Positions 1-64,000 of a stretch of DNA of 64,000 bases are shown one piece after another (the stretch's first letter is position 1; each line of letters opens with the position of its first letter). The position numbers and the translations under genes were made by a program. Under the pieces are notes generated by a model. The model saw only the letters and a list, made by a program, of their open reading frames with translations. It searched no databases and had not been told where the DNA came from. The stretch is from the NCBI RefSeq assembly GCF_000305775.1, contig NC_018866.1, positions 2,437,001 through 2,501,000 of the forward strand, read 5' to 3'. Origin of the DNA: Dehalobacter sp. DCA. Lineage in GTDB: Bacteria > Bacillota > Desulfitobacteriia > Desulfitobacteriales > Syntrophobotulaceae.

Positions 1-7
1 ATTCCAT
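1..7 (-). CDS. possible start of a gene leaving the left edge
   Basis: On the minus strand an ATG at position 7 follows GGAGG with six bases between, an ideal ribosome binding site, and the frame runs off the window after two codons. Nothing can be said about the product. The next 400 bases to the right hold no convincing gene. Confidence 0.35.
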
Positions 8-345
8 ACTTTTCCTCCATCCTGGTAATTTAGTACCATTACAAATCTCTCTGACACCTCATGAAAGTCAGGTGGCGTTTTTCTAATCACTATTCTGAAA
101 AGTAATAAATATTTTCGTAATATGATAAGTATTTTGATTGATTAAGTATAACATAATTGCCATATGATAATAACTAATATTCTATCGTATTTTTTCAAAA
201 TGAAAACTGCGTTTTGTATTCTGCAAAACCTTCTATGGTAGTAGTATTTCCTTTTGTACTTTTTCTAAGATAATTTTATGTTTGAAGTTTTATTTGCTGA
301 AGAATGTCATTAATATGTCTTGCCGTATTTAAGGTAGCACTATTA

Positions 346-373
346 AAAAGAACGCCTAAAAAGACGTTCTTTT
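346..373. terminator. hairpin terminator after the YccF gene
   Basis: A 9-bp perfect stem (AAAAGAACG with CGTTCTTTT) around a short loop, 38 bases past the stop of the minus-strand YccF gene. The A/T-rich flanks would give U-runs in either direction. The rest of 8-410 shows nothing else I can support. Confidence 0.6.
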
Positions 374-410
374 ATTCAACAAACCCAATCAGGATACCAA
401 TGGAAATGAT

Positions 411-779
411 TTATTTGTCCGCGATTTTTGCCCCAAAGGGAATCAAAGCCAGCTGGGCAAACTTAAAATGCTGGAGCCCAAACGGAATGCCGACGATGGT
501 GATGCAGAAAATAAGGCCGATAATTAAATGATGTACGGCCAGCTCCCATCCCAGAAAAATCAGCCAGAGAATATTTAAAAGTAATCCCCCCACCCCAAAG
601 CCGCCAAGAATAACTTCTTTGCCGAATGGCCACAAAACGAGCAGGGATATTTTAAAACACTGCAGGCCAAAAGGAATGCCGACGATTGTGACACATAAAA
701 CCAAGCCCGCCACAAACCACAGAATTGCTCCGATAATGCCGCCGAATATCAACCAAATCAGATTGCCAATGAAGTTCAT
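411..779 (-). CDS. YccF-domain inner membrane protein
   Basis: Small integral membrane protein of the YccF type, a family without a known function. The 122 residues are an internal duplication: the signature TIVGIPFGLQ occurs at residues 31-40 and again at 94-103, each after a long hydrophobic helix, which is how the family is normally built from two repeats. The length is typical and no catalytic residues are evident. It lies 54 bases downstream of the pentapeptide-repeat gene on the same strand and is followed by a hairpin, so it may be the last gene of the SppA-RDD-pentapeptide run. Family assignment is confident; the role is unknown. Confidence 0.85.
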   Translation of the reverse strand: MNFIGNLIWLIFGGIIGAILWFVAGLVLCVTIVGIPFGLQCFKISLLVLWPFGKEVILGGFGVGGLLLNILWLIFLGWELAVHHLIIGLIFCITIVGIPFGLQHFKFAQLALIPFGAKIADK

Positions 780-833
780 CTTTGTTTTCCTCCAATCCGC
801 ATTGAACGTCTAAGCCTATAGTCTTCGTTCTGC

Positions 834-1481
834 TTATTTGATAACAAGTCCGAGCAAACCAGCCAGAGAAACAGCCTGCATCGCATTGACGACAGCTCCG
901 TTCACGTCGGCAGGGTTGACACCCAGCCCTTCAATATCACAGCTGGTGAAGTCGATGCCTTTCAACTTGGTGAAATTGAATTGCGCCTGCCGGAGATTGG
1001 AATCCGGAAACTCGACTTTCGTAAATGCACAGTTTTTAAAATCCGCGGAAGCGAACTGGCATTGCAGAAAGGATACCTGCTTACAATTCGCATAACTGAA
1101 AAAAGCATATTGGCTATTGCAGTTTTCAAAGGTCACATCCCGCAGCGTGGCTTCACTCAAGTTAATCCCTATCAGCTTACAGTCAATAAATTCGACCCGA
1201 TGCAGGAGGGCTTCACTAAAATCAGCATTGGATAAATCACAATTCTGGAACCGGACATTCATCAGGTCGGCATACCGGAAGATTGCTTCAGTAAACATGA
1301 CTTTTTGGAAGACGACTTGTTTAAACGTGATACGATCCGCTTCAACATGATCGAGCGTGCAGTCGCTTACTTCCACGTAGGAAAACATTGCTTCATCCGT
1401 GATATTCTCTCTTGCCAACGTGGCAGGTTCCAGTTCGTTATCAAATATTGGGCGGGTCGCATAGAATTGATCATTCCGCAT
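834..1481 (-). CDS. pentapeptide repeat protein
   Basis: Protein of about 215 residues whose middle (roughly residues 45-190) is a run of pentapeptide repeats of the A(D/N)Lxx or xFxxC type, for example ADLMNVRFQNCDLSNADFSE. Such repeats fold as a right-handed quadrilateral beta helix; members include gyrase-protecting proteins, but most have no known role. Here many repeats carry Cys at the variable position. The start is placed at the ATG two codons into the longest frame; the ribosome binding site is weak and the start overlaps the end of the RDD gene by 11 bases, which suggests translational coupling. A short hydrophobic tail (last 15 residues) could touch the membrane. Confidence 0.8.
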   Translation of the reverse strand: MRNDQFYATRPIFDNELEPATLARENITDEAMFSYVEVSDCTLDHVEADRITFKQVVFQKVMFTEAIFRYADLMNVRFQNCDLSNADFSEALLHRVEFIDCKLIGINLSEATLRDVTFENCNSQYAFFSYANCKQVSFLQCQFASADFKNCAFTKVEFPDSNLRQAQFNFTKLKGIDFTSCDIEGLGVNPADVNGAVVNAMQAVSLAGLLGLVIK

Positions 1482-2025
1482 TGGCACTCAGTGCTACCGG
1501 GATCTGAACCCATTTGCCCCTCTTTTTATCCCCTGCATAAACAACATAGGTATCGCCGATGATATCAGTCAAGGCCTGTTTCCGGGGATGAAACGCGCAA
1601 ATCAAATAACCCAGATAGGTGCCGAGCAGCTGTGCCAGTGTTCTCCCGACGACTTCCCGCATGGTGACTGCAGACCAACTGAGCGGGCTGCCATCTTTGC
1701 TTACAACTTTTATTCCCATGATCATTTTCCCGAGTGTTTGTCCGAAATACATCGTCAGCAAAACGAAATATATACTTCCCCAGATGCCTGGAAAGAGTGC
1801 ATTGATTAGAAAAAATGATTTGATGGTTGTCGTTTCAAGACCTGCCGGCCATATGACCCGGAAAAATATCTGACTGCTCATCGCAATGACTGCCAGATCA
1901 ATGATAAAGGCCCAGAATCGGGTCCAAAAACCAACGATTCTTAAATCTACAACATTGACACTTTCCACTGTATTTGAACTTTCCACTGTCTGATCACCGC
2001 TGTTTGTCATATTATCAATATCCAT
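1471..2025 (-). CDS. RDD family membrane protein
   Basis: A 184-residue membrane protein of the RDD family, named for conserved Arg and Asp residues in the membrane segments; here the first segment (about residues 30-55) has the R-x(10)-D arrangement in FWTRFWAFIIDLAV. Three to four hydrophobic segments are visible and the loop GQTLGKMIMGIKVV is the family's usual signature. Some RDD proteins act as Na+/H+ antiporters, but most are uncharacterised. AAGGAG overlaps the SppA stop codon 12 bases upstream, so the gene is probably co-transcribed with sppA, and its 3' end overlaps the pentapeptide gene. Confidence 0.85.
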   Translation of the reverse strand: MDIDNMTNSGDQTVESSNTVESVNVVDLRIVGFWTRFWAFIIDLAVIAMSSQIFFRVIWPAGLETTTIKSFFLINALFPGIWGSIYFVLLTMYFGQTLGKMIMGIKVVSKDGSPLSWSAVTMREVVGRTLAQLLGTYLGYLICAFHPRKQALTDIIGDTYVVYAGDKKRGKWVQIPVALSANAE

Positions 2026-2042
2026 GGCTGAATCACGCTCCT

Positions 2043-3023
2043 TTAGCGATACAGGTACATCACGGTAGGGGCCGCGCTGTCCTGCAAATTCTGTTTGATC
2101 CCCAAGAAATCAAGTTGGGGCGACACCATGGAGAAGAGCCGATTCAAATTAAACAGCGTTTCATTTTGATATTGGATAACGGTGGGATCACTTTCGTTAA
2201 TCATTTTTGCTGCTTCGGCAATCGCTCCATCCAGATCGCCGATCTGATCAATGAGGCCCAGCGATTTGGCCTGCGTCGCTGTATAAACCCTTCCATCCGC
2301 AACTTTGATGACAGCCTGACGGTCCATTTTTCTTCCTTTAGCCACTGCATCGACAAAATAGCCATAATACTCATCAATGATTCCCTGCATGATCTGCTTT
2401 TCTTCCTCCGTCGCTTCACGCATCGGATTCATGATGTCTTTGTTTTTACCGCTTTTGAAAACAATTTCCTCAACACCCAATTTTTTTGCCAGCTCACTGT
2501 AATTATACGTGCTCATAATGACGCCGATGGATCCGGTCAGCGTATCCCGAGTCGCCAAAATTTCATCCGCAGGCATCGAAATAAAGTAACCACCTGAGGC
2601 TGCCAATGTACCCATGGAAACAACCAAAGGTTTGGGGTATCTTTCTTTTAAACTGATTAATTTCTGATAAATCTCATCACTTTCATACACACCGCCGCCG
2701 GGCGAATCAACTGCCAGGACAACCGCCTGAATCTCAGGATTGGTAAAGGCATCTTCGATTTCCTGTAAAAATATCTGGTGATTATAGGTATCGGTGGATG
2801 ACAATGAATCAGTCCCCGACTGAATGGTTCCGTTGACGTTGATCAGAGCAATCGTTTTACCGGTTCCTTCCTGATAAGTCCCCGTGGTGAATGAGGGCTC
2901 CGAAGGCAACAGGGATTTTTCCAATTTTCCCATGTTTGTTCCTCCGGAAATAACATCTGTCTGTACGTATATCACCAGCAAAACAACGATAACCGCGATA
3001 GAAATCCAGCGTTTTTTATTCAT
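2043..3023 (-). CDS. sppA: signal peptide peptidase SppA
   Basis: Membrane-anchored serine protease that degrades leftover signal peptides in the membrane. One N-terminal membrane anchor (residues 6-22) is followed by the peptidase S49 fold. The nucleophile is Ser143 in GTLAASGGYF and the general base is Lys195 in SGKNKDIMNP; their 52-residue spacing equals that of the Bacillus single-domain enzyme. The PGGG and TGSIGVI segments are also present. At 326 residues it is the short Gram-positive form, not the 600-residue enterobacterial one. It is first in a run of four same-strand genes; no specific regulation is visible. Confidence 0.93.
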   Translation of the reverse strand: MNKKRWISIAVIVVLLVIYVQTDVISGGTNMGKLEKSLLPSEPSFTTGTYQEGTGKTIALINVNGTIQSGTDSLSSTDTYNHQIFLQEIEDAFTNPEIQAVVLAVDSPGGGVYESDEIYQKLISLKERYPKPLVVSMGTLAASGGYFISMPADEILATRDTLTGSIGVIMSTYNYSELAKKLGVEEIVFKSGKNKDIMNPMREATEEEKQIMQGIIDEYYGYFVDAVAKGRKMDRQAVIKVADGRVYTATQAKSLGLIDQIGDLDGAIAEAAKMINESDPTVIQYQNETLFNLNRLFSMVSPQLDFLGIKQNLQDSAAPTVMYLYR

Positions 3024-3215
3024 ACTCTCCTCCTACTGTTTTTCAACATTGATCATAAATTAAGATTGGATATGATTTTGTATCTCTAGATGTTATTCTA
3101 TGCAAAACCTTTCGTATTTAAAAACGGAACTATTTCCTTTTCTGTTAATATAAACTTTTAGAATAATTCGCTAAATTTCTGCACTTTCCTTCAAAAAATC
3201 CATATTTTAGACGAT

Positions 3216-3246
3216 AAACCTCCCGAGATAATTGCTCGGGAGGTTT
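3216..3246. terminator. hairpin terminator after the MerR/GyrI gene
   Basis: A 12-bp perfect stem, AAACCTCCCGAG paired with CTCGGGAGGTTT around a 7-base loop, 55 bases past the stop of the minus-strand MerR gene. The U-run is weak. The interval 3024-3301 shows no gene. Confidence 0.65.
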
Positions 3247-3301
3247 ACGGATCTTCCTCTATCACGTTTTTGACAAGTAAATTCAGCTATCTCTACTCTT
3301 C

Positions 3302-4093
3302 CTATTCGATGGGCATGACAATTTCCGTAACATACTTATTGGGGTTCCCCCTGAAAATCATCCCGGGACCTTTATGATAAATCTCCCTGGAAGGCAGCTT
3401 ATACTCCAGGCTATGCTCGCTGGCATAATCTAGCACAGCTTTATAGGCGAAACTCAAATTTTCATAACTGCCGACATGCGTTGTGCAGATTGCTTTGATC
3501 TTCGGTAACTTTTTGCAGCATATATTCGGTCCGGCCACCGGTCCTTTGACCGGAACGCAAAGCTCGATATCCGCTTCTTCTTTGAAATCCTCATCGTAAT
3601 AGCAGCAAAATGGTTCTCCGAAAGTCTTTCCTCTTGCTTCTTTATAAATGATCCCAATGTACTTCCCGACGTCACTGTACCTGCCTTTATACCGGATTGC
3701 GGCGACTGTCATTTCCTCAAATTCTTTCGTTTCAATGTTGTAGTTCATACTCCCTGCCTCCATTTCTTTGGGTTCAAGGTAGAGGTTCATCTTTTTAATC
3801 AGCTCTTTCTCTTTCCTAATCTGTTCCGCGAGCATATCTTGTTTTTCAGCTAAATAGTAGGATAGATCATCCGGACTTTCACAATGGGCTAGGATGTCCT
3901 TAATTTCTGAAATAGAAAAACTTAGATCACGCAATAAAACAATCAGCCTTGCCCGGCTAAAATCATGGTTATCATAATAGCGATAGGAATTTTCCGCACG
4001 GTAAGACGGTTTCAAAATATCTTGGTCATCATAATACCGCAAGGCCTTAACTGTTATATTGGTGATCTTGGAGAACTCACTGATTTTATACAC
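3302..4093 (-). CDS. MerR regulator with GyrI-like ligand domain
   Basis: Transcription regulator of the BmrR/TipA type: an N-terminal MerR winged helix (residues 2-70, with the typical ALRYYDDQDILKPSYR), a coiled-coil dimerisation helix (about 75-115) and a C-terminal GyrI-like effector-binding domain (about 125-263, with AAIRYKGRYSDV and ending KYVTEIVMPIE). Regulators of this build sense hydrophobic or cationic compounds and twist a 19-bp spacer promoter to activate it. The start is put at GTG 4093, because GGGAGG lies nine bases upstream; the longer frame from 4129 has no such site. No obvious target is adjacent except the small lipoprotein gene just upstream. Confidence 0.87.
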   Translation of the reverse strand: MYKISEFSKITNITVKALRYYDDQDILKPSYRAENSYRYYDNHDFSRARLIVLLRDLSFSISEIKDILAHCESPDDLSYYLAEKQDMLAEQIRKEKELIKKMNLYLEPKEMEAGSMNYNIETKEFEEMTVAAIRYKGRYSDVGKYIGIIYKEARGKTFGEPFCCYYDEDFKEEADIELCVPVKGPVAGPNICCKKLPKIKAICTTHVGSYENLSFAYKAVLDYASEHSLEYKLPSREIYHKGPGMIFRGNPNKYVTEIVMPIE

Positions 4094-4179
4094 GACCTCA
4101 CCTCCCTGCAAGCAGTATAAACCCTCCACTACGGGGGAAAGTCAAGAGAAATTAAGAAATTGCTGGTTCTTTCCAGCTA

Positions 4180-4479
4180 TTACTCCTTTTTCTCTTTCTT
4201 TTTCTTTCGGGATAAGGACGCCCCACCGAAGCCACTGATTACAGCAATATAAAAGCCAAAATCATACCACCAGCCTGTATTTATAGTCTCATAGATTCTG
4301 ATATTGTCCTTAAATAACCCGACAATCAGTGAAATCGGCGCAATCCACCCATGCCAAACGCCCCATAAAAACCCTGCCGGTCTTTCAGATGTATACGTAC
4401 CATCTCCCGGTATACATCCTGTCAATGTGAATGAAATTAAGATTGCCATAATCATGAAGATAATATATTTCTTTTTCAT
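4180..4479 (-). CDS. small putative lipoprotein with C-terminal membrane segment
   Basis: A 99-residue protein with a signal sequence ending in the lipobox LTGC (Cys22), so probably lipid-anchored outside the membrane. A second hydrophobic stretch around residues 70-88 is followed by a strongly basic tail (SRKKKKEKKE), which would stay in the cytoplasm. GWIAPISLIVGLF in the middle resembles a small uncharacterised family of Gram-positive lipoproteins. It sits upstream of the MerR gene on the same strand. Function unknown. Confidence 0.7.
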   Translation of the reverse strand: MKKKYIIFMIMAILISFTLTGCIPGDGTYTSERPAGFLWGVWHGWIAPISLIVGLFKDNIRIYETINTGWWYDFGFYIAVISGFGGASLSRKKKKEKKE

Positions 4480-4548
4480 ATATAGGCCTCCTTACGATTG
4501 TTCATATTCACCATTTTACATTTGTTGCTGCCTTTTTAAAAGGTAAAT

Positions 4549-4577
4549 TTGACAGCCTGTTTGCAGCCAACTACAAT
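4549..4577 (+). promoter_or_regulatory. sigma-A promoter of the aldo-keto reductase gene
   Basis: TTGACA at 4549-4554 and TACAAT at 4572-4577 with a 17-base spacer, 60 bases ahead of the reductase start. It is close to consensus, so basal expression is likely constitutive. Confidence 0.75.
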
Positions 4578-4638
4578 TAATTTCAGACTTAATCCATTGA
4601 GAAATGATATCACACTAAACGATGGCAGGAGATAAATC

Positions 4639-5757
4639 ATGGACTATTTAGGCAAAAATATACGGAAGCTCGGTTTTGGACTGATGAGGCTTCCGATGAT
4701 CGAAAAAGAAATTGACCTTGAGCAGACCAAAGAAATGGTTGATCTGTTCATGACCAAGGGTTTCACTTACTTTGATACGGCGTACGGCTACATCAACGGG
4801 AAATCGGAAGAGGCCATAAAAACAGCCCTTGTTGACCGCTATCCCCGCGAAAGCTTTCAGCTTGCTACTAAGCTTCCGGCCTGGGCGGCTGCCACTGCCG
4901 CAGAGGCCAAAGAGATGCTCCATACCTCGCTTAGGCGCACAGGAGCCGGATATTTTGATTACTATCTGATGCATAATGTGAGTGAAAGCCGCAAGAAGGT
5001 CTTTGACGACTTCGGTATCTGGGATTATATGCTGGAGCTGAAAGAGAAGGGACTTGCCCGTCATATTGGTTTTTCCTACCATGACAAGGCTGATTTACTC
5101 GATCGCATCCTGACTGAACACCCGGAGACAGAATTTGTTCAACTCCAGATCAACTATGCCGATTGGGAGAGCGAATCCGTCCAGTCGCGCCAATGCTATG
5201 AAGTGGCACTTAAGCATAACAAACCGATCATTGTCATGGAGCCTGTCAAGGGCGGCGTACTGGCCAACCCAGCCGACAGTGTCCGGAAAATATTTGAAGA
5301 AGCCGATCCTAAGGCCTCTTTGGCATCTTGGGCCATTCGCTTTGCCGCTTCTTTGGACAAGGTCATCACTGTGCTAAGCGGGATGTCTACCACCCAGCAG
5401 ATGAAAGACAATCTTTTCTATATGGAGGATTTCCGGCCTTTGAGTCCGGAAGAAACGGCCGTGATCGTACGGGCACGGGAGGCTCTCCGTGCGATTCCCT
5501 CTATTCCTTGTACCTCGTGTGCGTATTGCGTTAAAGGATGCCCGCAGCAAATTCACATACCGGTTTTTTTAGATGCCTTGAACCGGAATATGATCTTCGG
5601 TGATTTACAAGGTGCCAAAAGGACTTATCAAATTGCCTTGATGCTGGGCAGCACAAAGCCTTCCGCGTGTATTGCCTGCAGCAACTGTGAAGACGTCTGT
5701 CCTCAGCAAATCCATATTATTGACACGTTAAAGGATGCTGCAGCTCTCTCGGAATAG
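4639..5757 (+). CDS. aldo/keto reductase with C-terminal 4Fe-4S motifs
   Basis: A 372-residue oxidoreductase. Residues 1-280 are an aldo/keto reductase barrel, with the catalytic Tyr in FDTAYGYI, Lys in LATKLP and His in YLMHNV. The last 90 residues carry two Cys clusters, CTSCAYCVKGCPQ and CIACSNCEDVCPQ, expected to hold two 4Fe-4S clusters. Such ferredoxin-fused members are common in anaerobes and probably exchange electrons between NAD(P)H and iron-sulfur carriers; the physiological substrate is unknown. GGAG sits eight bases before the start and a strong promoter lies upstream. It converges with the Cwb2-amidase gene, the two stops being three bases apart. Confidence 0.9.
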   Translation: MDYLGKNIRKLGFGLMRLPMIEKEIDLEQTKEMVDLFMTKGFTYFDTAYGYINGKSEEAIKTALVDRYPRESFQLATKLPAWAAATAAEAKEMLHTSLRRTGAGYFDYYLMHNVSESRKKVFDDFGIWDYMLELKEKGLARHIGFSYHDKADLLDRILTEHPETEFVQLQINYADWESESVQSRQCYEVALKHNKPIIVMEPVKGGVLANPADSVRKIFEEADPKASLASWAIRFAASLDKVITVLSGMSTTQQMKDNLFYMEDFRPLSPEETAVIVRAREALRAIPSIPCTSCAYCVKGCPQQIHIPVFLDALNRNMIFGDLQGAKRTYQIALMLGSTKPSACIACSNCEDVCPQQIHIIDTLKDAAALSE

Positions 5758-5759
5758 GA

Positions 5760-7676
5760 TTAATTCGTTTGCAGTTCAACCATCTTCGCTTGAATTGCCT
5801 TCAATAAATCCTGCCAGGTCTTGTTATATTTTTTAAGGAACGGGATTGGATCAATATGATCTGTTTCCCGATAGGCATAAGAGATATCCATATGACTGAA
5901 GATATCTTCTTGGGGGTCCCAACCATATCGGATACAAGCATCTGCAACCAAAAGAACGGTCTGATCCCAGACTTTTTTAAATTGCTCGGGCTGATTCCCT
6001 TCCGGTTCACACATTTCTACGGAAAGGTACCTTTGGTTGGCTGTTTGAGCAGCATGCCAGGCCATCTCGTCTTCCTGAATCATTTGCACGGTTTCAGTCC
6101 AATCCGCAACATAATGGGTAGAGGAATAACGGTTGGGGTAATTAAAATATTGAACTATTTTCTGCGCGGTGGCCCCAGGATCCGCTGTGGAATGAATGAC
6201 AAATCCTTTTGGGGATAAAGGCGTAGTCGGCCGGTTGTAAGAGAGCAGCTGTATCCCCACTTTAAGACTCGGGAAACGAACCGGAAGCGTCCTTGACTCC
6301 GTAAGACTTCCTGAGCTTGGTCTGAGAATCCCTGAGCCATCTGCATCCGCGATCACCTTAAAACTGTAGTTGCCAACGTCCTGAACGCTTTTGTCATTGA
6401 GTGTCAGGATTATTTTTTGACCGGTCGTAACGTTCAGTCCCGATATCTTGACCCTTCGTCCAGCATCGGAAATCTGTTCAGAGGTCAATGAATTCATGGT
6501 TCCGTTTATCGTGATTTTATCCTGTCCGGCTATTGCCAAGTACCTATCCGGAAGGAAGAACTCCACGGTTCCGTTGTTCATGTTCTCCCCAGGAAGATAG
6601 ACCAGGTAAATATTCTTGGTGGCTCCCGCGATTGTACTCGCCGGAGATACTGAAAGTTTGCCATCGTTGGTATTGGCTAAATTAATGATCCGCTGCAGTA
6701 CCGAAGATCTAACTGCATTCTCTCCTCCAAGTCCCGTCACAACCGTAAAAGGTGTGATCTTCCCTTTGAGATATTTTTGCGTAACCTCCGGCAGGGTGTC
6801 ACGCACGAGAATAAGCGGGGATGATGACTTAGCCGCCAGTACAGCACCGGTTAAAGCATCGGCGAACTCTGTTCCTTTGGGCCCCTCACCCACCGCGACA
6901 AACAAGCGGGAAAGGTCCAATTGGCCGGAAAAGTGCTCTAAAACTGCTACATTGGTGGCATAACGGTCAGAACCAGCTAACCGGAAAGCTCCCGGCACTT
7001 GTTGGGCTACCCCCTCGCTGATTACGCCTGTACCTCCAACAATATAGGCTTGCTGAGTGGTCTGTCTTTGCACATATTCCTTAACGCTTTGCGGCAGCCT
7101 GTCTTTACCGGCGAGTAAGATCGGTATTTCCGCTTGAGCTGCCACCACCGCAATGGAGAGTGCATCCGGATAATTCTTCCCTGTCGCCAGAATCATCTTA
7201 TTGCTGTTTAACGCTTCGGCAATCTTTACCGAGGTCTCATAACGGTCTTTACCGGCGAGACGAACAATCTCGATCACACCGGCTTCACGCAACGTTGTCT
7301 CAATCTCCGCAGAGATGCTCGAAGTCCCGCCTGTAATAAATACGCGCTTGACACCAAGCCGTTGAATCTCACTCCGTGCATCAGCATTCAGGGATTGAGA
7401 CTCAGTCAGTAGGATCGGAGCATGATACTTCGCCGCCAGTGGTCCCGCGCAGAGAGCGTCTGCAAAGTCATCGCCGCGGGCCAAGACAGCATACTCCGAC
7501 GATTCCCATCCTTTCTGAGAAATGGCTGCCGCTGTGGCATAACGGTCTGAACCATAGATTCGATCGATTTGAGTCGTATCTGCATTCGCTGCGCTTGTCA
7601 TCCATCCGGTGAAAAAAAGAAAACAAAGCATAAGCAATCCACCGAACCGAAGATACCGTAATAATTTTATGTACAA
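5760..7676 (-). CDS. cell wall-binding (Cwb2 x3) N-acetylmuramoyl-L-alanine amidase
   Basis: Secreted peptidoglycan hydrolase of about 638 residues. After a signal peptide (ending near TSAANA) come three Cwb2 cell-wall-anchoring repeats (roughly residues 35-330), each with the hallmark RxxGxDRYxT (YGSDRYATA, LAGKDRYET, LAGSDRYATN). A beta-rich spacer follows, then a C-terminal amidase_2 domain (about 490-630) with GFVIHSTADPGA, the STHYVAD motif and the SVEMCEPEGN strand that supply the zinc and catalytic residues. It would cleave the muramoyl-alanine bond during wall turnover. The start is placed at TTG 7676 because GAGGA lies seven bases upstream and this gives a clean signal peptide; the longest frame would add 43 residues before it. 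Confidence 0.88.
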   Translation of the reverse strand: MYIKLLRYLRFGGLLMLCFLFFTGWMTSAANADTTQIDRIYGSDRYATAAAISQKGWESSEYAVLARGDDFADALCAGPLAAKYHAPILLTESQSLNADARSEIQRLGVKRVFITGGTSSISAEIETTLREAGVIEIVRLAGKDRYETSVKIAEALNSNKMILATGKNYPDALSIAVVAAQAEIPILLAGKDRLPQSVKEYVQRQTTQQAYIVGGTGVISEGVAQQVPGAFRLAGSDRYATNVAVLEHFSGQLDLSRLFVAVGEGPKGTEFADALTGAVLAAKSSSPLILVRDTLPEVTQKYLKGKITPFTVVTGLGGENAVRSSVLQRIINLANTNDGKLSVSPASTIAGATKNIYLVYLPGENMNNGTVEFFLPDRYLAIAGQDKITINGTMNSLTSEQISDAGRRVKISGLNVTTGQKIILTLNDKSVQDVGNYSFKVIADADGSGILRPSSGSLTESRTLPVRFPSLKVGIQLLSYNRPTTPLSPKGFVIHSTADPGATAQKIVQYFNYPNRYSSTHYVADWTETVQMIQEDEMAWHAAQTANQRYLSVEMCEPEGNQPEQFKKVWDQTVLLVADACIRYGWDPQEDIFSHMDISYAYRETDHIDPIPFLKKYNKTWQDLLKAIQAKMVELQTN

Positions 7677-7792
7677 TCTGCTTTCCTCTTTTGTTTTATT
7701 TCTTGCCAAATCATGATGTTTCCATAAGAGAATTGTACTATATTCGTTCCTTTCACCACTAGTTGATATGTTTTCCTCTTTTAGAAATAGAT

Positions 7793-7830
7793 GTAAAACC
7801 TCCAAACAAAAAATTGTAAGGAGGTTTTAC
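7793..7830. terminator. hairpin terminator after the GyrI-like gene
   Basis: An 11-bp perfect stem, GTAAAACCTCC with GGAGGTTTTAC, 13 bases past the stop of the GyrI-like gene on the minus strand and just upstream of the amidase gene. Confidence 0.6.
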
Positions 7831-7842
7831 AAATCCAGGATT

Positions 7843-8304
7843 TTATTTTTGAATAACCGGCATTACAATTTTGGTCAGAAGTTCACTCTCCGGAACATCG
7901 CTGGGGGCATTATAGTAATATTCGTAATACTCGCCTGCCGGTTTGCAGCCATTTTCTTCGATCCAGCGGAACATTTCGTTATAAGGCTGCTGCATCCCGC
8001 TATAGGGTCCTTTGTAAATGCAGCTGACAAATTTGCCGGCTGGAATCTCCCGAGGATGAATGTCCTCCTTATCCGGGAAAAGCTTAGCAACGGGGAACCC
8101 CATTTCTACATCCAAGTTCTCCATATCCAGGTTGTAGTAGGCGGTATATGGAGCATCGACCGGCTGGACACCCAGTTCATTCAGATACCCCATGATCTTC
8201 CCATAGCTTTCGCCAATCACTTTCGGCAGTTCGGCCACGGCCGTTTTCGTCCTGACCATCAGAGCAGGTTGAGCTTTACGCTCCGAAAGTTCAATTTGAA
8301 ACAT
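7843..8304 (-). CDS. GyrI-like effector-binding domain protein
   Basis: A 153-residue stand-alone GyrI-like (AraC-type effector-binding) domain without a DNA-binding part. FVSCIYKGPYSGMQQPYNEM, WIEENGC and the terminal ELLTKIVMPV strands are typical. Stand-alone domains of this fold bind small hydrophobic ligands, and some hydrolyse or sequester toxic compounds. It lies 100 bases downstream of the WYL regulator on the same strand and may be co-transcribed with it from the SOS-type promoter at 9465-9512. The ligand is unknown. Confidence 0.8.
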   Translation of the reverse strand: MFQIELSERKAQPALMVRTKTAVAELPKVIGESYGKIMGYLNELGVQPVDAPYTAYYNLDMENLDVEMGFPVAKLFPDKEDIHPREIPAGKFVSCIYKGPYSGMQQPYNEMFRWIEENGCKPAGEYYEYYYNAPSDVPESELLTKIVMPVIQK

Positions 8305-8404
8305 GACACTTTTCTCCCTTTCAAATATTTTTGTTCCATTAAGTTTTCACTATCTCTAAGTTTTCACTACCTCTATCTTACTGGAATGTATTGACAATAG
8401 GATG

Positions 8405-9319
8405 TCATATTTGAGGAGCTTCGTATTTTTCTAGAGCCTGTTTTAACCGTTCGGTCACGATACGCCGGATATGTACAGGCTCCAATACTTCAACATAGCT
8501 GCCAAAAGAAAGGATATAGCCATAGACCCACTCATCTTCCGGAAAGTCCACCTCGACGACCAAAGTGCCGTCCTCATTTTTCGTAATGAGTTCTTCGGCA
8601 AAATCATCGTAAATCCGGTTTAAGATCCTAGGCTGAAACTTTAGTTTAAGATGGACAGAATCCGGTAGGCCGCTTGCCTCTTCTTCCCATTCCGGACAAA
8701 GCCTCGGGGTAAATGTTTCTTCCAAGACCGTAACGTTTTTAACTCTGGTCAGACGAAAAATGCGGTGCTCTTCCCGCTTACGGCAGTAAGCAATTAAATA
8801 CCAGGTATGGCCTTTGTACAGCAGCCTCTCCGGCTCAGCCGAACGGCTGCTTTTTAGGCCATTGGAATTTACGTAATCAAAGGAAATTACCCTGTGCTGC
8901 CAAATCGCTTCTTTAATATCGTTGAATTTATTCTTTTCATTGGGCGTGCTGCTCCAATATGAGAAATCGATCTCGATCCGATCTTTGCGGGAGGGCTCCT
9001 TAAACACTGCTCCAAGTTTTGTCAGGATATCCTCACTTTGCGGATATCTGGTAGCTTGCAGGGTCTGCAAAGCAAGCAGCAAACCGTCCCTCTCCTGCTC
9101 ACTGATCATGACCTTGCTCAGAGAATACTCCTCCAGCAGCGATATTCCCCCGCCGTTGCCTCTGGTCATCACCACCGGAACTCCGGACGTGGATAGAATA
9201 TCAACATCCCGGTAAATCGTCCGCACAGATACCTGGAACCGGTCGGAGAGTTCACCGGCAGTGATGGTCCCTTTATTCAATAAAAGAATAATCATTTCCA
9301 AAAGCCGGTTGATCTTCAT
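8405..9319 (-). CDS. YafY-type HTH/WYL transcription regulator
   Basis: Regulator with an N-terminal HTH_11 domain (residues 1-55, SDRFQVSVRTIYRDVDILST), a WYL domain (about 130-215, with RLLYKGHTWYLIAYC) and a C-terminal WCX extension. WYL domains are thought to bind nucleic acid or nucleotide ligands and are frequent in DNA-damage and defence contexts. The start chosen (ATG 9319) gives the standard N-terminus and has GGTGA upstream; the frame is open to an ATG at 9424, leaving a possible 35-residue extension. The promoter upstream carries a LexA box nearly identical to that of dinD at 53.6 kb. A paralogous regulator lies at 53768-54700. Confidence 0.88.
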   Translation of the reverse strand: MKINRLLEMIILLLNKGTITAGELSDRFQVSVRTIYRDVDILSTSGVPVVMTRGNGGGISLLEEYSLSKVMISEQERDGLLLALQTLQATRYPQSEDILTKLGAVFKEPSRKDRIEIDFSYWSSTPNEKNKFNDIKEAIWQHRVISFDYVNSNGLKSSRSAEPERLLYKGHTWYLIAYCRKREEHRIFRLTRVKNVTVLEETFTPRLCPEWEEEASGLPDSVHLKLKFQPRILNRIYDDFAEELITKNEDGTLVVEVDFPEDEWVYGYILSFGSYVEVLEPVHIRRIVTERLKQALEKYEAPQI

Positions 9320-9464
9320 CGTTTCACCGTCTTTCCATGTCAGATTTTTGTCGGCGCTATAACCCTCAATAAAAATAACCGGACGAAAAAAGAGCTGCCT
9401 GTCAGAGGTTTGATAGGCCGTCATCTACTACCTGATGTATACCTCCGGCTTTTTGCCTCTCTTA

Positions 9465-9512
9465 GAACATATGTTCTATTGGTATTTTATACCACAACAA
9501 GATTAAATGCAA
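9465..9512 (-). promoter_or_regulatory. SOS promoter: LexA box plus -10/-35
   Basis: Read on the minus strand: TTGCAT (9507-9512), 17-base spacer, TAAAAT (9484-9489), then the LexA palindrome GAACATATGTTC (9465-9476), which matches the Gram-positive SOS box (CGAACnnnnGTTCG core). The box lies over the transcription start. The -10 itself sits in the near-palindrome TGGTATAAAATACCA. Of 32 bases from the box through the -10, 31 are the same as in the dinD promoter. Elsewhere 9513-9728 shows only A/T-rich DNA and a TAGCTAATA at 9627-9635. Confidence 0.82.
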
Positions 9513-9728
9513 GAATTTTGAGGTTAAAATTAAATGTTTTTTCATCCTGACAAATCTTAATAATCTAAATATATAGGAGGCCAAGTGGCTGATAGGAGAT
9601 CTCGCCTATTGCTATTTATTCAATAATAGCTAATACTAAATACCAGAGTTTTTTTATACATAATGGCAATTATCTTTTGGAAATATCCTCGCTTACTCAA
9701 AATAATATGATCATGAAGGGGTTAACAG

Positions 9729-10649
9729 ATGAAAAAAGCAAATTCCAAACATCGTCCTGAGAAACAAACTTCCCTTATCGTTGATAAAGAAAATGAATTG
9801 TTAAAATTCCTTATCGCTCAGTTGCCACAAAAAGGGAGAAACTCTATCAAGTCACTTCTCGCCCATCGCCAGATTTCTGTAGACGGCGAGGTAACAACTT
9901 TGTTTAACTATCCGTTGGTTGCAGGTCAAAAGGTTATCATTAATCGGAGCAAAGTCTATCAAGAAAGAAGAGAGCTCAAGCCCCTGGGGCTAAAGATTTT
10001 CTTTGAAGATGAATATCTTATCATCATAGAAAAACCTGCCGGAATGCTTTCGATCGCGACCGACAGAGAAAAGGAATTAACAGCTTATAACGTTTTAAGT
10101 ACACATATCAAAAAAAGAGATAATCAGAGTCGGGTTTTTATTGTACATCGGCTGGATAAAGAAACCTCCGGGGTCATGATGTTTGCCAAAAGCGAAGAGA
10201 TAAAGGAAAAGCTCCAAAACGCCTGGAAGGAAGTTGTTCTGGAAAGAAGTTATGCCGTGGTTGTTCATGGTCCCCTAACCGACGATCAAGGGATCATTAC
10301 CTCTTGGTTAACAGAAAATAAAGCGCTTCGAATGTACTCCAGCAAGACTCCCAATGGTGGGCAAAAAGCCGTGACCCATTACAAGGTATTGGAAAAAAAC
10401 AATTCCTATTCTTTATTAGAGGTAAAACTGGAGACCGGCCGCAAAAATCAAATACGTATTCATATGCAGGACATCGGGCACAGTGTTATCGGGGATATAA
10501 AATATGGAGGAGTAAAGAGCAGCATCAACCGGTTAGGACTTCATGCTCACATCCTGGCTTTCAAGCATCCGGTAACCAATGAAATCATGCATTTTGAAAG
10601 TCCGATTCCTAAAGGGTTCTTGAGTCTCTTTCATAAAAAAATAAAATAA
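9729..10649 (+). CDS. RluA-family pseudouridine synthase
   Basis: RNA-modifying enzyme that isomerises uridine to pseudouridine, probably in 23S rRNA. An S4-like RNA-binding domain occupies about residues 15-80 and the RluA catalytic domain about 95-290. The catalytic aspartate is in VHRLDKETSG, and the family motifs IIEKPAGMLS, RSYAVVVHG and RKNQIRIHM are all present. At 306 residues it has the standard RluD/RluA length. A GGGG ribosome binding site precedes the ATG. It converges with the YwbE gene seven bases away. The target uridine cannot be told from sequence. Confidence 0.93.
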   Translation: MKKANSKHRPEKQTSLIVDKENELLKFLIAQLPQKGRNSIKSLLAHRQISVDGEVTTLFNYPLVAGQKVIINRSKVYQERRELKPLGLKIFFEDEYLIIIEKPAGMLSIATDREKELTAYNVLSTHIKKRDNQSRVFIVHRLDKETSGVMMFAKSEEIKEKLQNAWKEVVLERSYAVVVHGPLTDDQGIITSWLTENKALRMYSSKTPNGGQKAVTHYKVLEKNNSYSLLEVKLETGRKNQIRIHMQDIGHSVIGDIKYGGVKSSINRLGLHAHILAFKHPVTNEIMHFESPIPKGFLSLFHKKIK

Positions 10650-10655
10650 GTGATC

Positions 10656-10850
10656 CTAAGGAATGATTTGCTTTACTCGACCTACAATGCCATTACTTAG
10701 CCGGACTTTAATTCCATGAGGATGATTCGATGAATTGGTTAGAATATCTTTAACGATTCCTTCGGTCAATTTTTCTGTTCGCTGATCTTGTTTTTGTACG
10801 ATTAAAACATGTGTACCGGGCTTAATATTTGCACGGTTATTTCCATCCAT
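10656..10850 (-). CDS. YwbE family protein
   Basis: A 64-residue protein matching the YwbE family: NIKPGTHVLIVQKQDQ, TEGIVKDILTNS and PHGIKVRLSNGIVGRVKQI form a small SH3-like beta barrel. The function is unknown; a nucleic-acid binding role has been suggested for the fold. The start is ATG 10850 with AGGTG ten bases upstream, rather than the GTG at 10862. Confidence 0.85.
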   Translation of the reverse strand: MDGNNRANIKPGTHVLIVQKQDQRTEKLTEGIVKDILTNSSNHPHGIKVRLSNGIVGRVKQIIP

Positions 10851-10888
10851 TAATATAAACACCTACTTATTACTAATTTTTCCGGCAG

Positions 10889-11623
10889 CTAAATCTCAGA
10901 AAATATATCAGGTAACAGTATCTCCAAACCTGGAAAGACAGTCGATTGGATCGTATCACCCTGTTGGTAGCTTTGCGGGTAATTGATGTCTCTTTCTTCA
11001 GAAAAAGAATATTGAAGAATACTTTTGTTTTCCAGGTTTACAACCCAGTATTCTAAAACGCCACTTTTCATATAGAGATTTAATTTTGCTACCAGATCTT
11101 TGGCTTTGGTAGATGGCGACAAGACTTCGACCGCCAGTGTCGGTATACCTTCATACTTGTTCTTCTCATTCACCTTGTCTTCATCACAGATCACGACGAC
11201 ATCCGGCTGAACCACATTCGGATCTTCTTCGAACTTCGTCGCATAACCAAATAGCCGGACATCCAAGGGTGCGGTTAAGGAACGGCAAGGTTTTCCCTTA
11301 AAATAGTTATAAAAACAACCTGAAATTTCGTTAACGACTACCTGATGGGTGAATGATGGCGACGCTAACAGATAGATCTCACCGTCGATCAGTTCATACC
11401 TTTGATCAGAGGACTCCACCAGCTCCATGTATTCTTCATAGCTTACCTTTTTGGTAGGTTGATATTTTTTTGCCTCTTCATGGACAAGAAAATAGTCCGG
11501 TTCGTTATAGCGGATGAGTTTGGCAACACTCTTGCCGTTCTTTGTAATAATAATATCTTCCTTCTCTACCAGAGAAAGATATTTTCCAAAAGCATTTTGC
11601 ATATCTGTGGTATTAATACGCAT
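10889..11623 (-). CDS. Phd/YefM antitoxin domain fused to a Uma2-type nuclease domain
   Basis: Two-domain protein of 244 residues. Residues 1-48 look like a Phd/YefM antitoxin DNA-binding domain (MRINTTDMQNAFGKYLSLVE, then ITKNGKSVAKLI). Residues 60-240 are a Uma2 (DUF820) PD-(D/E)XK-like domain: EYMELVESSDQRYELIDGEI, QPDVVVICD and the EVLSPSTKAKDLVAKLNLY segment supply the putative active-site Asp, Glu and Lys. Antitoxin and possible toxin would thus be one chain. Two TATTAGCTA repeats lie directly upstream as possible operator sites. Domain calls are firm; the toxin-antitoxin reading is inference. Confidence 0.82.
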   Translation of the reverse strand: MRINTTDMQNAFGKYLSLVEKEDIIITKNGKSVAKLIRYNEPDYFLVHEEAKKYQPTKKVSYEEYMELVESSDQRYELIDGEIYLLASPSFTHQVVVNEISGCFYNYFKGKPCRSLTAPLDVRLFGYATKFEEDPNVVQPDVVVICDEDKVNEKNKYEGIPTLAVEVLSPSTKAKDLVAKLNLYMKSGVLEYWVVNLENKSILQYSFSEERDINYPQSYQQGDTIQSTVFPGLEILLPDIFSEI

Positions 11624-11672
11624 AGGATCACCTTCATCCTGAATTTACTAATTTAGGTATAATTATAAAAAA

Positions 11673-11704
11673 TATTAGCTACTATGTCAACTTATTATTA
11701 GCTA
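11673..11704. promoter_or_regulatory. paired TATTAGCTA repeats, possible Phd operator
   Basis: The 9-mer TATTAGCTA occurs at 11673-11681 and 11696-11704, 23 bases apart (about two helical turns), between the Phd-Uma2 start and the divergent aldehyde dehydrogenase. A reverse-oriented copy is at 9627-9635. A binding role is inferred from position only. Confidence 0.4.
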
Positions 11705-11771
11705 ATGTTCTTCTCTCACATTTTTATAAAGCGAGAATGATCTCGCTTTCTTCCGAGAAAGGAGTAGTTCA

Positions 11772-13136
11772 ATGGAAATACATGAAATCACCGAAAACCA
11801 ACACCGCTATTTTTTCAGCGGCAAGACTCGCCCTGTAGAATTCAGAATCTCGGCACTCCGAAAATTGCAACGTGCCTTGCGCGAAAATGAGGATGGTTTA
11901 TGTACTGCAATGATGCAGGACTTCAATAAGCCACCCTTCGAAACCTATATGACGGAAATCGGTATTGTATTGGATGAAATCAGATTCCATATTCGTCATC
12001 TGCCCGGATGGTCAAGAGAACGCAAGGTCAGAACGCCCCTCTCCCAGTTCCACGCCAAAAGCTTCCTATCACCAGAGCCTTATGGCGTAGTGCTGATTAT
12101 AGCACCGTGGAATTACCCGATACATCTTTGCCTTGAACCGTTAATCGGTGCAATATCCGGCGGGAACTGTGCGGTCCTCAAGCCTTCCGCTTATACTCCC
12201 AATACCAGCCGCATTTTAGCTAAAATAATTTCCGATATTTTTGACCCTGAGTATATCACAGTCATCGAGGGCGGCAGAAATGAAAATCAGGCGCTGCTGG
12301 ATGAAAAATTCGACTACATCTTTTTCACCGGAAGCGTGGCCGTAGGGAAAACCGTCATGGAGGCCGCATCCAAAAACCTCACACCTGTGACGCTGGAGCT
12401 GGGAGGAAAAAGCCCTGTTATTGTGACCGAGACAGCCAATTTGCATCTGGCAGCAAAGCGTATCGCCTTCGGCAAAGTGCTTAATGCCGGGCAAACCTGT
12501 GTCGAACCAGATTATCTGATGATCCATGAGTCCGTCAGGGATTGCTTTCTAACCGAATACGCCAATGCCCTAAAAAATTTTTTCCCTTCGGCAGATATGT
12601 CCGACATGCCGGTGATTGTAAATGAAAAGCATTTTAAGCGCCTTGTCGGGCTGATGGACGGCGCAACCAAGGCCATAGGCGGCGGATATGTCGAGCCAAG
12701 GCGTTTTATTGAACCAACCGTATTGATCGACGTTGGACCCGAATCTCCCATCATGCAGGAAGAAATCTTCGGTCCCATTTTACCCGTGATGACCTATACA
12801 GATATCGAAACGGTTATTGAATATATCCGGAGCCATCCCAAGCCTCTGGCGCTCTATTTGTTCACCTCAAGCAAAGCGATGGAGGATAAAATCCTGGAAA
12901 CCTGTTCCTTTGGCGGCGGCTGTATCAACGATACGATCATCCATCTAGCCACACCGCACATGGGCTTCGGCGGTGTGGGATATTCCGGCATGGGTCAATA
13001 TCATGGCAAACTCAGCTTTGATACTTTCACGCATTATCGCAGCATTGTCAAAAAGTCCACTTGGCTTGATCTGTCCATGAGATATCACCCTTATACAGAT
13101 GAAAAGTTCAAACTAATCAAGCGTTTTTTGAAGTAG
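11772..13136 (+). CDS. NAD(P)-dependent aldehyde dehydrogenase
   Basis: Class-3-like aldehyde dehydrogenase of 454 residues that oxidises an aldehyde to the acid with NAD(P)+. The general base Glu is in VTLELGGKSP, the nucleophile Cys in NAGQTCVEPD, and the cofactor motifs APWNYP and FTGSVAVGK are present. The length and the hydrophobic C-terminus fit the YwdH/ALDH3 group, which often act on fatty or aromatic aldehydes and attach to membranes. AAAGGAG precedes the start. The small repeat protein at 13152 follows after 15 bases and is probably co-transcribed. Confidence 0.92.
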   Translation: MEIHEITENQHRYFFSGKTRPVEFRISALRKLQRALRENEDGLCTAMMQDFNKPPFETYMTEIGIVLDEIRFHIRHLPGWSRERKVRTPLSQFHAKSFLSPEPYGVVLIIAPWNYPIHLCLEPLIGAISGGNCAVLKPSAYTPNTSRILAKIISDIFDPEYITVIEGGRNENQALLDEKFDYIFFTGSVAVGKTVMEAASKNLTPVTLELGGKSPVIVTETANLHLAAKRIAFGKVLNAGQTCVEPDYLMIHESVRDCFLTEYANALKNFFPSADMSDMPVIVNEKHFKRLVGLMDGATKAIGGGYVEPRRFIEPTVLIDVGPESPIMQEEIFGPILPVMTYTDIETVIEYIRSHPKPLALYLFTSSKAMEDKILETCSFGGGCINDTIIHLATPHMGFGGVGYSGMGQYHGKLSFDTFTHYRSIVKKSTWLDLSMRYHPYTDEKFKLIKRFLK

Positions 13137-13151
13137 AGGTATTATTCTTTC

Positions 13152-13484
13152 ATGGCAATTGCTGCTACGGAGCAGAATAGCCCGAACGTACAATCCCCGT
13201 CCTGCTATGACAAAATGATCGACAAAATATCGCAAGAAAAGGGAATTTCTAAGGAAGAAGCTAAAGTTCGATTAGAGGCAAAGCTCAAGGAGATCGCCCA
13301 GAAAAAAGGTATTACGGTCGAAGAACTGAAAAAGCGGATGGCGGAGGGAAAATGCTGCAAAGGCCACGGAAAAATGGATGAAGCGAAACTTAAGGAAATA
13401 GCTGAAAAAAAAGGCATAACGGTTGAAGAGCTAAAGCAGAGGATAGAAGAACACCATAGCAACAAGGAAAAAGCTCTTCAGTAG
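13152..13484 (+). CDS. small protein with two repeats of KLKEIAxKKGITVEELKxR
   Basis: A 110-residue hydrophilic protein of unknown function. The same helix-turn-helix-like repeat, KLKEIA(Q/E)KKGITVEELK, occurs at about residues 45-62 and 79-96, and a looser copy precedes them (KISQEKGISKEEAKVR). Between the copies lies GKCCKGHGKM, a possible metal-binding cluster of two Cys and a His. It starts 15 bases after the aldehyde dehydrogenase stop. A role linked to that enzyme is only suggested by position. Confidence 0.65.
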   Translation: MAIAATEQNSPNVQSPSCYDKMIDKISQEKGISKEEAKVRLEAKLKEIAQKKGITVEELKKRMAEGKCCKGHGKMDEAKLKEIAEKKGITVEELKQRIEEHHSNKEKALQ

Positions 13485-13756
13485 CGGATAGACACCCTGC
13501 TGACAACATGATTATTCTTGCCCTTTCCTTTACCATTCACCTCAATACTGATCCCTTTGAGCACTCATTTTCTTTTTTCCCGGGTTATCGTTCAGCATTT
13601 TTTGCAGGGCGTCGCGCCCGTAACACATACCATTTTGGTAATGATCCTTTATTTCGTGGTACAATATATCGGGCGATTAGGATGTAACCGACAATAAGAA
13701 GCCTCACCGCTGACCATACCAGCGATAAACTGTGATTTGCAATCTGGGAGCAAGAT

Positions 13757-14278
13757 ATGATTTTCTTCGGACATTTAGGATTGACAGGATTAGCTGCAAA
13801 AGCAGTCGAAAAATCCTTAGGAAACATCAAAATTGATTACAGAGTAGTCTTTGTCGGGTCCATTTTGCCCGACTTGATTGATAAACCTATCGGCCGTTTT
13901 TTGTTTGCCGAAACCTTCCATACCGGTAGAGTATTTGCACACACGTTATTGTTTATCTTTCTCTTATTGGGGATTGGATACTATCGTTGGCATAGATATC
14001 AAAAAAGTGGTTGGTTGGTGTTGACCGGAAGCTGTCTTTTCCATGACGTATTTGACGCCATGTGGATGATTCCGGAGACATTTTATTGGCCGCTTTACGG
14101 CATGAAATTTTATGCGCCAACAGAAGGGTCATGGCTTCAAGCAGATTTGACCAGTCTAATGACCGATCCGGCATCTTATGTGCCGGAGATTACGGGGTTT
14201 ATCATCATCCTGTATTTCATCCGAAAATTGATTGTACACCATAGGGCTAAGGCTTTCCTCAAAAACGGCGTACTATAA
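13757..14278 (+). CDS. YdjM-like membrane-bound metal-dependent hydrolase family protein
   Basis: Polytopic membrane protein of 173 residues with the family arrangement of short conserved His/Asp motifs: FFGHLGLTG near the start, VGSILPDLIDKP at about 33-44, RVFAHTLLFI at 59-68 and CLFHDVFDAMW at 95-105. These could bind a metal in the membrane, and relatives are annotated as membrane-bound metal-dependent hydrolases. GGGAG precedes the start. The 3' end overlaps the convergent AlkD-like gene by six bases. The substrate is unknown. Confidence 0.72.
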   Translation: MIFFGHLGLTGLAAKAVEKSLGNIKIDYRVVFVGSILPDLIDKPIGRFLFAETFHTGRVFAHTLLFIFLLLGIGYYRWHRYQKSGWLVLTGSCLFHDVFDAMWMIPETFYWPLYGMKFYAPTEGSWLQADLTSLMTDPASYVPEITGFIIILYFIRKLIVHHRAKAFLKNGVL

Positions 14279-15010
14279 AGAGCAGTGACTCGACCGCCCG
14301 GCACATGGATACATAGAGACTTGCGTTTTCAGCGTCCGCAGGTATGCCTTTGTTTCGTCGCCGATCCGGTAACTCTCAATCGCTTTCTGGATGGCTTTGT
14401 TGTGCGTCCACTTCTCCAAACGCTGTTCCTGTATGTACGGCAAGACCGCTTCGTACTGCTTGGCCAATGCCGTTGCGAAATACCAGGCGATCATCATGTT
14501 GACATAGTATTCGTCCGACCGGATAACCGCCACAAGCTCAAGCATCTCCGGCTGGAAATCGTCATCGAGATAGAAGCGCATCAGCATTCCGATCCCGAAT
14601 CGTACCGTATAGGTCCGGCCGGATACCAGCCATACTTTGATTTTTTCGTAGAGTTCGGGCAGGTGCTTTTTGAATATCTTCGGTGAAATGAGGTCACAAG
14701 TTGCCCAGTTGTCTATGTACGGCAGAAACTCGTCAACGGCAGCAATAGCAGTATCATAATCCCTGATCGTTTCAATCAGGAAGCCGTGCAGGTTATTTTC
14801 TTCATGATACGCGTGCGGCAGGATATTCAGAAACTCCGAAGCCTCCGGCGTTTTAGAAAACTCCCTGGCGAGCTTCCGCAGATCCGGCGTGCGGACGCCG
14901 ATCACATTTTCCGGGTTCACCGTCGGCATGAGTTTGCACGCAAACTCTTTGTATTTCAGATCCCGCAGCTCGAATAGCCGGCGCAGTATCTCTTCTTCTT
15001 TGCCGCTCAT
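14273..15010 (-). CDS. DNA alkylation repeat protein (AlkD-like)
   Basis: A 245-residue HEAT-like repeat protein of the AlkC/AlkD DNA glycosylase superfamily. Recognisable segments are NVIGVRTPDLRKLAREF, the SFLIETI-type helix at HGFLIETIRDYD, NWATCDLISPKIF and WYFATALAKQYE. AlkD excises N3- and N7-alkylpurines by trapping the flipped base without a classical pocket; the subfamily here is the ubiquitous Firmicutes one, whose activity is less certain. AAGGG precedes the ATG. The last 20 residues look less conserved and overlap the opposite gene. Confidence 0.85.
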   Translation of the reverse strand: MSGKEEEILRRLFELRDLKYKEFACKLMPTVNPENVIGVRTPDLRKLAREFSKTPEASEFLNILPHAYHEENNLHGFLIETIRDYDTAIAAVDEFLPYIDNWATCDLISPKIFKKHLPELYEKIKVWLVSGRTYTVRFGIGMLMRFYLDDDFQPEMLELVAVIRSDEYYVNMMIAWYFATALAKQYEAVLPYIQEQRLEKWTHNKAIQKAIESYRIGDETKAYLRTLKTQVSMYPCAGRSSHCSL

Positions 15011-15120
15011 ATCGTTATCCCTTTCATCAACAGAATGTTATTTTGGGATTTATCGGCTTGCCACCTGTTCAAAAATATCATTTGTTTCCATAGGATTCTC
15101 CTAATCAACAATATCCTTCA

Positions 15121-15255
15121 CTAAAAAGAAATAGACCGCCCTAAAGCGGCTGTTATGAGGAATCAGGTATCAGCATGGTTCCTCTTTGCTTATAGTATAT
15201 ACCATACTTAAGTTAAATCACATACTAACATACTAATTGTAAAATTTTTGAAGAC
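15121..15255 (-). ncRNA. orphan copy of the type I antitoxin RNA region
   Basis: This stretch repeats the 3' half of the toxin locus at 15940-16115: the AAAAAGAAATAGACCGCC tail of the toxin frame, the CCGCCCT...AAAGCGGCTGTT segment, the GAGGAATC...GGTTCCTC hairpin, the minus-strand -10 (TATAAG at 15189-15194) and the distal AATTGTAAAATTTTTGAAG. The toxin coding part and its ribosome binding site are missing. It could still make the antisense RNA, or be a dead remnant. Confidence 0.55.
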
Positions 15256-15326
15256 ACATCATCTCCTGCGTAAGATCATGGCTATAAAATTCATATGGTT
15301 ACCCGCGCCATCGCTATATTAAAACA

Positions 15327-15348
15327 CCCGAGGAAATTCTCCCTCGGG
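15327..15348. terminator. hairpin terminator after the 68-residue gene
   Basis: CCCGAGG and CCTCGGG form a 7-bp stem, 15 bases past the stop of the small minus-strand gene at 15363. Otherwise 15011-15362 holds only the orphan antitoxin copy. Confidence 0.5.
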
Positions 15349-15362
15349 CTTCCTTAAAAAAT

Positions 15363-15569
15363 CTAGCAGCAGCAACCACGTCTCCGTCTTACAGGTGGAT
15401 GACATGGCGGATGATGATAAGCAGGCGGCCTATGGCTTGGCGGCCAATGACGCGTTCCTGCTAATATGGGCGGTACTATCCCCACCGTATTATTAATCGG
15501 TGCGACTACAGGTTTTCGTATAATATTCTTGACCAGAAAAGGGAGAAATGCTAGACCGGAAAGATACAT
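15363..15569 (-). CDS. small Pro/His-rich protein ending in CCC
   Basis: A 68-residue protein of unknown function. The N-terminus is hydrophobic (MYLSGLAFLPFLVKNI), and the second half is rich in Pro, His and Trp and ends in RRRRGCCC. AGGAGA lies seven bases before the ATG and a hairpin follows the stop, both supporting a real gene. The composition resembles small spore-coat or surface proteins of Firmicutes, but I recognise no family. Confidence 0.55.
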   Translation of the reverse strand: MYLSGLAFLPFLVKNIIRKPVVAPINNTVGIVPPILAGTRHWPPSHRPPAYHHPPCHPPVRRRRGCCC

Positions 15570-15799
15570 ATAATCATCTCCTACATTCTGTTTTCGTCTC
15601 CCAATACTATCTTATGTAGACATCCTATTGGTTGTCCGAAAATAGAAGGTATATCGAAAAAAACTACATTCTCTCCTACATCGCTTTGATTAAAAAATCA
15701 TTCACTGTTTTTATACGCTGCTTATACGCTGCATGCACATCCGGGTCGATCGGAGCGAACTTGGCCATCTCTAAATATATGGAATATTTTGTAAATATA

Positions 15800-15861
15800 T
15801 GTTATAATAGCCCTGCAACAGATGGCGTGCAGGGCGGTCGGCATTTCCTCCGGAAAGGAGG
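15800..15861 (+). promoter_or_regulatory. toxin promoter and sequestered ribosome binding site
   Basis: Extended -10 TGTTATAAT at 15800-15808. In the leader, CCTCC (15847-15851) can pair with GGAGG (15857-15861) of the perfect Shine-Dalgarno AAGGAGGTGAT, hiding it. AGGGCGGTCGGCAT (15831-15844) is complementary at 13 of 14 bases to 15996-16009 beyond the toxin stop, so the mRNA ends can pair, as in known type I toxin mRNAs. Confidence 0.65.
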
Positions 15862-15869
15862 TGATGCCC

Positions 15870-15953
15870 ATGGAAGTATTTCAAGCTTTGATGTTGATGG
15901 TTTCCTTTGCGACTTTGGTCGTTTTGATACTATCATTTCATAAAAGGAAATAG
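15870..15953 (+). CDS. holin-like type I toxin peptide
   Basis: A 27-residue peptide: one membrane helix (LMLMVSFATLVVLILSF) and a basic tail HKRK. This is the form of short putative holin-like toxins and other type I toxins of Gram-positive bacteria, which damage the membrane when made. The ribosome binding site is unusually strong but placed in a hairpin, and a convergent antisense RNA is predicted from the opposite strand over the 3' end. The first-half context MEVFQALMLM is typical of that family. No homology search was possible; a truncated copy of the locus lies 800 bases upstream. Confidence 0.72.
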   Translation: MEVFQALMLMVSFATLVVLILSFHKRK

Positions 15954-16051
15954 ACCGCCAACCTGCAAATGTATAACGGTCTATTCCGTTTACTAATGCC
16001 AACCGCCCTCAAAGCGGCTGTTGTGAGGAATCATGTATAGAGCATGGTTCC
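15950..16051 (-). ncRNA. predicted antisense antitoxin RNA
   Basis: A minus-strand promoter, TTTATA (16081-16086), 17-base spacer, TATAAG (16058-16063), would start an RNA near 16051 that runs back over the 3' untranslated region and tail of the toxin frame. The plus-strand hairpin GAGGAATCATG/CATGGTTCCTC followed by TTTTCTT (16025-16060) is the toxin mRNA terminator, so the two RNAs overlap tail-to-tail. The extent of the 3' end is a guess. Confidence 0.5.
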
Positions 16052-16127
16052 TCTTTTCTTATAGTATATAACAAATCCGATATAAAATACATATTAATTG
16101 TAAAATTTTTGAAGCCTAGAACGCTGG

Positions 16128-16958
16128 TCAAAGATTGTCGCTATCAAGATTACCCGTATTCTCAATTTCCGGATTCACTTGCTCCCCCCGGCTTTTCTCC
16201 CGATAGATTTCCAGCACGGTTTTATTGACCACTGCTCCCAGGTAAGCGGTCAATACAATGGCGATGATGATTCCTGTCCTTCCCAGACCCGCAAGGACAT
16301 GAATGAGAATTCCCAGAAAAGAGAAGACCAGGCCGAAGTAGATGGCCATGATCAGGGTCAGCTTCAAATTTTGCAGAAGAAAACCAATTCCCCGTTGAAA
16401 ATTCTCTTTGATCGACCCTTCATCGACGACAATCGCATACTGGACGTAAACAAACACGACGTTAATAAACCCCAGAAAAACCAGTTCGGGGTTAATCAAC
16501 ATCAGGATCAGCGGCCAAAGGCCCAGGACTTGTAAGACTAAAAACCGCAACCAGAACTGATTACCAAGCACAAAGAAGTCCTTCCAGCCCATGGGCCTGC
16601 GCCCGGACTCGGCCAATACACCCAAATAGCCGCTGTGAAGGAAACTAAGGATCAGCGTCGCACTGAGAAGCAGCAAGACATTAAACAGGGTCAACTGGTT
16701 TACGATTCCGGACACGCTGTCATTGTTAGCCTGAAAGAGAAGAGACGGAAAGTCCTCAAGGATAAACCGCACACTCGGCGGTGCCGATACAAACCCGATC
16801 TTCAGGTTTAGCAGATTATGAGCAGGCAGGTATTCTGTCCGGAAAATTTTCTGATAGAGCAGATAGTTCGCCAGATCCAGGATGATGGGGATCAATACTA
16901 TCCCAATGACACGGTGGACCGGTTTGAATTGGTCGTAGAACTTATCGCGCATCGACAT
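16128..16958 (-). CDS. multi-pass membrane protein of unknown function
   Basis: A 276-residue membrane protein with about six hydrophobic segments (near residues 17-35, 88-110, 135-155, 157-175, 200-225 and 228-248). VVDEGSIKENFQRGIGFLLQN between segments is the sort of loop seen in DUF975/YciC-like glycerophosphoryl-membrane proteins, but I do not see enough to assign a family. The C-terminal 25 residues are hydrophilic and acidic. It starts ATG and lies alone between the toxin locus and the corrinoid cluster. Confidence 0.7.
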   Translation of the reverse strand: MSMRDKFYDQFKPVHRVIGIVLIPIILDLANYLLYQKIFRTEYLPAHNLLNLKIGFVSAPPSVRFILEDFPSLLFQANNDSVSGIVNQLTLFNVLLLLSATLILSFLHSGYLGVLAESGRRPMGWKDFFVLGNQFWLRFLVLQVLGLWPLILMLINPELVFLGFINVVFVYVQYAIVVDEGSIKENFQRGIGFLLQNLKLTLIMAIYFGLVFSFLGILIHVLAGLGRTGIIIAIVLTAYLGAVVNKTVLEIYREKSRGEQVNPEIENTGNLDSDNL

Positions 16959-17036
16959 AGTTTTCCTCTGACTTTTCCATTTATTTGTATTATAATAAAA
17001 TTATACCACAGATACGGAGGCTATTATGAAAAAGTG

Positions 17037-17075
17037 TCAATGCCGACCGCCCTTAAAGCAGCCATTAATAATGTC
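17037..17075. repeat. third, short remnant of the toxin-locus repeat
   Basis: ATGCCGACCGCCCTTAAAGC resembles the segment ATGCCAACCGCCCTCAAAGC at 15996-16015. It then diverges; no hairpin or promoter is kept. Confidence 0.4.
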
Positions 17076-17110
17076 TCATATCATACTATCAGCGAGAACT
17101 ATTAAAATTG

Positions 17111-17770
17111 CTATACAAGGAATCTTCCGATTCGGTTGTTGACTAAATCATCTACCGCTTCGCTCGCTTCAAATAAATTAGCTGCATAGGCATCAGCTTT
17201 TATACTAGCTGCATATTTAGTCGTTACCGGTGCACCACCGACGATGACTTTAACCTGTGAACGCAGCCCCTGTTCGGTTAATGCGTTAATGATATAGCCT
17301 AATTCCGGCAGCGTTGTAGTCAAAAGCGAAGACAACGCCAGAACGTCCGGTTTATACCTTCTGACAGCCTCGATAAATGATTTCACCGTGACATCAATGC
17401 CCAAGTCGATAACCGTGTACCCGCTGCCCTGAAGCACCATAACGATTAAGGACTTTCCGATATCATGTAAATCTCCTGCAACTGTGCCAATTGCCACAAT
17501 CCCCTTTTTCGAACCACTGTGTCGTGATATTATCGGTTCCATCACATACATCGACGCATGTGCCGCTCTGGAAGACATCAGCACATCTGTCACATAAATT
17601 TCCCCATTAAACATTCTTAATCCAAGATCTTTAAACGCCGGGTTGATAGCAGTGTCAATAATTTTATCTGTTCGAAGTCCGTTATTGAGGGCTTCTTTTG
17701 TCTTATCCATCGCTGTCTGGGTCTGGCCTTTTTCAATGGCTTCCTGTAGTTCAACTAATACTTTTTCCAT
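17111..17770 (-). CDS. corrinoid (B12-binding) protein of a methyltransferase system
   Basis: A 219-residue methyl-carrier protein: an N-terminal helical cap (residues 1-85) and a B12-binding Rossmann domain (about 90-215). The cobalt-ligand motif DLHDIGKSLIVMVLQGSGY (DxHDxG) is intact, followed by the SLLTT and GGAPVT signatures. The corrinoid accepts a methyl group from a methyltransferase I and passes it to tetrahydrofolate. The start is ATG 17770, with AAGGGGG five bases upstream; the longer frame overlaps the activator gene. It lies 10 bases after the PocR-AraC gene, in the same operon. A second corrinoid protein is at 20484. Confidence 0.9.
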   Translation of the reverse strand: MEKVLVELQEAIEKGQTQTAMDKTKEALNNGLRTDKIIDTAINPAFKDLGLRMFNGEIYVTDVLMSSRAAHASMYVMEPIISRHSGSKKGIVAIGTVAGDLHDIGKSLIVMVLQGSGYTVIDLGIDVTVKSFIEAVRRYKPDVLALSSLLTTTLPELGYIINALTEQGLRSQVKVIVGGAPVTTKYAASIKADAYAANLFEASEAVDDLVNNRIGRFLV

Positions 17771-17780
17771 TTCTGCCCCC

Positions 17781-19103
17781 TTACCTTTTATGGCATTTTC
17801 GGAATTGGGTTGGAGTAATCCCCTCAGATGTCTTGAACACCTTCGTAAAATAACCTGAGTCCGAAAAGCCGACTTTTTCAGCAATATTCTGAATTTGATA
17901 GTGGGGATTCAAAAGAAGTTTTTTCGCTTTCTCGATGCGAACCTTTAATACATAATCAATAATTGACATGCCTATATGGTTTTTAAACATTCTACTGGCG
18001 TAACCAGGGCTCAGGCAAACTGAATCTGAGATAGCTTTCAATGAAAGATTTTTCATATATTCATTTTCAATATATTCGATCATCATTTTTATATTTGCGT
18101 TTAAGGGTTTATTTTGTGTTTCCTTGATGCGTTCTAAGTACGCGTCCACAGCTATTGAAGCAAGAACACAGAGGTTTTCAACAGAATTTGTTTCATAAAT
18201 CTTACCGATATAGTTGTTGTTGATATCCAGAAACTTTGACATTTCCAAGCCCATCTGGTTTGTAACCCGTAACAGAATTACCAGCAATTCGGTCATTTTG
18301 GCACGTACCACTGATAAATTGTTGTGTGATTCATACCTCAGCCCAAATATGACAGCCTGAAGATAGGCTTTTGCTGATTTTTCGTTTTTGTACAACTCTA
18401 CCATTATTTCGTTTTCGTCAACCAGCGAACCGCCTGAACTGCTGCCGAGCTGTTTTTCCAGGATTTTTCTGTTTTCAATTTCGGCATAATACATTGACTG
18501 CTGGCTGGCGAATTCCTTAATCTGTTCATAATTCTCCCACCCAGCTTTCATAATATAATTGGCAACCACATAGAGCAGATAAGCTGCCGCCTGAACCTGA
18601 TGACCAGATATAATTGGAAGTTCGCGCACTGCATCAAATAGATCCTGAAAGTCTGTGGTAAGCGACTTGTTCATTTCTCTGAGTTCAATCCAAAAGAACT
18701 CTTCCGGCTTCCACATCAGCACTTGACCACAGATAATCGTTCCCACATGCTCTCCGTTCAGTATGATCGGTGCTGCCCATTCAATCAGACCTGACGGACA
18801 GCGGAAAATGTATGGTTCACCAAACATGGCTGCCTGTTTCCCTGCCCTTTTATAGGCACTCTGGCATCTATTGTTTCCATCTTTCAGTCCATATATAATA
18901 CGGCAGAATCTACAGCATTTTTTAATACCGCTTCTTGGGAAAATAGATATGCCCTCAACATCAACAATATCGGCCATCAAACTGGTCGTCGTTGTAAATG
19001 AGTCCAATATTTCTTTCAAGGTTCCGATATCCACAAAGTCAATGATTCTGTTTTGACTTGTTCGGAATATACTTGTTTGAAGATTATTTGTTTGATCGCT
19101 CAT
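17781..19103 (-). CDS. AraC-family activator with PocR sensory domain
   Basis: A 440-residue regulator. The N-terminal PocR domain (about residues 20-180) has the Cys-rich signature CCRFCRIIYGLKDGNNRCQ and RCPSGLIEWAAPII; PocR domains sense small hydrocarbon-type ligands. After a central helical linker, the C-terminal AraC HTH pair (about 340-440) has LSLKAISDSVCLSPGYASRM and NIAEKVGFSDSGYFTKVFK. The start is ATG 19103, behind AGGTGA. Placed between corrinoid methyltransferase genes, it probably activates them in response to the methoxylated substrate; a candidate operator lies at 23402-23439. Confidence 0.92.
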   Translation of the reverse strand: MSDQTNNLQTSIFRTSQNRIIDFVDIGTLKEILDSFTTTTSLMADIVDVEGISIFPRSGIKKCCRFCRIIYGLKDGNNRCQSAYKRAGKQAAMFGEPYIFRCPSGLIEWAAPIILNGEHVGTIICGQVLMWKPEEFFWIELREMNKSLTTDFQDLFDAVRELPIISGHQVQAAAYLLYVVANYIMKAGWENYEQIKEFASQQSMYYAEIENRKILEKQLGSSSGGSLVDENEIMVELYKNEKSAKAYLQAVIFGLRYESHNNLSVVRAKMTELLVILLRVTNQMGLEMSKFLDINNNYIGKIYETNSVENLCVLASIAVDAYLERIKETQNKPLNANIKMMIEYIENEYMKNLSLKAISDSVCLSPGYASRMFKNHIGMSIIDYVLKVRIEKAKKLLLNPHYQIQNIAEKVGFSDSGYFTKVFKTSEGITPTQFRKCHKR

Positions 19104-19282
19104 TCTCTTCACCTGTAAAACAAACATTTTACTCATTCAATATGAGTATATCATCGTTTTGCTGAAATAAATATGGCTATAAATCAAACAACTTCTGTGT
19201 GAACAATGTATTAATTCATGTATGTACAATACGATAGAAAAGACAGACATCAATTGAGGGCCAAGCACCCCTTTTTTATTAA

Positions 19283-19322
19283 AAACCTCCCGATTGATAT
19301 TTTTCCATCATCCAGGAGGTTT
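19283..19322. terminator. hairpin terminator after the methyltransferase operon
   Basis: AAACCTCC and GGAGGTTT form an 8-bp stem, about 100 bases past the UroD-type gene, flanked by T-runs on both sides. It separates the methyltransferase genes from the activator gene; the latter's promoter must lie in 19104-19282, where I see no clear -35/-10 pair. Confidence 0.6.
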
Positions 19323-19420
19323 CTCGATTTTTTTATGGTTTAGTTTCTGTTCTAATCACTACTTTGATACTCTTATTATATAACAAAATCCAATTTACAA
19401 TTTAATTATATCTTATTCGC

Positions 19421-20386
19421 CTATAGTTTATCTATCTTATGCCATGCTTCTGCCATCGGTGCTAAACGTGGATCTCCTACAATCAAGGAGTTACCATTTT
19501 CGTTGATAAGTACCGGCGTAAAGATATAATTACCTTTCTGTCCATATTCCTTTGCGCATCTTTCTGCCTCAGCAATTACAGCTTCCGTCGAAGCATTAAT
19601 ATAACTGACTGGACCTGATGTGTCCCACCCACCCTCTACAATAAGACGTCCTTTATATTTTTCCAGAATACCTTCGAGATCATTGCTGATCTGCGCAGCA
19701 TTCCAAATTCTTGCACCCAATTCAACATAATCTTCAATAATTTCTTGACATTTTCCGCATGTATGCTGTGCAAAAATTACACCTCTTGAAGTGACTGCTT
19801 CAACTATTCTTTTATGAGAAGGTTTAATCACATTACGATACACAGTAGGAGACATAAATAGCCCATTCGCAGTTGCTAAATCATCAAAGTAGGTAATCAC
19901 ATCAGGCTGATACACATCAATAAAACGGTTGTGACATGCAATTTTGTAGTCGGCAAACGCTTCAAAGAATTCTTGACATGACTCTGGGTCTTCAATCAAT
20001 GAACAAAGTGCGTTTTCAAAACCCATAAAGGCAGCCAGTCTTTCAAATAAACCACATACACTAAAGACATTCACAATTTGTTCTTCTCGATTAAAGTTAG
20101 GCAATTCAATTTGAGCTACGTGTTCAATGCCTAACGTATCGATGTCCGGGAAGTGAACATATTTTTCCCAATCTGCAATATCATCAAACAAAAATTTGTT
20201 AGGCTCTGGAATAGTACCCTCTTTAGTTGCTATCCAATTAACACCGAATGGATCAACGCCCCCTTGCCAGGGCATATCAGTATTATTTGTTCCCATTAAG
20301 CCTAAATTGTATAACTCAACATAACTCGGAATAAATTCAGGCTTTCCTCCATCCAACATTACTTGAAAATTTTCTCTCTGATTCAT
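19421..20386 (-). CDS. uroporphyrinogen-decarboxylase-fold methyltransferase
   Basis: A 321-residue protein of the UroD/MtaA superfamily. In corrinoid systems members act as methyltransferase I (phenyl-methyl-ether cleaving) or move methyl groups between corrinoid and thiol. The fold is visible throughout; HTCGKC (about residues 198-203) gives the His and Cys expected to bind zinc, and GGWDTSGPVSYI lies near the C-terminus. It is a divergent member, not HemE, since the substrate-decarboxylating N-terminal motif is absent. It ends the operon behind corrinoid protein and pterin methyltransferase genes. By position it is likely the substrate-specific O-demethylase component; substrate unknown. 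Confidence 0.85.
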   Translation of the reverse strand: MNQRENFQVMLDGGKPEFIPSYVELYNLGLMGTNNTDMPWQGGVDPFGVNWIATKEGTIPEPNKFLFDDIADWEKYVHFPDIDTLGIEHVAQIELPNFNREEQIVNVFSVCGLFERLAAFMGFENALCSLIEDPESCQEFFEAFADYKIACHNRFIDVYQPDVITYFDDLATANGLFMSPTVYRNVIKPSHKRIVEAVTSRGVIFAQHTCGKCQEIIEDYVELGARIWNAAQISNDLEGILEKYKGRLIVEGGWDTSGPVSYINASTEAVIAEAERCAKEYGQKGNYIFTPVLINENGNSLIVGDPRLAPMAEAWHKIDKL

Positions 20387-20483
20387 TTAAACCTCATCCT
20401 TTCATCAATAATCTTTAGAGTTTATATAAGTCTTACAATCTCCAATTTTTTTATAGGATACAAGGTTATACTGATCATTTATC

Positions 20484-21113
20484 TTAGCCAACTAGTTCAG
20501 CCGCTTTTACAGCAGCACTGCCTGCATCAGGGGCAAAGCCATCGGCCCCAGTCGTAGCTGCGAATTCTGGTGTGATAGGTGCACCACCGACGATGACCTT
20601 GAAGCCTGTCAATCCGCTAGCTTTAATCGCTTCAACGGAAGTTTTCAAGGCCGGCATAGTGGTTGTTAGAAGTCCCGATAAGGCGACTAAGGTGACGTTG
20701 TTATTTGCTTTAATAGCTTCGATAAACTTAGCAGCCGAGACATCTACGCCGAGGTCGACTACCTCAAATCCAGCACTTTCGATCATCATGGCCACCAAGT
20801 TTTTGCCGATATCATGTAAATCACCTTCAACCGTTCCAATAATGCAGGTTCCCAAGTAAGCGGTACTCCCACCAGCGAGAAGAGGTTTTAGCACGACAAC
20901 ACCCTTGGCCATGCCTTTAGCAGCCATCAACATTTCAGGGATGAATACTTCTCCAGCAGAGAATTTGTCACCAACGACTCCCATGGATTCAATCATTGCT
21001 TTGAGAATACTTTGCGCATCGTTTCCTTCATCCAACGCTTCCTGTACCAATCCTGGAACGAGTTTTGCTTTTCCTGCCTCTAACATTGCTTTTACTTCTT
21101 CCATCTTAGACAT
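20484..21113 (-). CDS. corrinoid (B12-binding) protein
   Basis: A 209-residue corrinoid protein, paralogous to that at 17111. An N-terminal helical cap (1-80) precedes the B12-binding domain with DLHDIGKNLVAMMIESAGF, then LSGLLTTTM and VIVGGAPITPEFA. It starts at ATG 21113, where AGGAGG lies nine bases upstream. Lying between the pterin methyltransferase and the UroD-type methyltransferase, it is the expected methyl shuttle of the pair. Why the regulon has two corrinoid proteins is not evident; they may serve different methyltransferases. Confidence 0.92.
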   Translation of the reverse strand: MSKMEEVKAMLEAGKAKLVPGLVQEALDEGNDAQSILKAMIESMGVVGDKFSAGEVFIPEMLMAAKGMAKGVVVLKPLLAGGSTAYLGTCIIGTVEGDLHDIGKNLVAMMIESAGFEVVDLGVDVSAAKFIEAIKANNNVTLVALSGLLTTTMPALKTSVEAIKASGLTGFKVIVGGAPITPEFAATTGADGFAPDAGSAAVKAAELVG

Positions 21114-21152
21114 TACTTTCGTCCTCCTCATATCGTTGATTTTATTCGAGAA

Positions 21153-21956
21153 TTATTTTTTTTGACCAAATAATTCGTCTCGATAAGCTCCAATGTATTC
21201 CATGCAGTAATCGTCTTTCCCTAAGAGTGCTTCTGTCGCATAGATCATCCCCATCAGATCTTGGTTTGTTGGTGCAATGATTCCACTGTCCATTCCTGCA
21301 TTCATTGCCAGTACGATGAATGCTTGATTGACCAGTTTTCTAGCAGGAAGATTGAATGAAATATTGCTTAAGCCCCCTGTTACATGGATGGCTGGATACT
21401 GAGCTTTGATGTCTTTGATAACGTCAACCACCATATTAATGCCGTCTTCAGACGTACAGAGCATTTCTACCAACGGATCAATGTGCAAGCGTGATGGGGC
21501 AATATTATACGCTTTAGCTTTTTTCATGATCTCCCCAAACACTTCCATCCGCTTTTCGGATGTCTTAGGAATTCCGGTGTCATCGCATAAGAGGGCCACA
21601 CACTCCCATTGAGTATCAGCGATGACGGGGAACACGACTTCGATCTTATCCCCTTCGCCGGAGACCGAATTGATAATACCAGGCTTTTTGCAGAACTTCA
21701 TGGCTTCAACGCAGATGTGGGCATGAGGACTGTCTATTGCTATGGGCGTATCCGTAACCTCTTGGACTAAGTCGATCAGCCACTTCATGGTTTCAAGTTC
21801 AAGGTTGTTTTCCACTGATGCACACACATCAATGAAGTTTGCTCCTGCCTCGGCCTGAGCTTTCGCTAGGTTGCGAATAAAGCCTGCATCTTTTTCAGCG
21901 ATTGCTTTCGCTACAGAAGGAATCGCACCATTAATTTTTTCACCAATGATTATCAT
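21153..21956 (-). CDS. methyltetrahydrofolate:corrinoid methyltransferase (MT II)
   Basis: A 267-residue pterin-binding TIM barrel of the AcsE/MtrH/MetH-pterin type. The motifs IIGEKINGAIPSV, GANFIDVCAS, PIAIDSPHAHIC, INSVSGEGDK and HVTGGLSNISFNLP line the pterin pocket. It transfers the methyl group between the corrinoid protein and tetrahydrofolate, feeding the Wood-Ljungdahl pathway. It starts the methyltransfer part of the operon, 40 bases ahead of the corrinoid gene. Assignment is strong. Confidence 0.93.
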   Translation of the reverse strand: MIIIGEKINGAIPSVAKAIAEKDAGFIRNLAKAQAEAGANFIDVCASVENNLELETMKWLIDLVQEVTDTPIAIDSPHAHICVEAMKFCKKPGIINSVSGEGDKIEVVFPVIADTQWECVALLCDDTGIPKTSEKRMEVFGEIMKKAKAYNIAPSRLHIDPLVEMLCTSEDGINMVVDVIKDIKAQYPAIHVTGGLSNISFNLPARKLVNQAFIVLAMNAGMDSGIIAPTNQDLMGMIYATEALLGKDDYCMEYIGAYRDELFGQKK

Positions 21957-22004
21957 ATTTGAGATTCTCCTATCTACTTCTTCTAATACTTCTTAAACCA
22001 CTTC

Positions 22005-22304
22005 TTAAAATAATTCATTAAGAATTGAATTAAGCTGCTGAAGCGTTCCATCGTTTACAGAAACCAATTTTCCGCCTTCAGGACCCTCACTCCATTCAAA
22101 TACATAAAGAGCTTCTTCTTCAGAATCTTCACTTTCAGTGTGTGTATGGCCTTTTTCATGACAACTGCAATCTTTTCCTTCATGATGATGTTTATCTCGC
22201 TCAATTGCTACAACAAAGTCCTTTTCTTCATAACTAAAGCGTTTTATGATTGACATCACAAATTGGACGCCTTCTTCATCTGTATAGTTTAAATTTTCTG
22301 TCAT
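22005..22304 (-). CDS. small His/Cys-rich acidic protein
   Basis: A 99-residue protein with a central metal-binding-like run: KHHHEGKDCSCHEKGHTHTE at about residues 37-56, then a stretch of Glu. The C-terminal LVSVNDGTLQQLNSILNELF looks like a small structured tail. It stands in an operon with a CobW GTPase, and proteins with His-rich loops next to COG0523 GTPases usually hand over or store zinc, cobalt or nickel. A cobalt or zinc chaperone role for the methyltransferases is inference. Confidence 0.7.
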   Translation of the reverse strand: MTENLNYTDEEGVQFVMSIIKRFSYEEKDFVVAIERDKHHHEGKDCSCHEKGHTHTESEDSEEEALYVFEWSEGPEGGKLVSVNDGTLQQLNSILNELF

Positions 22305-22342
22305 TTTCTTTTTGTGTCATCTCCAATCCCTCACGTGCTTTC

Positions 22343-22744
22343 TTAATAATCCTCAAATCGATCAAATATTGCGATCAGTTGTTCTTCCAGTCCTAATTGT
22401 GAAACATTAAAAACGATCAACACTAAACTGACTTGTACATCTTCATTTACCGAACCTGCTGATTCGTTGGTGTGGCAGTATACTTCATCCCCTGTTGAAG
22501 AAATCATCACCGAATGATTGTTGGCAGAAAGAAATCCTTTTACATGTCCGATAATACCGCCGTTGTCCAAAACCCAGGAATTTAGCGCTTTGATTTCAAT
22601 TTCGATGATGTTTTTTATCGTATTCACATCTTTTTGCTGAAGCGTATTTTCACCTGAAACTGCAAATGCGCCTTCGTGTATTGTCGTTTTAATTTGATAT
22701 TTTCGCCGTTTAGACAATTGTGCACTGCTGAAAAACTTAACCAT
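22343..22744 (-). CDS. conserved hypothetical protein of the methyltransferase operon
   Basis: A 133-residue soluble protein I do not recognise. It has alternating strands and helices (VNTIKNIIEIEIKALNSWV, then GGIIGHVKGFLSANNHSVMI) and no metal motif. Its start overlaps the end of the CobW gene by eight bases, so it is translated with it. Its conserved position suggests a partner of the GTPase. Confidence 0.65.
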   Translation of the reverse strand: MVKFFSSAQLSKRRKYQIKTTIHEGAFAVSGENTLQQKDVNTIKNIIEIEIKALNSWVLDNGGIIGHVKGFLSANNHSVMISSTGDEVYCHTNESAGSVNEDVQVSLVLIVFNVSQLGLEEQLIAIFDRFEDY

Positions 22745-23336
22745 TTCTTATCACCTGCAATATTGTCTCATCGATTTCTCTCACCCCATTGATGCGGTAT
22801 AAAGCAGCTTTGTCATTTAGGTTTCGAACGTCATTTTCAATTATATTCAGTGTTTCTTCATCCACAAGATCTGTTTTATTGATAAGAATGATCTGCGCAT
22901 TACTCAGTTGTCCTTCAATTAATCTCTCTAAAGGAATGCGGATTCGTTGCCAGCGGCTAGCATCAACTATTGTTACGATTCGGGCTGTCATCCTAAGATT
23001 ATTGTAAATTGAATCTGAGATACCGCCTGGATATGCAACGCCTGTTGCCTCAATGATTAGCCATTCGGGATCATTTTTACTCTTGATGTCTTGAATGCCT
23101 GTGATGAGATCGTTGTTTAAACTACAACAGATACAACCTGAGAAAATATCTCTTACTTCATAACCATTTCTTCGTAATACTTTATCGTCAATCCCAACCT
23201 GACCAATTTCATTTTCTATAATTGCAACAGTTGTTTCTTTTATTCTTTCAGAACTGTCTACAAGATAATGTGCCAACTGCAAGAGGACGCTGGTTTTCCC
23301 TGAACCCAAAAACCCGCCTAGAATAATTATTTTGAT
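22737..23336 (-). CDS. CobW/COG0523-type GTPase with apparent ATC start
   Basis: G3E GTPase of the CobW/YjiA group, about 199 residues. The P-loop GGFLGSGKTSVLL needs residues upstream of the first available TTG (23309): the frame is open through KIIILGGFLGSGKT and begins well at an ATC codon (23334-23336), seven bases after GGGGGG. No ATG, GTG or TTG lies between the in-frame TGA and the P-loop. Further motifs are IIENEIGQVGIDD, the metal-binding CICC and the INKTD guanine motif. The usual C-terminal CobW_C domain is missing. It probably delivers metal or helps load corrinoid in this operon. Whether ATC truly starts it is uncertain. Confidence 0.82.
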   Translation of the reverse strand: MKIIILGGFLGSGKTSVLLQLAHYLVDSSERIKETTVAIIENEIGQVGIDDKVLRRNGYEVRDIFSGCICCSLNNDLITGIQDIKSKNDPEWLIIEATGVAYPGGISDSIYNNLRMTARIVTIVDASRWQRIRIPLERLIEGQLSNAQIILINKTDLVDEETLNIIENDVRNLNDKAALYRINGVREIDETILQVIRNG

Positions 23337-23401
23337 AGCAAGTCCCCCCCAGTCTCACAGATTATTTAAGAATTTAACCTATTACTTCGCTATATGTGCT
23401 C

Positions 23402-23439
23402 ATTATATATAAACGAAATAATAGCGTATATGGACGAAA
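23402..23439 (-). promoter_or_regulatory. candidate AraC-type operator and promoter of the methyltransferase operon
   Basis: On the minus strand TTTCGTCCATATA (23427-23439) and TTTCGTTTATATA (23406-23418) are direct repeats exactly 21 bases apart, the layout AraC-family activators use, and the second abuts a -10 TATAAT (23402-23407). The -35 position reads TATACG, poor enough to need an activator. The likely binder is the PocR-AraC protein. Confidence 0.5.
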
Positions 23440-23805
23440 TGGTATAATTTTATAACAATCCAACCTTGTCAACACGGCTGTGATGCCGGTTTTTTTATTT
23501 TGGTAAAATCACGCTATTATATACTCTCAAATGGTAAATTTCAGTTATTTTATTAAAGACTACGTGACAAGCCTGCCACAGAGTTATCCATTGATGACAT
23601 CAAAACTACCTGCGAATCACAAGTTGGATAAGAAAAACTGAAAGACACGAAATGAGTAAAACCTAAATTAGGCTATTGCCTCGATATGCGAAGACAATAG
23701 CCATGACGATCTGACTGCAGAAAATGAATATTTATGGAAATAACTATTCTTGTCCAAACAACTGGAAAGTGATATGATATTGCTAAAGGTCAGGAGGGGG
23801 AGCCT
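23440..23805. other. intergenic stretch, no gene seen
   Basis: Contains a plus-strand hairpin CGGC/GCCG followed by seven T (23475-23497), looking like a terminator with no gene in front of it, and about 250 bases without a supported frame. Decayed coding DNA is possible but I cannot name a source. Confidence 0.4.
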
Positions 23806-24051
23806 ATGGATAAATCGGATATAATCCTGGATAAATTAAATTCAATGGAAAAAGCTTTGCGAGTAGAAAATAAAACGCTAAGTGACAAAATAGATAGACT
23901 TGAGAACAAAGTTGAAAAACTTGAGAACAAAGTTGATAAAGTCAGTGAAAAGCAAGATATGTCCTGGCAAGCAATACAAGAGATACGGGACGATTTGACG
24001 GAAAACAGTGCCCAAATTAAAATCATTGATAACAAGGTAAAGGCTTTATAG
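23806..24051 (+). CDS. small coiled-coil protein
   Basis: An 81-residue, highly charged protein that is almost one continuous coiled coil: heptad-like repeats of (D/E)KIDRLENKVEKLENKVDK run from residue 10 to 50, with the 7-residue unit KLENKVD duplicated. An AGGAGGGGG ribosome binding site precedes the ATG. Such short proteins occur as orphan genes and in phage remnants; there is no domain to assign. It converges with the lipoprotein gene. Confidence 0.65.
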   Translation: MDKSDIILDKLNSMEKALRVENKTLSDKIDRLENKVEKLENKVDKVSEKQDMSWQAIQEIRDDLTENSAQIKIIDNKVKAL

Positions 24052-24073
24052 CCTTTATTTTTAGTTCCCCCCA

Positions 24074-25324
24074 TCAGAATCGGGTGACCTCCCCGGTTTG
24101 CAGATTGAGCCGGGCAAAAGTAACGGGCTGGCTATTCCCGTCTCCCTCAATGTAATAGCCAAAGCCGTCCAAATAAAAAAGATAGCCGTCGACGAGATAC
24201 TCCGCTTCATAATCATCGCAAGGCAGCTTAACCCGATACGTCCCCCTTTGACCGGTGGGCCCGCCATCCGTCGTGTAAAAATAGAGCCAATCACCATACA
24301 CATAGCTCATGCCGTCGAGTCCAAACCGATTCATTTCCAGGAAAGCACGTTTCACGGCTTTACCTGTCTCTTGATCGACCTGAAAGACTGACCAGCCTGC
24401 GGAAGAAGGAATACCGTCCGAACCCCGCTCTTCGGTCACAATATAAAATTGGCCGTTATAACGGCTGCCTCCTCCAAACTGTCCCAGGATGACATTTTCA
24501 CCGGTCCGGGCATTCAGTAAATGCTGCGCTTCACCGTCTTCGTAATCAGTATAAATCAAATAGTCATTGTCGGCAGCGGTAATATAGGTGCGCCCTTCGG
24601 CCAGCAATTCACTGCGGCTCCCGTCCAATGCCGCCCTGTAAAGGTCCCTGTTACTCATGTGGGTATAATAAATCCATTCGTCCTGGATGGAAAAATAATT
24701 GCCGACATTCCTGATCAAAATCTGGATGTTGGTGCCGTCTTTATTCATTGTACATAAATTCCCGCGCGGGGTCTGGTTGATGTCGTCAAAACCGATCTGA
24801 TCGGTAAAATAGATCTTATCATCTGTCAGCCATAATTGCAGCGAAGAATTCGCACAGATCTTTTCAGTGTTTCCCTCAAGGTCCACCCGATAAATACCCC
24901 GTCCCCGATAATAGTAGGGCATATAGTAGACATAGGTGCCGTCAAAGTAGAGCTTTTGCACGGAGTCGGTCTTTACCAGTCGCTGTACTGTATTCTTTGC
25001 GGTATCGACCCTATAAATCCCGTCCTGCGGCTCGGCATAATAAATCAGGATGTTGCCGTTCTTGGCAAAGAACCCGCCTTTGTGCATACTGTCGCTTTTT
25101 TCATCCGAGATGGCTGCCCTATTCTTACTCGAAGCTCCGCTCTCCTGTGATCCCGTCGCAGTATCCCCTTGGCTGCCGGTGTTTTCAGTTGCCGGAGATG
25201 TTTCAGCAGCACCAGCAGGACCTGTGGCAGACCCAGGTTTCGCGGCGCAGCCTGACACCAATAGAAGGATTAGTGCAAGGCAAACCAATCCATATTTCAT
25301 TTTTTTCATCCAATACATGCTCAT
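24074..25324 (-). CDS. DUF5050-type beta-propeller lipoprotein
   Basis: A 416-residue secreted lipoprotein: signal sequence with lipobox VSGC (Cys26), a low-complexity Thr/Ser/Gly linker (about 27-75), then a propeller of repeated YF-x-D and IYR-D units (YAEPQDGIYRVD, IYRVDLEGNTEKIC, IYFTDQIGFDDI, WIYYTHMSNRDLYR). This is the DUF5050 / WD-like pattern of Gram-positive surface lipoproteins with unknown ligands. AGAGG precedes the start; the exact start among ATG codons 1, 3 and 6 is uncertain. Confidence 0.8.
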   Translation of the reverse strand: MSMYWMKKMKYGLVCLALILLLVSGCAAKPGSATGPAGAAETSPATENTGSQGDTATGSQESGASSKNRAAISDEKSDSMHKGGFFAKNGNILIYYAEPQDGIYRVDTAKNTVQRLVKTDSVQKLYFDGTYVYYMPYYYRGRGIYRVDLEGNTEKICANSSLQLWLTDDKIYFTDQIGFDDINQTPRGNLCTMNKDGTNIQILIRNVGNYFSIQDEWIYYTHMSNRDLYRAALDGSRSELLAEGRTYITAADNDYLIYTDYEDGEAQHLLNARTGENVILGQFGGGSRYNGQFYIVTEERGSDGIPSSAGWSVFQVDQETGKAVKRAFLEMNRFGLDGMSYVYGDWLYFYTTDGGPTGQRGTYRVKLPCDDYEAEYLVDGYLFYLDGFGYYIEGDGNSQPVTFARLNLQTGEVTRF

Positions 25325-25533
25325 CCTACCTCTTCCGTTTTTTTATCAGAAATTACAGGATATGGTTTATGTCGTATTAAATTCGCCGTAAATTGATACT
25401 CTCCTTTTATATTTCAACCTCTGATGTTGATGTTCAGTTTTGAATTAACAAAAAAAATTTCTGTGTCAGAAGTGGACAATGTTCATATGATGTACCAGGA
25501 AAAGTCTGTCCTAATTTTCGGGAGGGTGATTAA

Positions 25534-26955
25534 GTGTTTAATAAATATGGTTTCCAAAAAATAACTCCCCTAAACGGTTTTGATACAGATCCCAATAATG
25601 CCATGCAAAACAACTATGCCTGGTCAATGGCTGAGCTGGGAGACTATCTCTATGTAGGAACGGGAAGAAATATTCTCTATAACATTCTCCTGGCTGTCCA
25701 AAATACTGGAATACTCGGGGATTTCAAAATCCCGAGGGAGCTGACACCTAAGATTGTCGATAACCGGGCAGAAATCTGGCGTTATAACAAGGCACTTCCC
25801 CATGCCGGTTGGCAGAAGGTCTTTAAAGCCCCGGATGATTCCAATATCATTCAGGGTTTCCGGTATATGATCCGTTATACGGATGCCAACGGTCAAACAG
25901 CGCTTTATGTGGGAGGGTATTGTCAGGGTAAGGTAAGGACATTTCGTTCGACAGATGGATTGAACTGGCTTGAGATACCGAATGATAACCTTAAAGGTAC
26001 TTCAACGAGGGCGATGGTGATTCATACCAACGGAAAACTCTATATGTCCGCTGTCGATGAGGCCTCTCCAATTCAACCCGCTGTAATTTACGAATATATC
26101 CCACCTGACATTCTATTTCCAAATGGCAGATGGGAACCGGTTACAGCAGATCCAAGCAACCCCTTATTTATCCAAGGGAAAAACCCAAGCGGGCAAGTCA
26201 TGATGATGGCGAGCTTTAAAGGTCATCTCTATGCCGCTACCACGAATCTGGCGGAAGGATTTGAACTTTGGAAAACGGAAGGCGCCGAACCGAAAATGAA
26301 TGAATGGAAATTGGTCATCGACAAGGGTGCCGGTGATGCGCTTAATATTATTCCCTTAACCCTAGGAATATTTAGAGATTATTTATATGTCGGGGCCATC
26401 ATGTTCCCCCTGCTTGCAGAGCAGCCTATGAATCTCTCGGCCTTCAAACCGTTTGATGTCGTTCGAATTGATGCGCAGGATCATTGGCAGCTGGTCATCG
26501 GGGGTAAGCCGAAAAAGCCTACCAACCCAACCACGGGAACACGCGGCAAAGCTTTAAGCCATAAACCCTCAGGTTTGGGAAATCCCTTTAATTTATACTG
26601 CTGGCAGCTGGAAGAATACAATGGTGAGTTCTTCTTAGGCACATTTGACTGGTCTGTACTCCTTAAACCACTTGTCCCCGCTATCATTCCTTCATTATTA
26701 AACCTGCCAAAGTTATTTGAGGAACTTCTTAAAATCGTGCTTAGCGTGCTGCTCGCTGTAGGCGACGCCCTCTATCCATTTGAAGGATTCGACTTGTATA
26801 AGTCCAAGGATGGGATCCATTGGGTTCCGATTACCTTAAACGGTCTCGGAAATAAGCATAATTATGGTGCAAGGCTTTTATTCAAATCCATCAACGGACA
26901 TTTGAATTTAGGAACAGCCAACCCGTTTGATGGGTGTGAAGTTTGGAAAAAGTGA
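25534..26955 (+). CDS. large propeller-like protein of unknown function
   Basis: A 473-residue protein without a signal peptide. Repeated strands of the form LYVGT...FELWK occur at about residues 35, 125, 165, 230, 280, 355 and 450 (YLYVGTGRN, ALYVGGYCQG, LYAATTNLAEGFELWK, FFLGTFDW, LNLGTANPFDGCEVWKK), and FRSTDGLNWLEI / YKSKDGIHWVPI recur, which suggests a 6- or 7-bladed propeller. A hydrophobic insertion (about residues 375-415) is unusual for the fold and could be a membrane helix. It starts at GTG behind GGGAGG. No enzyme class can be assigned. Confidence 0.7.
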   Translation: MFNKYGFQKITPLNGFDTDPNNAMQNNYAWSMAELGDYLYVGTGRNILYNILLAVQNTGILGDFKIPRELTPKIVDNRAEIWRYNKALPHAGWQKVFKAPDDSNIIQGFRYMIRYTDANGQTALYVGGYCQGKVRTFRSTDGLNWLEIPNDNLKGTSTRAMVIHTNGKLYMSAVDEASPIQPAVIYEYIPPDILFPNGRWEPVTADPSNPLFIQGKNPSGQVMMMASFKGHLYAATTNLAEGFELWKTEGAEPKMNEWKLVIDKGAGDALNIIPLTLGIFRDYLYVGAIMFPLLAEQPMNLSAFKPFDVVRIDAQDHWQLVIGGKPKKPTNPTTGTRGKALSHKPSGLGNPFNLYCWQLEEYNGEFFLGTFDWSVLLKPLVPAIIPSLLNLPKLFEELLKIVLSVLLAVGDALYPFEGFDLYKSKDGIHWVPITLNGLGNKHNYGARLLFKSINGHLNLGTANPFDGCEVWKK

Positions 26956-26970
26956 ATTGAATGTAAATTG

Positions 26971-26993
26971 AATGGAATGGAATGGAATGGAAT
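26971..26993. repeat. 5-base tandem repeat (AATGG)n
   Basis: Four AATGG units and a variant AATTG, between the stop of the propeller gene and the terminator. Probably replication slippage. Confidence 0.7.
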
Positions 26994-27000
26994 TGATATC

Positions 27001-27029
27001 AAAAATGGCCTGTTTTACAGGCCATTTTT
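27001..27029. terminator. bidirectional terminator between convergent genes
   Basis: Perfect 13-bp stem AAAAATGGCCTGT / ACAGGCCATTTTT with a 3-base loop and U-runs both ways. The stem covers the last codons of the minus-strand GMC gene. Confidence 0.85.
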
Positions 27030-28307
27030 GTCAATGATGATTTTACTGACCCTCTTCGCCATCGCCATGATCGTTAAAATCGGCGGATTCCCCAAAGGCT
27101 CGGGGAACAGCGTTGCATCAGCTACATACAGGTTCTCGGGCAGCCTGGGACTGTGGAATGTCCCGGCTTCGTTTGCGGTAAGCGGCAGCATGCCGCCGGG
27201 GTGTCCGGCATTGATCGTTCCCAGGAAAATAGTATCCTTTTTTATCCCGTACCTGGCAAGGATCTCTATGCAGAGTCCAACTTCCTCCCGCAATCTTTCC
27301 TGATCTATATCGCTCAGCGTTTTCCTGATGTTTTTGTTATCAACCGTTCCGGCGCTTGAATCCGCCAGCTTGATCATCAGGGATACGATATCCTGGGCAG
27401 GATACCGCCAGCTAGGATGAAAGAAAAAGCTCAGATAATCAAAATAAGGGGATAAAATAGCATGCTCCCTCTGTACGGCAAAGGGCATCGAAAGCTCTTT
27501 GTTCTGAAGACTTCCCTTTTGCCGGGCAGCCACGCAGAGAACGGGATCAACGAACAGCCTGCTTTCGCATTCGATCCCCGAGTTCTGAAGAATGACGGGG
27601 GTTGAAAATCCGCCTGCCGCCAGGATTACAAGATCCGCCGGGTAAAATACGGTGTTGAAGCCTTTTTGGGCCTGAACCCCTTTTACGAGACCCTTTTCCA
27701 TAACGAGCTTCACTACCTGACAGCCTGTGATGAGCTCCGCACCCAAATCCTGTGCAGCGTTCAGAAATTGACGGCTGTCCCATTTTACATGATACCGGCA
27801 GCCCAGGACACACCTCCCGCAGCCGGTACAGCGCTGATAATTACCCAGTTTGGGCAAAGGCACAGGATTCAGGCCCATTTCCGTGCATATTTCAAACAGC
27901 TTTTTGGTGGAATTCCGCCATTTGGGCCGATGGTCATTGGTGACTGGGATCTCCCGGTAAAGCTCTTCAAATTCATCATCCAGATCAATGCCAAGATCCT
28001 TAAGCCCTTTGTCCATACGCAGGGCATTTCCTGCTGAAAGCGTGGTCGTCCCGCCTAAGCCCTTCCCGCTGACCATCACCATGCTGTCCGGGGTTTTCTT
28101 GACGCTCATCGACGGAAACAGCAGTTGTATTTCCCTCTCATCGAAGAACAGTCCGGTTTTTCTTAGCTTTTCCAGAACAGATAAATTGATAGAAAACGGC
28201 TTGAATTCCCGACCTGCCTCCAGGACTGTCACCTGAAATTTCCCCTGCAGTTTCTTGGCCGCGGCAGCCCCTCCCGCACCGCTGCCGACGACGATTACCC
28301 TTTTCAT
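27015..28307 (-). CDS. GMC-type FAD oxidoreductase with 4Fe-4S motif
   Basis: A 430-residue FAD-dependent oxidoreductase of the GMC superfamily. The dinucleotide-binding motif VVGSGAGGAAAAKKL is at residues 6-20, GKGLGGTTTLSAGNA (about 81-95) is the GMC signature, and the C-terminal NPPILTIMAMAKRV closes the FAD fold. Unlike sugar or alcohol oxidases it has CTGCGRCVLGC at 160-170, a CxxCxxCxxxC pattern for a 4Fe-4S cluster, so electrons probably go to a carrier and not to oxygen. It is last in an operon with radical SAM, membrane and ATC-hydrolase-like genes. Substrate unknown. Confidence 0.85.
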   Translation of the reverse strand: MKRVIVVGSGAGGAAAAKKLQGKFQVTVLEAGREFKPFSINLSVLEKLRKTGLFFDEREIQLLFPSMSVKKTPDSMVMVSGKGLGGTTTLSAGNALRMDKGLKDLGIDLDDEFEELYREIPVTNDHRPKWRNSTKKLFEICTEMGLNPVPLPKLGNYQRCTGCGRCVLGCRYHVKWDSRQFLNAAQDLGAELITGCQVVKLVMEKGLVKGVQAQKGFNTVFYPADLVILAAGGFSTPVILQNSGIECESRLFVDPVLCVAARQKGSLQNKELSMPFAVQREHAILSPYFDYLSFFFHPSWRYPAQDIVSLMIKLADSSAGTVDNKNIRKTLSDIDQERLREEVGLCIEILARYGIKKDTIFLGTINAGHPGGMLPLTANEAGTFHSPRLPENLYVADATLFPEPLGNPPILTIMAMAKRVSKIIIDKNGL

Positions 28308-28331
28308 GTTGAACCATCCTTACTTTTTTAC

Positions 28332-28865
28332 CTAAAGTTCCCTTTGAAAATATCCTTTACAGCATTCATTGCCTTCCGTGATCCTGTGCTGGAAACACAG
28401 CCTGCCGCCGCCTGAAAGCCCTGCGGCCAGCCCTTCATCCAGCGCAGAAATCAGTTTGCAGACTTCCCCGGAATAATAACTGCTGAAATAGCACTGCCGG
28501 ATGATGATTCCCCCCTGCTGGTCACATTGAAGATCAATGCCGATCAACTGATAGATCACCTTCAAGGCCGTAACAGCCTCTTCCCAGGTTCCGATATGCA
28601 GGGTTTTTCTCAAGTTCCGTCCGAATCGATAAGCATTTTGGTACAGCCGCTGTTTGACTTGTTCAACGGGGCGTCCGCTCTGTAAATGATTTTCCGCTTG
28701 TTCCTTGGTAAATAAAGCGTATTGCGGGAGAAGCGCAGCCGAAGAAAGCCCCTTTAGCTCCGGCGGCTCACTTTGGAAAGCATCCGCCGTCAAGCGGAAC
28801 AATTCCTTCAGTTTTTTCCTCTTGATCCATTCTGGCAGACAAAACTGGATGATTTTTAAAAGCAT
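28332..28865 (-). CDS. protein resembling L-2-amino-thiazoline-4-carboxylate hydrolase family
   Basis: A 177-residue soluble protein. The second half has the layout of ATC-hydrolase-like proteins: RQCYFSSYYSGEVCKLISAL followed by GGRLCFQHRITEGNECCKGY, with conserved Cys, His and the (R/K)xxEGxxxC ending. The catalytic assignment in that family is weak, so no reaction should be assumed. It lies between the GMC and membrane-protein genes (24 and 37 bases apart), in one operon headed by the radical SAM enzyme. GGGAG precedes the ATG. Confidence 0.55.
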   Translation of the reverse strand: MLLKIIQFCLPEWIKRKKLKELFRLTADAFQSEPPELKGLSSAALLPQYALFTKEQAENHLQSGRPVEQVKQRLYQNAYRFGRNLRKTLHIGTWEEAVTALKVIYQLIGIDLQCDQQGGIIIRQCYFSSYYSGEVCKLISALDEGLAAGLSGGGRLCFQHRITEGNECCKGYFQREL

Positions 28866-28902
28866 TGCAACTCCCTGTTTTTTTCAGTCTTAGCAAAAGG
28901 CG

Positions 28903-29319
28903 CTAAGCATTACCGCTAAGCCCGGTTTTCCTAATTTTTAGGTAAAAATACAGTGCCGCTAAGCCAATCAACCCGTCAACAACGAAGTTGGCCAAAAAAA
29001 TCAGGTAGGGCCGGTAAATGAAAAATAGAAACAGAGAAAGGATGGAAGATGCCAGTTTGGCATGGGTCAATAAAAACGGATAGATGTGCTGCACCGGATT
29101 TCGATACATCAAGATGGCAAGTAAAGTAACAAGATACATATAAGCAACTGCCAGTGCCAGATAAAACCCGACGCCTTCTAATGGAGCTTCGGGCAGTCCA
29201 AAATAACCGGAAATACGGTTAAAGAATATCAGGGCCGCATCAGGGAAAAACAGAAAAATCAGACCTACCACGGCAAATATTCCTGCTGCAATCAAGCTAA
29301 ACAGTTTATACAAGCTCAT
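28903..29319 (-). CDS. four-helix membrane protein
   Basis: A 138-residue membrane protein with four predicted helices (about 8-28, 48-68, 85-105, 107-127) and no charged loops of size. It resembles small uncharacterised DoxX-like or DUF-type membrane proteins but no signature is clear. Its start is preceded by GGGGG, the last unit of the 14-nt repeat that separates it from the radical SAM gene. Confidence 0.65.
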   Translation of the reverse strand: MSLYKLFSLIAAGIFAVVGLIFLFFPDAALIFFNRISGYFGLPEAPLEGVGFYLALAVAYMYLVTLLAILMYRNPVQHIYPFLLTHAKLASSILSLFLFFIYRPYLIFLANFVVDGLIGLAALYFYLKIRKTGLSGNA

Positions 29320-29327
29320 AACCTATA

Positions 29328-29453
29328 CCCCCATAACCCTATCCCTATTACTTCATTCCTACCTCTTCATCCCAATGATTTGATCCCTATAGCTTCATCC
29401 CTATAGCTTCACTCCAATCATTTCACTTCCACGGCTTTATTCCGATAGCCTTA
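29328..29453 (-). repeat. nine-unit degenerate 14-nt tandem repeat
   Basis: Read on the minus strand, nine consecutive 14-mers fill the gap between the radical SAM stop and the next gene; the most regular unit is TGAAGCTATAGGGA, present twice in a row, with variants such as TCAAATCATTGGGA and TGAAGTAATAGGGA. Nearly every unit starts with a TRA-like triplet and ends in a purine block like a ribosome binding site. The first unit contains the TAA stop of the radical SAM gene. Confidence 0.75.
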
Positions 29454-30644
29454 CCCCTTATAATACAGCCGGAAAAATTCGGACAGCGGACTGAACCGGA
29501 CTTCCTTCATCATCTTCAACGTATCTTCTTTGCTAAGGGGCGATTGCCCTTTATTATATTTCTTCAGCAACGCATAGTTCTTGTTCATAAAGCAGCAGCT
29601 TTCCGACGGAAAATGTGCTTTCATCTCCGAGAAAACGGCTTGCAGCGATTTATCCCGGACATTGCCGAAGGTTATCGGTATGAACACACACGGGCTAACC
29701 TCGCCAAAGGCATCGATATAGACCATTTTATGGCCTGCATTGCAGCCAAAATGCTCTCCTCCTTCAAAATGCCCAAGATAATTCACCGTGATTTTTCTCT
29801 CTCGATTGTATTTATCCTGCAAGTGCACAAGGCTTAAACGTTCTTCTTCGGTAAGGACTGCGGCCTCATGCCAAAAAGCCTCCACTGTTGGCTTGGTTTC
29901 ACTCAGCCATGCTTCATCGATCCCAAGGCCGATCAGGAACGCCAGAAATTTCTCAACCTGATTTTCCCGAAGCATCTCCCTGGAGATGACCGTCGATACA
30001 CTGACATGAGCGCCTGTGCCTTTAAATATTTCGATCGCTTGAAGCGCTGCCCGGAAAGCCCCATGGCATCCTCTGATTCGGTCATGTTCTTCCTCCTGCC
30101 AGTGGTCCAGGCTGATCGAGACATAGCAAAGACCCGCCCGCTTCAGCTCCGCCGCCAGCTCTTGCGTAATGCCCATGCCTGTGGTAAACAGCTTAACGGC
30201 GCAATCATCTCCGGCGCTTTGGACGATCTCTACGAGATCTTTGTTCATAAGTGGCTCCCCGCCGGTAAAACCCAGCCAGAAGACACCCATTTTCTTCAGA
30301 TCCTGAATGAGCTGCTTGATTTCTGCCGTATTGAGAAGCTCCCCGCTCCGGTTCTTGTTGTAACAATAGGCACAATGCTGAGGACAGGCATCGGTCAGGC
30401 TAATTTGGGCATGGGAGGGCCCCTCCGTCCTTGCCAGAAGGTGCTCATTGATAAAGCGGGTAAAGGCTTTGCTGTTTACCGGGGGCAAATGGGAATGAAG
30501 GACCAGCTGCCCACCGACATTCAGCAAACGGAACTTCCCCATGTATTTCATCAGGAACCAATTGATTGAAGGTTTGACCCTGATGATTTGCTTGTTTGCC
30601 CATAGCGATCTGGCTAAGGCAATCTTATTGTTGAATTCAGACAT
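29451..30644 (-). CDS. radical SAM protein with SPASM/twitch-like C-terminus
   Basis: A 397-residue radical S-adenosylmethionine enzyme. The cluster motif CPQHCAYC (Cys87, 91, 94; CxxxCxxC) is followed by GFTGGEPLMN and the usual barrel. The C-terminal region has GCNAGHKMVYIDAFGEVSPC and a later ESCCF, a reduced SPASM/twitch arrangement for an auxiliary Fe-S cluster. About 75 residues precede the barrel, as in peptide- or cofactor-maturing members. No precursor-peptide gene is visible next to it. It heads an operon ending in an Fe-S GMC oxidoreductase, which invites comparison with mycofactocin-type clusters. Substrate unknown. Confidence 0.88.
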   Translation of the reverse strand: MSEFNNKIALARSLWANKQIIRVKPSINWFLMKYMGKFRLLNVGGQLVLHSHLPPVNSKAFTRFINEHLLARTEGPSHAQISLTDACPQHCAYCYNKNRSGELLNTAEIKQLIQDLKKMGVFWLGFTGGEPLMNKDLVEIVQSAGDDCAVKLFTTGMGITQELAAELKRAGLCYVSISLDHWQEEEHDRIRGCHGAFRAALQAIEIFKGTGAHVSVSTVISREMLRENQVEKFLAFLIGLGIDEAWLSETKPTVEAFWHEAAVLTEEERLSLVHLQDKYNRERKITVNYLGHFEGGEHFGCNAGHKMVYIDAFGEVSPCVFIPITFGNVRDKSLQAVFSEMKAHFPSESCCFMNKNYALLKKYNKGQSPLSKEDTLKMMKEVRFSPLSEFFRLYYKG

Positions 30645-30801
30645 GGCCAGCGCACCTTACATTCCATATATTTCTACTTGATAGTTTATCATAATTATAC
30701 TTACATCACCATGCATTGACCTGCCTGTAATTTATAATGGCATGCGGCGGCCAGTGAGGAGACGGTAAATCCACGCCTTGATAGGTGTGGATTTTTATAT
30801 T

Positions 30802-30825
30802 AAAAAATGCGCCTGGAACGGCGCA
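30802..30825 (-). terminator. terminator after the rubredoxin-like gene
   Basis: On the minus strand TGCGCC / GGCGCA form a stem followed by six T, 20 bases past the stop at 30845. A second hairpin (AAATCCAC...GTGGATTTTT, about 30769-30797) points the other way. Confidence 0.7.
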
Positions 30826-30844
30826 ATTAATCAAAAAATTAAAC

Positions 30845-31174
30845 TTACCACTTGCCTCGTCCAACATGGCCTGCGATTTCTGCTTTGCTTCTTTGTTTGA
30901 TGACCCAGGCCTCGTCATGAGCTTGTTTAAACAAAGCAACGCATGGCGGGTCAAGATTGATTTCAATGCCTTCTTTTGCTAAATCTTTTATTCTCATCGC
31001 TAATTTGATGATTTCCATGTGGATGTCATTGGTCCGGTCTGAATCCAGGATCTTTTTGGCATCTTCTTCAGATAAGACGTTGAATTTCTCCTTTGGCGCC
31101 CCACATTTCGGACAAAAATCGGGGGCCGCGCTTCCCTCATGAACGTAACCACAAACAGAACATTTCCATAACAT
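30845..31174 (-). CDS. rubredoxin-domain protein
   Basis: A 109-residue protein with an N-terminal rubredoxin-like iron site: CSVCGYVHEG at residues 5-14 and CPKCGAPKEK at 21-30 (two CxxCG knuckles). The remaining 75 residues are helical (NDIHMEIIKLAMRIKDLAKE, CVALFKQAHDEAW) and of unknown role. The rubredoxin part is very similar to the N-terminus of the FAD reductase encoded just upstream, so the two probably work in one electron path. AGGAGG precedes the ATG. Confidence 0.82.
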   Translation of the reverse strand: MLWKCSVCGYVHEGSAAPDFCPKCGAPKEKFNVLSEEDAKKILDSDRTNDIHMEIIKLAMRIKDLAKEGIEINLDPPCVALFKQAHDEAWVIKQRSKAEIAGHVGRGKW

Positions 31175-31282
31175 AGTTATTTCCTCCTATTTTTTATTTT
31201 TTGTTTTATCTTCTTTATGTTTCCTGAACTGAGTTCAGATGTAAGGAGCTTTCTCTATAATCCAACGGGTTTAAAAGGGCTT

Positions 31283-33082
31283 TCAAGTATTTTTAACCGG
31301 TTCGGCCACCGCATGGATCCCTGCAATATGGCCGAAAGTCATTGCGGGGCCGATGGTGCTTCCCGCACCCCAATAGGCATTGGCTGTCGGTGAAGCAATG
31401 CAGTTTCCCGCGCCATAAAGACCTGGGATTGGATTCCCACGAACATCCAGGACTTGGGCACGACTGTCAATGACGGGTCCGCCATTGGTATCCAGTGTCC
31501 CCGCTCCAAGGATAACCGCATAGTACGGCCCATGATCACTTAGCGGATACATACAATAATTCCGACTTCCTTCCGGAGGCCAAGGGGCGCCGGGAACCGT
31601 CGGCGGAAATGTTGTCCATTCCCTGTCATACGTGTATTCTCCCCGATGGAAATCCTCATCTTTGCCGTTTTTGGCAAATTCATTAAAACGGGTCACCGTA
31701 TTTTTTAAGTTTTCCAGAAAATCAGGGGCCAGTCCAAAGCTCCCGGTATGTTCGGCTAATGCCGACAACCGCTGAGATAATGATCGCGTGAGCTCCTCCA
31801 GCGTAGACCCTGAAATGATATAGGAAGGAAGCGCATTGCTTTGAAGCGGGTACGGCGGAAATCCCTGCCATAATTCAGCCGTCCTCTGGTCATAAATCAT
31901 AAACACCAGCATGTTTGTCCATTCCGCACGCTGAGGGTCCCAAACGAAGTGGGTCATGGTCCGATCCGTATAATTTCTTTTTTCATCCATGATGCGTTTG
32001 CCATAACGGTTGACTTCAATGACACTGTCACCGGGAATATAAAATACGTTATTCGAACCTCCAGGATAGGCAAGGGCATTTTCCAATATACTTTCTGCTC
32101 GGAAAGCACCGGCCATATTACCGAGCTTGGCACCGATTTCCACTGACATCGTAATGAAGTCGCCGGTATTCGTCGGTGCGGAGCAGCCGCCAAAGTGAGG
32201 CCCCCGCTGGAAATGAAGCATGAGTTCCGGGTTGTGGGAATAACCTCCGCTGCCAAAAATAGCTGCCTTGCGCGCTCTGAACCTGATGATTTCTTTTCCT
32301 CCCCTGACAACTTCCAGCCCAACCACTTCTTTCCGGTCGTTCTGCAGGATATGGATAACCTGATGATCCGTCATGATCTTTATCCCATTTGCTTTCGCCC
32401 AATCCTCCAGTTGTCTGATCAGTTCAAAGCCGTAACTCATCTTGCCTTCGGGATTTTTTGCGTACAAAACGCGTCCCCGGACTCCTTTGTTTTCCGGAAG
32501 ATGATCCATATAATCCACCTGGGGTTTACCTGTCCAGTTGATTTCCTGAATGCTGCTCAGGGCACCGCATTCAGCTAGAAACTCTACTGTCTCCGACGCT
32601 CTGTCAACCATTGCTTCGATCAGTTCATACGCGTTCTGCGGGATCCCTAACCTGAAATCCTTTGGGTTGTACAGATGAGGATAGGAATATCGTGCCATAT
32701 AGCGAAGTGCATCCTCTTTTTTATCTTCAATCCCCCGTTCACGTTGAAACCGATTGTTTGGCGTCCAATAACCGCCCCCCGACCGAATGGTCGTTCCACC
32801 GATTGAAGACGCTTTTTCCAGCATGATAACACTGGCTCCCTGCTTTCTTGCAGTGATTGCTGCAGAAAATGCAGCCGCACCGCTTCCCACGATAAGAATA
32901 TCTGCTTCATCATCAAAGGTAGACGATCTCGTGAACGGAAGGCTATTCAAGCCATGAGCATCTTGACCAGGATCAGCAAGTAATTGAAATTTCTCCTTTG
33001 GCGCACCGCACATGGGACATTTTTCTGGTGGTTCAGCCCCCTCATGGACGTATCCACAGACAGTACAAATCCATTTTTTCAT
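31283..33082 (-). CDS. rubredoxin-fused flavoprotein reductase (fumarate reductase/ketosteroid dehydrogenase type)
   Basis: A 599-residue fusion. Residues 1-35 are a rubredoxin knuckle domain (CTVCGYVHEGAEPPEKCPMCG). Residues 60-595 are an FAD_binding_2 flavoprotein with DILIVGSGAAAFSAAITARK, SSIGGTTIRSGGGYW and the C-terminal GLYGAGNCIASPTANAYWG and GSTIGPAMTFG segments, as in 3-ketosteroid dehydrogenases, urocanate and fumarate reductases. It probably reduces (or dehydrogenates) an activated C=C bond, with electrons through the rubredoxin. Desulfitobacterium-type genomes hold many such proteins. There is no signal peptide, so it is cytoplasmic. The substrate is unknown. Confidence 0.88.
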   Translation of the reverse strand: MKKWICTVCGYVHEGAEPPEKCPMCGAPKEKFQLLADPGQDAHGLNSLPFTRSSTFDDEADILIVGSGAAAFSAAITARKQGASVIMLEKASSIGGTTIRSGGGYWTPNNRFQRERGIEDKKEDALRYMARYSYPHLYNPKDFRLGIPQNAYELIEAMVDRASETVEFLAECGALSSIQEINWTGKPQVDYMDHLPENKGVRGRVLYAKNPEGKMSYGFELIRQLEDWAKANGIKIMTDHQVIHILQNDRKEVVGLEVVRGGKEIIRFRARKAAIFGSGGYSHNPELMLHFQRGPHFGGCSAPTNTGDFITMSVEIGAKLGNMAGAFRAESILENALAYPGGSNNVFYIPGDSVIEVNRYGKRIMDEKRNYTDRTMTHFVWDPQRAEWTNMLVFMIYDQRTAELWQGFPPYPLQSNALPSYIISGSTLEELTRSLSQRLSALAEHTGSFGLAPDFLENLKNTVTRFNEFAKNGKDEDFHRGEYTYDREWTTFPPTVPGAPWPPEGSRNYCMYPLSDHGPYYAVILGAGTLDTNGGPVIDSRAQVLDVRGNPIPGLYGAGNCIASPTANAYWGAGSTIGPAMTFGHIAGIHAVAEPVKNT

Positions 33083-33135
33083 AGTTTCAATCCTTCTTTC
33101 TCTTATGTACTGTTGAATGAAAAAGGTTTTTGCTG

Positions 33136-33486
33136 TTATTGTAACTGGTCGAGATCATACTTATATGCAGCTACTTTTTGAACATAATCATCATTTTCAT
33201 AAGAGCCGCTGTCATTGAGGAGAATTTTGCTGTTTTCAATTCCTCTTTGTCTGGATAGTATGATGAGATCAAAGACCATCTCATCAGGATATCCTTGCCC
33301 GGTCCAATAGTCCCGATCATCAATCAGCTCTTCAATTACGATATTAATGTCCTGAGGTTGCGCATCATTATTTCCATCTACTTGGAAAATCGCTAAAACT
33401 AACTCATACGATAAATTGTTTTTCTCACACAGTTTCCAAATATCACGCTGCATTTTTTCCGGCATAGGTATCTTATAAATTGGCAC
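33136..33486 (-). CDS. hypothetical protein, possibly lysozyme-fold-like
   Basis: A 116-residue soluble protein. The segment LCEKNNLSYELVLAIFQVDG resembles the helical start of transglycosylase-like domains, but the catalytic Glu is replaced by Asp-Gly and the rest is short, so enzymatic activity is doubtful. The gene lies 53 bases downstream-side of the flavoprotein gene start and five bases before the cupredoxin stop, so it is likely read with the cupredoxin genes. Confidence 0.55.
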   Translation of the reverse strand: MPIYKIPMPEKMQRDIWKLCEKNNLSYELVLAIFQVDGNNDAQPQDINIVIEELIDDRDYWTGQGYPDEMVFDLIILSRQRGIENSKILLNDSGSYENDDYVQKVAAYKYDLDQLQ

Positions 33487-33491
33487 TTTTT

Positions 33492-33839
33492 TTAGTTAAC
33501 GATAATCTTCCCCTTCATGAATGGATGATAGGTACAGATGTAATCAAATTTTCCTGCATCACTGAAAGTTTGTTTATACGATTGGCCCTTGTTCAAGCGT
33601 CCGCTGTCGAAAGACTTACCTGTAGCCGTATGATCCATTGCATCCTTATTAATCCAATTAATGGTTTCACCCTTTTGTATGGTTATCTCGGCTGGTTGGA
33701 ATTGATTATTCTCAATAAGGACCGAATTCTTTTCAGGCGCTTGGTCAGACGGCTGCCCGCTCTTAGCAGGACTGCACCCCGTAATGGTTATGGTCAGTAT
33801 CACCAGCATGATGCTAATAAACAGGAGTATCTTTTTCAT
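33492..33839 (-). CDS. cupredoxin lipoprotein
   Basis: A 115-residue exported blue-copper protein: signal sequence with lipobox TITGC, then a plastocyanin/azurin-like barrel. The copper ligands are visible as His in DHTATG and CTYHPFMKG (Cys, His and Met). It probably carries electrons outside the membrane or binds copper. The start is ATG 33839 because GGAGGG lies seven bases upstream; the longer frame adds seven residues. It follows two small membrane-protein genes in the same operon. Confidence 0.85.
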   Translation of the reverse strand: MKKILLFISIMLVILTITITGCSPAKSGQPSDQAPEKNSVLIENNQFQPAEITIQKGETINWINKDAMDHTATGKSFDSGRLNKGQSYKQTFSDAGKFDYICTYHPFMKGKIIVN

Positions 33840-33866
33840 AAACAAGCCCTCCATTTCCATAAATTT

Positions 33867-34076
33867 TTACAATCTGAATATTCCCCAATAGAGCCCTATT
33901 GCCATAGAACCATGGATGATTGCTACCAGAAGAATGATGTATCCCATGATCCGGTGCCATCGAAAAGGAATAGGGACGATTCTTTTCGCAACAAGAATCT
34001 GAAAAACGATCAGTAAGAATAATAGCAAACCAAGCCAGAGATGGAGCGGCTTTCCCATTATTACCGGTATCATCAT
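33867..34076 (-). CDS. small two-helix membrane protein with conserved His
   Basis: A 69-residue membrane protein with two helices (about 10-30 and 43-65). His residues lie in or near the helices (KPLHLWLG, FRWHRIMGY, AIIHGSMA), an arrangement that could bind a b-type haem, as in cytochrome b561-like or DUF4405-type subunits. It overlaps the upstream small gene by four bases and precedes the cupredoxin gene, so a role in the same electron path is plausible but unproven. Confidence 0.6.
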   Translation of the reverse strand: MMIPVIMGKPLHLWLGLLLFLLIVFQILVAKRIVPIPFRWHRIMGYIILLVAIIHGSMAIGLYWGIFRL

Positions 34077-34243
34077 GCTTTTACACTTCCAACCTTGCTA
34101 TCTTCATACCTTCGGTTATTGCTAAGGACTGATTCATCATTACCTTCCAAGCGCTGCATGTTATCTTTACCATATAATCCTTTCATGATCGCCCTTATGA
34201 TCTTTAATTCCTTTTCATTGTTGAATGAATAAAGTATTTGCAT
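34073..34243 (-). CDS. small hydrophilic protein
   Basis: A 56-residue protein (QILYSFNNEKELKIIRAIMK then a Ser/Asn/Arg-rich tail) of unknown function. GGGCGG precedes ATG 34243, and its stop overlaps the start of the next gene (ATGA). The longer frame to 34351 would run through the hairpin repeat and is unlikely. Confidence 0.5.
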   Translation of the reverse strand: MQILYSFNNEKELKIIRAIMKGLYGKDNMQRLEGNDESVLSNNRRYEDSKVGSVKA

Positions 34244-34271
34244 ATTTCCGCCCTCATTTCTCAACTTACTT

Positions 34272-34346
34272 TTATGGATATTAAAAATGATAACAAAAAA
34301 AAATGTCATTATTATGACATTTTTCTTCCATTTGGCATCTATTCTT
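34272..34346 (-). repeat. hairpin repeat element, copy 1
   Basis: Perfect palindrome AAAAATGTCAT-TATT-ATGACATTTTT (34299-34324) with conserved flanks on both sides, 51 bases past the hybrid kinase stop. On the minus strand nine T follow the stem, so it should also terminate transcription. See copies at 37242 and 39134. Confidence 0.75.
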
Positions 34347-34374
34347 TGCACAAGGTTTTCATACTACATGGTTT

Positions 34375-37110
34375 TCATAGAAAGTCCTTTGGCGTAGTTG
34401 TCCGCATCTTCTTTGATTCGTGCCAGGTGATGAACTTCTCAAGTTTGCCCTGAAGAACTCCGAAATGAATAGGTTTAGAGATATAGTCGTCACATCCTGC
34501 GCGGAAAAACTCCCGGATATCTTCCCGGAAAGTCGTGGCCGTTTGCATAATGACGTGAAGGCCTTTCAGCGCCGGATCCTCACGGATCAATTTAAGTATC
34601 GTCATCCCATCCATCACCGGCATCTGAGAATCTAACAGCACGACATGAAAACTTTCTTCATGTAACAACTTCAGTGCAGCCTCTCCGTTTTCGGCTTCTT
34701 GATAATTAAGATTCATCCGGTTAAAGAAATAAGCAATCAGTTTCCGATTCTCCACGTTATCGTCTACCACCAGGATCCGTAATTTCCCTAAGGCCTGTTT
34801 CTGTTTTTCTATATGGAGCTGTTTCATATCAAAATACGCTTTCGGAATCAATCCTAATATTTCCTTCACATCGGAGAATCTCTTCCTGACCTTCTCCATA
34901 TCGGGTGGATTTTTTCTTAGTTCCGCCTCTATTTCAGAGGACTTCTGATAGACCTCTGTCATTTGCAGTGTCCCAGCGCTTCCTTTTAGGGAATGCGTCA
35001 GGGACTGAATCTTTTCGATCACCTGCTCAACAAGGGCATTCTCCAGGGCCTCTATTCTTATCACAATATGATTCAGGCACTCCAGCAGCATCTCAGGAGT
35101 CCCCATCTCCTCTTCTGCTTTGTTAAGCCATCTTTCCGCCATGGCTGTACCGAAGGCCTCCCTGCCTTGCATGACTTGACGGATAAATGAATAGAAGTCG
35201 TCTTCTTGACTGGGCGTTCCGTATTTCAGGGCATTGGCGTCCGCCTGGTAACTGATCCGACCCGCCCTGCCTTTCTTCAGGCGGATGACTGGGACAAATG
35301 CTGTCCGAAAATCCTGTTCCAAATCATCGGCTAACATCTTCATCGTGTTGCTTCCGGTATTTTCATACAGTAGGACAATGTCAGCACTACCGATCATAAT
35401 GCTGTCTTTTGTTTTAGCATCGAAAGGAAGTACTTTTATTGCGACCCCATCGCAGGAACCTCGTTTCACGATGTTCAGAACAACTTCCATATCGACCGGT
35501 TTGCTGCTGTCCACAATCAGGAATATAATCCGCTCATTGCTATTTAGTTCAGTTCCCGCTAAGACCGGTTCGATATAATCCTGTAATTCTATTTCCCCGG
35601 CTTCAGCCGGCAGGGATACGATAAATTCAGAACCCGTACCGGTGCTTTCATACCGAATGCTCCCCCCCATCACGTCCAGCAGGTTTTGCGTGATAGACAG
35701 TCCCAAGCCGGTTCCCCCATATTTTCTTGCATAAGAAGTATCGGCCTGCTCAAAAGCGGAGAAGATTACGGTTTGTTTATCCTCTGGAATTCCGATGCCG
35801 GTATCTTTAACGATGATTTCCAGCTGCCCATTCTGGTAGGTAACCCGGATACTCACGCCGCCAAACTCGGTGAATTTGAATGCGTTCCCCGTCAAATTGA
35901 CCAAAACTTGCATGATCCGGTGTTCATCACCTACGATGATTTCAGGAACAGAAGAATCAATATACACCTCCCAGGATAGGCGGCGTTCCTGCGCTTGAAT
36001 CATAAACATTTTTTTCAGGTTTTCCAGCAGTTTGCGTATGGAAAACCTTTTTTGTTCTATTTGGATCATACCGGCTTCGATCTTAGAAAACTCGAGAATA
36101 TTATTGATCAGGTTCAGAAGATGGCTGCCGGCATTTTTTATGATTTCAAGTTTTTCCCGTTTCTCAGCGGCCTTCTCCTCCTCATACAGGATATTTGTAA
36201 ACCCTATGATTGAATTGAGCGGTGTGCGGATTTCATGGGACATATTTGCTAAGAAACGGCTCTTCATGTTGTTGGCTGCTTCAGCCGCATTTTTTGCGTC
36301 TTTAAGCTTGATTTCATTAATTGTCAGTTCACGGAAGATTGAATTATAGGGGTCTTCAATCCCGGTCTTTACGATGGCACGGTACATGAGGTAGAAGGAA
36401 ATGATTTTAAAGTAATGTCCGACCATATTCAGGATGCCAAAGTTATCAATATAGAGAGTAAAAGACAGTTCCTGAAAGATCGTGAAGACCATCGCAGCGA
36501 TCAACAATTTATAAGTCTTTTCATCGAAATTTTTTCTGTTCTTCCAAAGCAACAAAATACCGGTTACTAAGATAGAACAAACGATGTATTCGCTGATAAT
36601 CTTAAATTCTGTTTGTCCTTGGTTGGCAATAAAACAGATCGGGAAGATTTTCCATACAAAGATAGATGCCAAAAGGACCGCTGTTATAAGGAAATAGATG
36701 ATGATGATTCCCCGGGTCCCGACCCTGTGTATCATTTGATTAACCTTTTCAGGCCAAGCGAATGCGACCAGCAAGGTTAGGCTTTCCATATATCGCGCCG
36801 CAATCCATAACTGATTGGCATAGAAGTCGTAATCCTTAAAAATAGACATCCCCTGGTACGAAAGCGTGTGCAAAAGATCGATCATCGCAACGAAAAGGTA
36901 GCCGATGCTAATAAACACCAGCACTTTGTTTTCCATATATTTTTTGGAATTCCACATGATCAGAAAAAGGGTTCCGGCGATGGCAATGCTGAATAATTCT
37001 ACTAAAGAATGGAACAGTAAGTAATTGAACTTTCTGATAAAAAACAGTCCAACGACGACAATCATCGCGCTAATCATATAATTCAGCGGATTTTCTTTCG
37101 CATTTTCCAT
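34375..37110 (-). CDS. MASE3 hybrid sensor histidine kinase with Hpt and receiver
   Basis: A membrane phosphorelay kinase of about 911 residues. The MASE3 sensor (seven or eight helices) fills roughly residues 10-245; then come HisKA (SRFLANMSHEIRTPLNS, phospho-His), the ATPase domain (N box NLTGNAFKF, DTGIGIP, GGTGLGLSI), a degenerate receiver-like domain lacking the acidic pocket, an Hpt domain (LTHSLKGSAGTL) and a C-terminal receiver (VLLDSQMPVMDG). The start is ATG 37110, seven bases behind GAGGAA. Its signal is unknown. Downstream partners could be the OmpR regulator at 37329 and the lone receiver at 39219. Confidence 0.92.
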   Translation of the reverse strand: MENAKENPLNYMISAMIVVVGLFFIRKFNYLLFHSLVELFSIAIAGTLFLIMWNSKKYMENKVLVFISIGYLFVAMIDLLHTLSYQGMSIFKDYDFYANQLWIAARYMESLTLLVAFAWPEKVNQMIHRVGTRGIIIIYFLITAVLLASIFVWKIFPICFIANQGQTEFKIISEYIVCSILVTGILLLWKNRKNFDEKTYKLLIAAMVFTIFQELSFTLYIDNFGILNMVGHYFKIISFYLMYRAIVKTGIEDPYNSIFRELTINEIKLKDAKNAAEAANNMKSRFLANMSHEIRTPLNSIIGFTNILYEEEKAAEKREKLEIIKNAGSHLLNLINNILEFSKIEAGMIQIEQKRFSIRKLLENLKKMFMIQAQERRLSWEVYIDSSVPEIIVGDEHRIMQVLVNLTGNAFKFTEFGGVSIRVTYQNGQLEIIVKDTGIGIPEDKQTVIFSAFEQADTSYARKYGGTGLGLSITQNLLDVMGGSIRYESTGTGSEFIVSLPAEAGEIELQDYIEPVLAGTELNSNERIIFLIVDSSKPVDMEVVLNIVKRGSCDGVAIKVLPFDAKTKDSIMIGSADIVLLYENTGSNTMKMLADDLEQDFRTAFVPVIRLKKGRAGRISYQADANALKYGTPSQEDDFYSFIRQVMQGREAFGTAMAERWLNKAEEEMGTPEMLLECLNHIVIRIEALENALVEQVIEKIQSLTHSLKGSAGTLQMTEVYQKSSEIEAELRKNPPDMEKVRKRFSDVKEILGLIPKAYFDMKQLHIEKQKQALGKLRILVVDDNVENRKLIAYFFNRMNLNYQEAENGEAALKLLHEESFHVVLLDSQMPVMDGMTILKLIREDPALKGLHVIMQTATTFREDIREFFRAGCDDYISKPIHFGVLQGKLEKFITWHESKKMRTTTPKDFL

Positions 37111-37241
37111 AAAACACTTCCTCAGTGAAGGGTTCGGTTCCGCTATATTTTTGGACGGTGCTCCGAACAATAATTTAATTTTAATATTCTTAATTAGATG
37201 ATAATAGATAATAATCCTTCTTTCTTCGATAAATGTTCTTT

Positions 37242-37310
37242 TACGGATACTAACAAAAAAAAATGCCATTATTATGACATTTCTCTTTTATTTAGAATCT
37301 ATGCTCCAGA
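37242..37310 (-). repeat. hairpin repeat element, copy 2
   Basis: ATGCCAT-TATT-ATGACAT hairpin (37259-37282) with the same A/T flanks as copy 1, 47 bases past the OmpR-regulator stop and 149 bases before the kinase start. Confidence 0.72.
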
Positions 37311-37328
37311 TCTGATGAAAAGAGTTCT

Positions 37329-38027
37329 TTACAGGGGCTTCACTCCCAGTTTGTATCCGACTCCGTGTACCGTTTTGATGTAATAGGGATTGGCAACATC
37401 CGGTTCAATCTTTTGCCGCAGACGTTTTACCAGTGATGCAACGACTGAATCACTTCCAAAATAGTCAGTTTCCCAAATTTGGTTAAGGATCAGGTCTTTC
37501 GTAAAGACCTGATCAGGACGGTTGGCAAGTAACCAGAGAAGCGCATATTCCTTGGGGGTCAGATCAACCTCTTGGCTTCTTACCATGGTTGTGCGGCTGG
37601 TATTATTAATCGTCAGGCCAGGAAGTTCCACGATATCTCGAATATTTTCCAATCGTCCATGTTCTTTAACCCGGCGCAATACCGCTTTAATACGTAAGAT
37701 AAGTTCCGTACTGTCAAACGGTTTGGTGATATAGTCATCACATCCTAAAATAAGTCCGGAAATCTTATCTGCATTGTCTTCCTTGGCCGTCAAAATGATA
37801 ATCGGCAGATTACTTTCTTTCCGTATTTTGCGGATAACTTCAAATCCATCCATCCCGGGCATCATGATATCGAGCAACAGCAGATCTGGTTTGTAATTCC
37901 GATACTCCGTGCTGACTTCCGTACCGTCTCCGACAACCTTTACATCATATCCTTCGCGGCTTAATAAGATATGCAAGAATTGCCGGATACTGGTGTCATC
38001 TTCTGCAACCAGAATTTTTGTTTTCAA
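37329..38027 (-). CDS. OmpR-family response regulator
   Basis: A 232-residue regulator: receiver domain (residues 1-120) with acidic pair ED, phospho-acceptor Asp in DLLLDIMMPGMDG and Lys in ITKPFD; then a winged-helix DNA-binding domain ending in IKTVHGVGYKLG. The start is taken as TTG 38027, since AAGGAGG lies eight bases upstream; the frame extends eight codons further, into the ribosome binding site. It lies between the HisKA-only protein gene and the large hybrid kinase on the same strand. Confidence 0.9.
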   Translation of the reverse strand: MKTKILVAEDDTSIRQFLHILLSREGYDVKVVGDGTEVSTEYRNYKPDLLLLDIMMPGMDGFEVIRKIRKESNLPIIILTAKEDNADKISGLILGCDDYITKPFDSTELILRIKAVLRRVKEHGRLENIRDIVELPGLTINNTSRTTMVRSQEVDLTPKEYALLWLLANRPDQVFTKDLILNQIWETDYFGSDSVVASLVKRLRQKIEPDVANPYYIKTVHGVGYKLGVKPL

Positions 38028-38095
38028 GATGACGACCTCCTTCTCACTCAATAGCCAATACAGCCGTATAACAGATTTGATTTCCTACGCCATCC

Positions 38096-38308
38096 CTAGG
38101 GAACTTGTTCCGAACCGGCTTTGCCAGCCTGGATTTTTGCTTCATCCACAATCTCATTGAATACTTTCAGCAGTGATTTTGTCGATGACTTTATGACCAT
38201 CAGATATTCCCGCTGTTCATCCGTGACTTCCGTCATCAGTGTCAAATCAGTCATACTCATAATTCTTGTCATATACGTGCGAACTTCATGACTCTTATCT
38301 AGGACCAT
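38096..38308 (-). CDS. HisKA-only histidine kinase fragment
   Basis: About 70 residues comprising just a histidine-kinase dimerisation/phosphotransfer domain: SHEVRTYMTRIMSMTDLTLM, then TDEQREYLMVIKSSTKSLL and IVDEAKIQAGK. The ordinary SHEIRTPMNG has become SHEVRTYMTR, losing the conserved Pro, and no ATPase domain follows. It may be a remnant of a hybrid kinase or a working stand-alone dimerisation partner. GAGGAG lies upstream of ATG 38308; the exact start is uncertain. Confidence 0.6.
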   Translation of the reverse strand: MVLDKSHEVRTYMTRIMSMTDLTLMTEVTDEQREYLMVIKSSTKSLLKVFNEIVDEAKIQAGKAGSEQVP

Positions 38309-38414
38309 CACAAGAAGCACACTCCTCAAAGCGTCTTACCGCCTAAGATATATCTCAACATATTCCACGTTTTCTCGTCATTTCCTCCTCAAATGGCAGT
38401 ACCTCCAGCGAAAA

Positions 38415-38459
38415 AATCATAAAGGCCAGAACGTCTGAAGACGCCTGACCTTTATGATT
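38415..38459. terminator. hairpin terminator after the DoxX gene
   Basis: AATCATAAAGG / CCTTTATGATT, 11-bp perfect stem with an inner hairpin, 40 bases past the DoxX stop on the minus strand. Confidence 0.7.
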
Positions 38460-38498
38460 ATATTACAATTTTAGGGGTTACAGGGTACTCTACATTAT

Positions 38499-39062
38499 TT
38501 AGCAGCTTGTGTGGTTAACGCTATTTGGCAATAAGTGCATACCTTTTCTGGCCCTTAAAAATCCATCGATTCCGATAAGCTCCGCATATTTTGAGAATTT
38601 CAACATCGCTAAGTTTGTCCAGATATAACCAAAGTTGTTAAACGATCCACTGGCCATGAATTGCGTATTCATAAACATTGCAATGAAGGCGAACCAGAAA
38701 ATTCTAAATCCAAGAATCATGGAGAGACCTATCGTAATCTCAAATATAACGACGAGCGTATCCGTTACTCCTGGCATACCTAAGAAGAAAGTGTTGGCAA
38801 TCCAGGCGAATGCTTTGTTAATATAAAGTGGATCAAACCTTGTAACTTCAGGTCCGGCAATATTCGCAACAAGCTTCGTGATCAGCCCCGCTGAATGGAT
38901 GTTTCCATCAGAAAGCCATGTTAACTTGTGAAGCCCGGAGGTAAGCCAGCCAAACCCATAGATAAGTCTAGCGATGGTAAAAACAATGACGAGAAAGGCT
39001 GCTTTGCCATTCTTCATTTCGGCTGTTACTGAATCAATATAACTTTTCATTGCTGTAGACAT
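38499..39062 (-). CDS. DoxX-family membrane protein
   Basis: A 187-residue protein with four membrane helices of the DoxX/DoxD type (VIVFTIARLIYGFGWLTSGLHKL first, then GVTDTLVVIFEITIGLSMILG and the C-terminal pair). DoxX proteins are quinone-linked membrane subunits, for example of thiosulfate:quinone oxidoreductase, or redox/stress membrane proteins. The start is ATG 39062 with GGAG upstream, not the longer frame. It follows hairpin element copy 3. No enzyme partner is adjacent. Confidence 0.82.
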   Translation of the reverse strand: MSTAMKSYIDSVTAEMKNGKAAFLVIVFTIARLIYGFGWLTSGLHKLTWLSDGNIHSAGLITKLVANIAGPEVTRFDPLYINKAFAWIANTFFLGMPGVTDTLVVIFEITIGLSMILGFRIFWFAFIAMFMNTQFMASGSFNNFGYIWTNLAMLKFSKYAELIGIDGFLRARKGMHLLPNSVNHTSC

Positions 39063-39133
39063 TCTTTCCATCTCCTTTTTCTTTGTATCAACGCTATTTT
39101 CTAAACGCCATGCTATTTCGGGAAAAACAAGGT

Positions 39134-39205
39134 GGCTTTTATAGGATGATAGCAAAAAAAAATATCATTTTTATGACATTTTTCTTTTATTTAGACGTTA
39201 TTCTT
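39134..39205 (-). repeat. hairpin repeat element, copy 3
   Basis: ATATCAT-TTTT-ATGACAT hairpin (39158-39184) with the shared flanks, 35 bases past the lone receiver's stop and 96 before the DoxX start. Confidence 0.72.
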
Positions 39206-39218
39206 TTTACTTGTGATC

Positions 39219-39668
39219 CTATTTTGCCCATCTCTCGACCATTTCATAAAATGCACTTGTTTCGACAGGCTTCGTTAAATAATCATCCATTCCTGCGTTA
39301 ATACAGGTCTCCCTGACCCCTTCTAACGCATCAGCCGTCATAGCGATAATGGGTGTGTGTGCGCCTCGCTGACGCTCTAATTGTCTGATTGCTTCCGTTG
39401 TTTGGTAACCATCTAATCCCGGCATCTGACAATCCATTATGATGATATCAAATTCCTGTTTTTGATAAGCATCGAGGGCAGCATACCCGTCCTCTGCCAA
39501 GACAACTTTCCAGCCCTTGCGCAAGGAAAATTTTTCAATCACAATCCGGATGATCTCATCGTCCTCCACAATGAGAAGCGTTAACGGCTTTTCTTCGACC
39601 TTAATTTCGGAGTCACGGATTTCATTTTTTTTGTCATCTTCTTCCACGGCCAAGTCCAGTACCTCCAT
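39219..39668 (-). CDS. stand-alone receiver (CheY-like) protein
   Basis: A 149-residue protein: a charged N-terminal tail (1-30) and a receiver domain (31-147) with acidic pair EDDE, phospho-acceptor Asp in IIIMDCQMPGLDGYQ and Lys in DDYLTKPVE. The sequence is of the hybrid-kinase C-terminal type (the MDCQMPGLDG form), so it may be split off from such a kinase, like the HisKA fragment 900 bases downstream. It could be a phosphate sink for the Hpt domain of the MASE3 kinase. Confidence 0.85.
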   Translation of the reverse strand: MEVLDLAVEEDDKKNEIRDSEIKVEEKPLTLLIVEDDEIIRIVIEKFSLRKGWKVVLAEDGYAALDAYQKQEFDIIIMDCQMPGLDGYQTTEAIRQLERQRGAHTPIIAMTADALEGVRETCINAGMDDYLTKPVETSAFYEMVERWAK

Positions 39669-39751
39669 TTCCGTCTATCCCCCCTTTGCGGTTCCATTCT
39701 CTAGAAACGCAGAGGGGAGTTTTATGACAAATATATTAAGAGGAGCTTCTT

Positions 39752-39871
39752 ATGGCACTATATATCCTATGGCCTGTCTCTTATTGGTTCATTTTTACCC
39801 GGATTATTAACCATCAGCATCAGCGCCATGGTCAGCCCCCTGAAAATATCAATGCATTCCAGCCGGATTGA
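39752..39871 (+). CDS. possible small membrane peptide
   Basis: A 39-residue frame beginning ATG 39752 directly behind GAGGAG with six bases spacing. The first half is hydrophobic (ALYILWPVSYWFIFTRII), the second polar. It is the only coding signal in 39669-40015. The same upstream sequence (AGAAAC...GGGAGTTTTRTGACAAA) recurs near 47600. Support is the ribosome binding site only. Confidence 0.3.
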   Translation: MALYILWPVSYWFIFTRIINHQHQRHGQPPENINAFQPD

Positions 39872-40015
39872 ACTGTTAAGATTATCTGATTTACTTGCAA
39901 GCGTCATTTTTTACCTCAAATCTTTTTTCTACTGCTGAAACAAGGCAAAGTTATCCTGCCAAATGTAAATTTCTAGCAATAGTATAGCAAAAATGACGGC
40001 GGTTTTCACCTGAAT

Positions 40016-42064
40016 TTAATTATTTTCCAGCTCCCTGAGATATCCCTTTAATTCTTCCGAAACATCCGTATCCATATTGACATGATTTTCCCATGAACTA
40101 TTACTGGTACCATTTCGAATGTTGAAGCGCACAATGACAACATTGCTGCTATTGTAACCCGGACTTGGATCAATATTTAATAATTCCTCAATCACTTCAG
40201 GATCTTTAATTTCTACCTTCTTGGGAATTACTGCTTCGTCTGAATTTCTTGCATTATTTGCTATCATCCTTTCTTCGTAGTTTTCCAGCTCAACAGATTC
40301 GATGTTCTCCAATAGCAGGGCAAATTGGTCGTAATATCCCTTTTCTTCAAGCCACTTTTTGAGCGAAGTAAAACTGCTTTGAAGCATGATGTTTGTCGTT
40401 TTATCTTCATTGTTAACGACTGATATGTTGATATGTTCCTGCTTTTTTGACGCCATTTCTTGATAGGACATTTTACTTATTTCATCTTTCAGAATTTCTG
40501 TAAATTCCTTAAGATCCGTGCTGTCTGTGAGAATTACAGGCTTTTTGCCGCTGCGACCATCGCTGAGTGTGATGAGTTTTATATCCTCCGGCTTTAGGCT
40601 TATTGCCGGGAATATCAAGCTTTTATACTCACCGGATTCATAAATCGGTTTTAACAAAGCAGCATCCTTCTGATCGGCTTCATTAACTTCGTATTGCCTG
40701 ATGAGATAGCCCCCATTTTTCAGCGTATAAATAAGATAACGGGGTTGGCCTTCAGCCTTATTCCTTTCTTTTATCAAATATCTGTGAAGCTCAGTCATTC
40801 TTGCAATATTATCCTTGCTTTCAAAGAACAAAGGATTGTTATTTTCGAGGTAACGTTTTCCGTACCAATATTCCAGGTATTCCGGATTTTTTTCTTTTTC
40901 ATAATAAACCCACAGTCCCATGTCATACCCCAAATAAACCTTGTCTACTTCTTCAGGGTTTGGTACACGGTTAACAAAACCACCAACGTCCAGAGAGATA
41001 GCTCCAAAAAGTATCAGAATCACAGCCGAATAGTACAGATAACCCTTATAGAAATGCAAAACCTTGAAAGATTTATGAATCAAAATTTCGGCAACAAAGT
41101 ACCCCAGGACCGAACCGAAAAAATAGCCAATAATCAGCAAGGGAAAAGACTGTCCGGCAAGACTGCAGAAATAGGATCCTCCAATAAGCATCAAACAGAA
41201 GGTTACCCCATATTTGAATACCGGGTATAACGCGGGAAAGGCAATAATATCTCCGGCCGTTTCGAGTTTTCTGTATTTGTAAGCCAACCATCCCAATCCA
41301 AAAAATATGACTGCCGCTATGAGGTATGTAATAAAGTATCCGACAGTATGCACCGTATACACTGTTCCCTGCGGCATCCCATTCAAGAGCAAAAATATCG
41401 GATAAGTATTCTCGAAAGCCAGCGAGTAGGTATTGGCGAATCCGTACAATAATTGCCCTAAGCTGTAGGTAATCAACGTATAAATTCCCACCGGCAGTAC
41501 CTGAAAGATATAAGTAAACACGATTTGGGCGATGGAAGATCCGGTGAGCATGCCAACAAATACAGTTACACTGTAAAACAAGACACTGAACAACACGTGT
41601 AATCCCAGCCACATTAATATCTTAGGCAGCGTATAAAAGCTTCCGAGTACCGTAACGTATTTTAACAGTATGAGAATGAAACAATTCAGCACTGCAGGCA
41701 GCAGTAAAAGAACGAGGCCTGAAAAACAATGGCTGGCATATTGAGAACTCCTGTTATATGGCAAACTGTGCATCATCACGGATGACTTGTCTGCCTGCAA
41801 GTATCTGAATATGAACACTGCCAATAAAACCGGCACCGTACAGATTAGAATATTCTGAAGCCCGCTCTCTGAAAGGCCTAACGCCCTATCTACAGTATCT
41901 TGGAGCCATTGTGCATCAAAAATTTCTAATTTCAGGGTATCCATCAGGTTCCTGAAAGGCATATCAATAAAAAGAGCCAGTGCATACAGGGCGCTTAGCC
42001 ACCAGTAACGTTTAAAATCACTTAAGATCAACGCTTTTTTAAATAAGGATATTTTGAATGTCAT
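40016..42064 (-). CDS. ABC transporter permease of a YtrA-regulated operon
   Basis: A 682-residue membrane protein with about ten helices in its first 350 residues and a long, mainly extracytoplasmic C-terminal part (350-680) containing degenerate repeats of mixed strands. This resembles the large permease of YtrBCDEF/ YxlG-like ABC systems of Firmicutes. The start is ATG 42064 behind GGGAGG, overlapping the ATPase gene by 26 bases. The substrate is unknown; such systems respond to cell-wall-active agents. Confidence 0.8.
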   Translation of the reverse strand: MTFKISLFKKALILSDFKRYWWLSALYALALFIDMPFRNLMDTLKLEIFDAQWLQDTVDRALGLSESGLQNILICTVPVLLAVFIFRYLQADKSSVMMHSLPYNRSSQYASHCFSGLVLLLLPAVLNCFILILLKYVTVLGSFYTLPKILMWLGLHVLFSVLFYSVTVFVGMLTGSSIAQIVFTYIFQVLPVGIYTLITYSLGQLLYGFANTYSLAFENTYPIFLLLNGMPQGTVYTVHTVGYFITYLIAAVIFFGLGWLAYKYRKLETAGDIIAFPALYPVFKYGVTFCLMLIGGSYFCSLAGQSFPLLIIGYFFGSVLGYFVAEILIHKSFKVLHFYKGYLYYSAVILILFGAISLDVGGFVNRVPNPEEVDKVYLGYDMGLWVYYEKEKNPEYLEYWYGKRYLENNNPLFFESKDNIARMTELHRYLIKERNKAEGQPRYLIYTLKNGGYLIRQYEVNEADQKDAALLKPIYESGEYKSLIFPAISLKPEDIKLITLSDGRSGKKPVILTDSTDLKEFTEILKDEISKMSYQEMASKKQEHINISVVNNEDKTTNIMLQSSFTSLKKWLEEKGYYDQFALLLENIESVELENYEERMIANNARNSDEAVIPKKVEIKDPEVIEELLNIDPSPGYNSSNVVIVRFNIRNGTSNSSWENHVNMDTDVSEELKGYLRELENN

Positions 42065-42938
42065 AGCCCATTCCTCCCAATTCATAAATAAAAATTTCTT
42101 CCAGCGTCAGGGGAAGTACATCCAAAATAACCGGATTGGCTGATTTTACTTTTTGCATTAATTCGTCCTTATCTCCTCTGGCGATGAGCAGCAGTATGCT
42201 TCCTGTCTGGGTCTTGTGCAAAATATGTGTATCTACGAGGAATCCCTCCGGAATGCTATCAGAGAATGCGATCTGAAATTTGTGGATATCCGATTTCATG
42301 TCATCCAGTTCTCTCTCCACAACGATTTTTCCATTGTGAAGAATCCCGACGTGATCACAAACATCTTCCAGCTCTCTCAGATTGTGGGATGACACCAATA
42401 CGGTTACCTCTCTTTCGGCGACATCCTGAAGTACAAGACTCCATACCTTTTTTCGCATGACAGGGTCAAGACCGTCGACGGGTTCATCAAGGACCATCAC
42501 GCTGGGCATTGCGCAAATCCCCAGCCAGAAGGCCACCTGTTTCTGCATCCCTTTCGAGAGTTTGACAACCCTTCTCTTGCTGTCGATAGGAAATACCTGC
42601 TTTAATTGCTCGTACCTGTTCCAATTCCATTGGGGATATATTTTTGCGTAAAACTTTGCTGTTTCATCGATGCTGTATTGAGAAAAGAAATACAAATCGT
42701 CAGGTATGTAGACCATTCGGGCCTTAACCTCAGGATTTTCATAGACCGGCTGATGGTCAATCGCCACTGTGCCTTGATCCTGGCGGTATAATCCGGTTAA
42801 ATGCTTAATCAGCGTAGTTTTTCCGGCACCATTCGGCCCAAGCAGGCCATATACCGATGCTTTCCTGACATTAATATTTAATTCATTCAAAACTTTATTT
42901 TTGCCAAAATTCTTCGTCAGATTTTTAACCTCAATCAA
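42039..42938 (-). CDS. ABC transporter ATP-binding protein
   Basis: A 299-residue ATPase: Walker A LLGPNGAGKTTLIKHL (about 32-47), the signature VKLSKGMQKQVAFWLG, Walker B SVMVLDEPVDGLDP and the switch His in VSSHNLRELEDV. The C-terminal 80 residues are the usual exporter extension. It overlaps the GntR gene by eight bases and the permease gene by 26, so the three are one transcription unit. Confidence 0.92.
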   Translation of the reverse strand: MIEVKNLTKNFGKNKVLNELNINVRKASVYGLLGPNGAGKTTLIKHLTGLYRQDQGTVAIDHQPVYENPEVKARMVYIPDDLYFFSQYSIDETAKFYAKIYPQWNWNRYEQLKQVFPIDSKRRVVKLSKGMQKQVAFWLGICAMPSVMVLDEPVDGLDPVMRKKVWSLVLQDVAEREVTVLVSSHNLRELEDVCDHVGILHNGKIVVERELDDMKSDIHKFQIAFSDSIPEGFLVDTHILHKTQTGSILLLIARGDKDELMQKVKSANPVILDVLPLTLEEIFIYELGGMGYDIQNILI

Positions 42939-43317
42939 TTTTCTTGCCCTCCTTCTTTGAATATATTTCTTCGATCCTGGAAATAAGCTGTTCTTTAGGT
43001 ATATTCATATAGGCAAGCTCTGAGATAAGTTTGTCTATCTCCAGCATCAAGTCACCCCTTCTTGCTTGATTGACTTTGTCAGCAAAGGGTGTAACAAAGC
43101 TTCCTTTGGCACGGATGGCGTATATATATCCTTCCAGCTCCAGATCTTTGTAAGCTTTCTGAATGGTATTGGGGTTTATGGTGAGAGACTGGGCCATTTC
43201 ACGAACAGACGGGACCCTTTCATTGGGTTTTAAGACGCCGCTGATGATAAGTGCTTTTAATTTCTCCTTAATCTGTTCATATAAAGGCCTATGATCCAAA
43301 TAATCCAATTGAAACAT
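42931..43317 (-). CDS. GntR/YtrA-family repressor
   Basis: A 128-residue regulator of the short YtrA type: GntR winged helix (residues 8-75, with GVLKPNERVPSVREMAQSL and NPNTIQKAYKDLELEGYI) and a brief helical dimerisation tail instead of a ligand domain. YtrA-type repressors control the ABC operon they head. The start is ATG 43317, behind GGAGG. A clear inverted repeat upstream is the probable operator. Confidence 0.9.
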   Translation of the reverse strand: MFQLDYLDHRPLYEQIKEKLKALIISGVLKPNERVPSVREMAQSLTINPNTIQKAYKDLELEGYIYAIRAKGSFVTPFADKVNQARRGDLMLEIDKLISELAYMNIPKEQLISRIEEIYSKKEGKKID

Positions 43318-43327
43318 CGTTACCTCC

Positions 43328-43361
43328 AACTGTATTATTTTATATAGTACAGTTAATACAG
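43328..43361. promoter_or_regulatory. inverted-repeat operator of the YtrA-type repressor
   Basis: AACTGTA-N13-TACAGTT (43328-43354), overlapped by CTGTATTA/TAATACAG (43330-43361). Both are perfect, and they lie 11-44 bases ahead of the GntR start, so binding would block the operon's own promoter. Confidence 0.7.
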
Positions 43362-43429
43362 TGATTATATTAACTTATCCTCCATTTTTTGTCAATAGAG
43401 AAAAAAAGAAGAAATCCAAGCATAACAAA

Positions 43430-43464
43430 AGCAGAAGCCCGGCCAAGTGAACCGGGTTTCTGCT
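43430..43464. terminator. terminator after the ABC-2 permease gene
   Basis: Perfect 13-bp stem AGCAGAAGCCCGG / CCGGGTTTCTGCT with a 9-base loop, 110 bases past the permease stop on the minus strand. Confidence 0.75.
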
Positions 43465-43574
43465 TATAACCAAAAATATTTTTAACCTATCATATACTAT
43501 GCCTTGTCCGGGATTTTTGTTACATATAAAAAATAGAGACTGACCGGTTCCAAGTATCAAACGGAACTCTGATT

Positions 43575-44414
43575 TTACCTGTTTTTCTCCGAGCATGCGA
43601 AGAAAAATGTGCCGATGATCAGGCAAACCACCGTCAACACTGCAATAGCGATAAAGTTCACCACCGGATTAAACAAGACAACGCTGCCGTATTCCGGCGT
43701 CCCTGCGTAAACCACCGCCCGTACCAGGTCAAGGCAGTAGGTCATCGGCATGGCATGGCTTAAGGCATAGAGGACACCACTGGAGTGGTTGATCGGGATA
43801 ATCGCGCCGGAAAGGAACATCTGCGGCATGGTGATAAGCATCACGGCAATATTCGCCGTCCTACTGCTTTTGACAAGCCCGATAATGATCATGGCCAGCG
43901 CGCCCCCCGAAAGGCACATCAGCGGCGACAGCGCCAGAATCAGCAGCAGCTGCCCGGGACTTAGGGTAATTCCCATGATCAGCCCGACAATCAAGGTGCC
44001 GGCCATACTGACGATTGCTCCAAAGGAAGAGCCGAAAATCTTACCGATCACGATCGCATACCGGGAAACGGGAGAGACCAGCATTTCTTGAGTAAAGTCC
44101 GTGGTATGGTCCTCGACCAGCGACGTCATCCCCATAGTCGTGACCATAAAGAGCATATTGACCAGCATCCCGACCAGCATAAACTGATTGTAATCAAAAC
44201 TAAGTCCGCCCGCCATGTTCTGGGCGAGGCTGCCGCCCAGCATCCCCATCATTATCAGCGGCATCATCAGGCTCATGATGAGGGAGCCGGGAGACCGGAG
44301 CGCGATGGTAATGTCGCGTGCGGCAATCGTAAGCACAGCGTTGATTTCACGTCCGAATCGTGATTTCTCTTTTTCTTTTGACCAGGCAGTTTCATTCATG
44401 GCAATCTCACTCAT
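43575..44414 (-). CDS. ABC-2 type transporter permease
   Basis: A 279-residue permease of the DrrB/ABC-2 type: an N-terminal amphipathic stretch and six helices, with the conserved LISPVSRYAIVIGKIFG-like loop (MLVSPVSRYAIVIGK). It forms the membrane part of the exporter with the ATPase encoded by the overlapping upstream gene (ATGA overlap at 44411-44414). Drug or antibiotic export is the usual role; the substrate is unknown. Confidence 0.88.
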   Translation of the reverse strand: MSEIAMNETAWSKEKEKSRFGREINAVLTIAARDITIALRSPGSLIMSLMMPLIMMGMLGGSLAQNMAGGLSFDYNQFMLVGMLVNMLFMVTTMGMTSLVEDHTTDFTQEMLVSPVSRYAIVIGKIFGSSFGAIVSMAGTLIVGLIMGITLSPGQLLLILALSPLMCLSGGALAMIIIGLVKSSRTANIAVMLITMPQMFLSGAIIPINHSSGVLYALSHAMPMTYCLDLVRAVVYAGTPEYGSVVLFNPVVNFIAIAVLTVVCLIIGTFFFACSEKNR

Positions 44415-45355
44415 GCTGCTGCACCTCCCGTCCTGTTCAGATATTCCACATAAGCGTCTTCCAGCGTCGGCTCATTGATTTTCAGCAGCGTCAGCTTGGT
44501 ATTCAGCCGGGCGATAATTTCCTGCGCCGTTTTGTCCTGATAAGGGACGATGATATGCGCGTCCTTTTTATGGAACAAACCCAGTTCCGAAAGTTCTCCA
44601 GTCAGGCCCTCCCGATCGTCGGCGTCCAGGATCAGTTCCTGGCGGACCAGGCTTTTTTTCATTTCTTCCGGCGAACAGCAGCTAGCAACCCGTCCCTGAT
44701 TAACAATGCATACTTTGTCCACGTTCTCGGCCTCGTCGATGTAGTGCGTGGTCAAGAACACTGTGGTGCCGTGTTCCTTGCGGACAGTGTTGATGTATTC
44801 CCACAAGCTTCTGCGGCTTACGGCGTCCAGTCCCTGCGTCGGTTCGTCCAGAAACAGCACCGACGGCGTGTGCATCAGGCTGCGGATAATTTCCAGCTTG
44901 CGCTGCATACCGCCCGACATCTTTTTGACCGGCTTAAACAAAGCATCCTGAATACCGACGATCTCAGCCAGTTCCATGACGCGGTCTTTATATGCGGAGG
45001 GCATGAGGCGAAAAGTCGGCCGGTAGCTGAACATCCCATACAGACAGGCGTGAAAACGGATATTTTCTTCCGCCGAGAGCTGCAAGTCAAGGCTGGGCTG
45101 CTGAAAAATGATTCCGACCTTCTCGCGCACCTGCTTCGCCTCCTTCTCCACGTCATAGCCCGCGATCGTGACGATGCCGGAAGTCTTGGAAAGCGTGGTG
45201 GTCAGAATGGAGATGGTGGTTGTCTTCCCGGCGCCGTTCGGGCCAAGAAAGGCGAAAAATTCCCCCTCGTTCACCGCGAAGCTCACGCCCTTCACTGCTG
45301 GCGTTTTCGCTTTATCATACTGCTTGACCAGTTCTTCTACATAAATCATAGCCAT
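44411..45355 (-). CDS. ABC-2 exporter ATP-binding protein (DrrA-like)
   Basis: A 314-residue ATPase of the DrrA/daunorubicin-resistance group. Walker A FLGPNGAGKTTTISIL, signature KMSGGMQRKLEI, Walker B VLFLDEPTQGLD and the switch His in FLTTHYIDEAE are intact, and the C-terminal domain is of the expected size. The start is ATG 45355, with AGGAGG eight bases upstream. Promoter-side 11-bp repeats match those ahead of the response regulator at 47474, linking it to that two-component system. Confidence 0.92.
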   Translation of the reverse strand: MAMIYVEELVKQYDKAKTPAVKGVSFAVNEGEFFAFLGPNGAGKTTTISILTTTLSKTSGIVTIAGYDVEKEAKQVREKVGIIFQQPSLDLQLSAEENIRFHACLYGMFSYRPTFRLMPSAYKDRVMELAEIVGIQDALFKPVKKMSGGMQRKLEIIRSLMHTPSVLFLDEPTQGLDAVSRRSLWEYINTVRKEHGTTVFLTTHYIDEAENVDKVCIVNQGRVASCCSPEEMKKSLVRQELILDADDREGLTGELSELGLFHKKDAHIIVPYQDKTAQEIIARLNTKLTLLKINEPTLEDAYVEYLNRTGGAAA

Positions 45356-45399
45356 CAAAATAACCTCCTGTTTTTTTACTACGGTGACAGTTTACCGCT

Positions 45400-45443
45400 G
45401 TAAAGTAAACGGAGGTTAAATGGAATTTAAACGAAATGTAAAC
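45400..45443. promoter_or_regulatory. four 11-bp direct repeats, response-regulator boxes
   Basis: Four adjacent 11-mers, GTAAAGTAAAC, GGAGGTTAAAT, GGAATTTAAAC and GAAATGTAAAC, with no gap, upstream of the exporter genes. Head-to-tail 11-bp spacing is typical for OmpR-family dimers. Two like units lie before the response regulator gene. Confidence 0.6.
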
Positions 45444-45726
45444 TGAGTGTTCAAACATCAAACATATATAATATTGTTTAAGCTTTGGGCAGGTCTGTGT
45501 GTCACAATACTGCTTTTCGGCTGATTGCGTCCTCCTGACGAGCAGCTCCTTGCCATCCATGGCATCGCTGCACTAGGCCCTCCATGGCCGTCGAAACAGC
45601 CGCGCTTCGCAATCCGTACTCCGCTTGACGCTGGCTATCCATTACGAAGACTGGTCTGGGGTTAGTGTAATCTTTAATGTTAGCGTTACTTTGGAATGGT
45701 TCTACTAGATAGAAGTTCACCGAGAA
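45444..45726. other. intergenic stretch, no supported gene
   Basis: About 280 bases between the exporter promoter region and the sensor kinase stop. A 72-codon minus-strand frame (45502-45720) has no ribosome binding site and no recognisable product. GC content is higher than around it; the origin is unclear. Confidence 0.4.
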
Positions 45727-46800
45727 TCAGTGGGAAAAATGACGCGGCAGCGTGATCGTAAATGTTGTGCCTTTCCCGATCGCGCTTTCCGGCGTAATAT
45801 GCCCGCCATGCAGTTCCACGATCTTCTTAGCGAGCGAAAGTCCGAGGCCGTTGCCGCCAAGCGCGCGCTCACGGGCCTTGTCCACTTTATAAAACCGCTC
45901 AAATATATGGATCTGGTCTTCCGGCGCGATCCCGATACCGGTATCGGCAATCCGGAAGCACACATCCGTCTGATCCGCTTTTAAAACAACCCGGATCACA
46001 CCGCCCTCCGGCGTAAACTTTACGGCATTGTGCAGCAGATTCACCCAGACCTGGGACAAGAGTCCTTCGTCTCCTTGGATCGTCAGTTTTTCCAGGTCCG
46101 CCTCCAGCGCGATATTCTTGGCGCGCCACTGTGGTTCCAGCATCAGGGCGATATCCGCCAGCTGCTTGTCGAGCCGGTATTCATTCAACGATAATGGCTC
46201 GCCGCCGGTTTCCAGCACCGACAGTTTCAGGAGGTTTTCGCTTAAGGCGGACAGCCGTTTGCTTTCAGCTTCAATGATGCCCAGATAGTGATTCCGCTGG
46301 GCGGCTGTCAGCGTGTCGTTTTTTAATAAGGCAGCAAATCCACTGATGGAAGTCAGCGGTGATTGGATCTCATGGGAGATATTGGAGATGAAATCCTGCC
46401 GCAGCTGCTCCATCGAGCCAAGCTCTTTCGCAATTTTATTGATCCCCTCCGCAATATCATCGTAAAAAAATTCATCCTGCGTATCAATAAAAACATCAAA
46501 ATCGCCTTGGGCAATCCGGGTCATGGCGTTCAGCAATTGGTTATGCGTGGCGCGATGCTTCTCGAGGCCATGGGTACGTCTGATCGCGATCCATCTGAAA
46601 ATAGAGGCCGAACCGATGAATAAAATCATCCCCGTGAGGCTGGCAATAAGCGACGCCCAGAAGTGCGGCGGCGTGCCGGTCCAACGGTAAATCAGGGACA
46701 CAAGGCCATACCCTGCAGCAAAAAAGCAGCCAAAAGCAAGGATGAATGAGATTAAGGCAATCGCTGCCGGCGGGCGTTTCGGCCGTTTCGGCTGCTTCAT
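45727..46800 (-). CDS. sensor histidine kinase
   Basis: A 357-residue membrane kinase: two helices (about 11-38 and 46-72) with almost no external loop, a HAMP-like linker, HisKA with phospho-His in FISNISHEIQSPLTS (about 140) and the ATPase domain with NLLHNAVKF, DTGIGIAPED and GGNGLGLSLA. The tiny sensor loop is typical of kinases that sense their cognate transporter or membrane stress. GGAGG precedes the ATG, which overlaps the response regulator stop. Confidence 0.92.
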   Translation of the reverse strand: MKQPKRPKRPPAAIALISFILAFGCFFAAGYGLVSLIYRWTGTPPHFWASLIASLTGMILFIGSASIFRWIAIRRTHGLEKHRATHNQLLNAMTRIAQGDFDVFIDTQDEFFYDDIAEGINKIAKELGSMEQLRQDFISNISHEIQSPLTSISGFAALLKNDTLTAAQRNHYLGIIEAESKRLSALSENLLKLSVLETGGEPLSLNEYRLDKQLADIALMLEPQWRAKNIALEADLEKLTIQGDEGLLSQVWVNLLHNAVKFTPEGGVIRVVLKADQTDVCFRIADTGIGIAPEDQIHIFERFYKVDKARERALGGNGLGLSLAKKIVELHGGHITPESAIGKGTTFTITLPRHFSH

Positions 46801-47474
46801 CCAATCACCTCCAGCCGGTAGCCAAGTCCGCGCACGGTCGTGATCTTAAAGCCGGACGGTATCTCCGGGAAACGGTCGCGCAGGCGGTTCACATGGACGT
46901 CCAGGGTCCGTTCGTTCCCCTCAAAATCAACCCCCCAGATATCCTCAATCAACTGATTGCGGGAAAATGTTTTGCCGGGAAAGCTTGCCAGCTTGAAAAG
47001 CAGTTCAAATTCTTTCATGGGAATATCCTCGTGCCCGCCGTTTAATGTGATGCTGTAGCTGTTCTTGTCGATCAGGACATTGCCAATCTGAATCACTTGG
47101 GAAGCGTCAATTTTATAACGCCGCAGCAGCGCCTGAACCCGGACGATCAGCTCATCGCCCTCAAAAGGCTTGGTCAGATAATCATCAGCGCCAAGTCCGA
47201 AGCCTTTCACCTTACTCGCCAGTTCCCCTTTCGCCGTCAGCATCAAGACCGGCATGTTTTCGTAATAGCGCCGCAAATGACGGCAAAGCTCAAAGCCGTC
47301 CATGTTCGGCATCATGATGTCGATGATCGCCAGATCGGGTTTATCTTTCAGCATCTTTTGCAGCGCGTCACGCCCGTCTGCCGCTGCACAGGCTTCAAAA
47401 CCGTTATTCTGAAGCAGGGCCAGTACAAGCTCACGAATATTCGGATCGTCGTCCACAATCATTATTTTACTCAT
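46797..47474 (-). CDS. OmpR-family response regulator
   Basis: A 225-residue regulator with receiver (Asp in LAIIDIMMPNMDG, Lys in DYLTKPFEG) and winged-helix domain (ending ITTVRGLGYRLEV). It is translationally coupled to the sensor kinase (4-base overlap). The start is ATG 47474, with GGTGA six bases upstream. Its probable binding units lie in front of its own gene (47557-47578) and of the ABC-2 exporter, so it is likely to control both. Confidence 0.92.
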   Translation of the reverse strand: MSKIMIVDDDPNIRELVLALLQNNGFEACAAADGRDALQKMLKDKPDLAIIDIMMPNMDGFELCRHLRRYYENMPVLMLTAKGELASKVKGFGLGADDYLTKPFEGDELIVRVQALLRRYKIDASQVIQIGNVLIDKNSYSITLNGGHEDIPMKEFELLFKLASFPGKTFSRNQLIEDIWGVDFEGNERTLDVHVNRLRDRFPEIPSGFKITTVRGLGYRLEVIG

Positions 47475-47556
47475 ATTTATCACCAATTCCGCTCATTTTT
47501 CCCCTTGATACATTGCCCATTGGATCAAATCATTCTCATTTTGTCATCGTAACACG

Positions 47557-47578
47557 TCAATGTAAACGGAGATTAAAC
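47557..47578. promoter_or_regulatory. two 11-bp direct repeats before the response regulator
   Basis: TCAATGTAAAC and GGAGATTAAAC, adjacent 11-mers matching the four units at 45400-45443. They lie about 85 bases ahead of the regulator start. Confidence 0.55.
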
Positions 47579-47706
47579 GAGCGAAGTTTCATTCTTTAGA
47601 AACCGCTAAAGGGAGTTTTGTGACAAAAGAATTGATCTTCCCATATTATACCATAATACTCCTATTACTTTCACATTTGATTATTTTTGGCAGTAATGAG
47701 TTTGTA

Positions 47707-47738
47707 ACAAAATGGCGCCCAAATGGCCGCCATTTTGT
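47707..47738. terminator. hairpin terminator
   Basis: ACAAAATGGCG / CGCCATTTTGT, 11-bp perfect stem. It lies 20 bases past the truncated minus-strand frame at 47759. Confidence 0.6.
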
Positions 47739-47758
47739 TTATTTATCCTGCTTTTTCT

Positions 47759-47932
47759 TTATTGCAGCAGATCTTCAAATGCACTGATGAATCCACCCAG
47801 GATCGCATCTGCGAATTCGTCGTCCATGGTAATTGTCCAGCTATTATTATTCTTCACAAGATTCACTTCAATTGTAACTGTTGTTGTCTGGTCCTCATTG
47901 GCAATGGCGTCAAATAAGAGCTGCTGTATCAC
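47759..47932 (-). pseudogene. C-terminal fragment of a lipoprotein-like domain
   Basis: A 57-codon frame (GTG 47932 to TAA 47759) with clear coding character: LFDAIANEDQTTTVTIEVNL then NSWTITMDDEFADAILGGF. This is the end of the kind of domain found in secreted DUF-type lipoproteins (cystatin-like fold with a final helix). Neither a signal peptide nor a good ribosome binding site is present, so it is probably the 3' remnant of a lost gene. A terminator still follows it. Confidence 0.5.
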
Positions 47933-48002
47933 CGTTTATGGTTGAAGATAAAGTATTTCCGTACCCTTTCAATAACCGAATAAATTGTATGCGCATACTC
48001 GA

Positions 48003-48048
48003 AATAAGAAGGAATCCAGCTGTCTAGGCAGCCGGATTCCTTCTTATT
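48003..48048. terminator. long bidirectional hairpin
   Basis: AATAAGAAGGAATCC / GGATTCCTTCTTATT with an inner GCTG/CAGC stem: 19 paired bases. Together with the fragment at 47759 this is all I see in 47579-48293. Confidence 0.65.
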
Positions 48049-48293
48049 ATCGATACGACTACCAATGACCTCTATGACCCAATATTATTATATGACTTGT
48101 CTACCATAAGTGTTCAAATTTTACAAGTTCCTTAAAAAACATTTCCATTAAATTCTTTAATTCATTAATAACATCAATAATCTCAAGTTAAATCCTCATT
48201 TTACTCTTTGCCTTTAAGGTTATAAACCTTTTGTCACGATTGTCAGGCTTATCCCATATGATGCCAATAAAGTACAGGAAAGATGGTATCAAT

Positions 48294-49190
48294 ATGAGTG
48301 ATTTGCTGACAGAGCGTACGCCGCCTGTCATCGCGGCTGAAATCAATACGATTAAACAACAAACCAATAAAATTCTGCTGGCCAGCGCCGTCGAAGTAGG
48401 AAAACGTCTGAAGGAAGCCAAAGCGCTGCTGCCCCATGGGGAGTGGGGCAAGTGGCTGGAGGAATCGGTAAGTTATTCTCAAAGATCGGCCAATTATATG
48501 ATTCAGCTCTTTGAAGAATACGGGCCTAAACTGCTTGCTTCCCAAGACATGGACGTCAGCTCAAATTCGCAATCGATTGCGAATTTGACCTACACCCAGG
48601 CCCTCATCCTTCTTGGGCTCCCGGTAGAGGAACGGGATGAGTTTATCGTTGAGAATGATGCAGGCAGCATGAGCAGTCGGCAGCTGCAGCAGGCAGTATC
48701 TGTGAGGAACCAGGAGCTTGCCGGGAAAGAAGACGAAGACCTGCAGAAAGTCTGTGCTGAGCAAAAAGATAAAATCTCCAAATTATCAGATGAGCGCGAT
48801 CTGGCGAAAAAAGAAGCCACGGATAACCTGCAAGCCGTATGGGCCGAGCAGGGAAATGTTTTGAAGCTGCAGCGGAAGCTTGACGTCCTGGAAAATGAAA
48901 ATACGGCAGCCAAGCGCATCGCCGAGATAGAATACGAAAGCAAGCTCTTAAAGCTCAACCTCTCCATGAGCCAGGCAGACGCCCGCTTTGATCTGATAAC
49001 CAAAGGACTCGATGATCTCTTTATCGCCATCAAAGAAATGGCCGCAGCGGACCCGGATGCTTGTAAATTATATATCACCCATGCCAATCAGTTGATGTCT
49101 AAAGCGATGAACAAGCTAAAGCGCTTCGAGAAAACGACCATGGCAGCTCCAAAAGTTCCGAAAGCTCCGGAAAGTCCTGAAAAAAATTAA
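48294..49190 (+). CDS. DUF3102 protein
   Basis: A 298-residue soluble protein. Residues 1-120 match DUF3102 (IAAEINTIKQQTNKILLASA, then LPHGEWGKWLEESVSYSQRSA), a domain found in Firmicutes chromosomes, phages and plasmids with ParB/KilA-like HTH features. Residues 130-250 form a long coiled coil. The start is ATG 48294; the ribosome binding site is weak. DNA-binding is likely, but the role is unknown. The DUF1659 and DUF2922 genes follow on the same strand. Confidence 0.8.
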   Translation: MSDLLTERTPPVIAAEINTIKQQTNKILLASAVEVGKRLKEAKALLPHGEWGKWLEESVSYSQRSANYMIQLFEEYGPKLLASQDMDVSSNSQSIANLTYTQALILLGLPVEERDEFIVENDAGSMSSRQLQQAVSVRNQELAGKEDEDLQKVCAEQKDKISKLSDERDLAKKEATDNLQAVWAEQGNVLKLQRKLDVLENENTAAKRIAEIEYESKLLKLNLSMSQADARFDLITKGLDDLFIAIKEMAAADPDACKLYITHANQLMSKAMNKLKRFEKTTMAAPKVPKAPESPEKN

Positions 49191-49280
49191 TCTCTTTCCT
49201 GAACCCTGGAAAACAATGGGCATATACTAAAAAGGACATGTTCTTCGGACAAGCAGGAAACTAGGAAAAGAGGTAAGCTT

Positions 49281-49505
49281 ATGACTTTAGTGGTAAACAC
49301 GTTGGATTCCGTGCTGGCAACCCGTTATCAGATAGGGATTACCGCCGGCGGTGGCCCGGTTCTCAAGCAAAAAAGCCTGACCGGCGTTAAAGCAACGGCA
49401 GCTGATCAGGACGTATACGATGTGGCTGTCGCTTTATCAAGCCTGGTGGATTATCCATTGGCAGATATCCGCCGCCTGAATATTTTCGAGCTGGCCGATG
49501 AGTAA
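49281..49505 (+). CDS. DUF1659 protein
   Basis: A 74-residue protein of the DUF1659 family (KSLTGVKATAADQDVYDVA, then LADIRRLNIFEL). The family is small, Firmicutes-specific and without a known function, and almost always sits beside DUF2922, as here. AAGAGG precedes the ATG. Confidence 0.85.
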   Translation: MTLVVNTLDSVLATRYQIGITAGGGPVLKQKSLTGVKATAADQDVYDVAVALSSLVDYPLADIRRLNIFELADE

Positions 49506-49543
49506 ACCGACCGGAGCAAATAATTCCAGGGTGGTGACAGAGC

Positions 49544-49783
49544 ATGGCAATAACGAGCCAGAAAGTTTTAAGAATGGTATTTACGACCGTAGGTGGTAAG
49601 GCGTTTACCATTACCCTTCCCCAGCCAAAGGCAGGCCTTACGCTTGCCCAAGTCGGGACGGTCATGGACCTCATCATGGCAAAAAACATTTTTGCCACTT
49701 CCAGTGGGGATCTGGCAAGCAAGAGAGATATTAAAGTGGTAGATACTACCACGGACGATCTCTTCGATCCCCCACAAGAATAA
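49544..49783 (+). CDS. DUF2922 protein
   Basis: A 79-residue protein of the DUF2922 family: RMVFTTVGGKAFTITLPQPK, then VGTVMDLIMAKNIF and KRDIKVVDTTTDDLFD. It is the partner of the DUF1659 gene 38 bases upstream. GGTG precedes the start and a GC-rich hairpin follows the stop. No function is known. Confidence 0.87.
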   Translation: MAITSQKVLRMVFTTVGGKAFTITLPQPKAGLTLAQVGTVMDLIMAKNIFATSSGDLASKRDIKVVDTTTDDLFDPPQE

Positions 49784-49844
49784 AATACTCCAGATAAGCT
49801 GTCCGGGGAGCATGGCTGGTTTCAAGGCATCATTTCGAGGGATT

Positions 49845-49862
49845 GGCGGCCGCAAGGCCGCC
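49845..49862. terminator. GC-rich hairpin after DUF2922
   Basis: GGCGGCC-GCAA-GGCCGCC, a perfect 7-bp stem with a tetraloop, 62 bases past the stop. The U-run is poor. The rest of 49784-50121 is A/T-rich without a gene. Confidence 0.55.
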
Positions 49863-50121
49863 CTCGTACAACTGTTTTTCTAAATTTCCAAATTTTTTCA
49901 CAAATATTTAGTAAATTATGTTAAAATATATTTGTAATTTTCTAAAATCGGAATTTTTAGCAGTTGAATCAACTTCATATATTTATCCATAATTTGAACT
50001 GTTATTTTTGAAGGAATAACGGTTCTTATGTTGTTAAGGGGTTTCGACTTTTTTATATAGAAATTTACAATTTTCAACACTCAAATAGGCTCATTCTTTA
50101 CTATACTAGGGAGATGTTGCG

Positions 50122-50787
50122 TTGATAAGAGAAAAAATAAAAACAATTGGAAGAATCCTATTACCTATCGTAATTATTTTGTTGTTATTTTCATCTAATA
50201 CTTTTGCCCATTCAGGAAGAACTGATTCAAACGGCGGACACAGAGATAACAAAAATGCTAGTGGATTAGGTTATTACCATTATCATCATGGTTACGGCCC
50301 TCACTTACATCCTAATGGAGTCTGCCCATATGAAACACCAGAAAAAACAACAATCCCCGAACCTGTTGACGTTAGCTCTGTAATGATCAATTCTATGGAT
50401 AACACTGTATTAGAAGTTGGAAACAAAACTGTATTAAGTGCTACTATTTACCCTTCAGATGCAGAGAATAAATCTATTACTTGGTCATCAAGTGATATCA
50501 ATGTTGCTATAGTTAGTGAAAATGGTATCGTTACAGCAGCAAATCCTGGTTCCGCGATCATAACAGCTAAATCAAGTAACGGAAAAACAAATAGTATCAC
50601 TTTAAATGTTGACGAAAAAGCAGAGCCTGTTTCAACAGTCACTGAAGAACAAGCTTCATCGGAACAAAAAACTCAAGAAATGACAGACACAAATAGCGAT
50701 CAAAATGAATCCGGTTCTTCTGTTCTCGGCTATGGTGTTGTAGCTGCCATTGCAGCTTGGTTTCTATTAAGAAAAAAGAAAAAATAA
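50122..50787 (+). CDS. surface protein with YHYH motif and Big_2 domain
   Basis: A 221-residue exported protein: signal peptide (1-30), an N-terminal YHYH region (HSGRTDSNGGHRDNKN then GLGYYHYHHGYGPHLHPNG), a bacterial Ig-like Big_2 domain (about 85-165, SITWSSSDINVAIVSENGIV), a Ser/Gln linker, and a C-terminal membrane helix with a KKKK tail. The tail is like a cell-wall anchor without a clear LPXTG. The His-rich YHYH segment probably binds metal. It starts with TTG behind GGGAG. Confidence 0.82.
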   Translation: MIREKIKTIGRILLPIVIILLLFSSNTFAHSGRTDSNGGHRDNKNASGLGYYHYHHGYGPHLHPNGVCPYETPEKTTIPEPVDVSSVMINSMDNTVLEVGNKTVLSATIYPSDAENKSITWSSSDINVAIVSENGIVTAANPGSAIITAKSSNGKTNSITLNVDEKAEPVSTVTEEQASSEQKTQEMTDTNSDQNESGSSVLGYGVVAAIAAWFLLRKKKK

Positions 50788-50850
50788 AGAACTCCTATAA
50801 ATTAACTTAACCATGATCCCCCGTTTCGATTTTTTAACAACTGATGAACA

Positions 50851-50877
50851 AAAAAAGACCCTTAGGGGGCTTTTTTT
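50851..50877 (+). terminator. terminator after the YHYH protein gene
   Basis: AAAAAAGACCC-TTA-GGGGGCTTTTTTT hairpin with a run of seven T, 64 bases past the stop. Confidence 0.7.
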
Positions 50878-50891
50878 GTATGGTCCTGTTA

Positions 50892-51233
50892 TTATGGAAC
50901 CTCATTTATCTTTATTTCCTTTCTGATCCGTTCTTTAATATCCCGGCACATTTGCTCCGTTCCGATTCTCTCCCATTCATTTGCGATCTTTTCCGTAACC
51001 ATCTTGGTAAGGGCTTCATCGATCACCGGATCGTGGCGATTCTTCATCAAAAGAATGAAGATCATATCGTAAAATGAATGTTTCTCCAGCATTTCGATCA
51101 TTTCGATACATTCTTCGGGTGTGGATTCGTATTCTCCTTCGCACAGCCTGCTTTGGATTTTAGGATGTTCGGATAACCACCTGACTAGCCGGATCGTATC
51201 ATCCATTTGATGATGTTTGCCTTCTTGCATCAT
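50892..51233 (-). CDS. conserved hypothetical acidic helical protein
   Basis: A 113-residue all-helical protein (MDDTIRLVRWLSEHPKIQSR, ECIEMIEMLEKHSFYDMIFI, DEALTKMVTEKIANEWERIG). No family recognised and no catalytic residues. It follows the 56-residue gene on the same strand after about 40 bases and is probably co-transcribed with it. Confidence 0.6.
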   Translation of the reverse strand: MMQEGKHHQMDDTIRLVRWLSEHPKIQSRLCEGEYESTPEECIEMIEMLEKHSFYDMIFILLMKNRHDPVIDEALTKMVTEKIANEWERIGTEQMCRDIKERIRKEIKINEVP

Positions 51234-51275
51234 TTCCCGCTCCTCAAAAATTCTTTATGGTTGTTTGAATGATCA

Positions 51276-51446
51276 TTATGCTTGATCGCCCCCTTTCTTT
51301 TCTCGTTTAGAATTTTTGAGCGAAATAACCGGGGTTTCTTCTTCGGTATAATTGTTTTCTCCATGCTGAAGTGCTTCGACAAGGATATCAACAGCATTTG
51401 CTACTTTAGCGGCAAGTTGAAAATACATTTCCTTGTAATCCGGCAT
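51276..51446 (-). CDS. small helical protein of the DYKxMY type, copy 1
   Basis: A 56-residue protein beginning PDYKEMYFQLAAKVANAVDI and ending in a charged tail. AGAGGTG lies eight bases before the ATG. It is clearly related to the gene at 57302-57475 (ADYKRMYTELFNKVTVII) and to a remnant near 53701. Proteins of this form are common in Firmicutes next to phage-like regulators; the function is unknown. Confidence 0.65.
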   Translation of the reverse strand: MPDYKEMYFQLAAKVANAVDILVEALQHGENNYTEEETPVISLKNSKREKKGGDQA

Positions 51447-51602
51447 GAGAAATACACCTCTCTCGTGTCATATCACTAACTAAGCATACAAAATATAAAG
51501 ATATTATGTTGGCGATATAACAGTAACATAGGATCTTCAATACATACTTTTGTATATAAAATTTATCACCGAACCCTATTATACCTCATGTAATAAGGAG
51601 AA

Positions 51603-51791
51603 TTGATTTATATGCACTATTCGCATAAAATCCTCACAAATTATGTTCGCGAAATTCTATGGTATAACTATCGACTATTTGCTGGGATAATGGAAAACCT
51701 TATCGTTGACCACGACAGCGATAAGCTGAATGAAAGCTCCCCACAGTCATTGTTTTTCGTAAATCACTTGCTGGGGAGCCTTTTTGATTAA
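51603..51791 (+). CDS. doubtful small frame ending in a terminator
   Basis: A 62-codon frame from TTG (or 59 from ATG 51612) behind AAGGAG. Its last third overlaps a strong hairpin terminator (51736-51785, GCTCCCCA/TGGGGAGC and TTTTT), so the transcript may instead be a small RNA. A -10-like TATAAA and ATACTTTTGTAT palindrome lie near 51544-51558. No homolog recognised. Confidence 0.3.
   Translation: MIYMHYSHKILTNYVREILWYNYRLFAGIMENLIVDHDSDKLNESSPQSLFFVNHLLGSLFD
51736..51785 (+). terminator. rho-independent terminator
   Basis: GCTCCCCA and TGGGGAGC stem, 28-base loop, then TTTTT after CC. It ends a short plus-strand transcript. Confidence 0.65.
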
Positions 51792-51889
51792 CTAATCCCA
51801 TGAAATTCAGCTTGTATTAGCAACCTAGTATCTAATTCCGACAATAACCATTTTCTCCCAACAAAGTAATCCCTTCGGTTATTTTCTCC

Positions 51890-52100
51890 GGTGATAGAAT
51901 TGTTGATCTTTGTAGAGAGCGGGATATAACACCCAAATGCGTTAAGCTATAGAGCCGGGGTACCACAATCGACAATAAAAAGTATTCTGAATGATGAAAG
52001 CCAAAATCCGGGTATCGTGACGATCAAAAAGTTATGCGACGGATTAAACATCTCCCTATCGGACTTTTTTAATACGGATGATTTTCGCAATTTGGAGTAG
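51890..52100 (+). pseudogene. frameshifted XRE-family regulator
   Basis: Two frames join to a small XRE repressor: DRIVDLCRERDITP in one, then NALSYRAGVPQSTIKSIL and TIKKLCDGLNISLSDFF in the next, ending FRNLE. The switch is one base at about 51932-51936, and no start codon precedes the first part. This is a common 65-70-residue Firmicutes regulator family, here inactivated. Confidence 0.75.
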
Positions 52101-52142
52101 GAAATTAAATAAAACCATCGACTTTCAATGATTTTTAATAAC

Positions 52143-52703
52143 TTATCCATCATAGAGCGACATTTGCTCCAAGGCTCTATCCGTGATATCTTTGCTCTTT
52201 CGGGATGACAGACTTAAGAATAATCGACGTATATTTTCCCCACAAGCAGCAGCCAATTTTTCAACCTCTGCCATTTCATAGATCATATAAATTTTTTTGT
52301 GTGGAGTATAATAGAGTAAAACTTTTTTGTTTTGCTTCGTGAGATTAATAATATTGTTTAATGTCCCTTTGCTTTTTCCATTCCATATCATAAAGCCATG
52401 ATCGGCATTTTCGGCCATTGTCTTATCTTTGGCTGCATAAAAGTCGAACCCTTTGACCTTATCCGAGACCTCAATTGTTTGAATCGGCCAATCTCCTACG
52501 TTATTTCTGGCTTTACCTTGACTGGCATAGACAAATACATCCCTGTATTGATGCTGGAAAAAAAACTGCTGGATCGCTCGATCCATGCCATTGGCATCAC
52601 CAACCAAAACGGTTTCATTTCGTTTTATTATTTTTTTTAGCCCTTCATCAACATTTTTATCAATAACCTTAATGGCTCTGGGTCCACCAATAAAAATTTT
52701 CAC
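52143..52703 (-). CDS. SLOG-like Rossmann protein
   Basis: A 186-residue protein with a nucleotide-binding SLOG/DprA-like layout: KIFIGGPRAI at the N-terminus, VLVGDANGMDRAIQQFF at about 31-47, then KARNNVGDW and the ADHGFMIWNGKSKGTLNNI segment that would close the pocket. SLOG domains bind or process nucleotides and occur in prokaryotic conflict systems and competence. The start is GTG 52703, with AAGGGG upstream. It lies between a dead regulator and dinD. No catalytic function can be stated. Confidence 0.7.
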   Translation of the reverse strand: MKIFIGGPRAIKVIDKNVDEGLKKIIKRNETVLVGDANGMDRAIQQFFFQHQYRDVFVYASQGKARNNVGDWPIQTIEVSDKVKGFDFYAAKDKTMAENADHGFMIWNGKSKGTLNNIINLTKQNKKVLLYYTPHKKIYMIYEMAEVEKLAAACGENIRRLFLSLSSRKSKDITDRALEQMSLYDG

Positions 52704-52776
52704 GGAATTCACCCCTTGGTTTTTGTCATTGCCAAAACATAAATATGATCAATATTTTTATCTTCCCTTAAAGCAT

Positions 52777-53613
52777 TTATTCTATTTCCTTATACCTACT
52801 CTTATGTTCTTTCTCAATTTGCTGAATGCTCTTCCCCGGTGTTGGCAAATCCTCCGGCATGGTTCCTCCCAATTCTTTAATCGTTTGCCTTACCTTTTGT
52901 CCTACTTGAAAATGAGTCTGATTGGCTTTATCTTTTACTTTAATATTCTCTCTTCTCAGTTTTTCATCTGTTTGAGTAGCTCGGAATAGATTTGCCGCTA
53001 ATTCGGTGCTTCCCATATGGTCGAGTATTTTTTGGCTCTTCTTTAAGCCTTTGCGTTCATGGATTTCTTTCACCCCAAAGCCGCCATACAACCCTTGGTA
53101 CCCTTTATTTTGAAAAACCGCATAATCCTTTGCTTCAACAACGCCGGCCTCTTTTGCCGCCTCAGCTAAAGACTTATTATGGATAATCATCTCGTTGCGG
53201 ATTGCTAAACGCTTCTGTTCTTCATTCAACTGATCATAGTTCTCAATTAATTCTTGCTGACGTGTCTTTACGGCAAAATAGGTTTGTCCAATTGCAATCA
53301 CTTTTTTTCGAGAGTCTCCATTTTGAACAATTAAATAACATGCATAACGGGAAAGCATTATATCTTCTATCTCTCGTTCAGCACCTGAACCGATATCAAC
53401 CATTTTGCGGATCTCCGCAAAATGGTCTGCAACAAGATAGCCGCTATTTTGGCAAGCGATCTTTGCACGCTCTATTACATCGGTAAAACTCCTCCATTGT
53501 TGGTATTCCAATACAACCTTTAACTCTCTGGCATACCAAAACTCAATACCCTCTGTAGTCAAATGTTTGATGGACTCAAAAGTTTTTTCAGAATATTTTT
53601 CAATCTCAGTCAT
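52777..53613 (-). CDS. dinD: DNA-damage-inducible protein D (DinD)
   Basis: A 278-residue DinD protein. The N-terminal Bro-N-like DNA-associated domain (GIEFWYARELKVVLEYQQWR, FAEIRKMVDIGSGAEREIED, LSRYACYLIVQNGDS) and the C-terminal helical region (YGGFGVKEIHERKGLKKSQ, ILDHMGSTELAANLFRATQT) are complete. E. coli DinD inhibits RecA filament function. The start is ATG 53613, behind AGGAGG. A LexA box sits in its promoter, consistent with the name. Confidence 0.93.
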   Translation of the reverse strand: MTEIEKYSEKTFESIKHLTTEGIEFWYARELKVVLEYQQWRSFTDVIERAKIACQNSGYLVADHFAEIRKMVDIGSGAEREIEDIMLSRYACYLIVQNGDSRKKVIAIGQTYFAVKTRQQELIENYDQLNEEQKRLAIRNEMIIHNKSLAEAAKEAGVVEAKDYAVFQNKGYQGLYGGFGVKEIHERKGLKKSQKILDHMGSTELAANLFRATQTDEKLRRENIKVKDKANQTHFQVGQKVRQTIKELGGTMPEDLPTPGKSIQQIEKEHKSRYKEIE

Positions 53614-53645
53614 ATGAGCTTTCCTCCTCTGAGACAATTAAATAT

Positions 53646-53694
53646 CGAACATATGTTCTAGTGGTATTTTATACCACATTACTCAGCATGGCAA
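53646..53694 (-). promoter_or_regulatory. SOS promoter of dinD
   Basis: On the minus strand: TTGCCA (53689-53694), 17-base spacer, TAAAAT (53666-53671), then CGAACATATGTTCT (53646-53659). From the box through the -10 it matches the WYL-gene promoter at 9465 in 31 of 32 bases, including the palindrome GTGGTATAAAATACCAC. Confidence 0.88.
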
Positions 53695-53700
53695 GAGAAA

Positions 53701-53747
53701 TATTTTCGTTTTAGGGCTTTCTATGTATATTTGTTCTGATTGTGAAT
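53701..53747 (-). pseudogene. remnant of a third DYKxMY-type small gene
   Basis: Reads SEQIYIESPKTKIF on the minus strand, close to TEQMYIESPEPKIF of the gene at 57302-57475. Neither end is kept. The dinD promoter starts just beside it. Confidence 0.55.
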
Positions 53748-53767
53748 ATGAGAATAGACTCCTTGTT

Positions 53768-54700
53768 CTAGCTTTCGTATAAGGTAGCTATAGCATGTAT
53801 TCTACGCTTCATTTCTGTGCGGATATGTAACGGCTCTAAACACTCGCATTTATCCCCGAAACTGAAAAGAATATTGTAGTAGTATTCGTTCTCTACGAAA
53901 GGAAAACTAACAATGTAATGCTCATCACCGTCTGGCGAAAAGTGTTCATAAGTGCAATAATCAAGCACCCTGTCCATGACAGATTTATGAATACGAATTT
54001 TGATTTTTGTTTGCATCGTTGCCAAAATATCAGTAAAATCCAACTGCGGTTTTTGATAATCTCGTGGCGTAAAAAATTCCTCTTGTATTTGTAGGTTTGA
54101 TGTGCGGGATAGTTTGAATAGGCGAAAATCATTTCTTTTATGGCAATACCCTTGCCAATACCAATGACTACTTTTCAATACAAGCTGATACGGCTCGGCT
54201 GTTCGTGCGGTTTTATTTCCGTAGCGGTCTGCATATTCAAACGAAAGTAGCTTACTTTCCTGTAAAGCTGTTTTGATAATTTCTAAATATGGTTGTATGT
54301 TCCTGTTGCCCATCCACGGACTTAAATCTATATATATTTGATTTGCTTTTAATTCAATGTCTTTCGCTCTATCGGCGGGGATAAAACTCTTGACTTTCGC
54401 AAGGGCGTTTACCAGTTCATCACCTCGTATCATGTTGGAAAGACTGGAAAGCCCCATCAAGATAGCGGAAAGGTCGGTAGTCGAAAAAACCTTTCTATCA
54501 ATCTTGTATTTCTGCATGATTTCAAAGCCGCCGCCCACTCCCGATGTTGCGCGAACAGGAATACCCGCCAGGTTGATAGTGTCTATGTCGCGGTAGATTG
54601 TGCGGGGTGAAACTTCAAACATATCTGCTAACTCCTGTGCGCCTATACGCTCTTTATCAAGGAGTATCATAATAATGCTAACAAGCCTGTCAACCTTCAT
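53768..54700 (-). CDS. YafY-type HTH/WYL transcription regulator, second copy
   Basis: A 310-residue HTH_11 + WYL + WCX regulator, same architecture as the gene at 8405-9319 (N-terminal IIMILLDKERIGAQELADMF and SPRTIYRDIDTINLAGIPV; WYL region SSHWYWQGYCHKRNDFRLF). The start is ATG 54700, giving the standard N-terminus. It is divergent from an isochorismatase-type gene and may control it; it also lies just upstream of dinD. No LexA box was seen in its own promoter region. Confidence 0.88.
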   Translation of the reverse strand: MKVDRLVSIIMILLDKERIGAQELADMFEVSPRTIYRDIDTINLAGIPVRATSGVGGGFEIMQKYKIDRKVFSTTDLSAILMGLSSLSNMIRGDELVNALAKVKSFIPADRAKDIELKANQIYIDLSPWMGNRNIQPYLEIIKTALQESKLLSFEYADRYGNKTARTAEPYQLVLKSSHWYWQGYCHKRNDFRLFKLSRTSNLQIQEEFFTPRDYQKPQLDFTDILATMQTKIKIRIHKSVMDRVLDYCTYEHFSPDGDEHYIVSFPFVENEYYYNILFSFGDKCECLEPLHIRTEMKRRIHAIATLYES

Positions 54701-54818
54701 CTGATAGCCGCCTTCAAAATTTTTTTTATCATTATGGATTGTTGCCACACTGTTGTCAACAATTACACGGTACAATAAAATAGCAAACAAATCAATCTAC
54801 CTATCAGGAGGAGACACT

Positions 54819-55346
54819 ATGCAGAAAAAAGCCTTAGTAATCATTGATATTCAAAATGACATAACAAAAAATTATAAGGATATTATTGACAATATCAATA
54901 AAGCGATTGATTGGGCAGTCCATAATAATATTCATGTTATTTATATAAGGCATGAAAATTTGTCAGCCGGTACGAGGACTTTTAAAACCAATACATATGG
55001 GTCTGAATTAGCTTCAGACTTGAAAATAGTATCAAAAAATGTTTTTACAAAATACAAAGGAAACGCATTAAGCAGTGAAGAATTTGCAGACTTTATTAGT
55101 AAAAATGAAATATGTGATTTCTACATAACAGGAGCAGATGCTATTGCTTGTGTTAAATCAACCTGTTACAACTTATGCAAAGCAAATTATGGCGTTAATG
55201 TCCTATCAGATTGCATTACCAGTTATGATAAAAGGAAAATTGACGAAATGCTGCGCTATTATGAAAGTAAAGGCAGTAAAATCATTCGTTTAAATGACTT
55301 GTTACCAAAGCGGGACCCTGGATATTCCCAGTGTTTCGTTGATTAA
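54819..55346 (+). CDS. isochorismatase-like cysteine hydrolase
   Basis: A 175-residue hydrolase of the nicotinamidase/isochorismatase superfamily. The catalytic Asp is in LVIIDIQNDIT, Lys in FTKYKGNA and the nucleophile Cys in ADAIACVKSTCYN (the usual GxxxxxCVxxT). The substrate is unknown; relatives cleave nicotinamide, isochorismate, N-carbamoyl compounds or are of no known activity. AGGAGG precedes ATG 54819. It is divergent from the WYL regulator, a common regulator-target layout. Confidence 0.87.
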   Translation: MQKKALVIIDIQNDITKNYKDIIDNINKAIDWAVHNNIHVIYIRHENLSAGTRTFKTNTYGSELASDLKIVSKNVFTKYKGNALSSEEFADFISKNEICDFYITGADAIACVKSTCYNLCKANYGVNVLSDCITSYDKRKIDEMLRYYESKGSKIIRLNDLLPKRDPGYSQCFVD

Positions 55347-55399
55347 GCTTGAAAATATAACGGAACAAGCATCATCGTAAGCTGCTTGTCTATCATGGT

Positions 55400-56420
55400 T
55401 CATTCGTCCTTACCGTCTTTACCCTTAAGGTACTTTGCCATTTCTTTATCGAATTGCGAGATGTAGTCCTTATCCTGCTGAAAGCGGAACTGCCCGTAAA
55501 TGTCTTCCGCTTTTTTTACTGCATCCTCATGCGAAAATTGACCCTTTATCTTTTAAGACTTTTCGTCGGTTGCTCTGTAAAAAATGATCCGTTTCGCGCA
55601 GCCAGTCCATCATGCTCATCGGTACTTCGTCCTCAGCCATTAGTTCTGCATAATCAATAAACATGGTCAAGATGCGGTTAAGACGCGTAAGTTCCTTTTC
55701 ATTAAGATAGTTTTTCGCAACCCCCACATCACGCTTGATAATCTTTCCATCCGGTGCTGCTTTCCATGTAGTCAGTCCCATTGTAGGATGCTCAAGCGTG
55801 ACCCGCTCGGCAATTAATTCTGCAGCTGTCTTTCCGGTTATAGCATAATGGAGCTTGTTCTGCACAAAAGAATAGAACTCCCGGGTAGAACTGCTGTCTT
55901 TGTCATAGTCGTAACTGCATTGTTCGAACACATCGGCAATCTTCTGGTACGCTCTTCGCTCACTGGCTCGAATCTCGCGGATACGTTCCAGCAATTCATC
56001 AAAGTAATCTTTGCCGAAAGGCTTGCCGTTCTTCAAAAAATCGTCATTCAGCACAAACCCCTTTTGGATATACTCGTGCAGCGTTTTAGTGGCCCATTGA
56101 CGGAAGCGTGTCGCCTTTTTTGAGTTAACACGATATCCTACAGCGATGATCATATCCAAACTATAAAATTCCACCGTACGCTTTACAGTTCGGCTGCCCT
56201 CTTCTTGAACTATTTCCATTTTGGAAACAGTTGCTTCCGCAGTTAATTCTTCATCTTCATAAATATTATTAATGTGTTTACTAATAGCGGCGACGCCAAC
56301 TTCAAACAGCTCCGCAATTGCTTTTTGCGTCATCCAGAAGTTTTCGTCCTCATAACGTACCGAAACCGTCACATTGCCGCTGTCCGTCATGTACAAAATA
56401 ATTTTATTTTCCTGTCTCAT
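55400..56420 (-). pseudogene. RhuM-family protein with a frameshift near the 3' end
   Basis: The first 297 codons (56420 to 55527) encode a RhuM/virulence-type protein: N-terminal Bro-N-like part (NFWMTQKAIAELFEVGVAAI) and the central RFRQWATKTLHEYIQKGFVL. The frame stops at FA, but the other frame continues as GQFSHEDAVKKAEDIYGQFR to a stop at 55400, the conserved family C-terminus. One base change near 55540 explains it. It may be dead, or still make a nearly full protein. The promoter at 56960 has a LexA box. Confidence 0.75.
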
Positions 56421-56426
56421 ATTAGA

Positions 56427-56884
56427 TTACCTTCCGAGTTTACTTAAATATTTATCGGTCAAAGAGCCATTCTTTATTCGTTCATCATCCATTACCCAGC
56501 CTTTAATTGTATAATCTTTGGCGATTTGATTAACCCATTTACGAAATTGCACAGCTCTTTCGGAGTTGACCTTAAAGCCAAGGGCAATAATCATCTGTAA
56601 GGCATAATGCTTAGTATCATAGGTCTTTCCATCCGCAGCAGTTATTCGAAAATTTCGAATAACTGCACTCTCTTCTAACTCCGAGTCAGCAAAGATCCTT
56701 TTGATATGGTAGTTAATCGTGTGTGTTTCTACGTCATACAAAGTAGCCATCAACTATTGTGTGAGCCAGATATTCTCATCCTCATAACGCATTTCAACGC
56801 TGTCTTGATCATCACCAACGCTCGCGACAAAAGTCAGGTACTCAGCGGCGGAACTACGAATATTAATTTCTTTTTTCTTCCCAT
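56427..56884 (-). pseudogene. second RhuM-family gene, broken three ways
   Basis: Reading SAAEYLTFVASVGDDQDSVE, then ENIWLTQ-stop-LMATLYDVETHTINYHI. The ATG at 56884 is in a different frame from the rest, an in-frame TAG interrupts after LTQ (56752-56760 region), and the protein ends after DKYLSKLGR with the C-terminal two thirds missing. The intact stretch (108 codons) is RhuM N-terminal type. Confidence 0.75.
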
Positions 56885-56959
56885 AGCTTCTATTCCTTCC
56901 GCTCTATAGCAATAAAGTTTGATATCCACAGATTTGCAGAAGCCAGTAAATCTATATCC

Positions 56960-56988
56960 ATTATAGAAGAACATACGTTCTTGGTCAA
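56960..56988 (-). promoter_or_regulatory. promoter with LexA box inside the spacer
   Basis: On the minus strand TTGACC (56983-56988), 17 bases, TATAAT (56960-56965); the spacer contains AGAACGTATGTTCT (56968-56981). It drives the RhuM-type genes. LexA would block polymerase directly. From 56989 to 57301 I see no gene. Confidence 0.78.
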
Positions 56989-57301
56989 CCAATTAATTCC
57001 ATGAGGCAAAATACAGTCATACATTATTCTTTCTTTTCAAAATAAAGCTCCGGCAAAGCAATTCTGATCTCAGAATCCGCGTTTTCTTTTTTCCAGTAAA
57101 CAATAAACCGTATTTTTGCTGTATTGGGCAGATAATACAATAATTCCTCCCATTTCTATAAATCCTGATTTAAAGCAGCCCTTTATTTTAGATATAAAAG
57201 AACACCTCCCAGATTAATAATAAAATGAGAGGTGTCCAATAAAACGGATTATTAAGATGATATATGTTGCACATTATATCATTGTCTATTTCGTATGCCG
57301 C

Positions 57302-57475
57302 TTATTCTTTACATTCTGAATTCATCACATCATCTTCCCGCTTTATCAGAAAAATTTTTGGTTCGGGGCTTTCTATGTACATTTGTTCTGTTTGCTGCTG
57401 AATCTCCTGCAGCTGTTCAATGATAACAGTTACTTTGTTGAATAGTTCCGTATACATCCTCTTGTAATCCGCCAA
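57302..57475 (-). CDS. small helical protein of the DYKxMY type, copy 2
   Basis: A 57-residue protein: ADYKRMYTELFNKVTVIIEQ, then Gln-rich and a charged C-terminus. It starts at TTG 57475 behind AAGGTG. Related to the gene at 51276 and the remnant at 53701. It is divergent from the XRE regulator at 57633, and the region between holds two operator-like palindromes. The function is unknown. Confidence 0.65.
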   Translation of the reverse strand: MADYKRMYTELFNKVTVIIEQLQEIQQQTEQMYIESPEPKIFLIKREDDVMNSECKE

Positions 57476-57541
57476 TTTGTATCACCTTAATAATCAAATA
57501 TTTTCTTTACTACGGTTACTTGCTATCAAATAATTTTCACA

Positions 57542-57613
57542 AGATACCACTTGGTATCTATTTTACTTTTTCTTCCTGCTAAAATCAATAAAAAATGGAT
57601 ACTATATAGTATC
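57542..57613. promoter_or_regulatory. two palindromic operators before the XRE gene
   Basis: AGATACCA-CT-TGGTATCT (57542-57559) and GATACTATATAGTATC (57598-57613, fully symmetric). They share GATAC/GTATC half-sites and flank the promoter; the second is 20 bases from the start codon. Likely autoregulation sites of the XRE protein. Confidence 0.65.
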
Positions 57614-57632
57614 ACGGCAGGAGGGACACGCA

Positions 57633-57881
57633 GTGCAAAAAATATTACAAGATGTCCATATTGGCGCAAATATACAACGTTTGAGAAAAAGCCGCGGCTA
57701 TTCTCAAACGGATATGGTAACTAAGCTACAATTATCAGGCCGTTCCATGTCAAGAGCAAATTATGCCCATATTGAGCAAGGGGTTAGGAACATCTATGTC
57801 AGCGACCTGATTTTATTCAAGGAGATTTTTGATGTTGACTTTGAGGAGTTTTTTAAGGGGTTAACCCCCCAAAAAAACTAG
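57633..57881 (+). CDS. XRE-family helix-turn-helix regulator
   Basis: An 82-residue phage-repressor-type protein: IGANIQRLRKSRGYSQTDMV, then SRANYAHIEQGVRNIYVSDL and FKEIFDVDFEEFF, an HTH_3 fold with nothing else. GTG start behind AGGAGGG. It converges with the PLD gene of the defence-like operon and is divergent from the small gene at 57302. Its operators are upstream. Confidence 0.87.
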   Translation: MQKILQDVHIGANIQRLRKSRGYSQTDMVTKLQLSGRSMSRANYAHIEQGVRNIYVSDLILFKEIFDVDFEEFFKGLTPQKN

Positions 57882-58012
57882 TAACAATTTGATCCTCAAT
57901 CAATTCTTCTCTCAATTCATTCCTGAGTTAAGTCCGGCTTCTATCTTCCTGCATCTTAAAATAAACTGTGCAGCGTCAGGAATATCCTCTGCGCTGTAGT
58001 TACAATGTGATG

Positions 58013-58921
58013 TTATAATAGACGAACAACCTGCGAATAATTAGGCCGCTCAATTTTAATGTTGTCGAAGCCGAGTAATGAAATCCAGTTCAGTAAGTTC
58101 GCAAGTAATTGCTTAACTTCTTTTCGATACGGCTTCGGATCATTTATTAATGCGTCATGGAGTTTGGCTGTCAATTCGCCGAAGTATAGCTGCTGATTAT
58201 TGCTTGCCCGAAGTGTTGACATAAGCCACTTGAAGCCTCGGCTGGACTGAAGAGCCCTAACTATTTCTGATTTATCATGATCGCCGACTGTCAGCCCAAG
58301 CATCAGATAATCGTCAGCATTGATTTCAAACGGTGTTTTTGTCTTTGGGAAATCGTGCGTAAAGAGCGTTGTTATATCATCTCTAATCATATTGACTATG
58401 TCATCATCCCACTCATTCATTGACAAATGCCCGTTATTCACACATTCAACTTGCTTTTTCATCCGCTCGTAGAGATTATCTGTCATTAGCGTTGACTTGT
58501 CGAACATCGCATTTATCATAACCAGCTCGTCTGGGTCAACCTCAGCAAGCATAGCCATCTCCAGATTACTTTCCTTAGCTAGACCTATACCTCTGGATGT
58601 TAGATTTGCGCTGCCGACAATCCATCTCTTCCGGTCGAAGATAAAAGTCTTCGCATGTAGGTCAAGCAGTATGTACAGATCCCATCCGTATTGCTTACAA
58701 TAAATATAGATGTCTAAATCTGTAGCTCCACTCAGAATATCATCTAAACGAAACCGTACCATCAGACGTTTCGTGACCGGAGCCGAAGATACTTTTGAAT
58801 CAACATATGCTAGCGCGGCAGTCTTGCAATATGCGGATATGATCTGGAGGTTATCACTGACCTTCGAAAACTCTTGTTCTAAAACAGTCTTTATTCTGTC
58901 GTGATAGATAATCTCATACAT
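58013..58921 (-). CDS. PLD-family nuclease-like protein
   Basis: A 302-residue protein whose N-terminal half is a phospholipase D / nuclease-type domain with one HKD motif: His89, Lys91 and Asp96 in DLHAKTFIFDRKRW, followed by GSANLTSRG with Asn106 (strand IVGSAN). A single HKD implies a dimeric active site, as in Nuc and restriction enzymes such as BfiI. The C-terminal half (160-302) is helical and not recognised. It ends the operon, 12 bases after the GHKL ATPase gene. As the only evident nuclease it is the likely DNA-cutting effector. Confidence 0.82.
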   Translation of the reverse strand: MYEIIYHDRIKTVLEQEFSKVSDNLQIISAYCKTAALAYVDSKVSSAPVTKRLMVRFRLDDILSGATDLDIYIYCKQYGWDLYILLDLHAKTFIFDRKRWIVGSANLTSRGIGLAKESNLEMAMLAEVDPDELVMINAMFDKSTLMTDNLYERMKKQVECVNNGHLSMNEWDDDIVNMIRDDITTLFTHDFPKTKTPFEINADDYLMLGLTVGDHDKSEIVRALQSSRGFKWLMSTLRASNNQQLYFGELTAKLHDALINDPKPYRKEVKQLLANLLNWISLLGFDNIKIERPNYSQVVRLL

Positions 58922-58933
58922 AGATATCTCCCG

Positions 58934-60715
58934 CTACGATTTGTTTCCGACTTGCTCATTTATGTACCTTCGGAGTTTTTCATTCCAGGTTGTTATGAGC
59001 TCGTCAAATGCCTCGCGGTCTTTCTCGCTTGCTTGATCAATTGTAATAACCAATGATGCTAGAAAAAGCTCAAAGGCAGTTTTGAAATCGGGATCATCTT
59101 CCAAACGTTGGACAAAGTTCGTGTAGAACACATGCGCTGTATTGATGATACAACTCGCTGTCCCTAAGCCTTCAAGATTATAGTCAAAGAAATGGTTGCG
59201 CCCGTTGTTCTTATAAATAAAATTGATTTTGTTTGACAAGTAGACGTCGATAATCTCATCCGACGGTTCTTCACCCGTCTGATGAGTTATAAAATCGTGA
59301 GCGTCATTGCGAACTTCTTCCTCTGACTTTCCTCCGCGCACCTCTTGACTGTGCGATGGTTCAGTAGACCCTTCCTCGGCCGCATTAACTATTTCTTCTG
59401 CCTGTGATGTTTCAGTCTGAGCAGTACGCGCCAACTTGCGGATATCTTTATTTCTGTTATACATCGCACTGATTGTATCGCTTATAAATCTCCGTAACTG
59501 TAGCCAGAGCGGCTTTAACTCATCATCCTCGTATTCCTCATCAGGGAGTTCGATAAGCTCGACGTGTTGTTTATTATTAGAGACACCAAAAGCTTCGTCG
59601 AGTTCAGGTTCAAATGAAATTTCACATCCCCACCATCGGTGTTCCGGCTTGTTTCGATTGGTGTAAAAATCGAATTGACCAAAGTCGATCTCTCGACCAG
59701 CACGAACCACAGAAATGCCCTCGAGCTTTTTTACATGCCCACCCATGGCAGTAGCACCTGGATCTTTCTTTATTGCAGTGATGTCATAAAACTCACGGCG
59801 AACAACAGAAAATGTGAGGGTTACTGTGGATTGGCGGATTTCTTTCGTGTCACGATCTTGATATCGAACAGGTACTCTCATAATACCATCAGGATAATCG
59901 TCATTTTTAAAAGGTTCAAACAGAGGCTCCGTAAAGGCAATATTATCACGCTCTCTGATTGTTCCAGGAGAATTAAAATTTCCCAACACAAGGTTTGGCT
60001 TCATAAGTAAGAGCGGATCGTTCGGCATCACCTGTCTATCTATGGTTTCATTTTGAGTGTGACGCAAATAAATGCTCTGTATCCCGGACTGAATTAGGTG
60101 CCTAAACTTCTGCCCTAAAGCAAACTCAAGCCTTTTGAAAAGCGGCATAACAGTTCCGGGACTGACGTTATCGCAGTCCTTCCACACGACGAGCGTACCG
60201 CTTTGACTAAAATCGAACTGCTTATGATTATCATCGGAGTATTGCAAGTAGTCGGAGTACTTATCAGGAATATCAACCGCTTGCGGCTCGTCAAACTCGG
60301 TTTGGATTCCTTGTTGGATAAGGTTAATGTCAAGATATATCATCAGGCAGTTTCCGACTCCGCCTTGCCACGAATAGACCTCTACCCTTGGGCAAACATG
60401 AAGCGAGGCTTGTGGCAAACCGACACCGAACCTTCCCATTCCCCGCCTTTCTCGGCGGGTGCTTGAACCAATCTGCAAACATGTGTCTAGGGTTTCTCTG
60501 TCCATCCCTGTTCCATTATCCAGGAATGCAATCTCTGTTACAATTCTCCTGCTCGCATATGATGGCAAGGTATCAGTTACAATGACAAAGACATCTGTTG
60601 CTTCAGCCTCGATAGAGTTATCGATGATCTCGGATACTGCGCTTTCGATGTTCTTGTATCCAGTGTTCCTGAGGGCATCTCCGTATTGCTCTATGTTTAT
60701 AATCGACTGGCTCAT
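58934..60715 (-). CDS. GHKL ATPase of the MutL/MORC-like type
   Basis: A 593-residue protein with an N-terminal GHKL ATPase: SEIIDNSIEAEA (Glu29, Asn33), FLDNGTGMD (Asp66-Met71) and GMGRFGVGLPQAS (ATP lid). The arrangement is that of MutL, Hsp90 and MORC, not histidine kinases. An S5-like second domain follows (about 200-400, with AMGGHVKKLEGISVVRAGRE), then a charged linker (430-470) and a unique helical C-terminus. Prokaryotic MORC-like ATPases are known from restriction-type operons. Its start overlaps the helicase stop (ATGA). It probably couples recognition of DNA to the nuclease. Confidence 0.85.
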   Translation of the reverse strand: MSQSIINIEQYGDALRNTGYKNIESAVSEIIDNSIEAEATDVFVIVTDTLPSYASRRIVTEIAFLDNGTGMDRETLDTCLQIGSSTRRERRGMGRFGVGLPQASLHVCPRVEVYSWQGGVGNCLMIYLDINLIQQGIQTEFDEPQAVDIPDKYSDYLQYSDDNHKQFDFSQSGTLVVWKDCDNVSPGTVMPLFKRLEFALGQKFRHLIQSGIQSIYLRHTQNETIDRQVMPNDPLLLMKPNLVLGNFNSPGTIRERDNIAFTEPLFEPFKNDDYPDGIMRVPVRYQDRDTKEIRQSTVTLTFSVVRREFYDITAIKKDPGATAMGGHVKKLEGISVVRAGREIDFGQFDFYTNRNKPEHRWWGCEISFEPELDEAFGVSNNKQHVELIELPDEEYEDDELKPLWLQLRRFISDTISAMYNRNKDIRKLARTAQTETSQAEEIVNAAEEGSTEPSHSQEVRGGKSEEEVRNDAHDFITHQTGEEPSDEIIDVYLSNKINFIYKNNGRNHFFDYNLEGLGTASCIINTAHVFYTNFVQRLEDDPDFKTAFELFLASLVITIDQASEKDREAFDELITTWNEKLRRYINEQVGNKS

Positions 60716-62475
60716 ACTTTCTCCTCCTGATTATGCTCGCTCTTTATGTCGTAATTCCAATAGTTCTCAAAGAACCTGAACGCCGATGATTCGTCATACT
60801 TTTTGAGGTTGTCTTCAATATCGACAAGTAAGCAAGTTTCGTTGCCTCCCATCATCGGTCCTCGGAGACCGCGTCCGATCATCTGACTATACAGGACGAC
60901 GGATTGTGTTGGTCTAGTAATAAAAACACATTTAATATTCGTGGCATCAAACCCCGTAGTCAACACTTCAAAGTTTATTAGGATATTAAGGCCGTCTTCT
61001 CTATCCTTGAAGCGTCGGATCGCCTGTCTTCTCATAACAGGATCCATGTTTCCGAATACACAGGCATTATTGATGCCTTGCAGAGTAAGCGCTGCCGAAA
61101 GTAATGACCCATGCTCAACCGAACAGGCAAATACAATCGTGGGAATTTTGTCTTCATTCAAGTGTATCAGTTTGTCGAGGATCGATAAATTTCGGCTTTT
61201 ATTCCGCCCTATCGTTTCAATGAACTTTTTTGAGTAATCGTCGTATCCATTTGCGGTAGCCTGAATTCTGAGCTTTCTTAACTCTCGTTCGCTTAGCGAT
61301 TCAGGGTAAGTAATACGTTCGCGATGTATCTTTGCTAAAATCTGTCGAGACTGAAAATGGCGGATTATATCTGTTTCATTTTTGGCATTAAGTGCCTTAA
61401 CCCTTGAAAGGTTGATGCTGTTAATAATTTCAGGGTCGATGCCGATAATTCTGCCTTCGAACATGTTTACTAAGCGCTGAATGTCTTCGTTGTCGGAGAT
61501 GTTTCTGCCCGGTGTCGCCGTCAGCCCGATTAATGAGCGGTCGGACATATTGGGTTTTCGAATCATCAGTCCGTTAATCAGCTTTTTGGTTTCTGTAGCC
61601 GCTGCTTTATGCGCTTCATCTACGACAACAAGACGGCAATCCTCAACAAGACGATTAAATACCTGCGGTTTGCTAGCAGCTATAGACATGAGCTTTTGAA
61701 AACCGCAGAAAAGAAAGCCGGAAAGCGGTTCTCCATCGTCGGGAATATCAAATTTACCCCAGAGCTTATATGTCTTTACATCGCCCTTACCAAGATGCCG
61801 CCAAACAGAAATGAATGTCTCATAGGCTTGATAAAGCAGCTCTGTTGTGTGAGCCAGCCAAATAACCAAGCCTTGCTTATTAAGGTTGATATTAAAATGG
61901 TGTACAATCGTGTGCATCGCTGTTTTTGTTTTACCGGTTCCTGTGGGCATTTGAACCAGCATCCTGACTAATGGGGTATCAGACATAAGTTCATTAAGGA
62001 GGCGTTGTTTGACCACAAATTGGTAATCTAGCAGCTCAAAGAAACGTTCCGGAGCTGAAATGCACGCAACTGCGTCCTCTTCTGAATTCTCTTGTTGAAA
62101 AATATCTTCTGTAATTCCTAGCAATGAGAGCAAATGATCGTTTACATTGTCTTTACGCCATGAACGAGCAGCGACAAATTCGACTATTTCCTTCAAATCA
62201 GTTGATGCCTGATATTTCTTTGGCATTACATCGCGAAACGATAGTATGTCGTTTTTTCCCAGTCGAGTGAGAAATAATTGCCGAAAAGACTTGTCCTTCA
62301 GAATCGTTACACCATGTATTGTAGCAATCATATCTGCCAATGTGGTCTTCTTAAATAACGACTGATCATTTGGTGTCCATTCAATCAGCATGTCAGCAAG
62401 ATTATTTCCTAGAAGAGCTTTCAACTCGTCCGTTGCATATGTTGACAGCACCTTCTTGAATCTGGTTAAATCCAT
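60712..62475 (-). CDS. superfamily 2 DEAD/DEAH helicase
   Basis: A 587-residue DNA helicase/translocase of the type III restriction-like SF2 group: N-terminal helical domain (1-165), Walker A MPTGTGKTKTA (176-186), DEAH box VVVDEAHKA, motif III GLTATPGR, and motif VI QMIGRGLRGP. No nuclease domain is attached. It begins ten bases after the cysteine desulfurase gene stop and overlaps the ATPase gene. In the operon it would unwind or scan DNA. Confidence 0.9.
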   Translation of the reverse strand: MDLTRFKKVLSTYATDELKALLGNNLADMLIEWTPNDQSLFKKTTLADMIATIHGVTILKDKSFRQLFLTRLGKNDILSFRDVMPKKYQASTDLKEIVEFVAARSWRKDNVNDHLLSLLGITEDIFQQENSEEDAVACISAPERFFELLDYQFVVKQRLLNELMSDTPLVRMLVQMPTGTGKTKTAMHTIVHHFNINLNKQGLVIWLAHTTELLYQAYETFISVWRHLGKGDVKTYKLWGKFDIPDDGEPLSGFLFCGFQKLMSIAASKPQVFNRLVEDCRLVVVDEAHKAAATETKKLINGLMIRKPNMSDRSLIGLTATPGRNISDNEDIQRLVNMFEGRIIGIDPEIINSINLSRVKALNAKNETDIIRHFQSRQILAKIHRERITYPESLSERELRKLRIQATANGYDDYSKKFIETIGRNKSRNLSILDKLIHLNEDKIPTIVFACSVEHGSLLSAALTLQGINNACVFGNMDPVMRRQAIRRFKDREDGLNILINFEVLTTGFDATNIKCVFITRPTQSVVLYSQMIGRGLRGPMMGGNETCLLVDIEDNLKKYDESSAFRFFENYWNYDIKSEHNQEEKV

Positions 62476-62485
62476 TTCTCTTACC

Positions 62486-63637
62486 TCAACTATTCTCTAG
62501 GATATACTCTAATGCAGCTTCAAGCTGTACGAAATCTTCGTCAGTATTAAAATACCCGACGCTGAATCTCACCGTTCCGGAGGGGAAAGTCCCTAAGAAG
62601 CGGTGAGCATCCGGAGCACAATGTAGCCCAGAACGGACAGCGATGTCTCGTTCGCTGAGTATCTGCCCAATGTTATCACTACTATATCCCTCAAAGACCG
62701 TTGAAACGACACCAATGCCTAGTGCAGGGTCAAGCGGTGATACAATCTTAATGTTACTATACCTTGAGAGCAAATCAACCAACCGCTTGTGGTTTTCATT
62801 TTCCTTCTCGAAAATCGTATTTATTCTGACACGGTCAATCCATTTTAAGGACGCATTTAGACCTGAGATTGCTTGTATGTTTGGGCTTCCGGATTCATAG
62901 CGGTCAGGCAGAACATCAGGAAGTAAAGGGTTTGCTGAATCTGTTCCCGTACCACCATAAAGCAGCGGTTCCAGGCGGAAATCAGGGTTCATTATGAAAC
63001 CGCCTAAACCCAGAGGTCCGTAAAGCGTTTTATGAGCGGCGAATACTGCATAATCAATGTTATTGTTATTGAGGTCGGTATCAATGAGACCCATTGTCTG
63101 GCACATATCGATAACGTTCGTTGCGCCGTATCTCTTTGACTGAGTGCAAATTTCAACAATAGGAGCGATCACACCACAAACGTTACTTGCATGACTTATT
63201 ATGACTACGTTCGGCCTGTTCTCGGCGAACTGATACTTGATCTGCTCAAGGTCATAATTATAGGTCTCCTTATTAAAGGCAAGGGTGATCACATTGAACT
63301 TGAAGGTCTGCGCCGCATAGTTGATAACCCTTGTAACCGCGTTATGTTCGAAGGGAGATACGTATATGTTGAGGTTATCCTTGCAGATGAGACTCCGCAG
63401 AATGAGGTTTAATGCTTCTGTCGCTGAAGGTGTGAAAATGACCGTTTTGTTGTGGCAGCGGTTGAGGTCGAGAAGTAGTCTGCGGGTTTCGGCAACGAGC
63501 GCCGCGGCCTTAGCTGCCAGTTTATGCTGACCACGCCCGACATTCACGCCGCATTCACGGTAGAAAGTATCCATGAACTGATAAACTTCTTCCGGTTTAG
63601 GAAAAGTCGTTGCGGCATTATCAAAATAGGCGGTCAT
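62486..63637 (-). CDS. class V aminotransferase, cysteine desulfurase type
   Basis: A 383-residue PLP enzyme. The PLP lysine is Lys203 in FAAHKTLYGPLG, the PLP-binding His/Asp are in HASNVCG and VIDMCQTMG, and the persulfide Cys340 is in RSGLHCAPDAHRFLG. It would take sulfur from cysteine. Next to a DGQHR-domain gene this points to a DndA/IscS role in DNA phosphorothioation instead of housekeeping Fe-S assembly, for which IscU/IscR neighbours are missing. It is 16 bases after the DGQHR gene and ten before the helicase. Function by context is inference. Confidence 0.85.
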   Translation of the reverse strand: MTAYFDNAATTFPKPEEVYQFMDTFYRECGVNVGRGQHKLAAKAAALVAETRRLLLDLNRCHNKTVIFTPSATEALNLILRSLICKDNLNIYVSPFEHNAVTRVINYAAQTFKFNVITLAFNKETYNYDLEQIKYQFAENRPNVVIISHASNVCGVIAPIVEICTQSKRYGATNVIDMCQTMGLIDTDLNNNNIDYAVFAAHKTLYGPLGLGGFIMNPDFRLEPLLYGGTGTDSANPLLPDVLPDRYESGSPNIQAISGLNASLKWIDRVRINTIFEKENENHKRLVDLLSRYSNIKIVSPLDPALGIGVVSTVFEGYSSDNIGQILSERDIAVRSGLHCAPDAHRFLGTFPSGTVRFSVGYFNTDEDFVQLEAALEYILENS

Positions 63638-63653
63638 AGTATTCTCCTCATTT

Positions 63654-64000
63654 TTATATGTCTATTTCAAGTTGGTTTGCGGCTTCTACTTGTGTCATTT
63701 GAACCGCACTTGCGTAAGCACTGATAAGTCTCTTTTGCTCATCTGGCAATAACAGGTTTTTATCATAATAATGAATTAGGAGTAACTCTACAGCCTTATG
63801 ATGATTCACAAGCATCTTATGGTTTTTTCTATCCCACAGGACACCACCCCATTGGGCAGAATTAATATTTAGTTCAATTTTATTCATTTTCCTTGCTATG
63901 TCCTCGAAGCTATTTTCTGTTTTTTTATGGATAACGAGAATGGATTTAACGAATGGAATTAGTGCAGCTGGTCTAAAAAGAAGGTTTCCTCCATTTCGAT
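63654..64000 (-). CDS. C-terminal part of a DGQHR-domain (DndB-like) protein, cut by the window edge
   Basis: The frame is open from the right edge (114 residues visible). It begins RNGGNLLFRPAALIPFVKSI, then SFEDIARKMNKIELNINSAQ and VLWDRKNHKMLVNHHKAVEL. The GG(N/K)LLFRP...FV(K/R)xI and W..VLWD segments are those of DGQHR proteins such as DndB, DpdB and other DNA-modification regulators; the DGQHR motif itself would be upstream, outside the window. An internal ATG at 63887 should not be taken as the start. It is the first visible gene of the operon. Confidence 0.7.
   Translation of the reverse strand, partial: RNGGNLLFRPAALIPFVKSILVIHKKTENSFEDIARKMNKIELNINSAQWGGVLWDRKNHKMLVNHHKAVELLLIHYYDKNLLLPDEQKRLISAYASAVQMTQVEAANQLEIDI

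Follow-up and report, generated by a model that had tools for sequence, protein, structure and literature searches.

Four co-directional genes on the minus strand of Dehalobacter sp. DCA, running from 30644 to 27015 of the window (the whole stretch of 64,000 nucleotides that was analysed), encode a radical SAM enzyme, a predicted membrane protein, a protein of predicted V4R/Bet3 fold and a GMC flavoprotein, and all four are found in identical order in 28 loci from about ten bacterial phyla. Our preferred, still tentative, explanation is that they act as a single, translationally coupled cassette which modifies a hydrophobic and probably acyl-chain- or lipid-like small molecule at the membrane, independently of oxygen. 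More speculatively, the four-gene unit may represent an undescribed anaerobic pathway whose product is a modified lipid or a lipid-soluble redox carrier not known before, and which combines a radical SAM enzyme with a GMC protein in which an Fe-S cluster replaces O2 as electron acceptor.

Conservation and distribution of the cassette

The open reading frames lie where the sequence-only reading had placed them (Table 1), and the intergenic gaps in Dehalobacter sp. DCA, from gene 1 to gene 4, are 131, 37 and 24 bp. Across the 28 loci the frames usually overlap and the flanks are unrelated, and since the same order recurs in about ten phyla amid such differing flanks the grouping is not due to chance; the four families do therefore stay together in other genomes, which was the point on which the earlier proposal of an operon had been staked. 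The hosts include Dehalobacter and, going by their database records, KSB1, Caldithrix, Spirochaetes, Aminicenantes, Atribacteria, Acidobacteria, Bacteroidetes, Kryptoniota, Chrysiogenales, Syntrophomonas and Clostridia, mostly uncultured anaerobes, with Dehalobacter restrictus PER-K23 as a cultured carrier. The four proteins have diverged in parallel, their pairwise divergences being correlated (Spearman 0.69-0.82), and for the radical SAM protein against each of the others none of 999 permutations reached the observed correlation. That all four genes, strictly conserved as a set, turn up again and again in deep anaerobe phyla marks them as a pathway and not a chance cluster.

The only families common to the flanks of at least four loci are of histidine-kinase/regulator and ABC-type, and as their position varies they were rejected as recurrent partners outside the cassette. 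A terminator-like hairpin upstream of gene 1 may mark the upstream limit of the unit, the evidence from the sequence being weak because seven such sites were found against 5.2 expected in shuffles. The phyla that carry the cassette seemed to overlap with known mercury methylators; a link to mercury methylation was rejected, with hgcA over cut-off in only 7 of 27 genomes and one of those seven (G003, a Dehalobacter strain) devoid of the cassette. The operon had been called unrecognised, and searches of open-access literature gave no description of this gene combination and nothing else relevant to it, nor are the cassette genes mentioned in the main text of two Dehalobacter functional-genomics papers.

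Table 1. Positions in the window of the four genes, their conserved cysteine motifs and the upstream hairpin
Feature	Position	Strand	Length	Description
Gene 1 (radical SAM)	29451..30644	-	397 aa	N-terminal extension with invariant HSHLP; twitch/SPASM-like C-terminal cluster domain
CxxxCxxC (C87, C91, C94) of gene 1	30363..30386	-		Motif for a presumed SAM-binding [4Fe-4S] cluster; invariant in 21/21 orthologues
C301-x12-G-x4-C319...C351 of gene 1	29592..29744	-		Three cysteines of a presumed auxiliary cluster; invariant in 21/21 orthologues
Gene 2	28903..29319	-	138 aa	Predicted four-helix membrane protein; model pLDDT 91
Gene 3	28332..28865	-	177 aa	Predicted V4R/Bet3 fold; divergent relative of ATC_hydrolase PF14196
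C125, C136, C169 of gene 3	28359..28493	-		Invariant in 20/20 orthologues
Gene 4	27015..28307	-	430 aa	GMC-superfamily flavoprotein; PF00732 E 1.4e-20
CxxCxxCxxxC (C160, C163, C166, C170) of gene 4	27798..27830	-		Presumed [4Fe-4S] site; invariant in 22/22 orthologues
Terminator-like hairpin with T-run	30808..30825	-		Between upstream rubredoxin-like ORF and gene 1

The radical SAM enzyme

Gene 1 belongs to the radical SAM superfamily (PF04055, 80.7 bits against a cut-off of 29.5) and its C-terminal auxiliary-cluster domain also passes the SPASM model (PF13186, 29.2 against 21.5). To that extent the earlier description of a SPASM-like enzyme holds, but 'twitch/SPASM-like' fits better because only three C-terminal cysteines are conserved, and for the same reason the protein probably carries one auxiliary cluster and not two. 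Looking for close solved relatives of this enzyme and of the GMC protein yielded generic superfamily members only.

The pair of a radical SAM and a GMC protein resembles MftC and MftG of mycofactocin, the NCBIfam matches of gene 1 include the PqqE and MftC models, and among PDB structures it is matched best by the sactipeptide maturase SkfB, all of which would be in keeping with a cassette that, as in mycofactocin, makes a redox cofactor or a natural product of peptide origin (a RiPP) from a precursor encoded elsewhere in the genome. We regard this as improbable, as such matches fall far below the curated cut-offs (89.2 bits against 265 for MftC, TIGR03962; for gene 4 against MftG, 45 against 400 with TIGR04542 and 38 against 387 with TIGR03970), no PqqD/RRE-type peptide-binding family was matched by the four proteins in Pfam, and no small ORF within 1.5 kb that could be an MftA-like precursor is common to distant cassettes, sharing being confined to close relatives. 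Membership of mycofactocin is rejected on these cut-offs, in agreement with the sequence-only reading, which had remarked on the likeness but noted that the locus has no precursor peptide. No creatininase-like protease (MftE) was found over cut-off, and a genome-wide search for MftB in 25 cassette genomes gave no match, its control being likewise silent.

The GMC flavoprotein and the membrane protein

The earlier assignment of gene 4 as a GMC oxidoreductase with a four-cysteine motif is borne out by PF00732 (74.5 bits against a cut-off of 23) and by the invariance of the cysteines, with sub-threshold Fer4 matches at residues 156-174; the C-domain PF05199 is below cut-off (18.7 against 24.6). 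His369 is invariant in 22/22 orthologues and Asn407 is present in 18. A GMC neighbour in Photobacterium also has a Cys-rich motif, in surroundings that are uninformative.

Gene 2 has no Pfam match and belongs to no known family. Foldseek gave no match better than E 1.2, and with VIA a helical bundle reached Z 11.2; the matches to tetraspanin, VKOR, EBP and other four-helix families all lie within the range expected of helical bundles, and TLC-domain matches were obtained for only 2 of 23 members of the family (best E 2e-4).

The predicted V4R/Bet3-fold protein and its possible ligands

The label 'ATC-hydrolase-like' that had been given to gene 3 was right in that PF14196 is matched by 15 of 20 orthologues (best E 3.2e-4), yet weak for the Dehalobacter protein itself, which is sub-threshold (E 0.18, 13.0 against a gathering cut-off of 28.1). 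Judging from its predicted model (pLDDT 93.4), for which the top Foldseek matches are all TRAPP/V4R, gene 3 probably fits the description of a ligand-binding protein of V4R type better than that of an ATC-hydrolase-like one, though a hydrolase activity is conceivable. In VIA comparisons the model superposes on TRAPPC3/Bet3 with bound palmitate at Z 11.6 (140 residues, rmsd 3.0 A; Foldseek E 2.9e-4), and on three phenol sensors, DmpR, MopR and PoxR, at Z of about 10-10.8. Hydrophobic compounds are the presumed ligands of V4R domains (PMC2253512), and a three-cysteine cluster has been reported for V4R and ATC_hydrolase domains (PMC5847659).

Phenols too are ligands of V4R folds, as tetrapyrroles probably are of BchJ, a proposed chaperone of bacteriochlorophyll synthesis (PMC7242693), so the ligand of gene 3 could be aromatic. 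The cassette would then modify a tetrapyrrole or an aromatic/quinone-type ring, with gene 3 as a BchJ-like carrier, the ring or a side chain as the target of the radical SAM enzyme, and an alcohol on a side chain as that of the GMC protein. The nearest NCBIfam models of gene 1 do include NirJ2, AhbD and AhbC of haem synthesis, but with scores of about 90-110 bits, where the cut-offs are 500-650, these matches are generic, and the flanks contain no recurrent tetrapyrrole or quinone gene, which, together with the acyl-activating enzyme described below, makes a ring substrate unlikely.

V4R domains are also common in signalling (PMC2253512), and a methanogen V4R regulator is reported to be modulated by cysteines (PMC3729527). 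With a membrane protein in the operon, the cassette could be envisaged as a sensing or electron-transfer module rather than a biosynthetic one, in which a hydrophobic or redox signal is detected by the V4R protein, electrons flow from the GMC protein to a partner in the membrane and the radical SAM enzyme modifies one of the other three proteins. This would seem very unlikely given that a Pfam search of the four proteins found no regulator, kinase or DNA-binding domain, that the gene 2 family has no conserved Cys or His set suited to a metal centre, and that V4R and GMC genes occur in one locus without the other two.

That locus, L117 of KSB1, encodes a GMC protein that is 40% identical, with the same four cysteines, and a V4R/ATC_hydrolase protein that is over the PF14196 cut-off (36.9 bits) and aligns to the family with 99.5% probability. 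Both genes adjoin one for a fused thioester-reductase/AMP-binding enzyme (acyl-adenylating and thioester-reducing), a neighbour that suggests an acyl chain or another hydrophobic molecule as the substrate. Second-tier relatives of gene 1 with the same N-terminal extension are also found in lipid- or polyketide-like clusters, one of which (L074) has ketosynthases, a Polyketide_cyc/lipid-transport protein and two Caroten_synth proteins; other contexts have UbiE-like methyltransferases or alpha/beta hydrolases, and they are heterogeneous, a further relative (L076) adjoining B12-type radical SAM genes.

A proposed model for modification of a hydrophobic molecule

What is observed is the four-gene unit with its order, its spread and the conserved cofactor motifs of its proteins; the steps that follow are inferred. 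The V4R/Bet3-fold protein would bind and present the hydrophobic substrate, its three invariant cysteines serving perhaps for a metal or a thioester. The 5'-deoxyadenosyl radical of gene 1 would then functionalise an unactivated C-H of the substrate, and C301/C319/C351 would hold an auxiliary cluster. The GMC flavoprotein may oxidise (or reduce) an alcohol or carbonyl group, transferring hydride at FAD with the help of His369 and usually Asn407, the electrons leaving singly through the CxxCxxCxxxC cluster in place of O2, and the four-helix protein may anchor the complex or receive the product.

This model is supported by the strict linkage and tracking divergences of the four proteins, by the likeness of gene 3 to a palmitate-bound protein within a fold thought to bind hydrophobic ligands, by the acyl-activating neighbour in L117 and the lipid/polyketide-like contexts of the second-tier relatives, and by the predicted membrane protein and the lack of a shared precursor ORF. 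Counting against it, the acyl-activating neighbour is found in one variant locus, itself without genes 1 and 2, the fold matches of gene 2 are indecisive, the second-tier contexts are mixed and Asn407 is replaced in 4 of 22 orthologues. The sequence-only reading had suggested that the operon may make or use a redox cofactor or modified lipid; on the predicted fold of gene 3 and the neighbour in L117 we tentatively favour a lipid or other hydrophobic molecule over a peptide-derived cofactor.

As PER-K23 is cultured, the chemistry of the cassette can be sought directly. If the product proved to be a new lipid of the membrane or a lipid-soluble electron carrier, it would bear on the question of how such oxidations proceed without oxygen in strict anaerobes, among them dechlorinating bacteria employed in clean-up, and these uncultured groups might be traced by it as a biomarker.

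Comparison with known systems

In common with mycofactocin (MftA-F, MftG), the cassette places a radical SAM/SPASM enzyme and a GMC flavoprotein in one neighbourhood, and the latter probably hands on electrons without O2. It differs in that no MftA-like precursor, MftB, MftE or MftF was recognised alongside, in the four-cysteine motif of its GMC protein and in having V4R and four-helix membrane proteins instead. Carboxylic-acid-reductase-type acyl activation (NAD_binding_4 and AMP-binding) shares the V4R and GMC partners in L117, whereas such an enzyme is missing from the four-gene cassette and present where the radical SAM and membrane proteins are missing. The V4R/ATC_hydrolase proteins (PF02830/PF14196; BchJ, DmpR/MopR/PoxR and TRAPP Bet3) are like gene 3 in predicted fold and in three conserved cysteines, but gene 3 is stand-alone, about 7-18% identical to the solved structures and tied 1:1 to the radical SAM and GMC proteins. 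Finally, gene 4 shares with cholesterol-oxidase-type GMC oxidoreductases (PF00732/PF05199) the FAD fold, an invariant catalytic-type His and usually the following Asn, whereas it is shorter, at about 430 aa, has the invariant CxxCxxCxxxC and is found in anaerobes.

Conservation and spread of the four genes

The cassette is a real, conserved four-gene set made of known superfamilies. The sequence-only reading of a four-ORF operon on the minus strand of the window is borne out by the ORF coordinates together with the Pfam and NCBIfam matches (see table), and its suggestion that the four families belong together has held, 28 loci in total carrying all four genes. When the GTDB species genomes were scanned with the radical SAM protein as anchor, 22 true relatives turned up (51-66% identity), together with one generic match (L053); all four proteins, with order and strand conserved, were found by tblastn in 20 of the 22, locus L051 beginning within gene 1. 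One relative (L039) has a contig edge inside gene 3, and another (L047) has a truncated gene 1 and no gene 2; at L047:7992-9392 the shortened gene 1 runs into gene 3, an arrangement that is either a deletion or a MAG error. Four more complete cassettes (L111, L112, L113 and L116), a locus truncated by its contig start (L114) and a variant (L115/L117) came from further anchors, the GMC protein in 82 genomes of the phylum of a KSB1 genome and the V4R protein (gene 3) in 247 genomes of the phylum of an Aminicenantes genome.

Features of the cassette and its surroundings in the window
Feature	Coordinates	Strand	Observation
Gene 1, radical SAM protein	30644-29451	-	SPASM match; well above Pfam cut-offs
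Gene 2, membrane protein	29319-28903	-	No family match
Gene 3	28865-28332	-	ATC_hydrolase match, sub-threshold only
Gene 4, GMC flavoprotein	28307-27015	-	Well above Pfam cut-off
Gene 1-gene 2 gap	29320-29450		Full of degenerate short repeats, GGGATGAAG..ATAGGGAT
Repeats immediately 3' of GMC gene	26950-27014		Short ATTCC-type repeats, convergent genes either side
473-aa ORF	25534-26955		GTG start; no Pfam or NCBIfam match at E 1
Rubredoxin-like 109-aa ORF and 599-aa flavoprotein	30845-33082		Flavoprotein FAD_binding_2, ketosteroid-dehydrogenase-like, with a rubredoxin domain at its N-terminus

The cassette is rare. Within the genus Dehalobacter it is present in G000 (the genome of the window), G001, G002 and G004 and absent from G003, with different flanking genes in most of the carrying genomes, and when 398 genomes of the same phylum were sampled evenly, cassette-strength GMC matches were confined to Dehalobacter and one other genome (G382). 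Among the other carriers are MAGs labelled as KSB1, Caldithrix, Spirochaetes, Aminicenantes, Atribacteria, Acidobacteria, Bacteroidetes, Kryptoniota, Dehalococcoidales, Chrysiogenales, Syntrophomonas and Clostridia. At the 2-3 and 3-4 junctions the reading frames overlap in most loci, typically by 4 bp, the Dehalobacter gaps being mostly wider; genes 1 and 2 overlap or lie at most about 25 bp apart in cassettes outside Dehalobacter, whereas the gap in the window is filled with repeats. Comparison of the flanks gave no recurrent family outside the four genes that would point to a fifth member. In G004, too, the pair of rubredoxin-like ORF and flavoprotein is found in the neighbourhood of the cassette, at a distance of several kb.

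Pairwise distances are correlated among the four proteins (Spearman 0.69-0.82), and for the radical SAM protein against each of the other three the observed correlation was reached in none of 999 permutations. A tree built from the joined proteins nests the Spirochaete cassettes in a group of KSB1 and other cassettes (SH-aLRT 97 and 99%). This placement is consistent with the unit having been transferred as a whole, a reading that is only suggestive because this was a quick tree in which some branches are long.

Features of the proteins

In the radical SAM protein an N-terminal HSHLP, the CxxxCxxC motif and, towards the C-terminus, C301, C319 and C351 are invariant in all 21 orthologues; more distant "second-tier" relatives share its N-terminal extension, in the form of a PPxPSxAF-like motif. 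The GMC protein has C160, C163, C166, C170 and His369 in 22 of 22 orthologues and Asn407 in 18, and from the spacing of the four cysteines we infer that they hold a putative cubane cluster. A structure model of gene 3 built from 20 orthologues (pLDDT 93.4) matches the folds of TRAPP/Bet3, the V4R phenol sensors and the archaeal vinyl-4-reductase family protein MJ1460, and C125, C136 and C169 are invariant among the orthologues. V4R, HNOB and ATC_hydrolase domains have been grouped together independently, with three conserved cysteines forming a cluster (PMC5847659), and V4R domains are thought to bind hydrophobic ligands (PMC2253512). Gene 2 is predicted to encode a four-helix membrane protein (pLDDT 91), whose fold matches are no better than the range for unrelated helical bundles.

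Variant contexts and proposed function

At the variant locus L117:155-5127, from a KSB1-group genome (G757), a GMC protein 40% identical to that of the window, with the four cysteines kept, and a V4R protein scoring above the PF14196 cut-off form a row together with a 939-aa fusion of thioester reductase (NAD_binding_4) and AMP-binding acyl ligase, for which the best models are fatty-acid ligases and carboxylic acid reductase, at scores below the cut-offs of those models. As this locus has neither the radical SAM nor the membrane gene, the V4R and GMC proteins may be a core able to work without the other two.

The second-tier radical SAM relatives are found in mixed contexts, which on gene content lean towards hydrophobic small molecules. 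At L074:7102-16322, from a genome in the same phylum as the window, one lies among two ketosynthases, a Polyketide_cyc/lipid-transport protein, a 3beta-HSD-like enzyme and two Caroten_synth proteins, a grouping that suggests a lipid or polyketide pathway not described so far. Others adjoin paired UbiE-like methyltransferases (L075, L088 and L089) or alpha/beta-hydrolase or lipase-like proteins (L090 and L091), L090 also having UbiE-like methyltransferase next to it; the UbiE-adjacent loci come from the window's phylum and from the group containing the Spirochaete genome G455. Taken together, the second-tier and L117 contexts, the membrane protein and the V4R fold make a lipid-like substrate our best guess, and we suggest, at somewhat less than even confidence, that the cassette serves to modify some hydrophobic small molecule independently of oxygen.

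Mycofactocin and other known systems

By gene content the closest analogy is mycofactocin, and membership of that system was rejected, as the matches to MftC (89 of 265 bits) and MftG (45 of 400) are both under cut-off. Nothing scored above the cut-off for MftE, and no linked precursor peptide was found within 1.5 kb of the cassettes; the MftB search gave no match, with its control equally silent. No other named radical SAM family came near its own cut-off with the cassette protein. A link to mercury methylation was likewise rejected, the co-occurrence test being negative; an HgcA corrinoid protein (498 bits) is encoded outside the window at G000:C1:1139954-1140919, unlinked to the cassette. 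A GMC protein with a comparable cysteine-rich motif occurs without the cassette in Photobacterium sp. DA100 (Vibrionaceae; L118:5683-6999).

The four-gene cassette is without description in the literature searched, no account of the set having been found in the open-access papers covered. Its partners and the Fe-S-type GMC enzyme both set it apart from the radical SAM cassettes that have been described.
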